From NCBI GenBank assembly GCA_028284585.1, contig JANQRK010000075.1, positions 1 through 64,000 of the forward strand: a DNA stretch of 64,000 nucleotides, in the 5' to 3' direction. Of this stretch, positions 1 to 64,000 are shown piece by piece. Under the pieces are notes generated by a model. That model made no database searches. It was not told the origin of the DNA and saw only the letters and a program-made list of their open reading frames with translations. The first letter of the stretch is position 1. Each line of letters opens with the position of its first letter. The stretch is from Chromatiales bacterium (GTDB lineage: Bacteria; Pseudomonadota; Gammaproteobacteria; Chromatiales; Chromatiaceae). The translations under genes were made by a program, and so were the position numbers.

Positions 1-163
1 TTGCCCACAATGCTTGTGCCCTGGCCCTTTGGGAGCCACTGTGCGAGCGCGACTCGGTGTTGCGTTTCTTGCCAAGGGCGCGGCCATTGCCTGCGAAACG
101 CGCCTAGATTCGCGCTCGCACAGTGGCTCTGAGCGTTACAGAATTATCCGCTTGGTCCACTAG
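1..163 (-). repeat. Family B foldback element, copy 1 (cut by window edge)
   Basis: This matches, in inverted orientation, the left 160 or so bases of the elements at 7988-8254 and 51701-51968. It ends in the same terminal repeat (CTAGTGGACCAAGCGGATAA read on the minus strand; one base differs from the others). The internal arm (gagccactgtgcgag / ctcgcacagtggctc) is present. The rest lies beyond the window start. The terminal CTAG overlaps the TAG stop codon of the neighbouring GTPase gene. Confidence 0.85.
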
Positions 164-1521
164 CCGGTGCTGCTTAGGCGTGCGCGGATGTCGGCCTTGG
201 CTTGGTCGACGATGGATTCGCGATCGAGGCTGTCGAGGATCTCGCGGATCGCCAGCTTCGGACCGGCATCGCCCCATGACTTGCCGTTGGCAAGGTAGCG
301 CTCGGCGGCGCGGCCGACCACATAGGTGCTGTAGTAGGCGACGACGCCTTGCGCGCCACCTGTGACCACGGTCGAGATACCGCCGGTGCCCAGCTTCAGC
401 GCCGATGCAACGAAATGCACGGCCCAAACCGTTCCCATCAAGAGCACCATTTGGGCACCAATCGTCGTGACCAGGCCGCCGGCCTCGGTACGACTCAGCG
501 GCAATCCATAGGCACGTGATAGATGAATCACCATGCTGACATCGACCGCCGCGGCCGCGATCAGGTCGGCTACTGGCACCGGATTGATCGCCACCGCGAC
601 ACCCTTGGCGATGCACCAGGTGCGCACAACGCGCTCGCCCAGGGTACGCCGCGCAGCCAGCACGCGTGTTGCGACCTGGTCGGTTAGCTCGCCGGCAAAT
701 AGCGAGGCATTCAATGCGGCCAGGGTCTTGCCCTCGTTGTCCAGTACGTACCACAGTCGCTCCTTGAGCGCGCTGATCTCAGGCGGTGGTTGACGCTGCT
801 CCTCGACCTCTTCGCCGCGCTCGTCCAACCGTACTACCCATTGCGGTGCCGGCTGGGCAGCCGTGAGCACCAGGTTTTCGGGATTGAGTAGTCGTTTACT
901 GTGGCTGCGCAGTGCGTCCAGTAGCTGCACCCGCTCCTCGGTGCTGTAGCGGTCGCTCTTGTTGAGGACCATGATCATCGGTCGCCGAAGCTTCGCCAGC
1001 GTGCGCAATGCCTCTATCTCGATCTGTGTCAGGTCGCCATCGACGACGAACAGGATCAGATCGGCACGGCCGGCGACCTCTCGGGCGAGTTGCTCGCGTG
1101 CCTCACCTTCGACCTCGTTGATACCTGGGGTGTCGATCAGAAAGACATTGCCATCGCGGTATTCGTCCCACTGGCCGCTCTGGATACTGCGGGTCTCGCC
1201 ATGCAATGGGCTGGTCGAGAAGCGCTGCTCACCGAGCAGAGCATTGACCAAGGCAGACTTACCCACACTGACGCGGCCGAACACCGCGATATGGATATGG
1301 CCACGCTCGAGTTTCTCGAGCATCGACTGCACCTGTTTGTAGTCATCTTCCAGGGCAGAACGCACTTCACCGGGGACTCGCTCGTCGTGTAGCAGTTCGC
1401 GCAGGCTCTCGCGCGCCAGCTCTAGGTGGGTATCGCCACTGGGCTCAAGATTTTTCGCTCGTGCGGACCTGTTCCACAACCAGTCGGGCAAGGTTTCGCG
1501 CAGGCGATTCCATATCTTCAC
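160..1521 (-). CDS. Dynamin/Era-like GTPase with C-terminal DUF697 domain
   Basis: This 453-residue GTP-binding protein has a visible G domain: P-loop GRVSVGKSALVNALLG, switch motif DTPGIN and base-specificity motif NKSD. The C-terminal third is hydrophobic and resembles DUF697/YcjF-type regions (AINPVPVADLIAAAAVDVSM and following), so membrane association is likely. The ORF track extends to 1722, but those extra residues are a frame shadow of the upstream gene. A GTG at 1521 preceded by GAGGAG gives the natural start VKIWNRLRETL. The gene overlaps the end of the upstream GTPase gene by 77 nt, which implies coupled expression. The TAG stop lies in the CTAG end of a repeat element. The cellular role of such pairs is not established; envelope-stress or membrane-remodelling functions are guesses. 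Confidence 0.85.
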   Translation of the reverse strand: MKIWNRLRETLPDWLWNRSARAKNLEPSGDTHLELARESLRELLHDERVPGEVRSALEDDYKQVQSMLEKLERGHIHIAVFGRVSVGKSALVNALLGEQRFSTSPLHGETRSIQSGQWDEYRDGNVFLIDTPGINEVEGEAREQLAREVAGRADLILFVVDGDLTQIEIEALRTLAKLRRPMIMVLNKSDRYSTEERVQLLDALRSHSKRLLNPENLVLTAAQPAPQWVVRLDERGEEVEEQRQPPPEISALKERLWYVLDNEGKTLAALNASLFAGELTDQVATRVLAARRTLGERVVRTWCIAKGVAVAINPVPVADLIAAAAVDVSMVIHLSRAYGLPLSRTEAGGLVTTIGAQMVLLMGTVWAVHFVASALKLGTGGISTVVTGGAQGVVAYYSTYVVGRAAERYLANGKSWGDAGPKLAIREILDSLDRESIVDQAKADIRARLSSTG

Positions 1522-2941
1522 CAAGTTTCTCCTCAAAGAGTTTTGCAGTCTGGCGCGGGCGCAGTTCACCGCGCGTCGCCAGGGTCGTGACCAAGGCGCG
1601 GCCCAAGGTACGGAAGATGATGCCGTAGGCGACCGCATGCATGGCACCGCCGGCCAGCGTCCCGACCCCGGGAAAGGCTTTGAGTGCATTGCCAGCGACT
1701 GCCAGCAGCAAGGTGTGGGCACGCCCGACGTGCTTCTGCACCAGCTTCAGCAGTAGCTCGGTATCCATCTTCGAGACCTTGACCTCATACAGCGCCGACA
1801 GTTCACGCACCATCTGCGTGCCGAGGTAACCCTGAATGAGCAGGTCCGACCCGGGCGCGATGGCAGCCATTGCACCGATCACTGCCTTGGTGGAGTAGCT
1901 ATCGACCAGTTGTTCGCCTCGCTCACGGCGCGCGGTGGCGATCGCCTGATCGACCTGCTGGGCGGCGAGCACGAAGGTTGCGCTGTCGCGTAGGCGGTCG
2001 AGAATCTCCTGGTTGCCGTCGATCAGGCGTTGCAGTGCATTAGTGAGGGGCTTTACCTTGGGGGTGATCGGACGTGTCTCGAGTTGTTCGCGGCCGTCGG
2101 GGAGTTGGCGTACGATTTGACGCGTAGTCGTGGCCGAGACCTGCACCAGTTGGGCGTATTCATGATCGGCAATTATGTCGCCCAGGCGTTTGGACAGCAG
2201 GGCGATGTCGTCGGCCTGGTAGCGATCCGCTTTGTTGAGCACCACGACCAGCGGTTTACCCAGTGCGAGCAGCCCTTGCAGGGATTTGTGCTCGTTACGG
2301 TTCAGGTCACCATCGGTCACAAATATTACAATATGCGCCCGCTGTGCCTCATCGGCAGCCATCTGGTCCAGGTCGCCGTCGGCCTCGGCGGTACCCGGCA
2401 TATCCGTGATCTGCAAGGTGTCGCCACCCGGGCTGACCCAGCGATAGCGCATCAGGTCGCGGGTGGTGCCGCCGCGCACATCGCTGGTAGCTTCGCAATC
2501 GGGCAACAGTGCGCTTACCAGCGCCGACTTCCCCGTCGAGACCTCGCCGAACAGCGCGACATGAATGTCACCGCTGGCGCGGCGCCGTTTGAGTTCTTCG
2601 AGTTCGCGTTGGGCGGCACTGACATCGGTTCCCAAGGCCTTGGCCTTTTCGATCGCGGCGTCGACCTCCTCGGCGGTGGGTGCTTCGACCTCTTCGTCCT
2701 CGATCACTTCCCGCCGCGGCCGGCTCGGTCGCAGTAGTCGCCAGACGATCCAGGTGATCACCAGGGCCACTGTCCCGACCAGGCCCCACCAGGCGTAACC
2801 CAACCAGCCTACAGTTTCTTGCAGGCGGGCCTGCACATTGAGTGTGGCCTCGCTGATGATCAGGATCAGCAGCAGTGCTCCAAGGCCGAGCACCACCACG
2901 GCCATAGCGATCAGCAGACGAATACTGCGAGGCAGATCCAT
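1445..2941 (-). CDS. Membrane-anchored GTPase with DUF697-like C-terminus
   Basis: The protein has 498 residues. Two N-terminal membrane segments (about 8-30 and 45-67) are followed by an acidic, coiled-coil-prone linker and a GTPase domain with P-loop GEVSTGKSALVSALL, DMPGTAEADGD as G3 and NKAD as G4. The C-terminal half (about 340-470) resembles the DUF697 region of its neighbour. It is first in a two-gene operon with the downstream paralogue. Two related GTPases in tandem, one with its own membrane anchor, suggest a heterodimeric membrane GTPase, as in dynamin-like pairs; that is inference. The ATG start at 2941 is the natural one, because the hydrophobic segment follows directly. Confidence 0.85.
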   Translation of the reverse strand: MDLPRSIRLLIAMAVVVLGLGALLLILIISEATLNVQARLQETVGWLGYAWWGLVGTVALVITWIVWRLLRPSRPRREVIEDEEVEAPTAEEVDAAIEKAKALGTDVSAAQRELEELKRRRASGDIHVALFGEVSTGKSALVSALLPDCEATSDVRGGTTRDLMRYRWVSPGGDTLQITDMPGTAEADGDLDQMAADEAQRAHIVIFVTDGDLNRNEHKSLQGLLALGKPLVVVLNKADRYQADDIALLSKRLGDIIADHEYAQLVQVSATTTRQIVRQLPDGREQLETRPITPKVKPLTNALQRLIDGNQEILDRLRDSATFVLAAQQVDQAIATARRERGEQLVDSYSTKAVIGAMAAIAPGSDLLIQGYLGTQMVRELSALYEVKVSKMDTELLLKLVQKHVGRAHTLLLAVAGNALKAFPGVGTLAGGAMHAVAYGIIFRTLGRALVTTLATRGELRPRQTAKLFEEKLGEDMESPARNLARLVVEQVRTSEKS

Positions 2942-3087
2942 GCGGGATTCTCCGGCGCGAGTTGCTGCTTAAGCTACCGCAGTGTGGGTTGGCCGACAAT
3001 GCATGTCGGTTGCGCCTGTAGCGATTAGAATGGGCCGATCGGGTGGCTGTCTCGACAGAGCTCAACCACCCGACCAGGCGTGGCCGC

Positions 3088-3507
3088 TCAGGCCGGGGAG
3101 TAGATAGAGCGGGCTGGGGACTTAACCTTGCCCTGCCTTTTGAGGTAGGCGAGCGTCTGGGCGAGATTGTTGGCTACAACGCCGCGTTTCTCGAGTGCCG
3201 ACTTGATCTCCTTGGTCGACACCTTTTTCGACTTGTGGACGATCTCGAGGACGTGTTCTGTCACGCTACCGTCACCAGACCCACGCCGCTTGGCGCGACG
3301 AGTGCGTCCGCCGAGGGCGCGAATCTCCGCGTCGACTGCAGACAGTTCCTTACGATGACGGGCAACGATGTCACGTCGGGTTTGGCGCAAATCTTCAAGT
3401 TGCGCTCTAGTTTCTTCCTTGGCCTCTTCTTCTTCTTGCAGCTCGCGCTCTTGGGCAAGCCTGTAGAGTTCGTCTGAACTCAAATTCGACAACTGCTTCT
3501 TAGCCAT
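3088..3507 (-). CDS. Small coiled-coil protein with C-terminal winged-helix-like region
   Basis: The protein has 139 residues. The N-terminal half is highly charged and heptad-like (about 10-65, rich in E, R and K). A basic hinge, GGRTRRAKRRGSG, leads to a C-terminal segment of about 60 residues (VTEHVLEIVHKSKKVSTKEI...) with the spacing of a small winged helix ending in KSPARSIYSP. This suggests a dimeric DNA-binding or nucleoid-associated protein, but I do not recognise a named family. The ATG at 3507 has a GGAG about 10 nt upstream. It lies downstream of a 1.25-kb gene-free stretch and reads in the same direction as the GTPase pair. Confidence 0.7.
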   Translation of the reverse strand: MAKKQLSNLSSDELYRLAQERELQEEEEAKEETRAQLEDLRQTRRDIVARHRKELSAVDAEIRALGGRTRRAKRRGSGDGSVTEHVLEIVHKSKKVSTKEIKSALEKRGVVANNLAQTLAYLKRQGKVKSPARSIYSPA

Positions 3508-4763
3508 TTAAATCGGGCTCCATCAAGAAAGTGTTACTGGTACTTTAGTGAAAAACCGGAGAGCAGAATGTAAATACTCTCGAGGATGCGAAATATAGCG
3601 ATATTGTTGCAGCTTTGCAACGATTATGAGATTCGCGCAAAGTCATATCCAGACTCTTCTTGAGCGATATCAATTGACGCTGTTCGTGCTACACACAAGC
3701 TATGCCATCGCCTTCAGGTTAAACGATGGACAATATTGCTTTCTTTTGTAGCAGTTAAATGGGGCATTGCCTGACGATAAGAGGTCTTTTCTGCTCCCGT
3801 CGATGGGCAGTTTAATTATATGTGATCACCTTCCGAATTTTCCGGATGTATTGCGCGATGGCGGCCGGATACTAAACAAATGACCCTTGGGGATCAGGAG
3901 ACTGGGACACCCGCAGCGTGCCTGGCGGATAGGTGGGCCGGTATAGGTTCGCATCCGCCATTCGTGGAGCAGGTGTGCCAAGCGGTGGGGATACAGTGTC
4001 TCTTTAACGCATCCGGATCACCCGACGCACAGTGAGTACTGTTTTGTGTACTGGAGCGCCGTTCATCCGAGGTCGAACATGGCTCATGACCGCTGAACCG
4101 GACCCTCGCCCGAATATGTCACCAGCCGAACAAGGTCTGCGTCGCAAGCGGCTGAGCATAAGAGAGAAGGTCGCTGATAAAGGATGGATTCGGCAGGCGG
4201 AATTTGTGCTCGGTGTGGTGCTAACCCGATAGCGGCTGTTTCTTGCCCGCCGTGGCTGGGTTTTCATGCAAGCGATTGCAATGGCCGTCACTTTTGTTCC
4301 AGACCGGCACCACGGCCGCTGCGGATCTCGCCAGTCCCTGGGAAGCTGGTGACATATTCGGACTAGGGGTTACAAAAACTGCCGAAGTCATCGCGTCGGA
4401 CAAACTAGTCTCGCCAGGCATTGAGGCGATCTCCTCGCATCTTCGAGGGTCGGATGCCAATAGTGGATGCGACGCTAGGCCTCAGAACTCTCTGGGGCGA
4501 AAGTGATAGGGCTGGCTAGCGGCGGAGCTGACGTGGTTCCATTGTAGCGGAACCTCGCTGTCGAGCGCTCCTCTAAGGGCCTCTGAGAGCAAGCAGGGCA
4601 CAGCTGAGGGTTGTTCTAGGATCATCGGAACCTGAGTTTGGTACCTTGCGCTGTGCCGTGGATGTGGCGAGGCCGCGGCTGATCGTTGTCTCGCCTATGC
4701 TATTTTGATCTCTCGAAACTAAAGATGGCGACACAGGCCGAGTACGCCATCACACGCTCTGGT
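3508..4763. other. Gene-free stretch of about 1.25 kb
   Basis: No convincing coding sequence is present. The first 400 bases are AT-richer than the flanks and probably hold the promoter of the minus-strand gene at 3088-3507. The track ORFs here (4004-4291, 4032-4232, 4221-4460) are short, overlap on both strands and resemble nothing. The one clear structure is a 17-bp perfect inverted repeat, listed separately. Confidence 0.5.
4110..4361. repeat. 17-bp inverted repeat spanning about 250 bp
   Basis: The sequence ccgaatatgtcaccagc (4110-4126) recurs as its exact reverse complement at 4345-4361. The outer flanks are partly similar (ccctcgc and aacccctagt). The span of about 250 bp is close to that of the B and C foldback elements, so this may be a decayed relative or a single-copy miniature element. 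There is no second copy in the window to confirm that. Confidence 0.45.
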
Positions 4764-5951
4764 TCAGGCGGGGCCCTTGCTGGAGACGCCGTACTCGTGG
4801 TTCAAAAACGCCAGGACCTCGGCACGGTTTCCGCGGAACACGACGCGTTCCGTCTTTTTTCTGAGCTGATACTCGTACATACCGTCGTAGTAGTCACGCA
4901 GTAGGAAACCGACCCATGCACGATGCGGTTCGATCTCACCATCCTGTGCGTGCCGCTCGATCGCTTGGTCCAAGAGTTTGCGCACTAGTGCATGACGTTC
5001 GCCGCCGAGACGACGCTGGATGCGATCGGTGCTGGTGCGCAAAGAGTCGGCCCAGCGTTGGAACCCGTGGGTGTCGCCATACTTGTTGCGGAACTCGGCC
5101 AGGGCATCCTGTGCATACTCCTGCAGCGTGATCTCGACACGTTCCTCGTGGCTGGCCTCGAGCAGGACCAAGGGGGCCGTCTCAAGGCGCTCGAAAAATA
5201 CCTTGGGGACATGGCGGCTGCCGATGTTTCTGCTTTCGTCTTCGACAACGAAATGGGGATTGTCTCCTTGGGTGTGTTTGAGCAAGGTGATCGAGAGCGC
5301 GTTCTCGAAATTGATCTGAGTCGGCTGCGGCGCAACATGGCCACCGTACGCTGAGCCGCGGTGATTGGCCAGGGCCTCCAGATCGATGTGCGTCGCGCAG
5401 TGTGTGAGCAGCCGCGTCTTGCCGACACCGGTTCGACCACCGATCACCACCGGCCGACTGGCGGGGCTATTCTGATCCAACTGTTCGAGTAGGAAGCGCC
5501 GCATTGCCTTGTAGCCGCCGCGTACGCGCGGGCAGTGGATGCCACGCTCTTCGAACAACCAGCGCTGGCTGATCTCGGAGCGTTTGCCGCCACGGAAGCA
5601 GTACAACGCAGCGCCCGGATGGCGCCGTAAAAATGCGCTCCAGTTCTCGATGCGGGCTGCCTTCAGGGTGCCGCTGACTAGTTGCTCGCCGAGTGCAATC
5701 GCCTGTTGCTGGCCTTGGTCTTTATAGGTAGTTCCGATCCGCTGGCGTTCCGAATCGTCGATCAGTGGATGGTTTTCTGCACTGGGGAAGGCGCCCTCGG
5801 CGAACTCGACCGGGGCACGCACATCCATCAAGGGAGTGTCGTCGAGAAATAGTGCGTGCAGGTTGTCGATCTGTTCCAAATCGCGCGAGGATATCGATGG
5901 AAGCTCTTTTGGCACGGTGTCTGGATCGCTTCTGTGCAGGTCGGTAGGCAC
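4764..5951 (-). CDS. mnmH: tRNA 2-selenouridine synthase
   Basis: MnmH (SelU/YbbB) converts 2-thiouridine at wobble position 34 of some tRNAs to 2-selenouridine through a geranylated intermediate, using selenophosphate. The 395-residue protein has an N-terminal rhodanese domain with the expected catalytic cysteine in YCFRGGKRS, then a P-loop NTPase-like domain beginning VVIGGRTGVGKTRLL. The length is close to that of the E. coli enzyme. The start is uncertain: 5951 is a GTG with no clear ribosome-binding site, and a second GTG at 5915 is possible. It is divergent from tcdA, another tRNA anticodon-loop enzyme, across about 110 bp. Confidence 0.92.
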   Translation of the reverse strand: MPTDLHRSDPDTVPKELPSISSRDLEQIDNLHALFLDDTPLMDVRAPVEFAEGAFPSAENHPLIDDSERQRIGTTYKDQGQQQAIALGEQLVSGTLKAARIENWSAFLRRHPGAALYCFRGGKRSEISQRWLFEERGIHCPRVRGGYKAMRRFLLEQLDQNSPASRPVVIGGRTGVGKTRLLTHCATHIDLEALANHRGSAYGGHVAPQPTQINFENALSITLLKHTQGDNPHFVVEDESRNIGSRHVPKVFFERLETAPLVLLEASHEERVEITLQEYAQDALAEFRNKYGDTHGFQRWADSLRTSTDRIQRRLGGERHALVRKLLDQAIERHAQDGEIEPHRAWVGFLLRDYYDGMYEYQLRKKTERVVFRGNRAEVLAFLNHEYGVSSKGPA

Positions 5952-6062
5952 CCAGGAGGCAGGTGTGACCGTCCCGGCCGCGGCTATTGGCCTTTACTAT
6001 ACAGCGCCCGGGGGTCGGCATCTGCCACAGGTGACTGCATTCAACGGATACTGGGGCGGGAA

Positions 6063-6836
6063 TTGGACTATCAGCGACGATTTGGTGGCTTGGCGCGACT
6101 GTATGGGGAGACCGGCTTGGCGGCCCTGGCGGCCGGCCAGGTTTGTGTGATCGGCGTTGGCGGCGTCGGCTCTTGGGTAGTGGAGGCTTTGGCACGCAGC
6201 GCGGTCGGCAGTATCACGCTGATCGATCTGGATCATCTGAGCGAATCCAATATGAATCGCCAGTTGCCGGCGATCGAGCCGGATCTGGGCCGGGCCAAGG
6301 TCGATGCGCTACGTAATCGGGTTGCACAGATCAACCCAGGCTGTGAGGTGCAGGCCATCGAGGAGTTTGTTTCGATCGACAATGTCAAAACCCTGGTGAC
6401 GCCGGACCACAATTGGGTAATAGACTGTATCGACGATGCGCGTGCTAAGGCCGCTTTGATTGCCTGTTGCCGGCGACGCGGCCAGGCTGTCATTACGGTT
6501 GGTGGAGCTGGTGGGCAGCGGGATGCCACACGGGTTCGTGTGGGCGATCTGTGCAAGACCGAACAAGATCCGTTGCTGGCACGAACGCGTCGGCTATTGC
6601 GCCGCGAATACGGCTTTCCACTCGATTTGAAGCGCAGGTTCCAAGTGCCTTGCGTGTGGTCAGACGAGCCACAACGTGCGCCCCCGAGCAGTGGCGAAGG
6701 GCCAGTCGCGGGTTCGTTGAACTGTGCAGGATACGGTGCCTGTATGCCGGTTACCGCGACCTATGGCTTGGTTGCGGCCGGCTTCGTGATCATGCAACTG
6801 AGTGAAGGCCGCGATACCTCCGCGCCTTCGTATTGA
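6063..6836 (+). CDS. tcdA: tRNA threonylcarbamoyladenosine dehydratase
   Basis: TcdA (CsdL/YgdL) is an E1-like ATP-dependent enzyme that cyclises t6A37 of ANN-decoding tRNAs to ct6A. The sequence shows the nucleotide-binding motif VIGVGGVGSW, the family segment DLDHLSESNMNRQ and a C-terminal region with conserved cysteine. The track ORF starts at 5856, but the first 69 codons read poorly and run back into the mnmH coding region. I place the start at TTG 6063 (LDYQRRFGGLARLYG, where homologues begin) behind a gggcggga stretch, giving 257 residues, near the E. coli length. Confidence 0.9.
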   Translation: MDYQRRFGGLARLYGETGLAALAAGQVCVIGVGGVGSWVVEALARSAVGSITLIDLDHLSESNMNRQLPAIEPDLGRAKVDALRNRVAQINPGCEVQAIEEFVSIDNVKTLVTPDHNWVIDCIDDARAKAALIACCRRRGQAVITVGGAGGQRDATRVRVGDLCKTEQDPLLARTRRLLRREYGFPLDLKRRFQVPCVWSDEPQRAPPSSGEGPVAGSLNCAGYGACMPVTATYGLVAAGFVIMQLSEGRDTSAPSY

Positions 6837-6864
6837 TATACAATCGTGGTGATAACAGATGTGG

Positions 6865-6885
6865 AGGAAAATCTTGTATTTTCCT
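6865..6885. terminator. Possible hairpin between convergent genes
   Basis: An 8-bp perfect stem (aggaaaat / attttcct, 5-nt loop) lies between the converging tcdA and the minus-strand gene at 6942-7307. The stem is AT-rich and no clean T-tract follows, so terminator function is only plausible. Confidence 0.3.
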
Positions 6886-6941
6886 GGCCTATAAAGATTT
6901 CTTTACTGGCGTAAATTGACGACAAAGCTAACTTCAGTCTT

Positions 6942-7307
6942 TCAGAAAACCGAATACTTTTTCCCTGTTATTTTTTTTGTATGATCTATTGCTCTACGAA
7001 TAATGCTTCCACAAAAGGCGGCTGCCATAAAATCATCGTCTATGCCGTCGAGCGCGTCAATCCTGTTTTGTATTTCTCTGATTAAAAGCTCTGCTTCTTT
7101 TGCTTGACCAGGTGATCCAGGCCTGTATCTGGTCTCAAAAAAATTTTGCATGAGATCAGAGTAGCCCTCTAGAACAGTTTGAATTATGTCAGGCCTCTGT
7201 TTAAGTGTTGGACTGTTCGGATTTTTTTTATCTATTCGCCAGGTTTTCAGCTCTTGTTCGAAGAGCTTCTTTCCTACCAGTAAGGTACTTTTTTGTATTA
7301 AGTTCAC
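6942..7307 (-). CDS. Hypothetical protein in an AT-rich patch
   Basis: This 121-residue, soluble-looking, mostly helical protein has no motif I recognise. Base composition is much richer in A and T than the neighbours, and AAA/ATA/TTA codons are frequent, which suggests recent acquisition. The start is a GTG at 7307 behind aggtaac. No signal peptide or membrane segment is seen. It stands alone, convergent with tcdA. The consistent amino-acid composition argues that it is coding. Confidence 0.6.
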   Translation of the reverse strand: MNLIQKSTLLVGKKLFEQELKTWRIDKKNPNSPTLKQRPDIIQTVLEGYSDLMQNFFETRYRPGSPGQAKEAELLIREIQNRIDALDGIDDDFMAAAFCGSIIRRAIDHTKKITGKKYSVF

Positions 7308-7309
7308 TT

Positions 7310-7987
7310 GTTACCTTACTGTTATTCGTTATATATGATGCGTGAGCTATATCTAGATTTCTTCAGTTTGGGAATCAAAAAGCCCTATATTTTTCTAAAA
7401 GCTATATGCATTCGGTAAAGAACTTATGGGCCTCTTGATGCAATGCCTCTTTAAATGATTAAACTAGCCATTGTGGTCCCATTTACCAAATCAGACAGCA
7501 CTAGTTTATGCGCCAAGTCTTCTGATTTTGGTATTTCTTCTTGACTTAAGACAGCATTGTAGCGAACCTTTTCCAATAGTAAAAAGCGGGCTGTGGGCAC
7601 CTCAAGGATGCCCCGTTTCGGGCAGAGTCGCAGTGAACGGCCACTCACCGGGGCGAATCCCATGCGGCCAAGGTTCTTTGACGACGAGGGTCGACTGGTT
7701 GAGCTTGAGAATCTGGGTGGCCCGCTACCCTGGCCGGGCAGTATTGTAGACTAGCAGGAGTTCCGTCCGTTGTTGAAGGACATCCGCCCGGGGTAGCGAA
7801 AAGCAGTGCCGCGCGCTAATAGGGCAGCTCTTAAAAATGGAGGTGCCCGAGCGGCACAGGGGTCGTCGAGAATAATGCCATGGATGGCATTTTTTGGAGG
7901 TCCGCAAGACTCGGTGGCTGCTGTGTGAACATCTTACCTGACATGGCTAGGTCGACGTGCTGACCCGGCGCTGTGCGGTCACTGATG
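7310..7987. other. AT-rich to GC-rich junction without a clear gene
   Basis: About 680 bases lie between the orphan gene and the family B element. The left part is AT-rich like the orphan gene; from about 7580 the composition returns to that of the host. Track ORFs here (7451-7663 and 7831-8205 on the minus strand, 7471-7749 on the plus) look like chance frames. One short plus-strand frame at 7608-7754 looks somewhat protein-like and is listed separately. Confidence 0.4.
7608..7754 (+). CDS. Possible short ORF or gene remnant
   Basis: A 48-codon frame too short for the track ends ...MRPRFFDDEGRLVELENLGG and then PLPWPGSIVD. The residue mix looks like real protein, and the frame stays open upstream without a good start, so it may be the 3' remnant of a lost gene. 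The stop codon sits in a CTAG. There is no family recognition and no clear ribosome-binding site. Confidence 0.25.
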   Translation: MPRFGQSRSERPLTGANPMRPRFFDDEGRLVELENLGGPLPWPGSIVD

Positions 7988-8254
7988 CTAGTGGGCCAAG
8001 CGGATAATTCTGTAACGCTCAGGGCCACTGTGCGGGCGCGAATCAAGGCGTGTTTCGCAGGCAATGGCGCGCCCTTGGCAAGAAACGCAACACCGAGTCG
8101 CGCTCGCACAGTGGCTCCCAAAGGGCCATGGCACAAGCATCGTGGGCTGTGTTGCCGTCCTTGGAAAGGGCCTGCCATTCCCCGCGGACTGCGCCTTGCC
8201 CACAATGCTTGTGCCGCGGCTGAGCGTTACAGAATTATCTGCTTGGCCCACTAG
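7988..8254 (+). repeat. Family B foldback element, copy 2 (complete)
   Basis: This 267-bp element has terminal inverted repeats of about 35 bp beginning CTAGTGGGCCAAGCGGATAA. Inside lie two inverted arms: one formed by gccactgtgcg and cgcacagtggc, and one by ggcacaagcatcgtgggc and gcccacaatgcttgtgcc. The whole could fold as a three-way junction. It has no coding capacity. It lies upstream of bchE and is nearly identical to the copy at 51701-51968. Confidence 0.9.
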
Positions 8255-8306
8255 GCCGGCATTATCCCTCGTCCGGTCGTCACCGACCGGGCGAGCGATC
8301 CCTATA

Positions 8307-8320
8307 TTGATCCAGGTCAT
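8307..8320 (+). promoter_or_regulatory. FNR/Anr-like box upstream of bchE
   Basis: The sequence TTGATCCAGGTCAT differs by one base from the TTGAT-N4-GTCAA form common for FNR/Anr-family sites. It lies about 180 bp upstream of the bchE start, between the family B element and the gene. Control by an oxygen-responsive regulator would suit an oxygen-sensitive enzyme. This is a pattern match only. Confidence 0.4.
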
Positions 8321-8500
8321 AACGCCGCCTCGCCGACATCACACACCATTACTCCAGGTTGTTCCGTATCGACCAGCCGTGAGTTGGGACTCAAAGGGAT
8401 GTCCAAGATCCGGCCGGTCGATGATTCGCGATGTCGCCGCGCTGTCAATGGCCCGAAGCGGTGGCGCGCCCTGTCTTAACTAGAGAGCCGGGAGTCAACA

Positions 8501-10219
8501 ATGCGTATCCTTTTTGTCCACCCCAACTACCGATCAGGCGGCGCCGAGATCGCCGGCAACTGGTCGCCGGCATGGGTTGCCTATATCGCGGGGTATCTGA
8601 AGTCGGCCGGCTACGAGGACTACCGCTTCGTCGATGCCATGGTGGATGAACTCGACGAAGATCAATTGCGCGCGTTGTTCCGCGAAGAGCAATGGGATGT
8701 CATCGGCACCACGGCGATGACGCCGTCGATCTACGCGGCACAGCGCCTAACCGAGATCGCCAAAGAAGAACGACCCAATGCGCTGGTCTTCCTCGGCGGT
8801 GTGCACGGCACCTTTATGTACGAGCAAGTCCTCGAGGAGGCGCCCTGGATAGACGCGGTAGTGCGCGGTGAGGGTGAGGCCATCGTGCTCGACCTGGTGC
8901 GCGCGGTCGACGAAGGCCGTTGGCCGGCGGACCGTGATGCCGTCAAGGGCATCGCCTTTGCTGGCAACGACGGTGCGGCGGTTGCGACCGAGGCCGCGCC
9001 CTCGATCAGGGACCTCGACTCGATCTGGCCGGACTGGAGTGTGCTGGATTGGAAGAAGTACATCTACATCCCGATGAACGTGCCGGTCGCGACACCAAAC
9101 ATGGCGCGCGGTTGTCCCTTCACCTGCAGCTTTTGTTCGCAGTGGAAGTTCTGGCGCGACTACCGGGTGCGCGACCCCAAGCGGGTGGTCGACGAGATCG
9201 AGGAGCTGGTGAAGGTGCACGGCGTCGGCTTCTTCATCCTTGCCGACGAAGAGCCGACCATCAACAAGAACAAGTTCGTCGAGTTCTGCCAGGAGCTGAT
9301 CGACCGTGACCTGGGCGTGCTTTGGGGCATCAATACCCGGGTTACCGATGTGATGCGCGACGAAGACCTGCTGCCGTTCTACCGCAAGGCCGGTTTGGTG
9401 CATATCTCGCTGGGGACCGAGGCCGCCGCGCAGTTGAACCTGGATCGCTTCGTCAAGGAGACCACGGTCGCGCAGAACAAGCGCGCGATCCAGTTGCTGC
9501 GCGACAATGGCATCGTCACCGAGGCGCAGTTCATCGTCGGCCTCGAGAACGAGACCCGTGAGACCTTAGAAGAGACCTACCAGATGGTGATGGACTGGGG
9601 TGCCGACATGGCCAATTGGTCGATGTTCACACCCTGGCCGTTCTCCGATCTGTTCAGCGAGATGGGCGACAAGGTCGAGGTCTTCGACTATTCAAAGTAC
9701 AACTTCGTCTCGCCGATCATGAAGCCCGACAAGATCGACCGCGCCGAGTTACTCGATGGGGTCATGGCCAACTATCGTCGCTTTTATATGAAGAAGATGC
9801 TGCTTCAGTATCCCTTCGTGAAGGACAGGGTGCGCCGTAAATATTTGATCGGCTGCATCAAGGCCTTCTTCCGCAGTGCGGTCCAGCGCCGTTTCTACGA
9901 TCTGGGCAAGCACAATTACTGGGGCCCGCAGTTGAAGAAGCTGATCCGCTTCGACTACGACAAGAGCAAGTTGCAGATCGTCGAGCCGGACCACAATGCC
10001 TGGAAGAAGGCGCCGCCGGCCAAACGCAAGGCGCCGCAGGTGGCAGTTCCTGCAATCAAGGCCTGTGGTGGCGGTGGTGGGCATGTCTGCGAGGGCGGCT
10101 CAAAGCCGATCGACGTGGCATTGCCCCAGTCGGTCAATGTGGCCATACCCGGGGTCAGCGTGGCTGTGCCGCCGAAACAAGTTAACGTGGCGCCGCCGAA
10201 GCCGATGGGAGGTGCTTGA
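8501..10219 (+). CDS. bchE: Anaerobic Mg-protoporphyrin IX monomethyl ester cyclase
   Basis: BchE builds the isocyclic E ring of bacteriochlorophyll without oxygen, as a cobalamin-dependent radical SAM enzyme. The 572-residue protein has an N-terminal B12-binding-type domain (about 1-150, starting [14 protein letters not shown]), then the radical SAM cluster motif CPFTCSFC at about 205-212 and family-typical sequence to about residue 500. The C-terminus is unusual: after [14 protein letters not shown] it continues for about 40 residues of low-complexity V/A/P/K sequence. The ATG start at 8501 has a GGGAG-like site. It is separated from cobQ by 170 bp and may be co-regulated with it. The gene marks the organism as an anoxygenic phototroph. 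Confidence 0.93.
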
Positions 10220-10389
10220 TCGCGCACCCGCTGTGCGCTCGGCCAAGGGGTCTCTGGCAGGAACCGATTGGCCGGCGCCTGGTGAGGGCCGGGCCGATGC
10301 CGCTCCGAGCACCGGCCCGCGCGCTTAGATCAGCCAGTCCCTAAGGCTTCGGCGTCGCGCCACGTTCGTTTGCGGCGCTCGCGCCCACT

Positions 10390-11958
10390 ATGTCCGACAT
10401 TCCGTCTTTTGCTGAAATCGAACTGCCGCCGTTGCGCGCGGCCGGCCCAAGGCGCGCCAAAGCACTGATGATCCAGGGCACCGCCTCGGATGTCGGTAAG
10501 AGCCTGTTGGTCGCTGGCCTGTGCCGCGCCTATCGACGGCGTGGTCTGATCGTGCGTCCTTTCAAAGCGCAGAACATGAGCAACAATGCGGCGGTCACCG
10601 AGGACAGCGATGCACCGCCCGGCCCCGACGGCGCAACGCCCCGCGGCGAGATCGGGCGCGCCCAGGCGCTGCAGGCAAGGGCCTGTGGCGTGCCGCCCTC
10701 GATCCATATGAACCCGGTGTTGCTCAAGCCGCAGACCAATGTCGGCAGCCAGGTGGTGTTGCGTGGGCGCGTGCTCGGTAACTGCCCGGCACGGGTCTAC
10801 CACCAGATGCGCCAACGGCTGATGCCCGCGGTACTCGACAGCTTCGAGCGCCTGTGCGCCGAGGCCGACCTGGTCTTGGTCGAGGGTGCCGGGAGCGGGG
10901 CCGAGGTCTACCTGCGCGACTGTGATATCACCAATATGCATTTCGCTGAGCGTGCCGAGGTGCCGGTTGTGATCGTCGGCGACCTGGACCGGGGCGGGAC
11001 CATGGCGTCCTTGGTTGGGACCTGGCTGCTGCTCGACCCGGCCGACCGCGCGCGCGTGGTCGGTTATCTGGTGAACAAATTCCGCGGCGACTTCTCGCTG
11101 TTCGAGCCGGCCTGCGCGACCATCACCGCGCACACCGGCTGGCCGTTCCTCGGTGTGCTGCGTTGGTTCGCCGGTGCCCACCGCCTACCGGCCGAGGACT
11201 CGCTGGCGCTCGAGCGACCGGCTGAGAATACCCAAGGTAGCTTGAGCATCGCGGTGCCGCGCTTGTCACGGGTCGCAAACTTCGACGACCTGGATCCGCT
11301 GGCCGCCGAACCGTCGGTCGATCTGCGCTGGGTGCAGCCCGGCCAACCCATCCCGGCCGAGACCGATGTGGTCATCCTGCCCGGTTCCAAGGCCACGCGC
11401 GCCGACCTCGACTGCCTGCATGCCGAAGGCTGGGCGACCGACATCCAGGCGCATGTGCGGCGCGGTGGACGGCTGCTCGGGCTGTGCGCCGGTTTTCAGA
11501 TGCTCGGCCGGGTGGTGCGCGACCCGCATGGGATCGAGGGTCTGCCGGGCGAGACTTTGGGCCTGGGTCTGCTCGATATCGAGACCCAGATCGGCGCCGA
11601 CAAGTGTCTTACCGAAATCAGTGGCATTGATCGGCGCAGTAATTGTCCGGTGACCGGCTATGAGATGCACATGGGCCGCACCCAAGGGGCCGGCCTTGGC
11701 CGGCCCTGGCTGCTGCTCGATGGCGTGGCGGGCGGCGCGCGGCCCGAGGGTGCCATCTCGGCCGACGGCCGGGTCATGGGTGGTTATCTGCATGGCATCT
11801 TCTCCGACGATGCCTTCCGTGCCCACTGGCTTGGTCAGGTGGGCGCCCAGGCCGCCGGCATCGACTTCGAGGCGCGTACCGAGGCGGCGCTCGACGACCT
11901 CGCGGATCACTGCGAGGAGAATCTGGATCTGGACGCCTTGTTGCGTCTGGCGCGCTGA
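10390..11958 (+). CDS. cobQ: Cobyric acid synthase (glutamine-hydrolysing)
   Basis: CobQ/CbiP amidates four side chains of adenosylcobyrinic acid a,c-diamide during cobalamin synthesis. The N-terminal dethiobiotin-synthetase-like domain has the P-loop [11 protein letters not shown] and the signature [10 protein letters not shown]. The C-terminal class I glutamine amidotransferase domain shows [10 protein letters not shown] with the nucleophile cysteine and GYLHGIF with the histidine. The residue after the cysteine is Ala rather than the commoner Gly. The length of 522 residues is normal. It sits between two B12-using enzymes, bchE and metH. I see no cobalamin riboswitch upstream. Confidence 0.95.
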
Positions 11959-12051
11959 CCGGCGGCGACCTGGTTCAAGGATTTTTGCTATTGTCCGCCT
12001 GTTGTATTCCGGCATTCCGGCCCGCATTCCCGAAAGAGTCCCAGACTGATT

Positions 12052-15816
<3,765 letters not shown>

Positions 15817-15956
15817 CAGGCAGTTGAAATTCTACTCATGCGGCACGATACGGCGTTAAAACTGGGCTCAAAATGCTCATTTGCTCGCTGTAAACTGCGC
15901 TTTCTCGCCCCGTTTTGCCTTGTCTCGCACTCGCCTGAGCGAATTTCAACAGCCTG
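15817..15956. repeat. Family A miniature inverted-repeat element, copy 1
   Basis: This 140-bp element is bounded by 16-bp imperfect inverted repeats (CAGGCAGTTGAAATTC on the left and gaatttcaacagcctg on the right). It closely matches the element at 23820-23960. It has no coding capacity. It abuts the metH stop codon, sharing TAACAGG. Confidence 0.85.
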
Positions 15957-16028
15957 TCGAAGGCAGCAGCTGTTGACGGCAGCATCTGGCCTCCTCAGGG
16001 AGCGCCATATCACCGGGGAGCATTGGGC

Positions 16029-18461
16029 ATGGCCGCCGACAATACCCATCGCACACCGCGCGTCTTCATCTCCTCGACGGTAAAGGACCTCACCGAGCAC
16101 TGGCTTGCTGTCGAACGCGCGGCGAGCAAGGCCGGTTTTCTCGCCCAACCCTGTGAGGATTGGGAGGCCTCGCCCAAGCAACCGCTGAGCAATTGCCTGG
16201 AGCGCGTCGACCAATGTCATGTGTTGGTCGCGATCCTGGCCGATTGGCACGGCTGGACGCCGGATGATCCGGGCAATACCGAGCATAAGAGCATCACCCG
16301 GCTGGAGTGCGAGCGAGCGGCGCTGAACGGCTATGCAGTGATCCCTTTTCTGCTCGATCCTGAATTTAACACTTGGCCGCTCGAGCACCGCGAGTCGTAT
16401 CGCATGACCGAGGCGATGGATCGTGATTTGACAGAAGAACAACTTCTGGCGCTGCAGCGCGAGGTCAAACGCAACAGGAATGCACTGGACGACTTTCGCA
16501 CCTGGTTGCAGACCGACCGCACGCGCAATCTCTTCACCTCGCCGGGCGATCTCGAAGAAAAGCTCGGCCGGGCATTGCGCACCTGGCTGGATGAAAACCC
16601 GGCGTTCAGGCCAGCGCAGAAGGCGGCGGGATTTGATGCCGCAGCCTATCTCGATTGGGTCCGTAGACAATGCGAATCGGTCGAGCTGCTCGGGATCGAT
16701 CAGCGTGAGGCCAACAATGTGCGTCTGCAGCAGGTCTATGTGCCGGCACGGGTCGCGGCCGAGCGCGATGAGGCTGCCGATCGCGAGCGGCCATGGGCGC
16801 TGTTGATCGATCGCATCGGTGCTGCGTCGCTGTATGTGCCCGGTGCCCCGGGTGCGGGCAAGTCGACCTTTTGCCGCTGGCTCGCCTTGATCCTGGCCGC
16901 GGGGGAAGTGCCGCCGCACCCGGTCGCGGTCCCCGATGAGTACACCGAGCGATTCCCGGCCGCGCTCAAGGGGCGCCTACCGATACTCTGTTACCTGCGC
17001 GATCTCAACGACCACCGATCGCTGCTGCGCGGTGGCGGGCGCTGGTTGCGCTGCGAGCTGGAGCAGGCGCTGGCCAACTGGTTCGACAAGACGCAGCCGG
17101 GGGGCTTGACCGGGTCCGCCTGGCGCGCGTTGTTGGAACAGGGTAGCTGCCTGCTGATCCTGGACGGTGTCGACGAGCTGCAGGCGTCTTTCGAAGAAAA
17201 CGGACAGCGCCATCGGCCGCGCGCCAATCTGCTTAGCGGGCTAGCCGATGCCTTGCCGCATTGGCAGCCGCAGGGCAATCGCCTGCTCTTGACCAGCCGC
17301 CCCTATGGCCTCGGCGTGGCAGATCGGCGCAAGCTGGGATTGGCCGCGGCCGAACTCGAGCCGCTGGATGACGCCCTGCAACAGGTCTTCATAAGGCGCT
17401 GGTATGCAGCGGTCGACCCGGCCCAGGCAGAGCTCAAGGGCGATGGCCTGATCGCGCACCTGGCCGAGCGCGACGATCTGCGCATGCTCGAAGACAGCCC
17501 GATGCTGCTCACCGCCCTGTGCGTACGTTACGACGAGGGTCGCCGGCTGCCACGTGATATCCATGCGCTGTACCACGCGATCATCAATCAGGTGTTGCAT
17601 GGCCGCTATCCAGATCCCGTCGAACAACAAGCGGTCCGCCGCCGCCTGGCCGCGGTGGCGCTGGCGATGCACACCGGCACGGCGATCGGCCAGACACGCC
17701 GCTCACCCGAAGCGGCCGTCGGCTATCATGAACTGGATGCCATCCTCACCGACTACGCCGGTCAGGAGCGGGCCAGCGAGGTCGGAACGACCGACGCCGC
17801 GGCCAAGCGCCAGGACCTGATATCATGCTCGGGACTGCTGCTGCCGCGCGGCGACGAACAGGCCGGGTTCTATCACCTGAGCTTTCAGGAATTCCTGGCC
17901 GCCGAGCGGCTGGATATCCTGCATCGCGACTTGGCCAGCTACTTGCGCCGATGTGCGGCCATCCCCGAATGGCACCGTACGCTAGTGTTTCTGTTCTGTG
18001 CCGTCGCCGAGGATCGCCCGCAGGTCGCGTTGGATGCCCTGCGCGAGGTCTTGTTGCCTTACCTCAGCCTGAAGGCGTTGGCCGAGGACCCCAATCCGGC
18101 TGAATTGCTGCTCGATTGCCTCGACATCGCCCAGGCACGGCGCTTGACGCTGACGGAGTTCACCGATGACCTAGCGCGAAGCTGTGAGGCGAGCCTGCAG
18201 GCCGAACTGGAACCGACAGTGCGCAACAGGATCTGGCTCGCCGCCGGCCGACTGGGCGCTGACCGGCGGCCTGGTGTGGGGGTCACCGACGGCATCCCGG
18301 ACATTGCCTGGTGCGAGGTGCCTGCCGGCCCTGTGATCCTAGAGCATGGCGCCGGGGAATACGCTGTCGGCGCATTCTCGATGGCACGCTACCCGGTCAC
18401 GCATGGTCAGTTTAAGGCCTGTGTCGACGCCGTCGACGGTTATCGCAATCCGGCTTGGTGA
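16029..18461 (+). CDS. DUF4062-NACHT NTPase, N-terminal part of an interrupted DUF4062-NACHT-FGE protein
   Basis: This is a STAND-type NTPase. A DUF4062 domain (TPRVFISSTVKDL to about residue 95) precedes a NACHT module with Walker A GAPGAGKSTFCRW at about 275, Walker B-like CLLILDGVDEL and the NACHT-typical FYHLSFQEFLAAERL. It then enters a formylglycine-generating-enzyme-like (FGE) domain (MARYPVTHGQFKACVD) and stops at a TGA in NPAW-stop. The same frame continues to 19025 with the rest of the FGE domain. Bacterial NACHT proteins are often anti-phage defence factors. I start at ATG 16029 (the track uses TTG 16023), 8 nt after GGGGAG. Loss of the C-terminal domain may leave it inactive. Confidence 0.85.
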   Translation: MAADNTHRTPRVFISSTVKDLTEHWLAVERAASKAGFLAQPCEDWEASPKQPLSNCLERVDQCHVLVAILADWHGWTPDDPGNTEHKSITRLECERAALNGYAVIPFLLDPEFNTWPLEHRESYRMTEAMDRDLTEEQLLALQREVKRNRNALDDFRTWLQTDRTRNLFTSPGDLEEKLGRALRTWLDENPAFRPAQKAAGFDAAAYLDWVRRQCESVELLGIDQREANNVRLQQVYVPARVAAERDEAADRERPWALLIDRIGAASLYVPGAPGAGKSTFCRWLALILAAGEVPPHPVAVPDEYTERFPAALKGRLPILCYLRDLNDHRSLLRGGGRWLRCELEQALANWFDKTQPGGLTGSAWRALLEQGSCLLILDGVDELQASFEENGQRHRPRANLLSGLADALPHWQPQGNRLLLTSRPYGLGVADRRKLGLAAAELEPLDDALQQVFIRRWYAAVDPAQAELKGDGLIAHLAERDDLRMLEDSPMLLTALCVRYDEGRRLPRDIHALYHAIINQVLHGRYPDPVEQQAVRRRLAAVALAMHTGTAIGQTRRSPEAAVGYHELDAILTDYAGQERASEVGTTDAAAKRQDLISCSGLLLPRGDEQAGFYHLSFQEFLAAERLDILHRDLASYLRRCAAIPEWHRTLVFLFCAVAEDRPQVALDALREVLLPYLSLKALAEDPNPAELLLDCLDIAQARRLTLTEFTDDLARSCEASLQAELEPTVRNRIWLAAGRLGADRRPGVGVTDGIPDIAWCEVPAGPVILEHGAGEYAVGAFSMARYPVTHGQFKACVDAVDGYRNPAW

Positions 18462-19025
18462 GCCGATGAATGGCTGGAGCAGGGGTGGGTCGATCCGCAA
18501 TCGCCAACCGCCGTGCACTGGCGCGAGGCCAATGCGCCGCGCGAGGGTGTTGCTTGGCCCGAGGCAGTTGCCTTTTGTCGCTGGCTGGATACGCGCCTGC
18601 GCAACCAGGGCCACGTTGTGTCCGATCGGCAGCTGCGCCTGCCGACAGAACTTGAGTGGCAGCAGGCCGCGACCGGTGGCGATCCCGAGCATACTCATCC
18701 CTGGGGACCGGACTGGGCAGCGCACGCACTCAACGCCGAGGGGACGATCGGCCGAACCTCAGCGGTCGGTATTTATCAACAAGGTGTCTCGCCAGTCGGC
18801 GCGCTGGACATGGTCGGCAACTGCTGGGAATGGTGCCTGAATCCCCATGACGACCCCACTGCGTTCGCACTGGAAGGGGACGATAAGCGCGCGCTGCGCG
18901 GCGGCTCCTGGATCACTGATCAAGTCAACTGCCGCGCGGCCTGCTGCCTCATCGCCGCGCCAGGCTACCGCAATGACGACGTCGGTTTTCGCGTGTGTTT
19001 GTCGTCTCCCATCGCGGGCTACTGA
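18462..19025 (+). pseudogene. Detached C-terminal FGE domain of the NACHT gene
   Basis: In frame with the preceding gene after the TGA at 18459-18461, this stretch holds the remaining FGE/SUMF1-like fold: LPTELEWQQAA, GNCWEWC, RGGSW and VGFRVC are all intact. Reading through the TGA gives a 998-residue protein of the DUF4062-NACHT-FGE type. A tryptophan would fit at the TGA, so a single TGG-to-TGA change is the simplest explanation. A GTG at 18513 could in principle start a separate product. No decay is visible downstream, so the mutation may be recent, or a sequencing error. Confidence 0.8.
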
Positions 19026-19275
19026 GCACTGCGGCACTGAGTTGCTGAACCGGCGGTCTCAGGCTTGCGCTGCCCTCGACGAATCGGGTGCTACTGTCGC
19101 GCCGAATTGCCAGGTGCTCCGCAAATCGCGGCTTTCAGAGTCCTTAACGGCATCGCCATCTTTTGATTATTCTTTCGGTCTTAGAAGGCTTGTATCGAAG
19201 CCATGTATCACCAATCACTTGGCAAGGATTTCTGCTGGCAGCGAGCAACTCGACTACCGAAGAGGAGACAACGCA

Positions 19276-19929
19276 ATGAGGACGCGCGTGGAGATGCTAA
19301 AAGAAATGGGCGTAGCGACCGAGGATGCGGAGCAGTACATCGGAGACCTGGAGGAGGTGCTCCCGAAGTACGGCATTGCTGATTCGAAATTGCGTTTGGC
19401 GCATTTCTTCTCCCAGGTGCTGCATGAATCGGGCAGCATGAAATACGATATGGAGAATCTGAACTATTCAGCCAAGGCCTTGCGTGCCGTGTTCGGCAAA
19501 TACTTCAAGACCAAGCGCGAGGCAGAGGCCTATGCGCGCCAACCCGAGAAGATTGCCAACCGGGTGTATGCCAAGCGCATGGGAAATGGTAGCGAGGCCA
19601 GCGGTGACGGCTGGCGGTACCGTGGGCGTGGCCTCATACAGCTAACAGGCAAGAACAACTACCAGGCGTTTGCCGCATGGATCGAAGACGAGCGCGTGCT
19701 CGAAGATCCGGATCTTGTCGCCACCGAGTATGCAGTGCAGTCGGCGGTGTTTTACTGGGACAGACACAAGCTCAACAAGATCGCCGACCGGGATGACGTA
19801 GAGCGGTTGACCAAGCGCATCAATGGGGGTCTGAATGGTCTGGCGCACCGCAAGGAGTTGCTGAACAAGGCGAACGGGCTGCTGGCCATGCTCGAACTCG
19901 ACCTCAAACCGGCGAGGAGAACGGCCTAG
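19276..19929 (+). CDS. Glycoside hydrolase family 19 (chitinase/endolysin-like)
   Basis: The 217-residue protein shows GH19 motifs: LAHFFSQVLHESGSMKYD with the catalytic-type glutamate, NLNYSAKALRAVFGKYF and YRGRGLIQLTGKNNYQ. Short GH19 proteins of this form are common as phage endolysins and as peptidoglycan-cleaving toxins; larger ones are chitinases. There is no signal peptide, which suits an endolysin or a protein exported by another system. The track ORF begins at 18847, but ATG 19276, placed 8 nt after AGAGGAG, is clearly the start. It follows the NACHT gene in the cassette downstream of metH; no holin is seen. Confidence 0.88.
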   Translation: MRTRVEMLKEMGVATEDAEQYIGDLEEVLPKYGIADSKLRLAHFFSQVLHESGSMKYDMENLNYSAKALRAVFGKYFKTKREAEAYARQPEKIANRVYAKRMGNGSEASGDGWRYRGRGLIQLTGKNNYQAFAAWIEDERVLEDPDLVATEYAVQSAVFYWDRHKLNKIADRDDVERLTKRINGGLNGLAHRKELLNKANGLLAMLELDLKPARRTA

Positions 19930-20040
19930 ACGGCTTGTCGCCATGTGGGCAGCTCCTACATCGGGTTTATGCAGGCCCCCATGAGTAACAGCAGCGGGTT
20001 CGGTTTAGGGTTGGGCCGCCGATAAACCGACAAGCATCCG

Positions 20041-20105
20041 ATCGAGGACTATGACGCTCGACCAGGCGGAGCATTGGTTGTCCTCAATGTTGGGTTAGGA
20101 TCCCA
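20041..20105 (+). pseudogene. Decayed duplicate of the metH 3' end
   Basis: The stretch gaggactatgacgctcgac and the bases after it reproduce the end of metH (gaggactatg...acgctcgac...). One 17-nt deletion falls between two ATG triplets, and roughly ten substitutions occur in the last 54 bases. The peptide would read MTLDQAEHWLSSMLG where metH has [15 protein letters not shown]. It is not expressed as a gene; it marks a past duplication or insertion at the 3' end of metH. Confidence 0.75.
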
Positions 20106-20131
20106 AAGATAGCCACCCGTAGGAACTGAAA

Positions 20132-20551
20132 ATGGATCTGCGTAGTGCCCTTATCGCCGTCACCATTGTCATCGCCATGGCAACGTATGCCGTTGCCCAG
20201 GGGTCGGCGTGCCCTGCAGACCTTCAGAGCAGTGTCACGCCACTGTCCGAGGATGGGGAGATGATCGGCAGACCCACACAGCCATCCAGTGAGGCAGCGC
20301 CGGGCACGCAGCCTGGCTTTGGTGTGAATCGACCTGGCCAGCTACCGCTTACGGTCAAGCCGAGCGGGGATGGTCGCTACAGCATCAACAGGCCCGGCCA
20401 ATTGCCCGACTCGGTCAGCGAGAGTGCACAAGGTGGCTATACCATCAACAAGCCGGGGCAGATTCCTACCCGGCTGACTCCCACCGGTGACGGTGGCTAC
20501 AAGATCAATAAGCCGGGGGAGCTGCCGACCTTCGTGACGCCGATCAAGTAG
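20132..20551 (+). CDS. Secreted protein with 20-residue tandem repeats
   Basis: The 139-residue protein has a signal peptide (MDLRSALIAVTIVIAMATYAVAQG) and then four tandem units of about 20 residues with the core Y-x-I-N-[RK]-P-G-[QE]-[LI]-P followed by a variable, threonine/serine-rich stretch and DGG. The first unit begins FGVNRPGQLP, the last YKINKPGELP. I know no family with this repeat. The regular unit suggests a small beta-rich periplasmic or surface protein. The ATG at 20132 follows an AGGAACTGAAA site. It lies just downstream of the metH fragment. Confidence 0.75.
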   Translation: MDLRSALIAVTIVIAMATYAVAQGSACPADLQSSVTPLSEDGEMIGRPTQPSSEAAPGTQPGFGVNRPGQLPLTVKPSGDGRYSINRPGQLPDSVSESAQGGYTINKPGQIPTRLTPTGDGGYKINKPGELPTFVTPIK

Positions 20552-20609
20552 ATTGGGTCCTCGTTACCTGAACCCGTATCTCGCGCGTACCGCAACCGGA
20601 TTGCCAGCC

Positions 20610-20900
20610 ATGCATGAATGTCCACATTGCCATGCCGAGATCGGTGCAAGGGCGCTGAGCCAACAAGCGGTGTTCGCGCGCTATAGGATCTGTCCAAGTT
20701 GCAGTGGCAAGTTTACTGTTGATCGGGCTACGAAGTATCGTCAGATAGCTTGCATCGTCCTTGCCATGTTGTCTCTGGTGCTTAGCTTGCTGCTGATCTT
20801 CGATGACTGGGCTTGGCTAGGTCTGGCGGTCTCGAGTTATCTGGCCCTGGGTGTGATGATCTACTGGGGTAACAAGCGACTGTTATTTGTGCCCTATTGA
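20610..20900 (+). CDS. Small zinc-ribbon membrane protein
   Basis: The 96-residue protein starts MHECPHCHAEIG. Two CxxC pairs (CPHC and CPSC, about 25 residues apart) form a zinc-ribbon-like head, followed by two membrane segments (about 48-68 and 70-88). The track starts at 20553, but ATG 20610 directly precedes the zinc ribbon and is preferred. The function is unknown. It reads in the same direction as the repeat protein and the flippase. Confidence 0.65.
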   Translation: MHECPHCHAEIGARALSQQAVFARYRICPSCSGKFTVDRATKYRQIACIVLAMLSLVLSLLLIFDDWAWLGLAVSSYLALGVMIYWGNKRLLFVPY

Positions 20901-21093
20901 ATGACAGGGGCACACCCTTGAAGAAGGGGTATGCTGAGTCCAAGGCAGCGACGCGCTGCCATGAACATTGCACCAGCAGTTACTACTCGCACAGACGTGG
21001 CTAGCGCGCAAATGTTTCTTGCCTACCTTGATTGGATGTCCATCGGCGTCCCCGGACAACCTGCGCGGATCGGCGAATGAACCGCTAATCGGC

Positions 21094-22512
21094 ATGCTGC
21101 TGAAGAATTCCGCCGTTCTGTTTTCCGCCCAGGTACTCAGCCGGTTCATCCGGTTTCTCTACCTGTTGATCTTGGCCCATCTGTTGGGCCCACAGGAGGT
21201 CGGGCTTTTCCTCTATGGGATTGCGCTGTACCTCAGCCTCCTGGTGGTTGCCGAGTTCGGGCAGCATGTCTTTCTGTCGCGGCGACTCGGCAAGACCACC
21301 ATCGCGGTCATTCCGATATTGCGCAATAGCCTGACTATCGTGGCTGTTAGCACCTTGCTCGCGTGTGCGGGTCTTGCGCTGTTCATCGTGCTGAGTGAGC
21401 CCCCGGATACGCTGTGGATCGTCATGAGTTTTGTAGGCGCCTTGGGGGCACGGGCATTGGCCTCCTGGGTGCGATTCGCATTCATTGCTGTGGAAGACCC
21501 CGGTTGGATTCCGCGCGTCGAACTGGCATTCCGGGGTTTGGAGTTAATCCTCGGCAGCCTGCTCTTACTGTCGGGAGGCGGTTTGGTGGCGATCTGCCTG
21601 GTGCATTGCTTGGCTTGGATGGCCGAGGCGGTGTTTGCGCTGTCTCGAGTAGCACGCCGTTTTCCGAGGGTGTTGCACCTGGGCGGTCAAGCCAGGTACC
21701 TGCGGCTGGTCACAGCCGAGTCCAGTGTCTTTCTGGTCAGTGCAGCCGCCATGATGGCATTCAGTCAACTTGCTGTACTGCTGTTGCGACACATCCAGGA
21801 CGACTTGGCGTTCGTGGGCCAGTTCGGAATCGCAATGCAGTTTCTGACCGTCATGCTGATCCTTCCGATGGCGATCGGTGCCGCCTTCCTTCCCCGCTTG
21901 TCGCGCGCCTACCTTCGCGGCGACGGTGGTTCGGACTTGGTCATTGGAGCGAAGCTACTGGGTAGCGTCGCCGTCCTGATCGGCATCCTCGCGGCCGGCT
22001 ACGGGCCTGCCATCATCGAGCGGGTATTGGGTGAGGCCTATGCCCCGACGGCCGACACCTTCGGCCGTTTGAGTTGGGCCTTCATGCCCTACGCCTTAGC
22101 GGTTTTCGTCGGCCAGTCCCTGAATGTCATCGATCGACGCTATGCTGCTGCCACCGTGGCGCTCTTGATGGTGGTGACCCAAGGGGGGTTGCTACTCGGG
22201 TTGTTCCCGTTGCTCGGCGAGGCGGCAATCGTGCTGTCGATTCTAATTGGTAGCCTGGTCGGGATGGCACTGTCGTTGCGCGTCGTGCATCGACAGATCC
22301 CATTCTCGGATACGACTTGGCCACTCAAGTTGCTGGCGACGACCGCGCTTGCTTACACGGTGCTGCACTCGGGATATTTTGCTCCCTGGTTGCTGCCACT
22401 GGTGGCGCTGAGCGTGGCGGTCGCACTGATTGCTGCCCTGGGTGTGTTGAACAGCCATGACCTGCAGGCCCTGCGTAGGATTGTGCGACAGTCGTTGCCC
22501 GTCACGCGCTGA
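21094..22512 (+). CDS. Oligosaccharide flippase (Wzx/MATE-like)
   Basis: The 472-residue membrane protein has 12 or more predicted hydrophobic segments, starting MLLKNSAVLFSAQVLSRFIR, the usual opening of polysaccharide-export flippases. Such proteins move undecaprenyl-linked sugars across the inner membrane. The track start at 20968 adds 42 residues that do not look like protein, so I start at ATG 21094. It converges on the glycosyltransferase gene at 22535, suggesting a small surface-glycan locus; the glycan cannot be told from the sequence. Confidence 0.85.
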   Translation: MLLKNSAVLFSAQVLSRFIRFLYLLILAHLLGPQEVGLFLYGIALYLSLLVVAEFGQHVFLSRRLGKTTIAVIPILRNSLTIVAVSTLLACAGLALFIVLSEPPDTLWIVMSFVGALGARALASWVRFAFIAVEDPGWIPRVELAFRGLELILGSLLLLSGGGLVAICLVHCLAWMAEAVFALSRVARRFPRVLHLGGQARYLRLVTAESSVFLVSAAAMMAFSQLAVLLLRHIQDDLAFVGQFGIAMQFLTVMLILPMAIGAAFLPRLSRAYLRGDGGSDLVIGAKLLGSVAVLIGILAAGYGPAIIERVLGEAYAPTADTFGRLSWAFMPYALAVFVGQSLNVIDRRYAAATVALLMVVTQGGLLLGLFPLLGEAAIVLSILIGSLVGMALSLRVVHRQIPFSDTTWPLKLLATTALAYTVLHSGYFAPWLLPLVALSVAVALIAALGVLNSHDLQALRRIVRQSLPVTR

Positions 22513-22534
22513 GCGCTGTCACCTCGACGGTGAG

Positions 22535-23770
22535 TCAGGTCGATTCCTGGGGTTGGCCCAGCAGCTGTTTGAACAAGTCATCAAACGCGGCCGCTGACCG
22601 TTCGCGACTGAATCTGTCACGCGCGTGTTGCTCGGCACTGGCGAGCATCGATTGTGTCCGCTCTGGGTCTTGTAGCACCCGCCCGACGGCATTGGCGATC
22701 GCTTGGGCATCGCCCTCAGGTACCAGGAGGCCGGTCTCGCCATCGATGATCGAGTCGACGATGCCACCGGAGCGCGTCGCCACTACCGGTGTTCTGGCGA
22801 TCATCGCCTCGCTGAAGGTAAGCCCCTGCGCCTCGACCCAGCCGTTGCTGGCGGTCTTGGAGGGGCCGACAAAACAATCGGCGGCTGCGATATAAGTAGT
22901 GACCTCATGCGATTGCACCCAACCCATGAAGTGCACCTGGGCGTCGAGGCCCAGCGCTGCCACTTGCTGTTCGAACTCCGCTCTGTGCTGGCCTTCACCG
23001 ATCATCCGGCATTGGATGTTAGGGAAGTCGTTGCGTAGCAAAGCGACCGCCTGGATCAGGTCGTCCACACCCTTTTCTGTCACCAGGCGGCCGACGAAAA
23101 TCAGGTTGGGTGCACCATCGCCGGCCCAACGTGCGCGTAGCTGGTCAACTGCTGACGCTGGTGGGGTGGCGACATCGACGCCCATGGGGATGCGGTGTGC
23201 AGTACAGCGATCGCCGGCGAGCGCCTTGACTGCCGCTTCGGTGAAAGAGCTGTTCACACTGACCGCATCGGCACTGGCGAGCACCAGCCGCTTGAGCGGT
23301 CGGAACAGCCGACCCTTCAAGCCGAACAGGTCGCCACCATGCACGGTGACCACATGCGGTACACCCAGGAGCTTACTGCCGGGTAGAGAGGCGAAGCCCT
23401 GCGGAAGCATCCAGTGCGAGTGAATCAGTGCATAGGGCCGCTTTCTAAGCTCGCTCCGCACTGCCAGAATCTCCGCAGCGACCAGCGCCGGGAGCTTGAG
23501 ATAGTTGGACGGTGAGCGGCGTAGGTTGATCAGCGCACCCCCTTGGTAGCAAACGGTCTGTAGGCGCTCGGGCAGGAAATAGCGAAAGCGTCGTACATGA
23601 ATGCCGTCGATCACCTCGCGCAGTGCGCTGCCCGGGGCGTGCGGCGCGAGCACATGGATTTCCCAGCCCAAGGTCGCAAGATCGCGTGCTAGGTTGAAGA
23701 CAAACGGGGTCGTGCTGTCGCCTTTCCAGCGCGGGAAACTGGATGTCACGCAGAGTATTCGTTGATTCAC
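22535..23770 (-). CDS. Family 4 glycosyltransferase (GT-B)
   Basis: The 411-residue retaining glycosyltransferase begins MNQRILCVTSSFPRWKGDST, typical of GT4 proteins in exopolysaccharide loci. The C-terminal donor domain shows FVGRLVTEKGVDDLI and the E-x7-E region within EAQGLTFSEAM, followed by GETGLLVPEGD. It acts at the cytoplasmic face on lipid-linked sugars. The start is a GTG at 23770. It is convergent with the flippase gene. A family A element lies just upstream of its start. Confidence 0.9.
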   Translation of the reverse strand: MNQRILCVTSSFPRWKGDSTTPFVFNLARDLATLGWEIHVLAPHAPGSALREVIDGIHVRRFRYFLPERLQTVCYQGGALINLRRSPSNYLKLPALVAAEILAVRSELRKRPYALIHSHWMLPQGFASLPGSKLLGVPHVVTVHGGDLFGLKGRLFRPLKRLVLASADAVSVNSSFTEAAVKALAGDRCTAHRIPMGVDVATPPASAVDQLRARWAGDGAPNLIFVGRLVTEKGVDDLIQAVALLRNDFPNIQCRMIGEGQHRAEFEQQVAALGLDAQVHFMGWVQSHEVTTYIAAADCFVGPSKTASNGWVEAQGLTFSEAMIARTPVVATRSGGIVDSIIDGETGLLVPEGDAQAIANAVGRVLQDPERTQSMLASAEQHARDRFSRERSAAAFDDLFKQLLGQPQEST

Positions 23771-23819
23771 GTCGCAGCCGTCAGGGAGTGTTCGAGTTTG
23801 CCATGCAGCCGCGGCCTAA

Positions 23820-23960
23820 CAGGCTGCTGAAATTCTACTCATGCGGCACGATACGGCGTTAAAACTGGGCTCAAAATGCTCATTTACTCCCTTGTAAACT
23901 GCGCTTTGTCGCCCCGTTTTGCCTTGTCTCGCACTCACCTGAGCGAATTTCAACAGCCTG
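23820..23960. repeat. Family A miniature inverted-repeat element, copy 2
   Basis: This 141-bp element shares about 95 percent of its bases with the copy after metH. Its ends are CAGGCTGCTGAAATTC and gaatttcaacagcctg. It lies between the divergent... in fact same-strand genes for the glycosyltransferase (downstream) and bciA (upstream), within their 231-bp spacer. Confidence 0.85.
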
Positions 23961-24001
23961 CTGCACACCACTGAATCTTTCGTCTCAAGCAGCGGGCGGC
24001 A

Positions 24002-25018
24002 TCAGAACATTTTTTGTTCACCCAGCTCCTGTCCCGCTAGACCGTCGCTTAGCACGCGCGTATAGAAATCGCGGAGGGTCTCGCTGCCGTGACTGGGTGT
24101 GGCGTCTGCGTCATAGGCCTGCGCCTTCTCATCCCATAGCAGCATGGATTCAGTGGCATAGTAGCGGCCGATGCGTGCGAACTCGGCCTTGGCGGCCAGC
24201 GGTGGAATGATGCGCGACAAGGGGGCGAGCACAGCGATCGCAGCGTCGAAAATCCGCGGTGAGACGCGACGGATGCGCAGCGGCTGACCGGCCAAAGTGC
24301 ACAGTAGCTCGCCTTGTTCGTGCGGCGTGATCGCTGGTCCCGGGCCGCCAATCGGCAGTGTGCGATTCGCCAATGCCGCGTCTTCCAGGCAGTCGACGAC
24401 GAAGCTGGCGAGATCGGCCTCGCTGATCGGCTTGCACGCGGTCGCGCGCCCGTTGCCAAACACCAGAAACGGCTTGCCGGCCTGTACCCGCTCGACCTGA
24501 CCGGCGAGCGACTTGAAGAACGCGGTGGGCCGGATAATCGAATAGTCGATGCCGGATTCCTTGAGTGTTGCCTCGAACGCCAGCTTGGCGTGCTGGAAGG
24601 CAAGGCGTGGACGCTGCACACAGATCGCCGACAACAGCACGAAGTGGCGTGCGCCGTTGCGGCGTGCGCCGTCGAGTAGATTGCGGTTGGCCTCGCAGTC
24701 GACTTGCCAGGCGTCCTTGGGTGCGCCGTTGCGCGAGGCGATACAGGAGATCACCGCATCGATCGATACACCCGCGAGCGCGGCCGCGAGATCCTCTGGG
24801 TCCGTGATCTCGGCCATGCGTACCTCGCAGCCGGGTAGGCTGGCGCGCAGCTCATCGGGTTTGCGTGGTGCTTTGCCAGCCGTGGCTGCACGCACCAGCG
24901 CGATGACTTCATAGTCGCGGCGCACCAGTTCGCGTGCCACGCAGCGACCGATGTAGCCGGTCGCTCCGGCGAGCAACACACGCTTTATCGGCGACCGTTC
25001 GTTCGGTGCATTTTCCAA
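24002..25018 (-). CDS. bciA: Divinyl (proto)chlorophyllide 8-vinyl reductase, BciA type
   Basis: BciA reduces the 8-vinyl group of the chlorophyll precursor with NADPH. The 338-residue short-chain-dehydrogenase-like protein has the Rossmann motif VLLAGATGYIGRCVARELV and the family's C-terminal block (ETLRDFYTRVLSDGLAGQEL). It belongs to the same pathway as bchE, 14 kb away, so photosynthesis genes are dispersed here. The start is a TTG at 25018 behind GGGG. Confusion with other atypical SDR proteins such as NmrA-like ones is possible, but the C-terminal motif favours BciA. Confidence 0.85.
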   Translation of the reverse strand: MENAPNERSPIKRVLLAGATGYIGRCVARELVRRDYEVIALVRAATAGKAPRKPDELRASLPGCEVRMAEITDPEDLAAALAGVSIDAVISCIASRNGAPKDAWQVDCEANRNLLDGARRNGARHFVLLSAICVQRPRLAFQHAKLAFEATLKESGIDYSIIRPTAFFKSLAGQVERVQAGKPFLVFGNGRATACKPISEADLASFVVDCLEDAALANRTLPIGGPGPAITPHEQGELLCTLAGQPLRIRRVSPRIFDAAIAVLAPLSRIIPPLAAKAEFARIGRYYATESMLLWDEKAQAYDADATPSHGSETLRDFYTRVLSDGLAGQELGEQKMF

Positions 25019-25284
25019 TGTCTAACCCCGTCTGCCTCGAGTCACTACGGTTGCCAATCGGCGCCAGCGACCTAGAACGTTAACCCAGCTACGGGTTCCC
25101 ACCTTACACGCGGGCCCGGGCCAATCCTATCGCCCCTGCATAGTTTTCGTCTCTGGTTCGCTGCGCTGCATTGCCATGCCGGGTGCAGTATGTCCGAAGG
25201 ATCCCTGGGTGGCTCGCTACGTTGACTTTCTGCAATACGGTGGCAGACTCAATTCTCGCTTTATGACCATCGTCCTATCCTGAT

Positions 25285-25986
25285 ATGTTGCAGCGCCTTG
25301 CAGGGCCCTTCCGTCGCTTCGGCTTCTTTCCCGGACTCGTCTTGGCGATACACAGGGTGCTCAGCAGACGCTCGCCCCGGCTTGGCCTGCTGTATCACGA
25401 CTGGATGGTGCAGCCGATCCCCGAGAAGCCGCTGCTGTCCGCTCGTCGCAGCCAGGCTTACGAAACCCGAGAGATCCCCAAGGGTGATCCCCTGATCGAC
25501 CGCATGCCGATAAGGCCGGAGATTCGCGTCTCGCGGTTTGCGCAGGATGCCATCTGTCTGGGAACCTTTCGAAACGACGAACTGGTCGGCTACATTTGGT
25601 TGAGCTTCGGGACCTACGAGGAGGACGAGGCACGCTGCACCTTCATCCTCGAACCCGAGTCCGAGTCGGTTTTCGATTTCGACCTGTACATCCCGGAAAA
25701 GCACCGCATGGGGATGGCGTTTGCCGCAGTCTGGGACGGTGCATCCCGCTACCTGCGGGAGCGCGGGGTCAGGTATTCCTATAGCCGCCTGGATCACTTC
25801 AATCGTAAATCGGCCGCGGCGCACGATCATTTTGGTTGGAAGCAGGTCGGGCGCGCGATCATTCTGCGCCTGTGGTCTGTGGAACTCATCGTAGCCAATG
25901 TCCACCCCCATGTGTCCTTACTCTTGACGACCTCACAGCGGGCCCACATCAAGCTGGTCCCGGATGCGCTGCGCGAGGCGGGTTGA
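25285..25986 (+). CDS. GNAT-family acetyltransferase-like protein
   Basis: The 233-residue protein has a basic N-terminus (MLQRLAGPFRRFGFFPG) and a GNAT-like core: LVGYIWLSFG, then FDFDLYIPEKHRMGMAFAAVWDGASRYLRERGV, compatible with the acetyl-CoA-binding strand and helix, and SRLDHFNRKSAAAHDHFGW with the Asn-x-x-Ser typical of the fold. The substrate is unknown. It stands alone between bciA (divergent) and a family C element. Confidence 0.7.
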   Translation: MLQRLAGPFRRFGFFPGLVLAIHRVLSRRSPRLGLLYHDWMVQPIPEKPLLSARRSQAYETREIPKGDPLIDRMPIRPEIRVSRFAQDAICLGTFRNDELVGYIWLSFGTYEEDEARCTFILEPESESVFDFDLYIPEKHRMGMAFAAVWDGASRYLRERGVRYSYSRLDHFNRKSAAAHDHFGWKQVGRAIILRLWSVELIVANVHPHVSLLLTTSQRAHIKLVPDALREAG

Positions 25987-26102
25987 GCGAACGCCCGGCA
26001 GCGCAAGCCATGTCCTGAGGCCTTTCGGTACAATCCGTATTTGCCGTACCGGCTGGCATCACATAATTCGAGCAAAAGAAGATCTGGCCCTTGCCGATTA
26101 GG

Positions 26103-26373
26103 TTAGGGTCTGTTCACACTGCGCGAGGCGCAGCGTTGCTGCCCCAAAACCTGTCAGGCAAGGCGCGAGGAGAGCGATTTAGTGAGCCTAGATGAACGAC
26201 GAGCAACGCCGCGTGGCGCGTTTTGGGGCGCAACCCGAAGGGACGGGGTCGTTTTTCCGCCCAACTTCGTTGCTGCTGGCTCATGTACAGTGAGTACATC
26301 ACGCTCGCAGCGTTTCGGTTGCCGAAAAAACGGCCGCCGTCGCAGCGGCTCGGGTAGTGTGAACAGGCCCTAG
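26103..26373 (-). repeat. Family C foldback element, copy 1
   Basis: This 271-bp element is the inverted homologue of the one at 38674-38944. Its ends read TTAGGGTCTGTTCACACTGC on the left and gtgtgaacaggccctag on the right, so one terminal CTAG has decayed to TTAG. Two internal inverted arms (ccgttttttcgg-type and gccccaaaacg-type) are present. It is non-coding and lies between the GNAT gene and sdhB. Confidence 0.85.
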
Positions 26374-26416
26374 AACGCGAGCAACGAGCACGACACACAC
26401 GCCGGCCGGTGCGCGC

Positions 26417-27109
26417 TCAGACCGAGTTCTTCAACATTAGGTTTTTGATATGACCAATCGCCTGGGTCGGATTCAGGCCCTTGGGACAGACCTCGACGCA
26501 GTTCATGATGGTGTGGCAGCGAAACAGCTTGTAGGGGCCTTCGAGGGCGTCGAGCCGTTCGTCGGTTGCTTGGTCGCGGCTGTCTGCGAGGAACCGCCAC
26601 GCGGTCAGCAGCGCCTGCGGGCCGTGAAACTTCTCCGGGTTCCACCAAAACGACGGGCAGGCGGTGGAGCAGCAGCCACACAGGATGCACTCGTACAGGC
26701 CATCGAGTTTGTCACGCTCTGCGGGCGACTGCAGTATCTCTTGCTCCGGCATCGGATCATCACGCACCAACCAAGGTTTTACTGCCTTGTATTGCGCGTA
26801 GAACTGGCTCATGTCGACGACCAGATCGCGAATGATCGGTCGGCCCGGAAAGGGTCGCACGGTAACCGGTTCCTTGAGTTCCGACATCGGCGTAATGCAG
26901 GCCAGCTTGTTCGAACCATTGACGTTGACCCCATCTGAGCCGCAAACACCCTCTCCGCAGGAATGGCGAAACGCGAACGACTCGTCCTGGCGCTTGATAT
27001 CCAGCAGGGCGTCACGCAGCATCATCCCGCGGGTCATTTCCACGTCGTAGCTTTGTAAACGAGGCTCGGCGTCGGTTTCCGGGTTGAATCGCGATATCAA
27101 GAACTTCAT
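26417..27109 (-). CDS. sdhB: Succinate dehydrogenase iron-sulfur subunit
   Basis: SdhB carries electrons from SdhA to the membrane subunits through three Fe-S clusters. The 230-residue sequence shows the [2Fe-2S] ligands in SCGEGVCGSDG and the two ferredoxin-type motifs CILCGCCSTACPSFWW and CHTIMNCVEVCPKGL. I start at ATG 27109 (MKFLISRFNP), 8-9 nt after GAGGAG; the track's GTG at 27115 lies too close to that site. It is last in sdhCDAB, 13 nt after sdhA. Confidence 0.97.
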   Translation of the reverse strand: MKFLISRFNPETDAEPRLQSYDVEMTRGMMLRDALLDIKRQDESFAFRHSCGEGVCGSDGVNVNGSNKLACITPMSELKEPVTVRPFPGRPIIRDLVVDMSQFYAQYKAVKPWLVRDDPMPEQEILQSPAERDKLDGLYECILCGCCSTACPSFWWNPEKFHGPQALLTAWRFLADSRDQATDERLDALEGPYKLFRCHTIMNCVEVCPKGLNPTQAIGHIKNLMLKNSV

Positions 27110-27122
27110 CGACACAGGCTCC

Positions 27123-28883
27123 TCAGTACACGCGTTCTTTGGGTGGGAAGGTCTCTACGGTCAGCGGTTTGGTACGCACTGGCTTGTATTCCATGCGGTC
27201 GCCTTCTCTGTAGTACAGGCTGTGTTTCAGCCAATTGACGTCATCGCGTTGCGGGTGGTCCGGGCGTGAATGGGCACCGCGGCTCTCTTGGCGCCGCAAC
27301 GCCGAGCAAGCGATCGCAACTCCAGTGTCCACCAGGTTCTCGAGCTCGAGGGCCTCGACGCGCGCCGTATTGAATATCTTCGAATGGTCGGTCAGTCTGA
27401 CCTCCGGCAGTTGCGCGCGCAGGGCCTTGAGTCGCTCGACACCCTCTTGCATGATCTCCTCGGTCCGAAACACGCCGGCGTGATCCTCCATGGTCTTGCG
27501 AAATTCATTGCGCAACGCGTTCACGGAGATGCCGTGTCCGGTCTGATCCCAACGAGTCAAGCGCGCCATCGCCGCATCGACGCTGGTCTGGTTCATTGGC
27601 CGATGGTGCTTGTTCGCGGTGAGGTTCTCGATCACGTCCAGACCCGCGGCCCGACCGAATACCAGAATATCCAGCAGTGAGTTGCCGCCTAGACGGTTGG
27701 CACCATGCACGGATACACAAGCGCACTCACCCGCCGCGTACAAGCCGGGCACCACCTCCTCGCCAGTACCCTGCGGCACAATCACGCGGCCATAAGGGTC
27801 GGTGGGGATGCCGCCCATCACATAGTGTGCCGTGGGAAAGACCGGCAAGGGTTCCTGTGCTGCGTCAACACCGGCGAAGATCCGGCCGCTCTCGCGGATC
27901 CCCGGCAAGCGCTTGCTGACAATCTCTTCGCCCAGGTGGTCGACCTTGAGCAACACATGATCGGCGTCCGGGCCGACCCCGCGGCCCTCCTTGACCTCGG
28001 TGACGATCGCACGCGACACCACATCGCGACTGGCCAGGTCCTTGGCATTCGGCGCATACCGCTCCATGAAGCGCTCGCCGTCTTTGTTGATCAGATAACC
28101 GCCCTCGCCGCGCACCCCCTCGGTGATCAACATACCCTTGCCAGCGATACCGGTCGGGTGGAACTGAAAGAACTCCATGTCCATCAGCGGTACACCGGCG
28201 CGCAGCGCCATCGCATTGCCGTCACCGGTATTGATATGGGCATTCGAGGTGGTCCGATAGACCTGGCCGCAACCGCCGGTCGCCAACACCGTTGCCTTGG
28301 CCTCGATCAACAAGGGTTCGCCGGTCTCGATCTCCAGCACCAGGGCACCGAGGATGGCACCTTCGTCATCGCGGATCAGATCGATTGCGAAATACTCGTC
28401 GAAGAAGTGGGTGCGGGCACGGACATTCTGTTGATACAGGGCATGCAAAATGGCATGCCCGGTGCGGTCAGCCGCGGCACAGGTGCGGGCCGCTTGCGCG
28501 CCGCCGAAATCCTGGCTCTGCCCGCCGAAGGCACGCTGGTAGATCTTGCCGTCGTCGAGGCGCGAAAACGGCACGCCATTGTGCTCGAGCTCATACACCG
28601 TGGGGATTGCCTCGCGGCACATGAACTCGATCGCATCCTGATCGCCCAGGTAATCAGAGCCCTTGACCGTGTCGAACATGTGCCAGTGCCAACTGTCCGG
28701 CAACACGTTCGCCAAGGCGGCATTTACGCCGCCCTGCGCGGCCACCGTGTGCGAGCGGGTCGGGAACACCTTGGAGACCACGGCAACGCGGGCCTCGCTA
28801 TGCGCGAGCTGGATCGCCGCATTCAGGCCGGCACCGCCGGCACCGATGATCAGTGCATCAAATCGTCGTTTGTTCAAGGCCAT
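27123..28883 (-). CDS. sdhA: Succinate dehydrogenase flavoprotein subunit
   Basis: SdhA oxidises succinate to fumarate at a covalently bound FAD. The 586-residue protein has the dinucleotide-binding motif ALIIGAGGAGLNAAIQLA, the FAD-attachment histidine in SHTVAAQGGVNA and the active-site region NRLGGNSLLDILVFG. The C-terminus (SRGAHSRPDHPQRDD) is typical. Length and start are normal. A long antisense ORF (27705-28934) is a codon-bias shadow. Confidence 0.98.
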   Translation of the reverse strand: MALNKRRFDALIIGAGGAGLNAAIQLAHSEARVAVVSKVFPTRSHTVAAQGGVNAALANVLPDSWHWHMFDTVKGSDYLGDQDAIEFMCREAIPTVYELEHNGVPFSRLDDGKIYQRAFGGQSQDFGGAQAARTCAAADRTGHAILHALYQQNVRARTHFFDEYFAIDLIRDDEGAILGALVLEIETGEPLLIEAKATVLATGGCGQVYRTTSNAHINTGDGNAMALRAGVPLMDMEFFQFHPTGIAGKGMLITEGVRGEGGYLINKDGERFMERYAPNAKDLASRDVVSRAIVTEVKEGRGVGPDADHVLLKVDHLGEEIVSKRLPGIRESGRIFAGVDAAQEPLPVFPTAHYVMGGIPTDPYGRVIVPQGTGEEVVPGLYAAGECACVSVHGANRLGGNSLLDILVFGRAAGLDVIENLTANKHHRPMNQTSVDAAMARLTRWDQTGHGISVNALRNEFRKTMEDHAGVFRTEEIMQEGVERLKALRAQLPEVRLTDHSKIFNTARVEALELENLVDTGVAIACSALRRQESRGAHSRPDHPQRDDVNWLKHSLYYREGDRMEYKPVRTKPLTVETFPPKERVY

Positions 28884-28954
28884 GCCTCATCCCGTGCCGC
28901 ACAATGCATCCATCCAACCTGCCCTCTTAGTTGAGCTGGCGCTACCCCCCGGCA

Positions 28955-29296
28955 CTAGGCGATACCCGCCTTGATCAGCGTTTGCGCCGCCCAGAGGCCG
29001 AGCCCGACCAACGCCAGGGCGATCAGCCCAAGCAAGGTCGCACGAATGGCAATGGGTCTCACATAGTCGATCAGCACGTCACGCAAGCCTATCCAGGCAT
29101 GCATCAACACGCTGACAACCAACAGCAGCAGCGCCACACTGAGGATCGGGCCGCCTATCCAGGCCCGCCATGCCGCATGATCGGCGGGTGCGGCAAACAG
29201 CAACACACTTAGCAAATAGAGCACGAGCAGCCCAATGTAGATTGCCGTAAGGCGTTGCATCGCCCAGGCCTTCAGTCCGGACGCTTTACGGCTCAC
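28955..29296 (-). CDS. sdhD: Succinate dehydrogenase membrane anchor subunit
   Basis: The 113-residue protein has three membrane segments and ends its core with HAWIGLRDVLIDYVRP, the conserved quinone-site/haem region of SdhD. The track extends to 29446, but the extra part is read out of frame across sdhC. A GTG at 29296 overlapping the sdhC stop (GTGA) is the natural start. With SdhC it holds haem b and reduces quinone. Confidence 0.92.
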   Translation of the reverse strand: MSRKASGLKAWAMQRLTAIYIGLLVLYLLSVLLFAAPADHAAWRAWIGGPILSVALLLLVVSVLMHAWIGLRDVLIDYVRPIAIRATLLGLIALALVGLGLWAAQTLIKAGIA

Positions 29297-29673
29297 AGTA
29301 CACCCATGGTCAGCGACAACCCGAGTATCAGACCCATGACCAGAATGGCCGAGGCACTGCGTCTGGCCGGCCCCTTTTGCACGCCGACGTCGATGTCGAT
29401 CAGCAGATAGCGGATACCCGCCAACAGATGGTGTGCTAGCGACCACATCAGCAGGAACACGAACACCATGCCGATCGGGCTATGCACCGCCTCCTTGGCC
29501 TGCAGGTAACCCGCCGCATCGGACAATGACAGGTCTAGCAGATAGATCAAGTAAGGAAGCGCCAGAAACAAAAACACGCCTGTCGCACGATGGACGATGG
29601 ACGAGATGGCCCCAATCGGCATCCAGATCTTGAGCAGATTGAGATGGACCGGGCGGCGTAACCTGTTTGCCAT
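29293..29673 (-). CDS. sdhC: Succinate dehydrogenase cytochrome b556 subunit
   Basis: The 126-residue protein has three membrane segments, the N-terminal amphipathic RPVHLNLLKIW, the SIVHRATG motif and the haem-ligand region SLAHHLLAGIRYLLID. The preferred start is ATG 29673 (MANRLRRP); the ATG at 29709 adds 12 residues and cannot be excluded. It is first in the sdhCDAB operon, whose promoter should lie in the 100-130 bp before recJ's 3' end. Confidence 0.93.
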   Translation of the reverse strand: MANRLRRPVHLNLLKIWMPIGAISSIVHRATGVFLFLALPYLIYLLDLSLSDAAGYLQAKEAVHSPIGMVFVFLLMWSLAHHLLAGIRYLLIDIDVGVQKGPARRSASAILVMGLILGLSLTMGVL

Positions 29674-29809
29674 AGGTGCTTCAGCGTCGCGCGAGGGTGG
29701 AGTTGGCACTAAGTCTATCGGGCGGACTCACAAACTGGAATCAGTTATTCCATCCTCCACTGGCCACCCATCGCCCCATTCAGCATTGGGCGCAGCAAGG
29801 TGCCTTTGC

Positions 29810-31552
29810 TCAGGACTCCGGTGCCGGTTCCAGATGCTCGATGCGCAACTGCAGGCTCAGCCTGCCCTGCCACTCGTTCTGATCGAGACGGTAGGCCGCG
29901 TGGACCGCCGCCGGCATCACCGGCAAGCGCTCGACCGCGTTGAACGCGATGGCATCCAGACCCAGTTCGGTGCCGAACGGTTGCAGTACCAGCTTCCAGT
30001 GGCGCTCGCCGACCACTCGACTGCTGAGCACCTGAAAGCGATCGTCGAATAGGGGTTCCGGGAAGGCCTGTCCCCAGGGACCGCCGGCAAGGATCGCCCG
30101 CGCGGTCTCCAGAGACAGCTCGCTCGGTGCGATCGGGCCATCCGAGCGGATCACCGGCTGTAGATCTTGGGCCTGCAAACGCGAGCGCACAACCTGATCG
30201 AATACCCCCGAGAAAACCGTCAAGTCCGATTCCGCCAGGGTCATACCGGCGGCCATCGCGTGCCCACCGAAGCGCTGCAGGACGTCGGGCGCGCGGACCG
30301 CAACCTCGTCGAGGGCGTCGCGTATGTGCAAGCCAGGTATCGAGCGCGCGGAGCCCTTGAGCAGACCGTCACCGGCCGCCGCGAAAGCAATCACCGGGCG
30401 ATGGTGGCGATCCTTGATGCGCGAGGCGAGGATGCCGATTACCCCCTGGTGCCAATCCTTTCGATAGAGACACAATCCCCAGGGTAGCTCGTCGGCAGCC
30501 TGGGGTTCGCAGGTGGCCAGCATCGCCTCGGCCTGCTGCCGCATGCCGTCTTCGATAGTGCGGCGTTCGCGATTGAAGCGATCCAGTGTGCCGGCCAGCT
30601 CGCTGGCCTGGTCCGGGTCCTCGGTCACTAGGCAACGGATCCCCAGCGCCATATCGTCTAAGCGGCCGGCGGCATTCAAACGCGGACCGACCGCGAAGCC
30701 CAAATCGCTGGCCTGCGCGCGGGCCGGGTTGCGCCCGGCAATCTGCAACAGCGCGCGGATGCCGGCCCGACAGCGCCCGGCACGGATGCGCTGCAGGCCT
30801 TGGTGGACCAGGATACGATTGTTGCGGTCCAAGGGCACGACGTCGGCCACCGTCCCCAGTGCCACCAGGTCGAGGTAATCGGCCATGTTGGGTACCGGCA
30901 AGCGTTGGCGTTCGAACCAGCCGGTTTCGCGCAGGCGGGCGCGTAATTCCAGCAGCACATAGTAGATAACGCCGACCCCGGCAAGTGCTTTCGACGGGAA
31001 GGAGTCGCCCGGCAGATTGGGATTGACCAAGGCATGCGCGTCCGGCAACTCCGCCCCGGCCAGATGATGATCGGTAATCACCACCTGCCAACCGAGGCGG
31101 CGTGCCGCGGCCACGCCTGCCAGGCTGGAGATGCCGTTGTCGACGGTGACGATCACATCGGGTTCGCGGGTGCGCGCGACCTCGACGATCTCGGGGGTCA
31201 GGCCATAGCCGAATTCGAACCGGTTGGGCACCAGAAAATCCACTGCGGCATGTCCAAAGGCGCGCAACACCAGCACGGCCAAGGCACAGCTGGTCGCACC
31301 GTCGGCATCGAAGTCGCCGATGATCAAGATCCGCTGTTTGTTGTCTAGCGCTGCGGCCAAGACATCGACCGCCTTGTCGATACCGCTCAGGCGTCGTGGC
31401 GGCAACAGGGCCGCGAGACGCAGGTCAAGCTCGTCGGCACTGCGGATACCACGCAGCCGATAGATGCGCCACAGCAGCGGATGGACACCGGCGGGCGGCG
31501 GATCATCGCCCGAATTGGTTAGACTATGCTGGACGATAGCAGTGGACATCAT
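29810..31552 (-). CDS. recJ: Single-strand-specific DNA exonuclease RecJ
   Basis: RecJ is the 5'-3' single-strand exonuclease of recombination and mismatch repair. The 580-residue protein has the DHH-family motifs GDFDADGATS, TVDNGISS and ITDHH, the DHHA1 region (LKGSARSIPGLHIRDALD, then FGGHAMAAG) and a C-terminal OB-like domain. The length is usual. The start may be either of two adjacent ATGs (31552 or 31549). It is divergent from the phosphopantetheinyl transferase gene. Confidence 0.96.
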   Translation of the reverse strand: MMSTAIVQHSLTNSGDDPPPAGVHPLLWRIYRLRGIRSADELDLRLAALLPPRRLSGIDKAVDVLAAALDNKQRILIIGDFDADGATSCALAVLVLRAFGHAAVDFLVPNRFEFGYGLTPEIVEVARTREPDVIVTVDNGISSLAGVAAARRLGWQVVITDHHLAGAELPDAHALVNPNLPGDSFPSKALAGVGVIYYVLLELRARLRETGWFERQRLPVPNMADYLDLVALGTVADVVPLDRNNRILVHQGLQRIRAGRCRAGIRALLQIAGRNPARAQASDLGFAVGPRLNAAGRLDDMALGIRCLVTEDPDQASELAGTLDRFNRERRTIEDGMRQQAEAMLATCEPQAADELPWGLCLYRKDWHQGVIGILASRIKDRHHRPVIAFAAAGDGLLKGSARSIPGLHIRDALDEVAVRAPDVLQRFGGHAMAAGMTLAESDLTVFSGVFDQVVRSRLQAQDLQPVIRSDGPIAPSELSLETARAILAGGPWGQAFPEPLFDDRFQVLSSRVVGERHWKLVLQPFGTELGLDAIAFNAVERLPVMPAAVHAAYRLDQNEWQGRLSLQLRIEHLEPAPES

Positions 31553-31652
31553 GTGCTCGCGTTACTCCAGACGGGCAGGCCCCAGCTAAGCTCACCAGCA
31601 TAGCAGTTGGGACTGCTATCATCCGCTCGCACCCGCCGCTTGCGGTCACAGC

Positions 31653-32294
31653 ATGCATCACGCCGTCACAGCACACTGGCGCCAACCGCCCACCAGACTA
31701 GATCTGCAACCCGAGCGGATCGATGTATGGCGAATCGATCTAGACCGCGCGGGTCGCCGACACCACCCCGCTAGCGCAGCGCAAGCGTCGCGACGCGGAA
31801 CCGCCCGCCAAGTCCTGTTGGATATCCTGGCGGCCCACCTCGGGGCAACCGTCCGGCCACTGCGCATCGCCTTGCATCCCGGCGGCAAGCCCTACCTCGC
31901 AGATCCGGCAGGGGTGATTGCGTTCAACCTCTCCCATGCTCAGGAACTTTGCCTACTAGCCGTAGGCTGCGATTGCGATCTTGGAATCGACGTCGAGCAA
32001 CGGCGACGCATAGATAATCCCTTGCGTCTGGCGCAGCGTGCCTTGTCGACGGCCGAGCTGTCGCACTTGCATAGCCTCCCGGACGATCAGCGCAGCACCT
32101 GCTTTCTCGACCTATGGACCCGGATGGAATCTCGCCAGAAGGCGCTGGGCAGGGGCATATTCTCAGAACCTGCCGATCCCGAACGATTATCGAGCATTAG
32201 CTTCCAACCCAGCCCCGGGCAATTTGCCTGCGTATCGGTCAGCCCGCCATGCCGCGAACTGCGCCTGCGCTTCTTTGACTATCGTGCCCGGTGA
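31653..32294 (+). CDS. 4'-phosphopantetheinyl transferase (Sfp/AcpT type)
   Basis: The enzyme transfers phosphopantetheine from CoA to a carrier-protein serine. The 213-residue protein shows FNLSHAQ, the metal motif GIDVEQRRR and the third motif as WTRMESRQKALG. The first lysine of the usual W-x-x-K-E-[AS]-x-x-K-A-x-G is methionine here, while the glutamate and second lysine are kept. The acyl carrier protein at 39760 is an obvious candidate substrate, as no other carrier protein is in the window. It is followed by galE 89 bp downstream. Confidence 0.88.
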   Translation: MHHAVTAHWRQPPTRLDLQPERIDVWRIDLDRAGRRHHPASAAQASRRGTARQVLLDILAAHLGATVRPLRIALHPGGKPYLADPAGVIAFNLSHAQELCLLAVGCDCDLGIDVEQRRRIDNPLRLAQRALSTAELSHLHSLPDDQRSTCFLDLWTRMESRQKALGRGIFSEPADPERLSSISFQPSPGQFACVSVSPPCRELRLRFFDYRAR

Positions 32295-32383
32295 GCAGAT
32301 CGCAGGGTACCCAGGGTGCGGCTAGCGGTTATGATTGGCGGTCCGATACGTTCACTTAACCCCATTCAGTTTCAAGGACCACG

Positions 32384-33376
32384 ATGTCTGGCAATGCGAT
32401 CCTAGTCACCGGCGGTGCCGGCTATATTGGCAGTCACACGGTACGTCAGCTCGGCGAGCGCGGTGAGCGGGTGGTTACCCTCGACAACCTCTCCAAGGGC
32501 TTTCGTGAAAACGTGCTGTACGGCGAGTTCGTCGAGGGAGATACCGCGGACAAGGTGCTGGTTTCGCGTCTGCTCGACGAGCACCGCATCGATACCGTGA
32601 TCCATTTCGCAGCCCATACGGTCGTGCCCGAATCCGTAGCCGATCCGCTCAAGTATTACCGCAATAACACCTGTGCGACACGCAATCTGCTTGAATGCTG
32701 CGCCGCGGGTGGAATTCGCCAGTTCGTCTTTTCCTCGACCGCCGCCGTCTATGGCATCCCCGAGCAAGAGCGCTGCTCGGAGGACACCCCGACCCGCCCG
32801 ATCAACCCCTATGGGATGTCGAAGTTGATGAGCGAGCAGATGCTACGCGACCTCGGCGCAGCCAGCGATCTGCGCTATGTAGTGCTGCGCTATTTCAACG
32901 TGGCCGGCTCGGATCCAGAAGGCCGAATCGGCCAATCGACACCCGATGCCACCCTGCTGATCAAGGTAGCGGCCGAACTGGCCTTGGGGAAGCGCGACGT
33001 CTTGAGCATCTTCGGTACCGATTACCCGACCCGCGACGGTACTGGCGTGCGTGACTATATCCATGTCGAGGACCTGGCGGATGCCCATTTGAAGGCACTG
33101 GATTATCTGCGGACGGGCGCCGAATCGCAGATTCTCAACTGTGGCTATGGGCAGGGTTACAGCGTACGCGAGGTCTTGGACACTATGCAGCGAGTGCACG
33201 GTGCACCGCTCAACATCATCGAGCAGGACAGGCGTGCCGGCGACCCACCGGCATTGATCGCCGGCGCCGACAAGATACGCCAGGTACTCGGTTGGACCCC
33301 GCGCTTCGATGATCTCGAAGAGATCACACGCAGTTCACTCAATTGGGAGCGTAAGCTGACCGGGCGCTCCAGATGA
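32384..33376 (+). CDS. galE: UDP-glucose 4-epimerase
   Basis: GalE interconverts UDP-glucose and UDP-galactose using bound NAD. The 330-residue protein has TGGAGYIGSHTVRQL, the STAAVYG serine region and the catalytic YGMSK pair, and ends as GalE proteins do. Its stop overlaps the uppP start (ATGA), so the two are translationally coupled, linking nucleotide-sugar supply to lipid-carrier recycling. Confidence 0.95.
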   Translation: MSGNAILVTGGAGYIGSHTVRQLGERGERVVTLDNLSKGFRENVLYGEFVEGDTADKVLVSRLLDEHRIDTVIHFAAHTVVPESVADPLKYYRNNTCATRNLLECCAAGGIRQFVFSSTAAVYGIPEQERCSEDTPTRPINPYGMSKLMSEQMLRDLGAASDLRYVVLRYFNVAGSDPEGRIGQSTPDATLLIKVAAELALGKRDVLSIFGTDYPTRDGTGVRDYIHVEDLADAHLKALDYLRTGAESQILNCGYGQGYSVREVLDTMQRVHGAPLNIIEQDRRAGDPPALIAGADKIRQVLGWTPRFDDLEEITRSSLNWERKLTGRSR

Positions 33377-34173
33377 GCGAAGTCCAAATCCTGGTCCTGG
33401 CGTTGGTCCAGGGCCTGACCGAGTTCCTACCGATCTCCAGCTCGGGCCATCTGATCCTCGCACCCTACCTGTTTGGCTTTAAAGACCAAGGGCTCGCCTT
33501 CGACGTTGCCGTCCATCTCGGTACCCTGGTCGCGGTCGTCGGCTATTTCCGTTGCGACGTCACCCAGATCGTGCTGGCCTGGTTCGGCTCACTCGCGCCC
33601 GGCCGACAAGCAACGCCACACAGCCGACTCGGCTGGGCGATCATCGTCGGGACCCTCCCGGTGGTGGTCGCCGGGCTGCTGTTCAAACCCTTGGTCGAGG
33701 GGGAACTGCGTGCGCCCTGGGTGATTGCGCTGGCGACCATCCTGTTCGGCCTGCTATTGGGCTGGGCCGATCTGCGGGCACGTCGGCGGCGCGACATCGA
33801 TGGCTTGTCGATCGGTGACGCCTTACTGATCGGAGTCAGCCAGGTCCTGGCGTTGATCCCGGGGACCTCGCGTTCCGGCATCACGATGACCGCAGCACTG
33901 TTGTTGGGATTCACCCGCGAGGCCGCGGCGCGGTTCTCGTTCCTACTCGCGATGCCGACCATCCTGGCCTCGAGCCTGGTGATCACCCACGACCTGCTCG
34001 AGTCCGATGGCCCAGTCGACTGGGCGGCGCTTGGTCTGGGGGTAGTGTTGTCCGGCATTGCCGCTTACCTGGCGATCTTTCTCTTCCTGCGCCTGATCGA
34101 ACGGATCGGGATGTGGCCGTTCGTGCTCTACCGCCTGCTACTGGGCGGACTGATCCTGCTGATCGTTTACTGA
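33373..34173 (+). CDS. uppP: Undecaprenyl-diphosphatase
   Basis: UppP (BacA) removes a phosphate from undecaprenyl diphosphate, regenerating the carrier for peptidoglycan and polysaccharides. The 266-residue membrane protein has the two signature motifs, QGLTEFLPISSSGHL and IPGTSRSGITM, and about eight membrane segments. It overlaps galE by 4 nt and converges with the protease gene, overlapping it by 7 nt. Confidence 0.96.
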   Translation: MSEVQILVLALVQGLTEFLPISSSGHLILAPYLFGFKDQGLAFDVAVHLGTLVAVVGYFRCDVTQIVLAWFGSLAPGRQATPHSRLGWAIIVGTLPVVVAGLLFKPLVEGELRAPWVIALATILFGLLLGWADLRARRRRDIDGLSIGDALLIGVSQVLALIPGTSRSGITMTAALLLGFTREAAARFSFLLAMPTILASSLVITHDLLESDGPVDWAALGLGVVLSGIAAYLAIFLFLRLIERIGMWPFVLYRLLLGGLILLIVY

Positions 34174-34985
34174 GGTGCCTTCTCGAGCAATGCGTGGACG
34201 AAGCTTACCGGTATCGCATAGCTGATGCCCGAGGGGTCCGCGATCGCCGCCTCCTTGCTGCCCTTGACCAGCACGCTGTTGATGACGCCGACGACTCGGC
34301 CGTTCCGCCGGTCGAGCACCGGGCTACCACTGTTGCCCGGATAGGCGGTGGCATCCAGTTGCAAGACGTCGTAGGGGTCGCGCATCGCCCGAATCATCTT
34401 CGCCGTCAGCACCTTCGACCCGGCCTGCGGCGGCGCCATCGGGCTGATCGCCGAGACGATTCCCCGATGGGTCACCGGATAGAGTCCGAGCGCCATACCG
34501 ATCGGGAAACCGGTGAACACGATTTCGGTGCCGGCGCGCACCGGTCGCGCCTCCGCCAATGCTAGCGCTGGTAAGGGTGCAGTGATGTACAGCAGGGCCA
34601 GGTCGTGTACTGGGTCGCGCGCGACGATCTTTGCGGCATGAAAGCGCGCCTGGCGACCCCGTCCCGAGAACACCGCTAGCTGCTCGCGTCGAGCGGTATC
34701 GAGGTTCGTCGGTAGCAAATGATGATTGGTCACTACTAGATGACCATTGCCCACCACGAAGCCGGTACCGCTGAAGCGTTGGCGCGGGCTGCCGCTAGGT
34801 CGATAGGTACCGACCGCGACCACCGAGGGCTGAATACGGCCAATGAGATCGGGCAATTCCGCCGCTGCAACCGAAAAGGTATTCAGGGCAACACCAAGCA
34901 ACATCAGGCCGAAGCCGAGCAACCCGATGCCCCTGCCTGCAGCAGGCTTCGGGGTATACTTTGCGACCGAGGAGATCTGCTGCAT
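34167..34985 (-). CDS. Trypsin-like serine protease, exported
   Basis: This S1C-type protease has a signal peptide or anchor (GIGLLGFGLMLLGVALNTFSVAAA), then histidine in VVTNHHLLP, aspartate in ARDPVHDLALL and the nucleophile in AYPGNSGSPVLD. There is no PDZ domain, so it is shorter than DegP. The start is uncertain. ATG 34985 overlaps the divergent start codon of the acyl-CoA ligase (CATG); a later start just before the signal peptide is possible. A periplasmic location next to exosortase-type genes could mean a role in surface-protein maturation, but that is inference. Confidence 0.8.
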   Translation of the reverse strand: MQQISSVAKYTPKPAAGRGIGLLGFGLMLLGVALNTFSVAAAELPDLIGRIQPSVVAVGTYRPSGSPRQRFSGTGFVVGNGHLVVTNHHLLPTNLDTARREQLAVFSGRGRQARFHAAKIVARDPVHDLALLYITAPLPALALAEARPVRAGTEIVFTGFPIGMALGLYPVTHRGIVSAISPMAPPQAGSKVLTAKMIRAMRDPYDVLQLDATAYPGNSGSPVLDRRNGRVVGVINSVLVKGSKEAAIADPSGISYAIPVSFVHALLEKAPQ

Positions 34986-36579
34986 GTCGATGGCTTTCTT
35001 GCTACACCAGCTCATTGTGGATTCCGCGCGCCGCACGCCCGATGCGCCGGCATTGTTGTTCAAGCAGGAGACGCTAAGCTACGCGGCGCTGCAACAGAAT
35101 GTCGCCCAGGTTGCATCTGGGCTGAAGGCGCTTGGCATCGCCTGCGATGAACGGGTCGCAGTATACCTGCCGAAACAATTCGAGATGGTCACGGCCCTGT
35201 TCGGTGCGGCAGCCGCCGGTGGGGTCTTCGTACCGGTCAACCCAATACTCAAACCGGCCCAGGTCGGCCACATCTTGCGCGACTGCGCCACACGGGTCTT
35301 GATCACCAGTCCGGATCGGGTCGAGATCTTGCGCGATACCCTAGCCGACTGCAACGAGCTGACGCACATCGTCGTGACCGGCGCCGAGTCGGCGCCGCCC
35401 GCCGGCCTTTCCCAGACCCTGATCCCATGGCAGACGATGTGTGGCCCGGCTGAATTCCCGCCACTACGCCGCATCGATGCCGACATGGCCGCGATCCTAT
35501 ACACCTCGGGGAGCACTGGCCGTCCCAAGGGCGTCGTGCTCTCGCATCGCAATCTGCTGGCTGGCGCACAGAGCGTTGCCAACTATCTCGACAATCGTGC
35601 CGAGGACCGCCTGCTCGCGGTGCTGCCCTTCAGTTTTGACTATGGTTTGAATCAATTGACCACCAGTTTCTTGGTCGGGGCCTCGGTGGTGCTGATGGAT
35701 TATCTATTGCCGCGCGACGTGATCCGGGCGGTCGAACGCCATGGGGTTACCGGCCTGGCAGCCGTGCCGCCGCTTTGGAACCAGCTCGCCGCCTTGCCCT
35801 GGCCCCCGGCCGCGGTCGAGAGCCTGCGCTATCTGACCAACTCGGGCGGGGCGATGCCGGTCAAGACGACCGCGGCACTGCGCGCTGCCCTTCCCGACAC
35901 ACAGGTCTTTTTGATGTATGGATTGACCGAGGCGTTTCGCTCTACCTACCTGCCCCCGGATCAAGTGGCGCAGAGACCGGAATCCATGGGCATGGCAATA
36001 CCCAACGCCGATGTCATGGTGGTTCGACCGGACGGCACCGAATGCGATCCCGAAGAACCGGGCGAACTGGTCCACCGTGGCGCCTTGGTGGCACTGGGTT
36101 ACTGGGGTGACCCGGACAAGACCGCGCAGCGCTTCAAGCCGGCACCCGGACAGCCCGCCGGTCTGCCCAACCCAGAGATCGCCGTCTGGTCAGGCGATCA
36201 AGTGCGGCGCGACCAAGACGGCTTCCTGTATTTCATCGGGCGCAATGACGAGATGATCAAGACCTCCGGCTACCGGGTCAGCCCGGGTGAGATCGAAGAG
36301 GTCGTATACCAACTACCGGCGGTGAAGCAGGCAGTCGCCCTGGGTGCGCCGCATCCCCAGCTCGGTTACGGGATCGTGCTCTTGGTACAAGCCGATGGCG
36401 ACGGACTGGATATCGAGGCCGTTACCGCCCATTGCCGGACCCATCTGCCGCTGTACATGGTGCCTGGGCACCTGGAGCACCTATCCGAATTGCCGCGCAA
36501 TCCCAATGGCAAGATTGATCGCAAGACGCTTGCGACGCGCTTCGCCGAAGTCTTTACCGGAGCCGAGCAGCCCGCATGA
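34984..36579 (+). CDS. Acyl-CoA ligase (AMP-forming), exosortase-A-associated type
   Basis: The 531-residue adenylate-forming enzyme has the AMP-binding motif YTSGSTGRPKGVVLSHRNL, YGLTEAFRS, the SGDQVRRDQDGFLYFIGR core and the C-terminal lysine in NPNGKIDRKTL. Together with the PLP decarboxylase, two hydrolases and carrier protein next door, it fits the conserved set that accompanies exosortase A (EpsH) loci. The start is ATG 34984, after GAGGAG and below a TATACT (34955-34960) that could be a -10 box; the track's earlier start is inside the divergent protease gene. It probably charges an acyl or amino-acid-like unit onto the carrier protein. Confidence 0.88.
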   Translation: MSMAFLLHQLIVDSARRTPDAPALLFKQETLSYAALQQNVAQVASGLKALGIACDERVAVYLPKQFEMVTALFGAAAAGGVFVPVNPILKPAQVGHILRDCATRVLITSPDRVEILRDTLADCNELTHIVVTGAESAPPAGLSQTLIPWQTMCGPAEFPPLRRIDADMAAILYTSGSTGRPKGVVLSHRNLLAGAQSVANYLDNRAEDRLLAVLPFSFDYGLNQLTTSFLVGASVVLMDYLLPRDVIRAVERHGVTGLAAVPPLWNQLAALPWPPAAVESLRYLTNSGGAMPVKTTAALRAALPDTQVFLMYGLTEAFRSTYLPPDQVAQRPESMGMAIPNADVMVVRPDGTECDPEEPGELVHRGALVALGYWGDPDKTAQRFKPAPGQPAGLPNPEIAVWSGDQVRRDQDGFLYFIGRNDEMIKTSGYRVSPGEIEEVVYQLPAVKQAVALGAPHPQLGYGIVLLVQADGDGLDIEAVTAHCRTHLPLYMVPGHLEHLSELPRNPNGKIDRKTLATRFAEVFTGAEQPA

Positions 36580-37808
36580 GCAATCGACCCCAGCATGCCC
36601 CTCTGACCCAGTTTCCCGTTGTCGACGATGCCTTGCAGATCGGTGGAATGCCGGTCACCCAGCTAGCCGCTCAAGTGGGGCAGACGCCTTTCTATGCCTA
36701 CGAACGCGCAGCCATGACCCGCCGCGTCGCCGAGCTGCGTGCACTCTTGCCGGACGGCGTATCCATCCACTACGCGATGAAGGCCAACCCAATGCCGGCC
36801 GTGGTCGACCATATGGCCGGTCTGGTCGACGGACTGGATGTCGCCTCCCTGGGCGAACTACAGACTGCCCTGGGCAGTGGCATGGCCGCCGCCGAGATCA
36901 GCTTCGCCGGGCCTGGCAAGGCCGACAAAGAACTGCGCGGCGCGGTGGGCGCGGGTATCACCTTGAACATCGAGTCGGCCGGCGAACTCGAACGCCTGGT
37001 CCGCATCGGTGAAACCCTGGGTATCGCACCGCGCGTGGCAGTACGCGTGAATCCGGATTTCGAACTCAAGTCGTCTGGCATGAAGATGAGTGGCGGACCC
37101 AAGCCGTTTGGCATCGATGCCGAACAGGTGCCCCAAGTACTGGAGCGGATTGCCACCTCGGGTGTCCACTTTCGGGGCCTGCACATCTTCAGCGGCTCAC
37201 AAAACTTAAAGCCCGACAGTCTGATCGAAGCCCAGGATGCGACCTTCGAGCTGGCCTACCGATTGGCCGAGGTTGCGCCCTCAGCCCTCGAGACGCTGAA
37301 CATCGGCGGTGGTTTCGGCATACCCTATTTCCCGGGGGAGCAACGCCTGGACCTGGCGCCGGTCAGCGACAATCTCGGCGCGCGCCTGGCAGAGTGCCGG
37401 CAACGCCTGGGCGAGGTCGAGGTGGTCATCGAACTGGGCCGCTACCTGGTCGCCGAGGCCGGCGTCTATGTGTGCGAAGTCATCGATAAGAAGCAATCAC
37501 GCGGCACGACCTATCTCGTAACCAACGGCGGGCTGCATCACCACTTGGCGGCGTCCGGTAACTTCGGCCAGGTGATCCGTAAGAATTATCCTGTGATCAC
37601 TGCCCATCGGGTAGCCTTTGGCCCGCGCGAGCTGGTTAGTGTGGTCGGCCCCTTGTGCACACCGCTCGACATCCTGGGCGAGAAGATGGAGCTGGGACAG
37701 GCCGAGGTGGGTGAACTGATCGTGGTGTTGCAGTCCGGCGCTTATGGCTACAGCGCCAGCCCACACTTTTTCCTGGGACACCCGGCGCCGCTACAGGTCT
37801 TGGTCTGA
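36576..37808 (+). CDS. PLP-dependent decarboxylase, exosortase-A-associated type
   Basis: The 410-residue fold III PLP enzyme is related to diaminopimelate and ornithine decarboxylases. The PLP lysine is in HYAMKANPMPAV, the phosphate-binding glycines in NIGGGFGIPYFPG, and the C-terminal active-site cysteine region in VVGPLCTPLDILG. It overlaps the ligase gene by ATGA, so the two are coupled. The substrate in these loci is not known; lysine-, ornithine- or DAP-like amino acids are candidates. The 3' end overlaps the convergent hydrolase gene by 18 nt. Confidence 0.88.
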   Translation: MSNRPQHAPLTQFPVVDDALQIGGMPVTQLAAQVGQTPFYAYERAAMTRRVAELRALLPDGVSIHYAMKANPMPAVVDHMAGLVDGLDVASLGELQTALGSGMAAAEISFAGPGKADKELRGAVGAGITLNIESAGELERLVRIGETLGIAPRVAVRVNPDFELKSSGMKMSGGPKPFGIDAEQVPQVLERIATSGVHFRGLHIFSGSQNLKPDSLIEAQDATFELAYRLAEVAPSALETLNIGGGFGIPYFPGEQRLDLAPVSDNLGARLAECRQRLGEVEVVIELGRYLVAEAGVYVCEVIDKKQSRGTTYLVTNGGLHHHLAASGNFGQVIRKNYPVITAHRVAFGPRELVSVVGPLCTPLDILGEKMELGQAEVGELIVVLQSGAYGYSASPHFFLGHPAPLQVLV

Positions 37809-38672
37809 GCGATCAGTCAAACCGAACTGGCGCACCAACCAGTCCCGCGAGCAAGTCGCGACCCGGTCGCGCCAAACGGCCCGCGAGAAGGTGTGGTCGG
37901 CCTCGTTGAGACGCTCTACTGTCACTTGCTCCGAGGCCATCCAGCCTTGCCACTCGGCAGATTCGGTAACCCGCATTTCGTACTCCTTGGCCGTCAGGTC
38001 TTGCCCACTGAGGATCAGCAGCGTTGGGTTGTCATAGGCAAGTTGGGCCTCACACAGCCGCACCGGTAGCGGTCGGTCGTCGCGCCCTGCGGTGGCACTC
38101 GAACCCGAGGCGCGACTCTGCGCCAGCTTGCGCAGAAAATCACGCATGGCCCCGGCGATATCGAACTGACCTGTAACGACCTTGCGCCAGAAGGCCGGGT
38201 TCAATACACGCTGCCGGTAGTAGTGCTTGATGTAGGCCTGGGCTTCCCCCTCCTCGGTGCGCACCCAGGGGTTGAGCGCAATTTGGCCGACCACCCGCGG
38301 ATCACCAACCGCGTAGAAGGCGTTCGCTGTTGCCGCATCGCACAGGCCCCACAATACCGCCCGACGCACCCCACCCGAGTGCTCCAAAAAGGTCTGCAAA
38401 GCCGCTCGTATGTCGTCCGAGATTTCTGTGAAGGTGCGCCGCTCACCGCTGCTGTCGCCCATACCTCGGTAGTCAAAGCGAAACACCGGGATGCCGGCCG
38501 CGGCCAACGCACGGGCGAGCAACACGAACTGGCGGTGGCTGCCTATCCGGTACTGCGGCCCACCCACCACCAACAGCACCCCGACATCACCACTCGGATG
38601 CGCAGGGCTGTGCAGGATTCCAAGCAGACGCTGCGCGGCACAATCAAAGCTCAGCGGCTGTTCAGTCGACAC
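37791..38672 (-). CDS. Alpha/beta hydrolase 1, exosortase-A-associated type
   Basis: The 293-residue alpha/beta hydrolase has the oxyanion region VVGGPQYRIGSHRQF, FDYRGMGDSSG, and at the nucleophile elbow GLCDAATA, where cysteine replaces the usual serine; EADHTFSR near the end carries the histidine. The cysteine elbow is a trait of this family. The start is a GTG at 38672, one base from the end of a family C element, so the upstream sequence that would normally carry the ribosome-binding site has been replaced by the element. Confidence 0.85.
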   Translation of the reverse strand: MSTEQPLSFDCAAQRLLGILHSPAHPSGDVGVLLVVGGPQYRIGSHRQFVLLARALAAAGIPVFRFDYRGMGDSSGERRTFTEISDDIRAALQTFLEHSGGVRRAVLWGLCDAATANAFYAVGDPRVVGQIALNPWVRTEEGEAQAYIKHYYRQRVLNPAFWRKVVTGQFDIAGAMRDFLRKLAQSRASGSSATAGRDDRPLPVRLCEAQLAYDNPTLLILSGQDLTAKEYEMRVTESAEWQGWMASEQVTVERLNEADHTFSRAVWRDRVATCSRDWLVRQFGLTDRSDQDL

Positions 38673-38673
38673 G

Positions 38674-38944
38674 CTAGGGCCTGTTCACACTACGCGAGGT
38701 GCAGCGACGGGGGCCGTTTTTTCGGCCAACAAGGCGCTGCGAGTGTGATGTACTCACTGTACATGAGCGAGCAGCAACACAGTTGGACGGAAAAACGGCC
38801 CCGTCCCTTCGGGTTGCGCCCCAAAACGCGCCACGCGGCGTTGCTCGTCGTTCATTTAGACTCACTAAACCTCTCTCCTCTCGCCTTGCCTGGCACGTTG
38901 TGGGGCAGCAACGCTGCGCCTCGCGTAGTGTGAACAGGCCCTAG
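38674..38944 (+). repeat. Family C foldback element, copy 2 (complete)
   Basis: The 271-bp element has about 32-bp terminal inverted repeats, CTAGGGCCTGTTCACACTAC at the left and its inverse at the right. Inside, gacggggg-ccgttttt pairs with aaaaacggccccgtc, and gccccaaaacg pairs with cgttgtggggc. It has no coding capacity. It separates hydrolase 1 from hydrolase 2, which are probably one transcription unit: its right end touches the stop codon of hydrolase 2 and its left end the start codon of hydrolase 1. Confidence 0.9.
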
Positions 38945-39745
38945 TCAGTTCCCGAGTCGATCCAGGACCTTGGCCACCATGGGCGCGCAATCGGCGATCT
39001 CCTGGGTGGCCCAGAAGGCATCACAGGCGACGACCTCGGCGTCGACTCTGATGCCGCGTGCAACCCAGGCGTCTACCAGGCGACGGCTGACCGGCATCAA
39101 GGGTCTATCGGTCTGGGGTGCGGCCTCTAACCAGTGGATGTGGTCGATATCTGGCAGTGTCATCTGCCCCATCGACAGAGATTCGATACCGGCAGCTAGG
39201 GTGCCGGAGAGGCAGTAACCGGCAATTTCTAGGTCTTCCCCGTCGGCAAGGCGCTGCCTTAGCGAGGCTGCAGTCTCTTTCTCAGCACTGCCCGTCAGAC
39301 TGGCGGCGAGGCGCAAACGCAGCATCTGGGTGAGCTGCTGGCGACCCTCGCTGACCGGCTGGAGCAGGGTCAGTGAGCGAACCGGATGGCGCTGCACTAG
39401 GTCGGCGGCCAACAAGGTACCGAAGCGCAGGCCGACTACATCCAAGGGCAAGGCGGCATCCATCTGCGCAATCGCATGATCGAGGTCTGAGCGCCAAGTC
39501 GCGAGCGTCGCCTCGCCGAAATCACCAGCGCTATCGCCGGTACCGAACAGGTCGGGCAGGATCACCTGTTGGCCAGTATCGGCCAGACCCCGCAGGATTG
39601 CCGACAACAGATGCCGCGACTTGTTCATCTCCTCAGCAAAAGGCGGCACCAACAGAACACGCCCTGTGGTCACAGCGGCATGTCGCAACGCACCAACACA
39701 GAACAAGGGGCCGGCCGATCCCTCGGCAAAAAAAGCGACCGACAT
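38945..39745 (-). CDS. Alpha/beta hydrolase 2, exosortase-A-associated type
   Basis: The 266-residue hydrolase-like protein begins MSVAFFAEGSAGPLFCV. The family block LLVPPFAEEMNKSRHLL and the elbow region DVVGLRFGTLLAADL are visible. The elbow lacks a serine or cysteine at the nucleophile position (G-L-R-F-G), so it may not be a classical hydrolase. It lies 14 nt downstream of the acyl carrier protein gene. Its stop codon abuts the family C element. Confidence 0.82.
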   Translation of the reverse strand: MSVAFFAEGSAGPLFCVGALRHAAVTTGRVLLVPPFAEEMNKSRHLLSAILRGLADTGQQVILPDLFGTGDSAGDFGEATLATWRSDLDHAIAQMDAALPLDVVGLRFGTLLAADLVQRHPVRSLTLLQPVSEGRQQLTQMLRLRLAASLTGSAEKETAASLRQRLADGEDLEIAGYCLSGTLAAGIESLSMGQMTLPDIDHIHWLEAAPQTDRPLMPVSRRLVDAWVARGIRVDAEVVACDAFWATQEIADCAPMVAKVLDRLGN

Positions 39746-39759
39746 AGACGACCCCGGGT

Positions 39760-40005
39760 TTAGCGTTTGCTTTGCACGAACTCGGTTAGACTGCCGAGCG
39801 TCTCGAAGGTCTCTCCTGAGATATCATCATCTTCCACGAAGATACCCAGTTGGTCCTCTAGCGCGGTAATAACGCTAACCACGGCCATGGAATCGAATTC
39901 AGGGATGTTGCCGAGCAGTGCGCTGTCTGGTTGTAGCGCATGGGTGCGGTCTCCAAGCTGCAAGACGTCGCCGACGATCTGCCGCACTTCTTCGAAGGTT
40001 GCCAT
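39760..40005 (-). CDS. Acyl carrier protein
   Basis: The 81-residue acidic carrier protein (MATFEEVRQIVGDVLQLG) carries the phosphopantetheine-accepting serine in EFDSMAVVSVI. The track ORF starts at 40221, but only the last 82 codons read as protein and ATG 40005 is the natural start. First of a minus-strand run with hydrolases 2 and 1, it is likely to receive the unit activated by the ligase and to be modified by the transferase at 31653. Confidence 0.92.
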   Translation of the reverse strand: MATFEEVRQIVGDVLQLGDRTHALQPDSALLGNIPEFDSMAVVSVITALEDQLGIFVEDDDISGETFETLGSLTEFVQSKR

Positions 40006-40164
40006 CAGAAAACAGGTCCCAGGTTGGTCGAGGCGAAATGAAGCAGGCAGTATACCAAAGCAGCACTTCGCGTTGCGGTTGGGGAGCGTGGGCCTGTCAT
40101 GCATAATCCCGTGCCACAGCGTGCGGCGCTGCAACGCAGTACCCGAGGCCGAGGTGGCAAAAGT

Positions 40165-42000
40165 TTGAAGATTCCAGGAATAGTGGGCCGGATCTGGGGC
40201 GATCCGGGCAGACCCAGTCAAGTCGAGGACATTGCTTCCTTCGCCGCAGCATCGTCAGCCTTCGATACCGGCGAGCAGCTCGATGCACCAGGCCTGAGTG
40301 CCGCCGCGCTGCGTGGCTGGTCACTGCAAGATAGCGGTATCTGCTGTGCTATCTCCGGCCGCGTTGACTGGCTCGACTACGAACTTGCCGACCTGCAGAT
40401 CAAGCAGGGCACCGCCTGCGCCTTGCTGCAGGGGTACCGCCGCCATGGGCTCGATCTGTTGTCGCGCATCGGCGGTCGATTCGCACTCATGGTTTGGGAT
40501 CATGGCCAACGCAGGGGGTTGATTGCCAATGATCGCTTCGGCCAGCTACCGGTGTTCTGGGCACATGACAACGCTGGTGATCTCCTGTTTGGCCCAACCG
40601 CCATCGCCGTTAGCCGCCTACGCGGGACACAGGTCCGGTTGTCCGAGCAGGGGCTTTTCAACTATCTCCACTACCATATGGTGCCGGGACCAGGGACGGT
40701 GTTCGAGGGCATCTCCAAGCTGCGCGCGGCCCATGTACTAGTGGGTGAGCAAGGGCGCTGGCATGTCGAGCGCTACTGGCAGCCCGATTTCCGCGAAGCC
40801 GCGGATGGTCCCTTCTCCGACGCCTCCGAAGAAATGCTCGGTTTGCTCAGGACCTCGGTGGCGAGGCTGGCCGACGGCGCCGACACCGGCGCGTTCCTGA
40901 GTGGTGGCCTGGACAGCTCGACCGTGTCTGGCCTGCTGGCTCAGCATACTGCACGGCCCAAGACTTACTCGATCGGCTTTCATGCCAAAGGCTATGACGA
41001 GATCGGGTTTGCACAAATCGCCAGCCAACACTTCGATACCGAGTTCTGCACCTACTATGTGACGCCGGAAGATGTCCTGGCTGAATTGCCGCGCATTGCC
41101 GCTGCCTATGACGAGCCTTTCGGTAACTCTTCGGCACTGCCGGCCTATTTCTGCGCCCGGTTCGCGGCCAGTGACGGCCGCCAGCGGCTGCTCGCAGGGG
41201 ATGGCGGAGACGAATTGTTCGCGGGCAATGAACGCTATGCGAAACAGACAGTGTTCGAGCGCTATGCACAGCTACCGGCCTGGTCTCGGCAGTGGCTACT
41301 AGAACCTGTGCTGTTCGGCTTGCCGCCGAGTATGCCGTCGATCTTCGGTAAGGCGCGGCGCTACATCGAGCAGGCCAAGGTGCCACTGCCCGACCGCTTG
41401 CAGACCTATAACTTCATTAATCAATTCGGCGGTCAGCAGATTGTTACCGAGGAATTCTGGCATAGCATCGACGCCCAACAGCCCAGCATGCTGGATCGCG
41501 AACTCTATGGCGAGCCCGAGAACGCTTCACGGCTCAATCGCATGCTCTATCTCGACTGGCAACACACCCTGACAGACAACGATCTACGCAAGGTGAATCG
41601 CATGTGCGAACTGGCCGGGATCGAAGTCGAGTACCCGATGCTAGACGATCGCCTGGTGGAGTTCTCGACGCGCGTATCCAGTCAACGCAAGATGGCGCGC
41701 AATCGCTTGCGTGACTTTTACAAGCGTGCAGTCGACGGCTTTCTACCACGCAGCATCATCGACAAACCGAAGCACGGCTTCGGTCTGCCGTTCGGCGTGT
41801 GGATGGCAGAACATGCCGGTCTACAGGAACTCGCACTGGACAATCTCTCACGGATGAAACGCCGTCCCTATATCCGTAGCGAGTTCATCGACGAAATCAT
41901 TCGCCGGCATCGCGATCAGCACGCCGGCTATTATGGCGAATTCATTTGGGTCTTGATAATGCTCGAGCTGTGGCTGACTGCACAGGGTCACCAACCCTAA
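40165..42000 (+). CDS. Asparagine-synthase-like protein without the N-terminal catalytic cysteine
   Basis: The 611-residue protein has a class II glutaminase-like N-terminal domain and an asparagine-synthetase domain with the PP-loop FLSGGLDSSTVSGLL and LAGDGGDELFAGNERY. Family members normally start Met-Cys-Gly, the cysteine being the glutaminase nucleophile. Here the start TTG 40165, 8 nt after GAGGTGG, gives M-K-I-P-G-I-V-G with no cysteine; the earlier start at 40099 has none either. It may therefore use free ammonia or another amine, or be an amide-forming enzyme for polysaccharide or carrier-bound substrates. It is divergent from the carrier protein gene. Confidence 0.85.
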   Translation: MKIPGIVGRIWGDPGRPSQVEDIASFAAASSAFDTGEQLDAPGLSAAALRGWSLQDSGICCAISGRVDWLDYELADLQIKQGTACALLQGYRRHGLDLLSRIGGRFALMVWDHGQRRGLIANDRFGQLPVFWAHDNAGDLLFGPTAIAVSRLRGTQVRLSEQGLFNYLHYHMVPGPGTVFEGISKLRAAHVLVGEQGRWHVERYWQPDFREAADGPFSDASEEMLGLLRTSVARLADGADTGAFLSGGLDSSTVSGLLAQHTARPKTYSIGFHAKGYDEIGFAQIASQHFDTEFCTYYVTPEDVLAELPRIAAAYDEPFGNSSALPAYFCARFAASDGRQRLLAGDGGDELFAGNERYAKQTVFERYAQLPAWSRQWLLEPVLFGLPPSMPSIFGKARRYIEQAKVPLPDRLQTYNFINQFGGQQIVTEEFWHSIDAQQPSMLDRELYGEPENASRLNRMLYLDWQHTLTDNDLRKVNRMCELAGIEVEYPMLDDRLVEFSTRVSSQRKMARNRLRDFYKRAVDGFLPRSIIDKPKHGFGLPFGVWMAEHAGLQELALDNLSRMKRRPYIRSEFIDEIIRRHRDQHAGYYGEFIWVLIMLELWLTAQGHQP

Positions 42001-42043
42001 TTCAGAACACTAGCCGCACTGCTATCTCGGTGATGTTGCGGAT

Positions 42044-42988
42044 TCAGACCCCAAGAAGCCCATAGTGACAACGCGCCAGATCGATCGAGAAACGCGAGAG
42101 ATTGCGGTGCCAGGGGGTGAAGCGAGGAATCCTAAACCGATCGGTGTTCGCATCCAGTGTGCCCCAATCGGTCGCCACGGCGGCTTGAAAACCGGCCTGG
42201 CGCACCAATTCGGCATGCTCCAAGCGGAAATCCACGACTTGCTTGCCATTGGGGTATGCGAACAGGGTTAGCTCCTGTTGCAACAGATCTTCGAGGTCGC
42301 GCTTGCCGTTCTCGATTTCACTGCGTGCTTGAGCAGCGTCGAGCTTGGCCAAGATCGGATGGCTGCGGGTGTGACCGCCGATGGTCACGCCTGGCGTGTT
42401 CGCTAGTGCGCGCAACTGGTTTGAGCTCATCATCAAATCGCTGGGTAGTTCAGCGACTTTAGCCGCCAGTTGGTCGACGCAGGCCTGGCGATCGGCCAGC
42501 GGCAAGTGTTTCCAGGCAATAATAGTGCTTGCCGCCGCCGTGCGCCTGGACTCCCAATCCGACAGTTCAAAGGCAACCGGCGTTGGCCCGTCGATCGAGT
42601 ATCGGCCTTCGGGAAGGCGCCGAATTGTCTCGATGATGGTGTCATTCCACATGCGCCCACCGTCGAGAAAACCACTGGCTACAAAAAAAGTTGCAGGCGC
42701 GTTGAACTCGGCGAGGATCGGCAGCGCCACGGTCTGATTGTCAGCGTAGCCGTCATCGAAAGTGATGCTCACCGAGCGGCCGGAGAGCCGGCCTTCGACG
42801 GCACGCTGTACGGCAGTCGACAAGCTGAGTAGCTCGAAGTCGTTCGCCAACATCTGGACCAAGCCACGGAACCAGTTGGTCGTCGGCTCGCTCGGGCTCA
42901 TCGGATCCGGTTGATTCCGGACCCGATGAAAGATAAGGGTCTGGTGGCGCGGTCGACGCATCGCCAAGGCGGCCAATCGTCGAATCAT
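42044..42988 (-). CDS. Polysaccharide deacetylase (NodB-like)
   Basis: The 314-residue CE4-type protein has the first motif SITFDDGYADN with the metal-binding aspartates and the second GGHTRSHP with the histidines. There is no clear signal peptide, so it may act in the cytoplasm. Such genes are common in exosortase-A exopolysaccharide loci, removing N-acetyl groups from the glycan. It converges with the asparagine-synthase-like gene. Confidence 0.88.
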   Translation of the reverse strand: MIRRLAALAMRRPRHQTLIFHRVRNQPDPMSPSEPTTNWFRGLVQMLANDFELLSLSTAVQRAVEGRLSGRSVSITFDDGYADNQTVALPILAEFNAPATFFVASGFLDGGRMWNDTIIETIRRLPEGRYSIDGPTPVAFELSDWESRRTAAASTIIAWKHLPLADRQACVDQLAAKVAELPSDLMMSSNQLRALANTPGVTIGGHTRSHPILAKLDAAQARSEIENGKRDLEDLLQQELTLFAYPNGKQVVDFRLEHAELVRQAGFQAAVATDWGTLDANTDRFRIPRFTPWHRNLSRFSIDLARCHYGLLGV

Positions 42989-43186
42989 GCCCGGGCCCTA
43001 AGCGTCGGCATCGCGTACCTCGCGAAGCACCAGCTACTGGTTGAAGCGAATGCCAGTTGATTCCAGTGAGTGCGCAGGTGCCACTGGATGAGCGGGAGGA
43101 GCGCCCCAATGGAAACCAAGAACAAGGCTACATCGCACATGCTGAGGTCCTACTATCAACGGCGTAATCAAGATTGGCTTACCCGG

Positions 43187-43900
43187 CTATTCGCCAAACT
43201 CTTTGGTGATTTGGTCGAGGCTGGTGTGGCGTACATCCTTGCCCTCAACGAAATAGATGACGTACTCGGAGATATTGCAGCATCTATCCCCTATGCGCTC
43301 GAGTGAGCGGGCCGCCCAGGTGAGATCGAGTACACCTGGGATCGAGCGTGGATCTTCCATCATGAAGGTCATGCTCTGACGCATGACACTTTCGTACTCT
43401 CGATCAATCTCCACGTCTTCGTGTGCGACCCGGATCGCCGCGTCGACATCCATGCGCGCGAATGCGTCCAGCGCCGCGTGCAACATCTGCTGCACCAGGG
43501 TGCCCAGGTGCGCAATCCGGCCGAACAAGTTGCGTCCATAGTCGACTCCGGCCGCGCGGATCGCCATTCTGGCGACACGTTTGGCTTCATCTCCAATCCG
43601 TTCGAGATCCGCCGTGGTCTTGATGACGGCCAAGACCAAACGGAGGTCACTCGCGGTAGGTTGGCGCAAGGCCAGAATCTTGGTGCAACGCTCGTCGATG
43701 TCCACATCATAGGCATTTACCTTGTAGTCGTTCGATACGACGGCCTCCGCGCCCGCCGATTCGCCCCGGTTGAGGGCATCGATCGCCGTTTCCAGCTGTT
43801 GCTCGACCAGACCGCCCATTTCCAGCACACAGGTCCGGATCTCTTCGAGCTCAGTATTGAACTGCTGTGAGTAATGATGTTTGAGTTCGGAGGTATCCAT
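43187..43900 (-). CDS. phoU: Phosphate transport regulator PhoU
   Basis: PhoU links the Pst phosphate transporter to PhoR and keeps the Pho regulon off when phosphate is plentiful. The 237-residue helical protein has both repeats, including LGTLVQQMLHAALDAFARMD and RSLERIGDRCCNISEYVIYF. The track's start at 44014 reads upstream noise; ATG 43900 (MDTSELKHHYSQQFNTEL) is right. It lies downstream of phoBR on the same strand. No pst genes are in the window. Confidence 0.95.
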   Translation of the reverse strand: MDTSELKHHYSQQFNTELEEIRTCVLEMGGLVEQQLETAIDALNRGESAGAEAVVSNDYKVNAYDVDIDERCTKILALRQPTASDLRLVLAVIKTTADLERIGDEAKRVARMAIRAAGVDYGRNLFGRIAHLGTLVQQMLHAALDAFARMDVDAAIRVAHEDVEIDREYESVMRQSMTFMMEDPRSIPGVLDLTWAARSLERIGDRCCNISEYVIYFVEGKDVRHTSLDQITKEFGE

Positions 43901-43980
43901 AGCGCCCTCGAGTGGACAATGCAGAGAGTTGTCGGCAGAAAGTTCCCATCTCCAATGGCTTCTGCTCGCTACTAATTCTA

Positions 43981-45276
43981 TCAGCCAGCCAGGCGCGGTG
44001 CGGGGAAGTAGCACAAAAATCGGCTGCCTTCCCCTAGCCGGCTTTTGATCTCCAAGCTCGCCCCATGTCTCTTCAAGACGTGCTTGACGATCGCCAGCCC
44101 CAACCCGGTACCGCCGCGCTCGCGCGAACGCCCTGCATCGACGCGGTAAAAGCGCTCGGTTAGGCGCGGGATATGCTCGGGGGCGACACCCTCCCCATCA
44201 TCGCTCACCTCGAGCAGACAGGTGTTGCCTCGATCCTCCCAGGTCAGGGTGATGAGTCCGTCGGCGGTAGTATGGTGGACCGCGTTGACCAACAGGTTAG
44301 TCACTGCGCTACGCAGCTGTTTCTCGTCACCCAGCACACGCCGCATCGAGCGAATGTCGCACACGATTTCGGCTACCTCCGAACCCAGGGTCCGACATTC
44401 ATCGGCAACCAGGTGCAGCATAGAACCGACGTCGACCTCCGCATCGCGCACCTCGGTCGAATCACTCTCCAAGCGGGCCAGAAGCAGCAGATCCTCGACG
44501 ATCTGGCGCATGCGCGCCGCCTGCTGGCCCATGAGCTCCAATGGCCGGCGCAGTCTTGGATCCTGCAAATTCTCGTCGGTCTGAACATTTTCGATGAAAC
44601 CGCTCAAGACCGTTAGCGGGGTTCGCAGCTCGTGCGAAACATTGGCAACAAAGTCCTTGCGTACTCGCTCAAGACGCAAGCGGTCACTGATGTCCTGCGC
44701 CAGCAACAGTGTCTGGCCCTCACCATAGGGGGCTAGCCGGACCTCGAGCTTGCAATCGTAGTTACCCGGAGCAACCGTTTGCAGCGCGGTGCTATGGTCA
44801 CCGCTGCGCAGAAAGGCACCGATCTCGGGATTGCGGAAGAAATTGGCCAGCGGTTGGCCAATGTCCTTGGCCGCCTGCAGCCCTAGCAATCTGTTTGCAG
44901 CCTCGTTGAACCAGCGTATTCGACCTTCCGAATCGAGCGCGACAGCGGCATCGGGCAGGGCCGAGGTCGACGCGGAGTATTCATTGAGTAAAGTCGTGAG
45001 GCGCCTCTCACGCTGTGCCTGATGTGCAGACACCCGGGCGATGCGCGAGTAAATGTCGCCCCAGAGACCGACATTGACGGGGATCTCTCCGGTCTTCTGA
45101 TCCCCTAGCCAGTTCGCAAGGCGCTGCAAGTTGAAGAGGTTGTAGGCCGTGTAGGCGAGTAATGCCAGTAGCAAGAGCAACGTGGCCTGCTGAAAGAGTG
45201 ATCCAACGGCCCAGGCAACGAGAACGATGAGACCGATTCGCCAGGCCTCTTGGACCCAACCGGACCTCGCGTTCAA
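43981..45276 (-). CDS. phoR: Phosphate-regulon sensor histidine kinase PhoR
   Basis: The 431-residue kinase has two N-terminal membrane segments (about 13-45), a PAS domain (ALPDAAVALDSEGRIRWFNE), the phosphoacceptor histidine in VANVSHELRTPLTVL and an ATPase domain ending GGTGLGLAIVKHVLKRHG. The lack of a large periplasmic loop is typical of PhoR. The start is a TTG at 45276 overlapping the phoB stop (TTGA), so it is coupled to phoB. Confidence 0.95.
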   Translation of the reverse strand: MNARSGWVQEAWRIGLIVLVAWAVGSLFQQATLLLLLALLAYTAYNLFNLQRLANWLGDQKTGEIPVNVGLWGDIYSRIARVSAHQAQRERRLTTLLNEYSASTSALPDAAVALDSEGRIRWFNEAANRLLGLQAAKDIGQPLANFFRNPEIGAFLRSGDHSTALQTVAPGNYDCKLEVRLAPYGEGQTLLLAQDISDRLRLERVRKDFVANVSHELRTPLTVLSGFIENVQTDENLQDPRLRRPLELMGQQAARMRQIVEDLLLLARLESDSTEVRDAEVDVGSMLHLVADECRTLGSEVAEIVCDIRSMRRVLGDEKQLRSAVTNLLVNAVHHTTADGLITLTWEDRGNTCLLEVSDDGEGVAPEHIPRLTERFYRVDAGRSRERGGTGLGLAIVKHVLKRHGASLEIKSRLGEGSRFLCYFPAPRLAG

Positions 45277-45962
45277 CTCGGCCTCACAGAAAACCTATAG
45301 CCGACACCACGCACTGTCTGTACCAGATTCTCCAGGGCATAGGGCTCGAGGGCCTTGCGCAAGCGCCGAATATGGACGTCGACCGTCCGTTCTTCGATGT
45401 AGACATTGCGGCCCCAAACCAAGTCAAGTAGCTGGGCCCGAGAATAGACGCGCTCCTGATGGGTTAGGAAAAAATGTAGCAGCTTAAATTCGGTCGGGCC
45501 AACCGACAACGGCTGATCGTCCGCCAGCACGCGATGTTGTACGAGATCCATCTCCAGTCGGTTTCCTACCCGGATCAGCTCGCTACTATCGCTACCGGCA
45601 CGCCGTAAAACGGCCTTGATGCGGGCCAGCAGTTCGCGAGTGGAAAAAGGTTTGGTGACATAGTCATCAACCCCGGCATCCAGGCCCTGAACCTTGAAAT
45701 TCTCTTCATCACGGGCCGTCAGCATGATCACCGGGATCTCGCACAATCGCTCGTCGCGCTTCAGCCATTTGGCGAACTCCAGGCCACTCATGCCGGGCAA
45801 CATCCAATCGAGCAGTATGAGTGCGGGATCATCATCGCTGACTAACCGCTGTGCCTCGCTGCCGCTGGCCGCCTCGAGCACCTGGTATCCCGCCCCGACG
45901 AGCGTTGCTGCCAACAGCTCGCGCACTGCAAGCTCGTCCTCGACCACCAAGATCGTTGTCAT
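45273..45962 (-). CDS. phoB: Phosphate-regulon response regulator PhoB
   Basis: The OmpR-type regulator has 229 residues. The receiver domain shows the acidic pocket VVEDE, the phosphoacceptor in LILLDWMLPGMSG and KPF; the winged-helix output domain contains GPTEFKLLHFFLTHQERVYS and ends TVRGVGYRFS. I prefer ATG 45962 (MTTILVVEDE) to the track's TTG four codons upstream. A possible Pho box lies about 60 bp upstream. Confidence 0.95.
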   Translation of the reverse strand: MTTILVVEDELAVRELLAATLVGAGYQVLEAASGSEAQRLVSDDDPALILLDWMLPGMSGLEFAKWLKRDERLCEIPVIMLTARDEENFKVQGLDAGVDDYVTKPFSTRELLARIKAVLRRAGSDSSELIRVGNRLEMDLVQHRVLADDQPLSVGPTEFKLLHFFLTHQERVYSRAQLLDLVWGRNVYIEERTVDVHIRRLRKALEPYALENLVQTVRGVGYRFSVRPS

Positions 45963-46019
45963 TGTCACCGTCAAGTCACCCGCGTCAGATCCAACCCCGG
46001 CGAATTACAGAGGGCTATT

Positions 46020-46035
46020 GTGACAAAGACGTGAC
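46020..46035 (-). promoter_or_regulatory. Possible Pho box upstream of phoB
   Basis: Read on the minus strand, gtcacgtctttgtcac contains two GTCAC units spaced 11 nt apart, the period of PhoB-binding direct repeats (CTGTCAT-N4-CTGTCAT). It lies about 60 bp before the phoB start, where autoregulation would be expected. The match to the consensus is partial. Confidence 0.4.
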
Positions 46036-46046
46036 TGAATTAAGAA

Positions 46047-47006
46047 TCAGCGGAATTGAATCAGTCCCGAGATACCGATGACATGGGCAATACCCTCACC
46101 GATGGCGGCGCCAAACCGATGCGCCAGACGCTCGAAGGGATCGGCTTTGGCGGTGAAATCGACGATCTCCTCCTCACCGACGATCTCGCGGGCCACATAG
46201 CCTGTGCTGCCAATGCGATCTGCCAGGCCAAGGGTAATACCCTCCGCGCCGCTCCAGTAGAGACCATTGAACAGCTCCTGGTCCTCGCCCTTCAGACGGT
46301 CACCACGTCCGACCTTTACCGCATCGATGAAGGCCCCGTGCAGGTCGTCAAGCAAGCGTGCTGCATGCTCGCGGTCAAACTCGCTGAGTGGGCTGAAGGG
46401 ATCGAGGATGCCTTTATGGGTACCGGCGGTTAGCAGGCGGCGTTCGACACCCAGTTCGTCCATCGCATCGACGAATCCGAACCCATTCATCAACACACCG
46501 ATCGAGCCGATGATGCTCGACTCATTAACGAATATCTCGTCGGCCGCCGAGGCGACGAAGTAACCGCCCGAGGCGCAGATGTCGCTGACTACCGCATACA
46601 GCGGGATATCCGGGTACTTGGCCCGCAGGCGCAAAATTTCCTTGTGAATATCGCTGGATTGCACCGGCGAACCGCCAGGCGAGTTGATGCGCAAAACGAC
46701 TGCCCGGGTGCCCGCATCTTCAAATGCATTACGCAGGCCGGTAACCACGCTATCGGCCGACGCCTGACTGTCCTTGGCGATCACGCCATCCAGCTCGACC
46801 AGCGCGGTATGCGCCTTGGTGCCAATCGCCTGCCCAGACCAGTCCTTGGGCAACAGCAGCAACAGCACCACGAGCAAGTAGGCGAAGGTGAGCAACTTGA
46901 AAAAGATCCCCCAACGCCGCGCCCGCCGACGTTCGACCAAGGCATCGCCAGCTAATCTTTCCACCAAGTCTCTGTGCCAGTTACCGGTCGATTCCTCTTT
47001 GCCCAT
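46047..47006 (-). CDS. sppA: Signal peptide peptidase SppA-like S49 protease
   Basis: The 319-residue short-form SppA is anchored by one N-terminal membrane segment (FAYLLVVLLLLLPK). The S49 core includes LRINSPGGSPVQSSDI and the nucleophile serine in ICASGGYFVASAADEI, followed by GSIGVLMNGFGF. Its proposed role is cleavage of released signal peptides. The start may be ATG 47006 or the adjoining GTG 47009. It follows the HAD phosphatase gene by 6 nt, in an operon with rluC, a common gammaproteobacterial arrangement. Confidence 0.93.
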   Translation of the reverse strand: MGKEESTGNWHRDLVERLAGDALVERRRARRWGIFFKLLTFAYLLVVLLLLLPKDWSGQAIGTKAHTALVELDGVIAKDSQASADSVVTGLRNAFEDAGTRAVVLRINSPGGSPVQSSDIHKEILRLRAKYPDIPLYAVVSDICASGGYFVASAADEIFVNESSIIGSIGVLMNGFGFVDAMDELGVERRLLTAGTHKGILDPFSPLSEFDREHAARLLDDLHGAFIDAVKVGRGDRLKGEDQELFNGLYWSGAEGITLGLADRIGSTGYVAREIVGEEEIVDFTAKADPFERLAHRFGAAIGEGIAHVIGISGLIQFR

Positions 47007-47012
47007 CACTGC

Positions 47013-47687
47013 TCAAACTCCTGCCTGCTGCTCTTGAAACGGCACGCTCAGCCAGCGCGCCAGCGTGGTCAGTTCATCGAAGCACGCCAAGGCGCCCGTA
47101 GCGAGCAACCGCTCGCGAGAGTGCACTCCGTGCGTCACGCCAACGGCATCCACCCGTGCGCTGTGCGCCATCTGCATGTCATACACAGTGTCCCCGATCA
47201 TCAGCGCCTCCGCAGCAGGGGTATTCAGATCGGTCAGAATCTCCTCGAGCATCTGAGGGTTTGGCTTGGAGAAGGTCTCATCCGCACAGCGGGTGGCACG
47301 AAATAGGTCGGTCAATCCGCTGTCGCTCAAGGATTTGTCCAGGCCGCGCCGACTTTTTCCGGTCGCTACCGCTAGAAGATAGCCTGCGGCGTGCAGATCG
47401 TGGATCAGTTGCTGGGCCTCTGCGAACATGTAGGCGGGCTCCAACCCCTCGCCCATCCAATGCGCCCGATAGCCTTCGATCAGGCGTTGCTCGGCGGCCT
47501 TGTCTGTGCCCGGAAACAACCGCTGCATCGCCTGCTGCAGGCCGAGGCCAATCACATCGCGAGCTACGCCTGCAGTGGGCACCGGGCACCCCGAATCGCG
47601 CGCTGCATGCTGCATGCAGGCGACTATCCGCGCCTCAGAGTCCATTAAAGTGCCGTCCCAGTCGAATACGATCAGTGAGTAGCGCAT
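47013..47687 (-). CDS. HAD-superfamily phosphatase (Gph-like)
   Basis: The 224-residue HAD subfamily IA hydrolase has the nucleophile motif FDWDGTLMDSE, the threonine motif AVATGKSRRGL, a lysine in FSKPNPQML and the acidic motif MIGDTVYDMQMA. It resembles phosphoglycolate phosphatase, but the actual substrate is not evident. It lies 2 nt from the rluC stop, so the operon is tight. Confidence 0.9.
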   Translation of the reverse strand: MRYSLIVFDWDGTLMDSEARIVACMQHAARDSGCPVPTAGVARDVIGLGLQQAMQRLFPGTDKAAEQRLIEGYRAHWMGEGLEPAYMFAEAQQLIHDLHAAGYLLAVATGKSRRGLDKSLSDSGLTDLFRATRCADETFSKPNPQMLEEILTDLNTPAAEALMIGDTVYDMQMAHSARVDAVGVTHGVHSRERLLATGALACFDELTTLARWLSVPFQEQQAGV

Positions 47688-47689
47688 GT

Positions 47690-48625
47690 TTAGTTTAAGT
47701 CCTCGATCAACTTCTGTAGTAAGGCGTCCAAAGGGGCCTCAACCTTTACCCGGCTGCCGTCCGGCCATTTGAAGCGCAAGCTGGCGGCATGCAGGAACAG
47801 GCGTCGCAGTCCCAGCGCCCGAAATGGCCGATCCGCTGCCGCGTCACCGTATTTCGGATCGCCACAGATCGGATGGCCTTCCGTCGCGGCGTGCACCCGG
47901 ACCTGGTGGGTACGGCCGGTCTCCAGGGTCGCCTCCAGCAAGGTCGCTGCATGGAATCGCTGCGCGACCTGGAACCGAGTCCGCGATGGCTTACCGGACG
48001 GATCCACCCGAACAACCCGCTCGCCGCCCTGCAGTGTGTTCTTGCGCAACGGCCGATCACAGGTCCAGGCCCGAGACCGCACCCGCCCGTGTACCAACGC
48101 GAAATACCGCTTTTCGATTTGCCGCGCGCGCTGAAGTTCCTGCAGCTTGACCAGGGCACTGCGCCGTTTGGCCAGCAGCAGACAACCTGAGGTCTCGCGG
48201 TCGAGCCGATGTACCAGTTCCAGATACTTGGCCTCTGGGCGGGCCGCTCGCATGGCCTCGATCACGCCATACGAAAGCCCGCTGCCGCCATGTACCGCCA
48301 ACCCAGCCGGCTTATTCACAACGATTACTAAGTTATCCTCATAAATTATTGATTTATTTATTTTATGAATTACATAATCAGGCTGATTTGAGGCTGTTTT
48401 TGGTGCCTGCCGCAGGGGCGGAATGCGCACGACATCGCCGACTTGCAGTCGGTAGGCCGGCTTGCTGCGACCCTTGTTGACCCGTACCTCACCCTTGCGC
48501 AGGATCCGATAGACTAGGGTCCGAGGTACGCCTTTGAGGCGTCCGAGGAGAAAGTTGTCGAGGCGTTGACCATCGTGGTTTTCGTCGACAGTGACCCACT
48601 CGACACTTCCGATGCGCTCTGCCAT
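47690..48625 (-). CDS. rluC: 23S rRNA pseudouridine synthase RluC
   Basis: RluC makes pseudouridines 955, 2504 and 2580 in 23S rRNA. The 311-residue protein has an N-terminal S4 domain (QRLDNFLLGRLKGVPRTLVYR), the catalytic aspartate in ELVHRLDRETSG and the C-terminal block GRTHQVRVHAATEGHPICGD. ATG 48625 (MAERIGSV) after GAGGTGAAG is the start; the longer track ORF runs into the divergent regulatory region. About 70 bases of the gene (48318-48390) are strikingly AT-rich. It is divergent from rne, as in many gammaproteobacteria. Confidence 0.95.
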   Translation of the reverse strand: MAERIGSVEWVTVDENHDGQRLDNFLLGRLKGVPRTLVYRILRKGEVRVNKGRSKPAYRLQVGDVVRIPPLRQAPKTASNQPDYVIHKINKSIIYEDNLVIVVNKPAGLAVHGGSGLSYGVIEAMRAARPEAKYLELVHRLDRETSGCLLLAKRRSALVKLQELQRARQIEKRYFALVHGRVRSRAWTCDRPLRKNTLQGGERVVRVDPSGKPSRTRFQVAQRFHAATLLEATLETGRTHQVRVHAATEGHPICGDPKYGDAAADRPFRALGLRRLFLHAASLRFKWPDGSRVKVEAPLDALLQKLIEDLN

Positions 48626-49079
48626 GTCAGGCTTCACCTCAGTAAAAAATGATGCATCTGTCTGATAATCTGATATCTTTTGCGGCACACATGGTGTCTG
48701 AGCGCGGGTAATACAGCGTACCGACAAGCCGACATCCTGACTAAGTTTTGTTGCCCTGGGAGGATCCCAGCGCAAATATCGACAAAGGTGCATGCGACGC
48801 CTTTGTCTCCACGTAGCCCCGCAGATCATGGTGAGCAAAATGCATCCGGAGCGCAGAAGTGGATGCTAACTGACCACATGCATCGCGGGCCAGAGTTTCG
48901 CGGCATGACCGCTTGGTGAACTTGGCTGCGACCGATTTTGAGTCCGCCAACCCTCACCACGGATGCCTAAATTGAATTTGTTCTCGTTCGGTTTCGGGGC
49001 CGGCAGCCAGCGCAGCGATCCAGCCCGCGCGGCGCACGCCCAGGGGCACTGAGGCGAGCGAGAAGACAGGGAATTTTGC
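48626..49079. other. Divergent rluC-rne regulatory region
   Basis: This 454-bp stretch has no gene. In gammaproteobacteria the rne 5' untranslated region is long and structured and mediates autoregulation by RNase E; the spacing here fits. I could not assign promoters or the known hairpins with confidence. Confidence 0.5.
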
Positions 49080-51668
49080 ATGAAGCGAATGCTGATTAAC
49101 GCGACTCAGCCAGAAGAGTTGCGCGTCGCCATCGTAGATGGCCAAAAACTGTTCAACCTCGATATCGAATCTCCCGGCCGGGAGATGAAGAAGGCCAACA
49201 TCTACAAGGGCCGGATCACCCGCGTCGAACCCAGCCTTGAAGCCGCTTTTATCGATTACGGCGCGGAACGCCATGGCTTCCTGCCGATGAAGGAGATCGC
49301 CCGCGCCTATTTCAACGCGGCGGCGTTCGACAACGGCAAGCGCAACATCAACGACTTGCTGAAGGAGGGCCAGGAGCTCATCGTCCAGGTCGAGAAGGAG
49401 GAGCGCGGCAACAAGGGTGCCGCCCTGACCACCTTCCTCTCGCTGGCCGGGCGTTATCTCGTCCTGATGCCCAATAACCCTCGCGCAGGTGGGGTATCGC
49501 GGCGCATCGAGGGTCAAGACAGGTCCGAGCTGCGCGAGGCCATGAGCAACTTGGAGATCCCCGAGGGTATGGGGCTAATCGTGCGCACCGCCGGCGTAGG
49601 CAAGGTCTCCGAAGAACTGCAGTGGGACCTCGACTATCTGCTGCAGCTATGGCGGGCAATCGAGCAAAGCGCCGCCGAACGCAAGGCCCCGTTTTTGATC
49701 TACCAGGAAAGCAACGTCATCATCCGCTCCATACGCGACCATTTGCGCGCCGATATCGGCGAGATCGTGGTCGATCAGGCCGATACCCACGAACAGGCCC
49801 GTCAGTTCATTGAGCAGGTGATGCCAAAGTACCTGCGCAAGCTCCGGCTCTACGACGACGAGGTGCCGCTGTTTTCGCGCTACCAGATCGAATCCCAGAT
49901 CGAGTCGGCCTTCCGGCGCGAGCTGCGGCTGCCATCCGGTGGGTCTATCGTGATTGATCACACCGAGGCCTTGACCTCGATCGACATCAATTCGGCGCGC
50001 GCCACAAAGGGCTCGGATATCGAGGAAACCGCGCGCAACACCAACCTCGAGGCAGCCGAAGAGATTGCGCGCCAGCTCCGGCTGCGTGATCTCGGCGGAC
50101 TATTCGTTATCGACTTCATTGACATGACGCCCTCGCGTAATCAGCGCGAAGTCGAAAACCGACTGAAGGAGGCAATGAAAGAGGACCGCGCCAGAGTCCA
50201 AATCGGCCGCATATCCCGGTTCGGCTTGCTGGAGATGTCGCGCCAGCGATTGCGTCCCTCACTTGGCGAATCGGCGCATCAAGTCTGCCCGCGCTGCGAC
50301 GGACAGGGCCACATCCGCAGCGTGGATTCGCTCGCGCTGTCGGTCCTGCGGATTATCGAGGAGGAGGCACTGAAGGAGAACACCGGCCGGGTCTCTGCGC
50401 AACTCCCTATCGAGGTCGCTACCTATCTGCTCAATGAAAAGCGCCAGATGATCGCTGATATCGAGGCCAGGCACCAAGTTGCCATTGTCCTGATTCCGAA
50501 TCGGCAGCTCGAGACCCCAAAGTACGAAATCGAACGCGTTCGTCGCCAAGATACGCAGGAAGAAGACACGCGCAGCCATGAGCTGGAGAAGAGCTTCACG
50601 CCGGACAGCCAACCGCCCGTGGAGCGTGCGCCTACGCGCACTGAAAGACCCGCAGTTGAGAACATCGCGCCAACCTCGCCGGTGCCGCAGCGCCCTCAGT
50701 CGCAACATGTGTCGCCAGATCAAGCGATGCTGCCGGGCAGCAGCGAGAGCGGCTTTATCAAGCGACTGTTCAGTGGGCTATTCACTGGGCGCGAGGAAGC
50801 GGCCGCACCGACTGAGGAATCCGGCGCACCCAAACAAAGTGAGGGCGAATCATCGACGACCCCTTCGTCTGCCGGCTCGCGGCAGCGCCGCGGTGCCAAC
50901 AGTGAGCGCCGCTCCCAGCGCAGCAGCACAAAATCCGGCGAATCTCGTCAGGGACGCTCGAGTCGACGCGGCGGGCGATCCAGCCAGTCGGTCTCGAAAG
51001 CCGCTGGTCCGGCAACCGACAAGGGCGCCTCAGAATCCACCGATGACAACAAACCGAGCAAGGAGAAGGCGGCACAGGGTACGTCCCAATCCGATGCGGC
51101 CACTTCCGGCGAGGCTCCGGCAAAGCGCAGTTCCCGGCGCGGCCGGCGTGGTGGTCGCCGGCGACGCGGCGGTGGTGGCGACAAGACCCCAGCTGCCGAG
51201 CAATCGACGGGCTCCAGCGGCTCCCCCAACCAGGAACAATCCACGACGCCATCAAAGGACGTCAAACCGGCCAGCGAGCAACCTCAGGCTGACGAGTCCA
51301 CGACGGCATCGGCGCAACGCAGCCGCAGGCCCAGGCGGTCTGAACCCTCGTCCGCCGAGTCGTCCCAGGCGCGGCCAGTTGCCGAGGCATCCGACAAGGC
51401 ACTGGCCGACGCCCGTCCTCAATCCGCACCTGGGCCCAAAGCAGCGGCGCGCTCTTCAGAATCCGCGCCCGCCGCAGAAGCGAAACCCGCTCCCGTCGAG
51501 AGCAAACCCACGGCCCCAGCGCGCAATGCGGAGCAACCGCCGGGGCCTGTGTCGAGCGAGCCGCCACAGCCCTCCTCGATCGAGCGAGCGGTGTCCAGCA
51601 CGCCGCAGAAAAAAACCGCGGCCAAGCCAGCGCCGCCCCAGACCGAGGCCGATCCGGGTGAGAACTGA
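49080..51668 (+). CDS. rne: Ribonuclease E
   Basis: RNase E is the main endonuclease for mRNA turnover and rRNA/tRNA processing and scaffolds the degradosome. The 862-residue protein has the S1 domain ([20 protein letters not shown]), the catalytic DNase I-like region ([20 protein letters not shown]) and the zinc-link [11 protein letters not shown]. From about residue 490 the sequence is disordered, with arginine-rich patches ([18 protein letters not shown]) that should bind RNA and a long Ser/Pro/Ala/Glu tail. A family B element begins 32 bp after the stop. Confidence 0.97.
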
Positions 51669-51700
51669 CGCTTGGTGACTGCGGAGAGGCCTCAGCTCGC

Positions 51701-51968
51701 CTAGTGGGCCAAGCGGATAATTCTGTAACGCTCAGAGCCACTGTGCGAGTGCGAATCAAGGCGCGTTTCGCAGGCAATGGCCGCACCCTTGGCAAGAAAC
51801 GCAACACAGAGTCGCGCTCGCACAGTGGCTCCCAAAGGGCCAGGGCACAAGCATCGTGGGCTGTGTTGCCGTTCTTGGAAAGGGCCTGCCATTCCCCGCG
51901 GACTGCGCCTTGCCCACAATGCTTGTGCCGTGGCTGAGCGTTACAGAATTATCCGCTTGGCCCACTAG
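51701..51968 (+). repeat. Family B foldback element, copy 3 (complete)
   Basis: The 268-bp element has terminal repeats of about 35 bp (CTAGTGGGCCAAGCGGATAA and its inverse), a 15-bp perfect internal arm (gagccactgtgcgag / ctcgcacagtggctc) and an 18-bp arm with one mismatch (ggcacaagcatcgtgggc). It lies between the 3' ends of rne and the phosphatase gene, whose TAG stop is part of the right terminal CTAG. Confidence 0.92.
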
Positions 51969-52447
51969 CAGTGGCGTCGTCGGATGTCTTCGAGCAGACC
52001 CTGAGCTGCGGCCTCGATCAAGTCGAACGCACGTTCGAAACCAGCCGACCCGCCACTGTAGGGATCCGGGACCTCGCGGGTGCGCACATCCGGTGCGAAA
52101 TCCATGAACAACTGAATCTTTTCGCGATGCCGCTCGTCACACAGCTCGCCCAGATCCATAAAGTTTTCCTGGTCCATGACCAGCACATAGTCGAAGGCAT
52201 CGAGATCCTCTGCCGACACGCGTCGCGCCACCAAATCAGATAGATCTATGCCACGCTTAGATGCTGTGGCCTGGGCGCGATGGTCCACGCCACTGCCTTC
52301 ATGATAAGCGTGGGTACCTGCTGAATCGACCTCGATCAGGTGTGCCATATCCTCGCGTTCCGCCAGAGCACGAAACACGCCATGGGCAGTAGGCGATCGG
52401 CAAATATTGGCCGTACAAACGAAGAGTACGCGGGTCTGTTCTCTCAT
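51965..52447 (-). CDS. Low-molecular-weight protein tyrosine phosphatase
   Basis: The 160-residue phosphatase has the catalytic P-loop FVCTANICRSPTAHG near the N-terminus and the general-acid aspartate in VPDPYSGGSAGFERAFDLIE. Related enzymes (Wzb, Ptp) regulate capsule and exopolysaccharide kinases. In related genomes a gene of this type commonly adjoins kdsB; here the TIR-CHASE2 module lies between them. Its stop codon lies in the end of a family B element. Confidence 0.93.
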   Translation of the reverse strand: MREQTRVLFVCTANICRSPTAHGVFRALAEREDMAHLIEVDSAGTHAYHEGSGVDHRAQATASKRGIDLSDLVARRVSAEDLDAFDYVLVMDQENFMDLGELCDERHREKIQLFMDFAPDVRTREVPDPYSGGSAGFERAFDLIEAAAQGLLEDIRRRHC

Positions 52448-52752
52448 TGTCGATTCGCCAGGAGATACCGGTTATCCACCGGAAAGTTTTCGAGGAATAT
52501 TCAGATCGAGCGCAGTGTCAACAACTGCCCTAGCAGTGTCAATCCTTACTCGAATCCAATACCCGTGTGGGTACGCGGAACTGCCCGAGGCCGCAGGAGT
52601 CGCGGCCTCTACCCACCGACGTGCCATGGCGGCTATGCTTGGTAAACGCAGTGACACGAAGCATGTGATGCTGCCGGCAGGTGCCAAATCTAGGAACCGG
52701 GTCTTTTCCGGTCTATGGATATTGGCACGAGGCAGCAACGGACGCAGGGGTC
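52448..52752. other. Spacer upstream of the TIR-CHASE2 module
   Basis: About 305 bp lie between the divergent phosphatase and TIR-CHASE2 genes and should hold both promoters. A small hairpin (tacccgtgtgggta) is visible. No gene is convincing; the track ORFs 52407-52787 and 52472-52738 overlap each other on opposite strands. Confidence 0.45.
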
Positions 52753-54540
52753 ATGGGCAATCGGCGCAAGCTGAAGTTGTTCATTAGTTATAGGCGTGCC
52801 GATGCAAGCGGCAGCGCCGGGCGGCTGTTCGATTGGTTGACACGCCAGTTTGGACGCCGCCGAATATTTTTAGACACCGACAAGATCGCCGCCGGGGACC
52901 GCTTTCCCGAGGTACTCGCACAACGCATAGCGAACGCCGATGTCGTGCTTGCTGTAATTGGCCCAGGGTGGTTGACGATCGCCAACCAAGACGGCCGACG
53001 TCTCGATCAGGTCGACGACTATGTCCGCATCGAGATTTCTAAGGCGTTGGAGAGCGGCAAGCGTGTCATTCCGGTGCTGGTCGGTGGCGCAGAGGTGCCC
53101 GACCGTGCGGCGTTGCCGCCGGCCCTGCAAGGGCTCGCCGATCGCCATGCGATGGTGCTGCGCGATGCCTTCTTCGAACAAGACTTCGATCTGTTGATAG
53201 ACGATCTGCTGGGCCGCCAACGCGGCTATGCCAGGACAGAACTGGACCGACTACAGCGTCTACTTCTGGCCATAAAGCTGTCTTCACTGCTGGTGCCCAG
53301 TCTGACGCTGCTGGCGGTACTCGGTCTCTGGCTGGGACTGCTCGACAAACTGGCACTTGGCACCGGGGTATCCAGCCACCTGCTCGCCCTGGCCAACGAG
53401 GTATCTCCGCCACCGAGCGACCCCGGTGTTATCTTGGTGGCGATCGACCCAGCCAGCGAGCAACAGCTGCAGCGACCGTTTGGTGGCTCTCCGGCTTGGC
53501 GTCTCGACCACGCCCGGCTGATCGACCGCGCTGCGGCCGCGGGGGCACGCGCGGTAGTGTTCGACCTGTTTTTCGAACAGCCCACCACGGCCGATGCAAG
53601 CCTAGCGGCCGCCGCATCGCGTGCCGGCGAATCACCGGCCAGGACCCGCGTGGTGTTCGGGGTGCGTGCCCTCACAGATGATCAGCCACGGCTGTTGCCG
53701 GTCCTGTACGAGGCCGCCGCGTGGGGCTCGCTATGTCTGCGCCGCCCGTTCGGACACCACAGCTATGCGGCACCACTCGCGGTGCTCGGTGACCGACGTC
53801 TGGGTCCCGCATCCAGGGCAGCCCACACCCCGGCCCTGGCATTGGCCGCTCTGGGCGGAAATTTGCAAGCTGTCGATTCAGCACGGCGCACTATCCTCAC
53901 TACCGACCCTGCAAACCAGGTTGGCGCGCCGCGCTTTTCGCAGATCAGACGCATCCGGGGTAGCTGGGGCAACTGCGCCACCCTCGCCGACGGCGATGAC
54001 GTGGCGATGCTGCTGATCCAACCGGCACCCGATGGCTATTGGGGGCAACCGGCGCGACGCATCTCCTATGCGGATGCCGTCCATGGCGATGGCCGATCCA
54101 CGCAAGCCCTGCGCGACCGTATCCTGCTGGTCGGAGTCACACTCCCTGGGCTGGACCAATATCCAGTGGTCAGCGGCTTTTTACGCCGCCAGTCATTCGG
54201 CGTTGAACTGCACGCCGATGCGATCGCGGCACTGCGCAACGGGCGCGAGATCGTGACGCCGTCAGTCGATCGCGGGGCTATCATTCTGCTGTTAATGGTT
54301 AGCACCGGGGCAAGCATTGGGTTTCTCACCGCGACCTGGGCGCGCGCCCGTCGGAGTTTTGCATTAGGCAGCCTTGCCCTGACCTACCTGCTGATCGCGC
54401 TCGGCCTAGCCAGCCAGGGGCTGCTGCTCAACTTGGTGTACGATGCCACGGCGTTCCTGGTTGCCTATGCAGTGTTACGCCGATTGCGGACTGGCGGCTT
54501 CACATCCAAGGCAAGCACTTTGACGGAGGCATGTGAATGA
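52753..54540 (+). CDS. TIR domain-CHASE2 membrane protein
   Basis: The 595-residue protein starts with a TIR domain (about 5-145: LKLFISYRRADASGSAGRLF, IFLDTDKIAAGDRF, and YVRIEISKALESGKRVIPVL with the glutamate expected to be catalytic in NAD-cleaving TIRs). A membrane segment follows (about 175-200), then a CHASE2 extracytoplasmic sensor domain (about 210-490, ILVAIDPASEQQLQRPFG, AVVFDLFFEQP) and about three C-terminal membrane segments. In known CHASE2 proteins the output domain is C-terminal; here it is N-terminal. I start at ATG 52753. It is coupled (ATGA) to a FecR lipoprotein gene. A TIR NADase or signal generator controlled by an envelope sensor is the likely role, possibly in defence. 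Confidence 0.85.
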   Translation: MGNRRKLKLFISYRRADASGSAGRLFDWLTRQFGRRRIFLDTDKIAAGDRFPEVLAQRIANADVVLAVIGPGWLTIANQDGRRLDQVDDYVRIEISKALESGKRVIPVLVGGAEVPDRAALPPALQGLADRHAMVLRDAFFEQDFDLLIDDLLGRQRGYARTELDRLQRLLLAIKLSSLLVPSLTLLAVLGLWLGLLDKLALGTGVSSHLLALANEVSPPPSDPGVILVAIDPASEQQLQRPFGGSPAWRLDHARLIDRAAAAGARAVVFDLFFEQPTTADASLAAAASRAGESPARTRVVFGVRALTDDQPRLLPVLYEAAAWGSLCLRRPFGHHSYAAPLAVLGDRRLGPASRAAHTPALALAALGGNLQAVDSARRTILTTDPANQVGAPRFSQIRRIRGSWGNCATLADGDDVAMLLIQPAPDGYWGQPARRISYADAVHGDGRSTQALRDRILLVGVTLPGLDQYPVVSGFLRRQSFGVELHADAIAALRNGREIVTPSVDRGAIILLLMVSTGASIGFLTATWARARRSFALGSLALTYLLIALGLASQGLLLNLVYDATAFLVAYAVLRRLRTGGFTSKASTLTEACE

Positions 54541-55388
54541 GATCGGCACACGCGCAGCGCTGGCGCCTGGCTCGGCTAGTCATCGGGCTCTGTTGCTTAT
54601 GGCTGGCCGGCTGTGCCGGTACCCAGTTGAAGAAGGTCGTTCACGAAGATGCCGCAAGCCCCAACGGCTATGTCGAGGTCAGCACGCCGCACCGCGGGCT
54701 GCTGACAGTCTCGCGCGCTGGTGAGGCGCTGCCGGTAAGCACCCCACTACAGCTGCGCGAGGGCGACGAAATCGAGACCGGCCCTGATGCCGGGGCGGTG
54801 ATCCGCTTTGACGATGGTAACCAAGTCGTGCTCGGGCCCAGCACTAGGGTCCGCCTGGGCTCCCTTGAGGTGCTGTTTGGCCGGCTGCTGGCCGAGGTAC
54901 GTGGCCTGTTCAGCGTCGAGGACGACACCCTTGTCGCCGGCGTCGAGGGGACCCGCTTCTTGTTCGAGTCCAAGCGCGGCGGTCCTACCAAGGTTATGGT
55001 ACTGGAGGGCGTCGTGCATTGCAGCTCCAAGACCACGAGCTGGCCAATGATCCGACTGACCGGCGCGCAGGCATTGAGCGCAGCCTACGGCAGCGCTGAG
55101 CCGCGTATCGCCCAGGTGAGCCACGCCGAGCTGTCCGAGATCGAGCAATGGGCAAATGCCATCCGAACCGCGCCACGTGCTGGATTTTGCTGCAGCGGCG
55201 GTGCGGTGGCAGGCGCCTATTCCGATGCTTGCCGCGGCCGCTTCTTCACCGACGAGGCCGCTGCCACAGCGGCCTGTAAGCGGGTCGGGCATGCACCACC
55301 CCCGGCAATCACCCCTAGCCGTATCCCCGCGCCGCATCGGGTGCCAACCGATGTGCGCAGGCTGCCGCCGCGGCCGGCGATCGAGTAA
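54537..55388 (+). CDS. FecR-domain lipoprotein
   Basis: The 283-residue protein has a lipoprotein signal ending LWLAGC, then a FecR domain (about 45-150: LREGDEIETGPDAGAVIRFD, VVLGPSTRVRLGSLEV, GVEGTRFLFE) and a cysteine-rich C-terminal segment (GFCCSGG...CRGRFFTDEAAATAAC) with a proline-rich tail. FecR proteins with CHASE2 proteins form known gene pairs in which FecR is thought to signal to CHASE2 across the periplasm. The start overlaps the TIR-CHASE2 stop, behind GGAGG. It is probably the periplasmic input partner of that protein. Confidence 0.87.
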   Translation: MRSAHAQRWRLARLVIGLCCLWLAGCAGTQLKKVVHEDAASPNGYVEVSTPHRGLLTVSRAGEALPVSTPLQLREGDEIETGPDAGAVIRFDDGNQVVLGPSTRVRLGSLEVLFGRLLAEVRGLFSVEDDTLVAGVEGTRFLFESKRGGPTKVMVLEGVVHCSSKTTSWPMIRLTGAQALSAAYGSAEPRIAQVSHAELSEIEQWANAIRTAPRAGFCCSGGAVAGAYSDACRGRFFTDEAAATAACKRVGHAPPPAITPSRIPAPHRVPTDVRRLPPRPAIE

Positions 55389-55398
55389 GCACGGCATC

Positions 55399-55704
55399 AT
55401 GGGTAATACAAACCTGCATCAGCGCTTGCAACAACTTCTGGGCGGCCGTTTCCACTATCTCGGCGAGCGCTGGGTGCTGATCGAAGTCCTCGCGGACACC
55501 GACAGCGTGGTCCTGCGCCGCTGCACCCAACACCCAGATTGGACGGTCCAGCGCAACGCCTATGGGGTACCGAATCGTCGGGTCGAAGACACCCTGACAC
55601 TGCGAATCTCCGACGACGACGGCGGATATTCTCAAGACCTGTTGGTCTTACTCGAGGGTCATCAGCCCGACTCCGACTCAACTTCAGGCTCCAACTCTGG
55701 CTAA
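55399..55704 (+). CDS. Small protein of the TIR-CHASE2/FecR module
   Basis: The 101-residue protein (MGNTNLHQRLQQLLGGRFHY) has no signal peptide or membrane segment and ends in an acidic, serine-rich tail. The core (LGERWVLIEVLADTDSVVLR, VEDTLTLRISDDDGG) looks like a small beta fold. I do not recognise a family. It starts 11 nt after the FecR stop, so it is third in the operon; an immunity, adaptor or regulatory role is possible but not shown. The track's longer frame begins inside the fecR-like gene. It converges with kdsB, 3 nt apart. Confidence 0.7.
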   Translation: MGNTNLHQRLQQLLGGRFHYLGERWVLIEVLADTDSVVLRRCTQHPDWTVQRNAYGVPNRRVEDTLTLRISDDDGGYSQDLLVLLEGHQPDSDSTSGSNSG

Positions 55705-55707
55705 AAC

Positions 55708-56475
55708 TCAGGCCCCGGCTAGGATGGCGTCTACGCGGGCCAGATCCTCGGCGGTATCGACGCCCGCTGGTGGCGCTGCATCTGCCAGCTCAACCGCGAT
55801 CTTGCCACCGTTCCAAAGTACGCGGAGCTGTTCTAGTGATTCCATGCGCTCCAGCGGCGAGATCGGCAGCGCCGCATAGCCGGCGAGAAAACCGGCACGG
55901 TAGGCATATATCCCGAGGTGGCGATGCACGCCCTCCAACCAATCGACGGTTGGCGGCCGCGTCGAATCGAACAGGTCGCGCTTCCACGGGATTGCCGCCC
56001 GGCTGAAATACAAGGCATGTCCGCAGCGATCCATGACTACCTTGACCACGCTGGTGTCGAACAGTTGTCCCGAATCACACAAGGGTGTCGCCAGTGTCGC
56101 CATCTCGGCGGCCGGGTGAGAAACAAGCGCCTCGGCAACTTGCGACAACAAGGACGGTGGCATCAGTGGTTCGTCACCTTGCAAATTGACGACCACCGTA
56201 TCGTCGGGCCATTTGAACAGCCTCACGACCTCGGCGATTCGATCGGTCCCGCTGGCATGCTCGGCTGCGGTCATACACACCTGGTCGGCAAACTGCCGGG
56301 CCGCAGCCGCGATCCGCTGGTCATCGGTTGCAATAACCACTTCCTCAGCACCGCTGTCGCGAGCGCGCTGATATACATGCTGGATCATCGGTCGGCCAGC
56401 GATCTCGCGCAGCGGTTTACCCGGCAAGCGCAGCGAACCGTAGCGCGCCGGTATGACGACATTGAAGGCCGCCAC
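55708..56475 (-). CDS. kdsB: 3-deoxy-manno-octulosonate cytidylyltransferase
   Basis: KdsB activates KDO as CMP-KDO for lipopolysaccharide core synthesis. The 255-residue protein has the signature AFNVVIPARYGSLRLPGKPL, HASGTDRIAEV and VVNLQGDEPLMP. The start is a GTG at 56475. It is last of a minus-strand run exbB-exbD-lpxK-Trm112-kdsB. Confidence 0.96.
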   Translation of the reverse strand: MAAFNVVIPARYGSLRLPGKPLREIAGRPMIQHVYQRARDSGAEEVVIATDDQRIAAAARQFADQVCMTAAEHASGTDRIAEVVRLFKWPDDTVVVNLQGDEPLMPPSLLSQVAEALVSHPAAEMATLATPLCDSGQLFDTSVVKVVMDRCGHALYFSRAAIPWKRDLFDSTRPPTVDWLEGVHRHLGIYAYRAGFLAGYAALPISPLERMESLEQLRVLWNGGKIAVELADAAPPAGVDTAEDLARVDAILAGA

Positions 56476-56478
56476 TGT

Positions 56479-56664
56479 TCAGTCCACAACCTCTTCATCG
56501 GCGGGTAGCTGTCGTGCCTCGTGCTCGAGCATGACGGGTATGCCATCGCGGATCGGAAACCCCAGCCGATCCACCTTGCACACCAGCTCAGCGATATCCG
56601 ACCGATAGACCAGCTTGCCCTTGCAGATCGGACATACCAGGATTTCAAGTAATTTTTTGTCCAT
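56479..56664 (-). CDS. Trm112-family protein (YcaR-like)
   Basis: The 61-residue protein, [20 protein letters not shown], has the single CPIC pair typical of bacterial YcaR/UPF0434 proteins and the ending [13 protein letters not shown]. These sit between lpxK and kdsB in many Gram-negatives; their function is not clear. ATG 56664 follows AGGACA, and the gene overlaps the lpxK end by 20 nt. Confidence 0.93.
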
Positions 56665-57637
56665 CAACTATGTCCTGTAGTGCCGTCTCTAGACGGCGAA
56701 TGAAGGCGTCATCCGGTTGCACTGAGATGTCCACCACCCAGCAATCCCGACAAAGGATGCGCCGGCATTTTACGGCATCTTTGGCGGTCATCAGAATCGG
56801 TAGTCCGTCGTCGAACACGAGATCGGTTGCCCGAAACACATGATGGTCTGGAAACGGATGGGCCTCAATCTGGACACCCGCATCGGTCAATAGCTCAAAA
56901 AAGCGCAGTGGATTGCCGATCCCGGCCACCGCGTGCACTCGGCATCCAGCGAACTCCGCCAGCTGGACCACTCGGTCAGCGCGTAGCTCACGCACCCGAG
57001 GCCGTTGCAGACTCATCGCATACTCGCCGGGTCCGACCGGTCCGTTAGCAACCACCAAATCCGCCGCACGCAGGCGCGATGCCGGCTCGCGCAGCGGGCC
57101 TGCGGGCAACATGAATCCATTGCCCAAACGCCGCCGCCCATCGATCACGGCAATCTCTAGATCACGGCCCAAGGCGTAGTGCTGCAAACCGTCGTCGGAC
57201 AGCACCAGGTCAATGTCAGTATGTTCGAGCAGCGCAGCAACCGCCGCTGGCCGGTCGGGGCCGACACAGACTGGACAACGAGTAGCTGCCGCCAACAGCA
57301 CCGCCTCGTCACCGACCATGGCCGGATCGCTGTCCGAGCGCACCTGCTGCGGCCAGAATCGCGCCCGCCCACCGTAACCACGCGCCACGATCCCGGGGCG
57401 CCATCCGCGACCGCGCAGATAGTCAGCCAACCAGATCACCAAGGGTGTCTTGCCTGTACCACCCACGGTCAGGTTGCCGACCACCAGTACCGGGGCGGTG
57501 CTGCGCTGCACCCGGCGCAGACCCACACGATAGAGAATGCGGCGAACTGCGACTGCACTTGCAAAGAGCAGGGACAGCGGCAGCAGCGCCAAGGACACCG
57601 GATTGACCGTATCCCAGAAGGATTCCAAACGCGGCAC
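56645..57637 (-). CDS. lpxK: Tetraacyldisaccharide 4'-kinase
   Basis: LpxK phosphorylates the lipid A disaccharide at the inner membrane. The 330-residue protein has an N-terminal membrane segment ([18 protein letters not shown]), the P-loop [20 protein letters not shown] and [17 protein letters not shown]. The start is a GTG at 57637, 12 nt after exbD. Confidence 0.96.
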
Positions 57638-57649
57638 TGCGACGGTCGT

Positions 57650-58078
57650 TTAGTCGCCGTCCGGTGTCGACTGGCGCGCGACGAAACTTAGGCGCGTCAT
57701 CCCGATCTGGCCGGCGACGTCGAGCACGCTCATCATCGATTGCAACGGTGCGTTGCGGTCACCGGAAACGATGATCGGCAAATCCTTGCGGTCTTTGGCG
57801 ATCTTGAGGAGTGTGCGACGCAGCGTCTCGGCATCGTGTCTCACCAGTTCGCGCTCGTTGACATAGAATTGCCCTTTGCGGTCAATCGTGATCTCGATCT
57901 TCTCTTCGACCTGCTCCGCCGGCGCCTCTTTCTCGGCCTGCGGCAAATCGACCTTCAATTGAGTCTGTTTGTCGAAGGTGGTCGAGACCATGAAAAAAAT
58001 CAGCATCAAAAATACCACGTCGATCAAGGGCGTGATATCGACGCGAGGCGGTTCAGCGCGGCGCGGCCGTAGGTTCAT
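57650..58078 (-). CDS. exbD: ExbD/TolR-family biopolymer transport protein
   Basis: The 142-residue protein has one N-terminal membrane segment with the proton-binding aspartate in VDITPLIDVVFLMLIFFM, then a periplasmic domain. With ExbB it forms a proton-driven motor. In this position, before lpxK, the pair is common in gammaproteobacteria and is sometimes proposed to serve envelope lipid transport. The start codon lies 4 nt after the exbB stop. Confidence 0.93.
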   Translation of the reverse strand: MNLRPRRAEPPRVDITPLIDVVFLMLIFFMVSTTFDKQTQLKVDLPQAEKEAPAEQVEEKIEITIDRKGQFYVNERELVRHDAETLRRTLLKIAKDRKDLPIIVSGDRNAPLQSMMSVLDVAGQIGMTRLSFVARQSTPDGD

Positions 58079-58082
58079 GCGC

Positions 58083-58694
58083 TCAGCGCTCTCGCTCGCC
58101 GTGCATCACCTCGACCATCTTCAGGGCCTGCTCCTCCATGCGCACGACAATCCGGTCGACCCGACCACTCAGGTAGCGATGAAAGATCAGCGCCGGGATG
58201 GCGACCGATAGCCCGGCCGCTGTGGTGATCAGGGCTTCGGATATTCCACCGGCGAGGACTGCGGGATTGCCGACGCCGGAACTGGTGATGGCACTGAACA
58301 CCTTGATCATACCGATGACGGTCCCGAGTAGCCCGAGCAGCGGCGAGATATTGGCGATCGTACCCAGGGGATTGAGATACTGTTCCAATTCGTGCACCAC
58401 CTGGCGCCCCTCTTCCTCGATTGCCTCTTTCATGACCTCGCGGGAATGCGCACGGTTGACGAGTCCGGCGGCGAGGATTCGGCCCAGTGGTGAGCTACTG
58501 CGAACGGTCGCAACGTGCGCAGCGGTGAGCTCACTCTTCTGATGGAGTTGCCAGATCTGGGCGACCAGGTTGGCCGGCAGCACCTTGCTGTGCCGATAGG
58601 CCCACAAACGTTCGATGACGATCGCCATAGCGATAACAGAACAAGCGATGATCGGCCACATCAGCCAGCCACCGGCCTTCACGAGTTCCAGCAC
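58083..58694 (-). CDS. exbB: MotA/TolQ/ExbB proton channel protein
   Basis: The 203-residue protein has three membrane segments. The family core is visible as YLNPLGTIANISPLLGLLGT and TAAGLSVAIPALIFHRYLSG. GTG 58694 follows GGAGGA at good spacing. It forms an operon with exbD and lpxK. Confidence 0.93.
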   Translation of the reverse strand: MLELVKAGGWLMWPIIACSVIAMAIVIERLWAYRHSKVLPANLVAQIWQLHQKSELTAAHVATVRSSSPLGRILAAGLVNRAHSREVMKEAIEEEGRQVVHELEQYLNPLGTIANISPLLGLLGTVIGMIKVFSAITSSGVGNPAVLAGGISEALITTAAGLSVAIPALIFHRYLSGRVDRIVVRMEEQALKMVEVMHGERER

Positions 58695-58748
58695 GTCGGA
58701 TCTTCCTCCCGAGGGAATTGCCGGTGGGCAACCGCCTACTGCGATCGC

Positions 58749-61088
58749 TCATTCGGCCTGCCTGCGATCGACGGATGATACTGCATGCCAGGGTGCGGCC
58801 GAAATACGACCATGCCACCAATAGCGTGCGGAGTTGAGCCGATGGGCCTTGGGTCCGATCAACCCGTGCTCGAGCGCTAGGCGAAAACCGATCGTTCCCA
58901 GCCGAGCTGTATTGAGTGTGATTGCACCGGCATCACGCCAGCGCTGGTCTACTGCCGGGTGCGGAAAACCATAACGATTGGCCCAGCCAGCGGTATAAAC
59001 AACAAAAACCGGGCGGGTCGCCTCGATGAGTTCCGCGGTCGAAGAGCTGCTACTACCATGGTGTGGTGCCAGTAAGATATCACTGCGCAAGCGCTTCCCA
59101 TAAGCTGCTACCAGTCGCCGTTCGAGCGCTGCCTCGATGTCGCCCGTCAGCAACACCGCGCCGACGCGATTACTGACCCGTAACACGCAGGACGCGTTGT
59201 TACCGGTATACCGGGCATCGGCAGCAGGGTGCAGGAACTCGAAGCTGACACCGTCCCACGACCAGCGCTCGCCGGCCAGGCAGTAGCGAGCGCCAAAACC
59301 AACCCGCTGCGGTTCGCCCGACTGCACCAACCCCACGCTCCATCGCCCGATCAGAGATGCCAAATCGCCAGCGTGGTCACGGTCGCCATGGCTAAGCACC
59401 ACGCGATCGATGCGCGCGACCCCGCGCTGACTCAGAAAAGGTGCGACGACCGCCTTGGCAGTGGAGAAACCAGAGGGGTATGCCGGCCCAGTGTCGTATA
59501 GCAGGGTGTGCTGGTGGGTCTCGATGACGACGCTTGTGCCCTGCCCCACATCGAGCACATGCAGCACGAAGTCGCCGCTGGCCACGCGCGGCACCATCGG
59601 CAACCAGGGGACCAGCAGCAGTGGTAGGGCCGCACCACGGATCGGCACACCGCGTGGCGCGAGCAGCAGCATGAGACCTGCCGCGAAGGCCAGCAACGCG
59701 GCACTACTGGGAGGCGAATGCATAACCTCCGTCCATGGGCCTTGTGTTGCCAGCAGCAGCCCCTGGCGTACCAAATCGAGCAATTCAGCAAGCCATTGCA
59801 GCCCCCAGGTAGCGAGTGACGCAGATACACCCAGCATCAGCGAGCCCAACAGGCTAAGTGGGACAATCACCAGGCCGAACAGCGGGACCAACAGCAGATT
59901 GACGAGCGGCGCGACCCAGCTGGCCGGCATCGCAAACGCGGTGAGTATTGGCCACAACGCCAGACTCAGGGCCAGCTGGATCCGGATCGCGACCCGCCAA
60001 CGGGGCTTGCGAGGGCTGAGCGCCAAAACCGCCAAGATGGTCAACACGGCGCCGAAAGACAACCAGAATCCAGCGGACACGATCGAGGGCGGATGCCACA
60101 CCAGCACAACCACTGCGGCCAAGGCCAAGGTATTCAGCGAACAACTTTCGCGGCGCGCCACCAGGCTGAGCGCAAACACCAGCAACATAGCCAAGGCACG
60201 CTGGGTCGGCAACGACATCCCAGCGATCAGGGCGTAGCCCAGGGCCGCGCCACTACCCGCGATCGCCCCCGCCAGACGCGCCGGAAACCGCTCGCACAGC
60301 GGCGGGATACGTCGCCATAGCCAGGTCACGGCCACCAGCCCCAAGCCAGCCAGCAAACCGATATGCAGCCCCGAAATCGCCATCAGATGGCTGCTACCTG
60401 TGGCCCGAAACAGCGCCTTGTGCTCAGGCGCCAACGCCGACTGATCTCCGACTACCAGCGCCCGGATCACACCGCGCGAAAACGCCGAGGTCGGTAACTC
60501 GCCGATTGCCGTGGCCAAGGCCGCGCGCAGCCGAGTTAGTGCACAACAACGCCGATCGCCGAGCCTTAGTGCCTCAGCAGAAGAGCGGACATAGCCGGTA
60601 TAGCGAATACCCTGCCAATACAGCCATCCCTCGTAGTCCCAGGCGCCAGGACTGGCATACCCATGCACGGGCTTGAGCCGTACTGGCAGACGCCAGGCCT
60701 GCCCGGCAAGCAGCGGCGGTGGATCGCGCCAGCTCAGGCGCAAACGCCAGCGGCCCGGGTGCGTGGCACCCTGCCCCTCGAGGTGCTGCACCTCGAAGAC
60801 AAAGCGGCTGACCGACGCGCCATCTTGCACCAGCGAAACTATGTGCCCGGTCGCAAACCACTCCTGCACCCTGTCGCCGTCGGGCAGGGCGGGCGGCACA
60901 CTGAGCAGTGCATACAGGTACGCCCAGGTGCAGCCAATCGCCAACGCGGACATTGGGCGCAGGCGCTGCACTCGCCATGCCAGGATCGCAACGAAAACTG
61001 GGAGTGCCAGCCAACCAGGACCCGGCAATGCCGGCAGTTGCTGGAAGGCCCATACCCCAAGGCCGAAAAACAACGCGAATCGCAGCAC
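58749..61088 (-). CDS. comEC: DNA internalisation protein ComEC/Rec2
   Basis: ComEC is the inner-membrane channel that takes up single-stranded DNA in natural transformation. The 779-residue protein contains an N-terminal soluble region with hydrophobic lead, the Competence membrane domain (SHLMAISGLHIGLLAGLGLV, about 235) and a C-terminal metallo-beta-lactamase-like domain (LDVGQGTSVVIETH, VVLSHGDRDHAGDL, LLAPHHGSS). All motifs are intact, so uptake competence is possible. The start is a GTG at 61088. Confidence 0.96.
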   Translation of the reverse strand: MLRFALFFGLGVWAFQQLPALPGPGWLALPVFVAILAWRVQRLRPMSALAIGCTWAYLYALLSVPPALPDGDRVQEWFATGHIVSLVQDGASVSRFVFEVQHLEGQGATHPGRWRLRLSWRDPPPLLAGQAWRLPVRLKPVHGYASPGAWDYEGWLYWQGIRYTGYVRSSAEALRLGDRRCCALTRLRAALATAIGELPTSAFSRGVIRALVVGDQSALAPEHKALFRATGSSHLMAISGLHIGLLAGLGLVAVTWLWRRIPPLCERFPARLAGAIAGSGAALGYALIAGMSLPTQRALAMLLVFALSLVARRESCSLNTLALAAVVVLVWHPPSIVSAGFWLSFGAVLTILAVLALSPRKPRWRVAIRIQLALSLALWPILTAFAMPASWVAPLVNLLLVPLFGLVIVPLSLLGSLMLGVSASLATWGLQWLAELLDLVRQGLLLATQGPWTEVMHSPPSSAALLAFAAGLMLLLAPRGVPIRGAALPLLLVPWLPMVPRVASGDFVLHVLDVGQGTSVVIETHQHTLLYDTGPAYPSGFSTAKAVVAPFLSQRGVARIDRVVLSHGDRDHAGDLASLIGRWSVGLVQSGEPQRVGFGARYCLAGERWSWDGVSFEFLHPAADARYTGNNASCVLRVSNRVGAVLLTGDIEAALERRLVAAYGKRLRSDILLAPHHGSSSSSTAELIEATRPVFVVYTAGWANRYGFPHPAVDQRWRDAGAITLNTARLGTIGFRLALEHGLIGPKAHRLNSARYWWHGRISAAPWHAVSSVDRRQAE

Positions 61089-61331
61089 TTTCCCTCCCTG
61101 GAAGGTGATCCGAATCGACCGCGCCGGGCGCGCTGCCGCACGCTAGCGGAGGCAACTGTGCGTCGCGGGACGGTCGCTGCTCGGGTAGCCATGTCAACCC
61201 GACCGATATCTTTATTCTGTCACAGCAGGCTGGTTCAATGCGGAATGTTTCGGATTTCGGAAAACCGGACGATGTAGTCAATTATCGGCAAGCATGCTTC
61301 AATTGACGCGCATCTCAACGCACCGTGGTTT

Positions 61332-61868
61332 ATGCCCAGACGCTTCATCAAACGCTATACGCCGGACCGCACGGCACTGAAAAGGCACAGATATCTTCGA
61401 CACCTGGGCACCCTGCTACACGATGAGAATCTGTGGCATCTAAACCGTCGCTCGGTATCCGGTGGCGTGGCCTCGGGCCTGTTTTGGGCCATGATCCCCC
61501 TGCCAACACAGATGATCGCCTCGGCGCTATCGGCGGTGTTTTTTCGCATCAACCTGCCGATTTCAGTTGCGCTGGTCTGGATTACCAACCCAGTCACCAT
61601 CCCGCCGGTGTTCTATTTCAACTACCTAGTGGGGACCTGGCTGCTCGGCACGCCGACGGACATCGGCAAATTCGAGCTCTCCATCGACTGGATCACTACA
61701 GAGATCGGTGTGATTTGGAAACCGCTGTTTGCCGGCAGCCTGTTGATCGGTACTGCGCTTGGCATCACCGGCTATGCGGCTACACGACTGTATTGGCGCT
61801 GGCACGTTCTGCGCCGCTTCCGGGACCGCGGTGGCAGGCCTAAGGCGGTACGTTCCTATAATTCCTAG
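61332..61868 (+). CDS. DUF2062-domain membrane protein
   Basis: The 178-residue protein has a basic N-terminus ([19 protein letters not shown]) and the DUF2062 core [21 protein letters not shown], then [20 protein letters not shown]. There are two to three membrane segments. Function is unknown. It lies between comEC and lolD, as in many gammaproteobacteria, and overlaps the convergent lolD by 4 nt. Confidence 0.9.
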
Positions 61869-62551
61869 TCGTTAGGCTGTAGACGGCCATCGCGCAGCGT
61901 GAGGATTCGATCCATTCGCGATGCCAACTCCTGATCATGGGTGACGATCACGAAACTGGTACCTTGTTCGCGATTCAGTTCAAGCAGCAAATCGTACACC
62001 GACTGCGCATTCTGGCGGTCCAGGTTCCCGGTCGGCTCATCAGCGAGCACGCAGGCGGGATTGGCGACTAGCGCACGTGCAACCGCGGTGCGCTGACGTT
62101 CACCCCCTGACAGCTCCGAGGGTTTGTGCCGGACGCGTGCTCGCAGCCCGACGCGCTCTAGTATCGCAGCTGCCCGCGCGCTCGCCTCGGCCGCGGCAAC
62201 ACCGCGAATCAACAACGGCATCGCGACATTCTCTAAGGCGCTGAACTCGGGCAACAGATGATGAAACTGATAGACGAAGCCGATCGCCCGGTTGCGCGCG
62301 AGTCCGCGCTGCCGCTCGTCGAGGGTGCTGAATGGCTGCCCCATCAGCAACACCTCTCCAGTGCTGGGAAGATCAAGTCCGCCAAGGCAATGCATGAGGG
62401 TGCTTTTACCGGATCCCGAGGCGCCAACGACCGCGACCTGTTCGGCGTTGTCGAGCACGAAATCGACATCACGCAGTACCTCGACTCGCGCCGGGCCGTT
62501 GTCGAAGGCCCGGCTCAGGCCTCGACAAGCCAGAACCGCCTGCTCACTCAT
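61865..62551 (-). CDS. lolD: Lipoprotein-releasing ABC transporter ATPase LolD
   Basis: LolD powers release of lipoproteins from the inner membrane to LolA. The 228-residue ATPase has Walker [21 protein letters not shown], the signature [15 protein letters not shown] and Walker [13 protein letters not shown]. It overlaps the lolC-type gene by 8 nt. Confidence 0.96.
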
Positions 62552-63791
62552 AGCGGAGTGCCTCGGCCGGCTGTGTCCGATAGGCGCGCCAAGCCGGCGC
62601 CAAGGTCATCAACAAACTGAGAAGGAAGGAGCCGATACCCACCATGGCGACATCGGCACCCTGGACATCGGACGGTAGTTTCGCGATGTAATAGACACTC
62701 GGATCGATGAACTGCACACCGAACAGGCGCTCTACTGCCGCAACTGCGGATTCGATATTCAAGGCCAGGGCCACGCCCAAGACCACACCGATCAAAGTGC
62801 CGATCGCGCCCAGTGTCGCGCCCTGGACTATGAACACGCGCATCACTTGGCCGGGACTGGCACCGAATGTCTTCAAGATCGCGATATCGCTTTGCTTGTC
62901 CACGACCATCATGACCAAAGTGGACACGATGTTGAACGCGGCAATCACGACGATGAAAAACAACAGCAGGCCCATCATCCGCTTTTCCATCTTCAGCGCA
63001 GCGAAGAAGTTGCGATGGTAGTCGGTCCAATTCAGCACCCGATAGCGGCCGCTCAGCGACTCGGCCAGTTCCAGCGCAACCCTGCGAGCCTCCCATACAT
63101 CGTCGATCCGCAGACGGACACCGGTCACCGCGTCACCCATACGCTGCAGTAAGGCAGCATCGGCAATGTGCACCATGGCCACGCCGCGGTCATACTCTCC
63201 CATGCCTACCTCGAACAGGCCAGACACCGTGAAGCGTTTGAGACGCGGCAGACTGCCGGCAACCGTGACCGCGATCTGCGGCACGATCACCGTGACCTTG
63301 TCCCCGACCGAAACACCGAGCACATTTGCCAACTCGCTACCCAGGATGATTCGGAATCCCTCGGGTTCCAGATCAGACAGCTTGCCAGCCACCATATGAC
63401 TCGCCACATCGACGACCTCCGGTTCCAAGCTCGGGTCGATACCGCGCACGATCGCTCCAGTCACCTCCCGCTTGTGACTGAGCATCGCCTGGCCTTCCAC
63501 ATACGGGGCCGCACCCAGTACGCGCGAATGCTGGCGCGCTTGCGCCATCGCATCCCGCCAATCTGTCATCCGGCCATCAATGGCCTGAACGTCGCCATGC
63601 GAGGCCATGCCCAGGATGCGCTCGCGCACCTCCTTGTGAAAACCATTCATCACCGACAACACAGTGATCAACACCACGACCCCAAGTGCGATACCCAAGG
63701 TGGAGATCAGCGAGATGAAAGAAATAAAGTGGTTGCGTCGGCGCGATCGCGTATAACGCAGGCCGACAAAGAGCGACAGCGGGTGATGCAT
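62544..63791 (-). CDS. lolC: Lipoprotein-releasing ABC transporter permease LolC/E
   Basis: The 415-residue permease begins [20 protein letters not shown], the LolC/LolE hallmark, and has four membrane segments around a large periplasmic domain, with the FtsX-like C-terminus. Only one permease gene is present, so it may be a LolF-type homodimer or pair with a gene elsewhere. The ATG start is at 63791. Confidence 0.93.
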
Positions 63792-63949
63792 ACCCGGATT
63801 AAATCACAAAGCGGCCGTTGCCGGCCGCGAGATGTCTGTCGCTGCAGGTTGTGCGTTGTGGTTTCGTGGGTAAACTCAAGCTATCGGACATTGACGGCGA
63901 GTGGATGGGCCTTGCCGATCGCGAGACTATCTTTATGGGAGGGTTATCG

Positions 63950-64000
63950 ATGAGTCGACTTGGTTTGACGCTGGTGCTATTGATCGCTGGCGCATTTCAT
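63950..64000 (+). CDS. Start of a gene cut by the window edge
   Basis: An ATG after GGGAGGG begins MSRLGLTLVLLIAGAFH, which looks like a signal peptide or membrane segment. Only 17 codons are in the window, so the product cannot be named. Confidence 0.5.
   Translation, partial: MSRLGLTLVLLIAGAFH

Follow-up and report, generated by a model that had tools for sequence, protein, structure and literature searches.

Gene organization and genomic context

The window, i.e., the whole stretch of 64,000 nucleotides that was analysed, belongs to a contig of 94.8 kb (G000:C114) in a genome of 4.06 Mb that is 94.75% complete. It contains an ORF coding for a TIR-CHASE2 membrane protein (P0001, 595 amino acids; 52753-54540, forward strand), followed on the same strand by an ORF for a FecR-domain lipoprotein (P0002, 283 amino acids; 54537-55388), and then by the P0003 gene (101 amino acids; 55399-55704). 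The first two ORFs overlap by 4 nt (54537-54540) and a gap of 10 nt (55389-55398) separates the FecR gene from the P0003 gene, which agrees with the gene order and spacings given in the original prediction. The pair formed by the first two genes is surrounded by housekeeping genes (rne, LMW-PTP, kdsB, and lpxK). A promoter and terminator scan yielded no signal clearly exceeding chance. Between rne and the LMW-PTP gene, a MITE-like element of 268 bp (51701-51968) was present. Its terminal inverted repeats are perfect over 35 bp, further inverted repeats are nested inside it, and the end of the element supplies the stop codon of the LMW-PTP gene. A second copy of this element occurs in the window (7988-8254) and the genome contains dozens of copies, either complete or partial, most of which are 93-98% identical and many of which are located at contig ends. 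Relatives of the element are present in congeners too.

P0003 had no match in Pfam, NCBIfam, PADLOC, or PHROGs. A homologue occurs, once per genome, in 74 of 204 genomes of the family, mostly without TIR-CHASE2, and adjoins kdsB in every locus of a relative that was read. In five genomes of the same genus (G193, G192, G187, G191, and G188), the LMW-PTP gene lies directly beside the P0003 homologue, after which kdsB, lpxK, and exbD/tolR-like genes follow, the TIR-CHASE2 and FecR genes being absent in between. Two of these genomes with an empty site (G192 and G187) carry their own TIR-CHASE2 and FecR genes elsewhere (L040 and L044, respectively). The intergenic DNA at the empty sites was, as judged by eye, too diverged to place an insertion junction. 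Since P0003 belongs to the core kdsB/lpxK locus and occurs in many relatives that lack the TIR/FecR pair, it is not part of the unit. Hence, the three-gene operon was rejected on the basis of the empty site and of the P0003 family in relatives without the pair; the earlier claim of one tight operon and one system held as to order and spacing, but not as to the membership of P0003. P0003 is a neighbour of the insertion site and the real unit consists of two genes. The pair may either have been inserted into this core locus or have been lost by the relatives, the distribution favouring an insertion.

Domain architecture of the TIR-CHASE2 protein

The N-terminal part of P0001 contains a TIR domain (residues 10-148; 52780-53196; Pfam TIR_2, E 1.5e-12). 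It is followed by a first transmembrane helix (residues 180-199; 53290-53349), seen by hydropathy and as a helix in the model, by a CHASE2 match (residues 185-515; 53305-54297; Pfam CHASE2, E 2.2e-22) that was also retrieved by a genome search, and by three further transmembrane helices (residues 507-579; 54271-54489), which the model places at residues 507-525, 531-553, and 558-579. The matches to TIR_2 and CHASE2, as well as that of P0002 to FecR, all exceed the curated Pfam cut-offs. The CHASE2 match overlaps the first and second transmembrane helices and the stretch between them is predicted to be periplasmic. Both hydropathy and the AlphaFold2 model thus give one membrane helix before CHASE2 and three after it. 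By the standard topology of CHASE2 proteins, both termini of P0001 should be cytoplasmic and CHASE2 should be periplasmic. No output domain was found C-terminal of the fourth helix by Pfam, hydropathy, or the AlphaFold2 model. The domain order originally proposed, namely an N-terminal TIR, a membrane segment, CHASE2, and C-terminal helices, was therefore recovered, and the proposal that the output is N-terminal instead of C-terminal is supported.

Structure prediction returned the expected TIR fold, the nearest structures found by Foldseek being those of the SARM1 TIR (TM-score by target 0.84, E 4.2e-8). Similarly, a phmmer comparison of the TIR domain with PDB chains retrieved the SARM1 TIR (E 1.5e-8), in an alignment that places the Glu of the motif DYVRIEI (Glu94; codon 53032-53034) on the Glu of SARM1 WVHKEI, which is the catalytic E642. 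P0001 aligns along its full length with seven homologues (29-53% identity), and none of the eight TIR-CHASE2 proteins deviates from FISYRR or Glu94. Given this SARM1-like fold and sequence and the two invariant motifs, NAD cleavage by the TIR domain of P0001 is plausible. SARM1 is regulated by cytosolic ARM/SAM domains, whereas the TIR of P0001, for which SARM1-type NADases are the nearest solved fold and sequence, would be regulated by a membrane CHASE2 domain. The pLDDT of the TIR part of the AlphaFold2 model was mostly 57-88 per ten-residue block; the middle of CHASE2 and the membrane part were modelled with low confidence, which counts against the signalling role proposed below. The same holds for the PADLOC results on P0001, as TIR matches were weak and partial and no PADLOC family matched over the full length. 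The best matches in this defence library, to the TIR segment only, were Thoeris ThsB and ThcB4, that of ThcB4 reaching 47.5 bits against a cut-off of 220. P0001 differs from these by its membrane sensor, and no gene for a ThsA-type or other effector lies beside the window pair among its neighbours rne, LMW-PTP, kdsB, and lpxK.

The FecR lipoprotein

The second gene was confirmed to code for a FecR lipoprotein. Indeed, P0002 starts with a signal peptide carrying the lipobox LAGC (Cys26; 54612-54614), contains a FecR domain (residues 77-160; 54765-55016; Pfam E 2.2e-8; also found by a genome search), and ends in a cysteine-rich tail with four Cys (CC...C...C; 55188-55277) that was apparent both in the sequence and in the partner alignment. 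The lipobox is kept in the FecR partners at L040, L043-L046, and L102, and is absent from the one at L042. A repeat of about 33 residues (CC..G...C.G.F...C) ends FecR partners, once in the window protein and about three times in that of a congener (L040, 8428-9426). Foldseek matched the model of P0002 to the periplasmic domains of the anti-sigma proteins PupR and BDI_1681. The periplasmic fold is thus common to P0002 and the FecR of FecI-FecR-FecA regulators, but the latter have an N-terminal cytoplasmic anti-sigma domain where P0002 has a lipoprotein signal, and no ECF sigma gene, as in FecI-FecR-FecA, was present among the neighbours of P0002.

Distribution of TIR-CHASE2 and its partnership with FecR

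Eight copies of TIR-CHASE2 were found in 7 of 210 genomes of the family, seven beyond the window copy. A FecR gene lies within approximately 1.1 kb of the TIR-CHASE2 gene in seven of the eight copies, in the same direction in the window, L040, L044, and L046, and in the opposite direction in L042, L043, and L045. This variable orientation indicates that the linkage is not merely one inherited block of DNA. At L044 (G187), the two genes are separated by a gene of the same direction that codes for a PstS-like periplasmic binding protein (PBP_like_2; 5750-6637). The genome without an adjacent FecR gene (G017) contains an unlinked FecR-PASTA lipoprotein, which is 50% identical to the partner in G065 (L043) and 48% identical to that in G016. 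The number of FecR genes per genome ranged from 2 to 5, and none was found within 1.5 kb of approximately 40 TIR-only loci, which had small flanks. Furthermore, FecR-PASTA proteins occurred in 3 of 204 genomes of the family, all with TIR-CHASE2 (hypergeometric 2.5e-5, ignoring relatedness), a count that leaves out G120, in which the match covers part of the PASTA region only. The trees of FecR and TIR-CHASE2 had groups in common, namely the window copy with G192, G187 with G065b, and the rest, the FecR tree being short and weakly supported and containing one long-branched row. As to a possible single origin, the TIR-CHASE2 fusions formed one clade in 52% of the bootstrap trees.

The pairing of TIR-CHASE2 with FecR is thereby supported by adjacency, congruent trees, and co-occurrence, and homologues show that these two genes, without P0003, are conserved together. 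In view of the FecR adjacency, the orphan FecR of G017, the common tree groups, and the peptidoglycan-binding modules of several partners, TIR-CHASE2 and FecR very probably form a functional unit. This unit appears rare. Among the best three first-look candidates per genome in class- and phylum-level sampling, no further full-length TIR-CHASE2 was found. Two collections of plasmid and phage records yielded TIR-only matches or nothing, and viral contigs one TIR-only match. Likewise, a peptide-pattern search of genome contigs retrieved solely two relatives (L009 and L010), namely a chloroflexote protein with a TIR alone and a cyclase with CHASE2.

Wall-binding modules and related architectures

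The FecR partners differ in what accompanies the FecR domain. Those at L043, L045, and L102 carry seven PASTA repeats and that at L042 carries PG_binding_1, whereas the partners in the window and at L040 have the cysteine-rich tail in place of a wall-binding module; those at L044 and L046 are short. The genome of the window also contains the ordinary form of the pair, in which a LysM-FecR gene overlaps a CHASE2-PAS-GGDEF-EAL gene (L047, 5266-9932). In addition, relatives encode single-chain TIR-TM-PASTA proteins, with one PASTA repeat (L023, 1492-3057) or five (L069, about 1500-3537), in which a cytoplasmic TIR is linked to wall-binding repeats and CHASE2 is absent. Together, the PASTA and PG_binding_1 partners, the LysM-FecR pair, and the TIR-TM-PASTA proteins suggest that the unit senses the cell wall or the way in which the wall is connected to the outer membrane. 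Conflict systems of the iSTAND type with transmembrane segments and PASTA, PEGA, or OmpA modules have been described (PMC7159879) and offer a parallel as regards conflict proteins linked to the wall.

Comparison with known CHASE2 systems

Pairs of CHASE2 and FecR proteins are known from the Burkholderia BiofilmReg operon, which encodes a LysM-FecR protein and a CHASE2 histidine kinase (PMC5192318), and from Campylobacterota clusters, which encode a CHASE2 adenylate cyclase and a FecR-domain outer membrane protein (PMC9239204). As in the window, an inner-membrane CHASE2 receptor is encoded next to a FecR-domain protein, which in many cases possesses a wall-binding module. However, the output of these known receptors is a C-terminal kinase or cyclase, whereas P0001 has an N-terminal TIR and nothing C-terminal; a C-terminal kinase, cyclase, or GGDEF output is usual for FecR-paired CHASE2 receptors, not strictly defining. 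Nor is the inverted layout unique, as the account of Trichodesmium erythraeum in PMC3501461 includes a protein with an N-terminal metacaspase, a transmembrane segment, CHASE2, and three transmembrane segments. The effector is a caspase homologue in that case and the paper mentions no FecR partner. CHASE2-FecR pairing and N-terminal effector-CHASE2 fusions are each known, separately. No TIR output fused to CHASE2 was found in the open-access literature searched by full text, so that the known sensory pair equipped with a TIR output, as a rare two-gene unit, is apparently undescribed.

Proposed function

The most economical reading, to which we give an even chance, is a two-gene unit that signals from the envelope to NAD. 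The FecR lipoprotein, probably anchored in the outer membrane, would monitor the cell wall or the outer envelope and contact, as an activator or a restraint, the periplasmic CHASE2 domain of its inner-membrane partner. CHASE2 would in turn change the conformation of the membrane region with its four helices, or the way in which this region associates. The N-terminal cytoplasmic TIR domains would thereby be brought together into an active assembly that cleaves NAD+, resulting in its depletion or in an ADP-ribose-type signal. Cells whose envelope is attacked, for instance by a phage or predator, might in this way stop growing or die. The proposed relay from FecR to CHASE2 would work like the Rcs pathway, no homology being claimed, in which the outer-membrane lipoprotein RcsF reports the state of the envelope to the inner-membrane protein IgaA. 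This signalling model builds on the domains, the fold class, the predicted membrane layout, the invariant Glu, the FecR partnership, and the absence of the pair from the locus of congeners, from which we infer the FecR-CHASE2 contact, the identity of the signal, the enzymatic activity, and the outcome. Besides the modelling and PADLOC results, it has against it that Pfam recognised no peptidoglycan-binding domain in P0002 and that neither effector or defence genes nor a defence island were found around the window pair; that some TIR domains are scaffolds speaks against NAD cleavage. More tentatively, the pair might represent a hitherto undescribed kind of cell-wall surveillance, in which a TIR NADase in the cytoplasm is gated directly, across the inner membrane, by FecR lipoproteins that bind peptidoglycan or by PASTA repeats belonging to the TIR chain itself, such that a breach of the envelope by a phage, predator, or rival leads to loss of NAD. 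Such a bacterial transmembrane TIR receptor would have a plan comparable to that of the Toll receptor.

Among the alternatives, a dedicated anti-phage abortive infection system, in which envelope damage during phage entry or lysis is the trigger and the TIR kills by NAD depletion, is conceivable but on the doubtful side. An anti-phage role is possible, as TIR NADases often serve in defence, with precedents reported for Thoeris, TIR-STING, and SpbK (PMC12578639, PMC9402430, PMC12847820), and as the pair is patchy, being present in 7 of the 210 genomes of the family, with five congeners showing an empty site. Yet, the copies read had no defence or effector genes nearby (the surroundings of the remaining copies being judged by eye), phage and plasmid records contained no full-length copy, and PADLOC families had no full-length match.

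Second-messenger regulation without killing, in which gene expression or envelope repair is controlled by small amounts of a cyclic ADP-ribose-type signal that the TIR makes, seems unlikely. The TIR would then play the part that a cyclase or GGDEF domain has in other CHASE2 proteins. Indeed, a second-messenger output (GGDEF-EAL or a nucleotide cyclase) is found in every other CHASE2 protein of this genome and the housekeeping surroundings fit such a role; however, no evident signal receptor was seen beside the pair in the loci read by eye.

A non-catalytic TIR that assembles with and recruits another cytoplasmic TIR protein is less probable still. The genome contains at least three other TIR proteins, and assembly of signalling complexes is given as the commonest role of TIR domains in the account cited (PMC7075850), but the invariant Glu aligned with the catalytic Glu of SARM1 and the nearest folds, which are those of the SARM1 NADase and not of adaptor TIRs, argue otherwise. 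Finally, P0003 as a functional component of a three-gene operon, which the 10-nt gap in the window would favour, is highly improbable, given that its family sits beside kdsB in relatives that lack the pair, that no other TIR-CHASE2 locus contains a member, and that five congeners have it next to the LMW phosphatase gene.

The bacterial TIR immune proteins of the papers cited above sense infection from within the cell, through phage capsid proteins or nucleotides. If the signalling model holds, bacteria would possess a genuine transmembrane TIR receptor, in that an envelope receptor facing outward gates the TIR, and wall sensing would be tied to NAD-based responses. The conserved pair represents a small two-gene unit that is open to direct assay.
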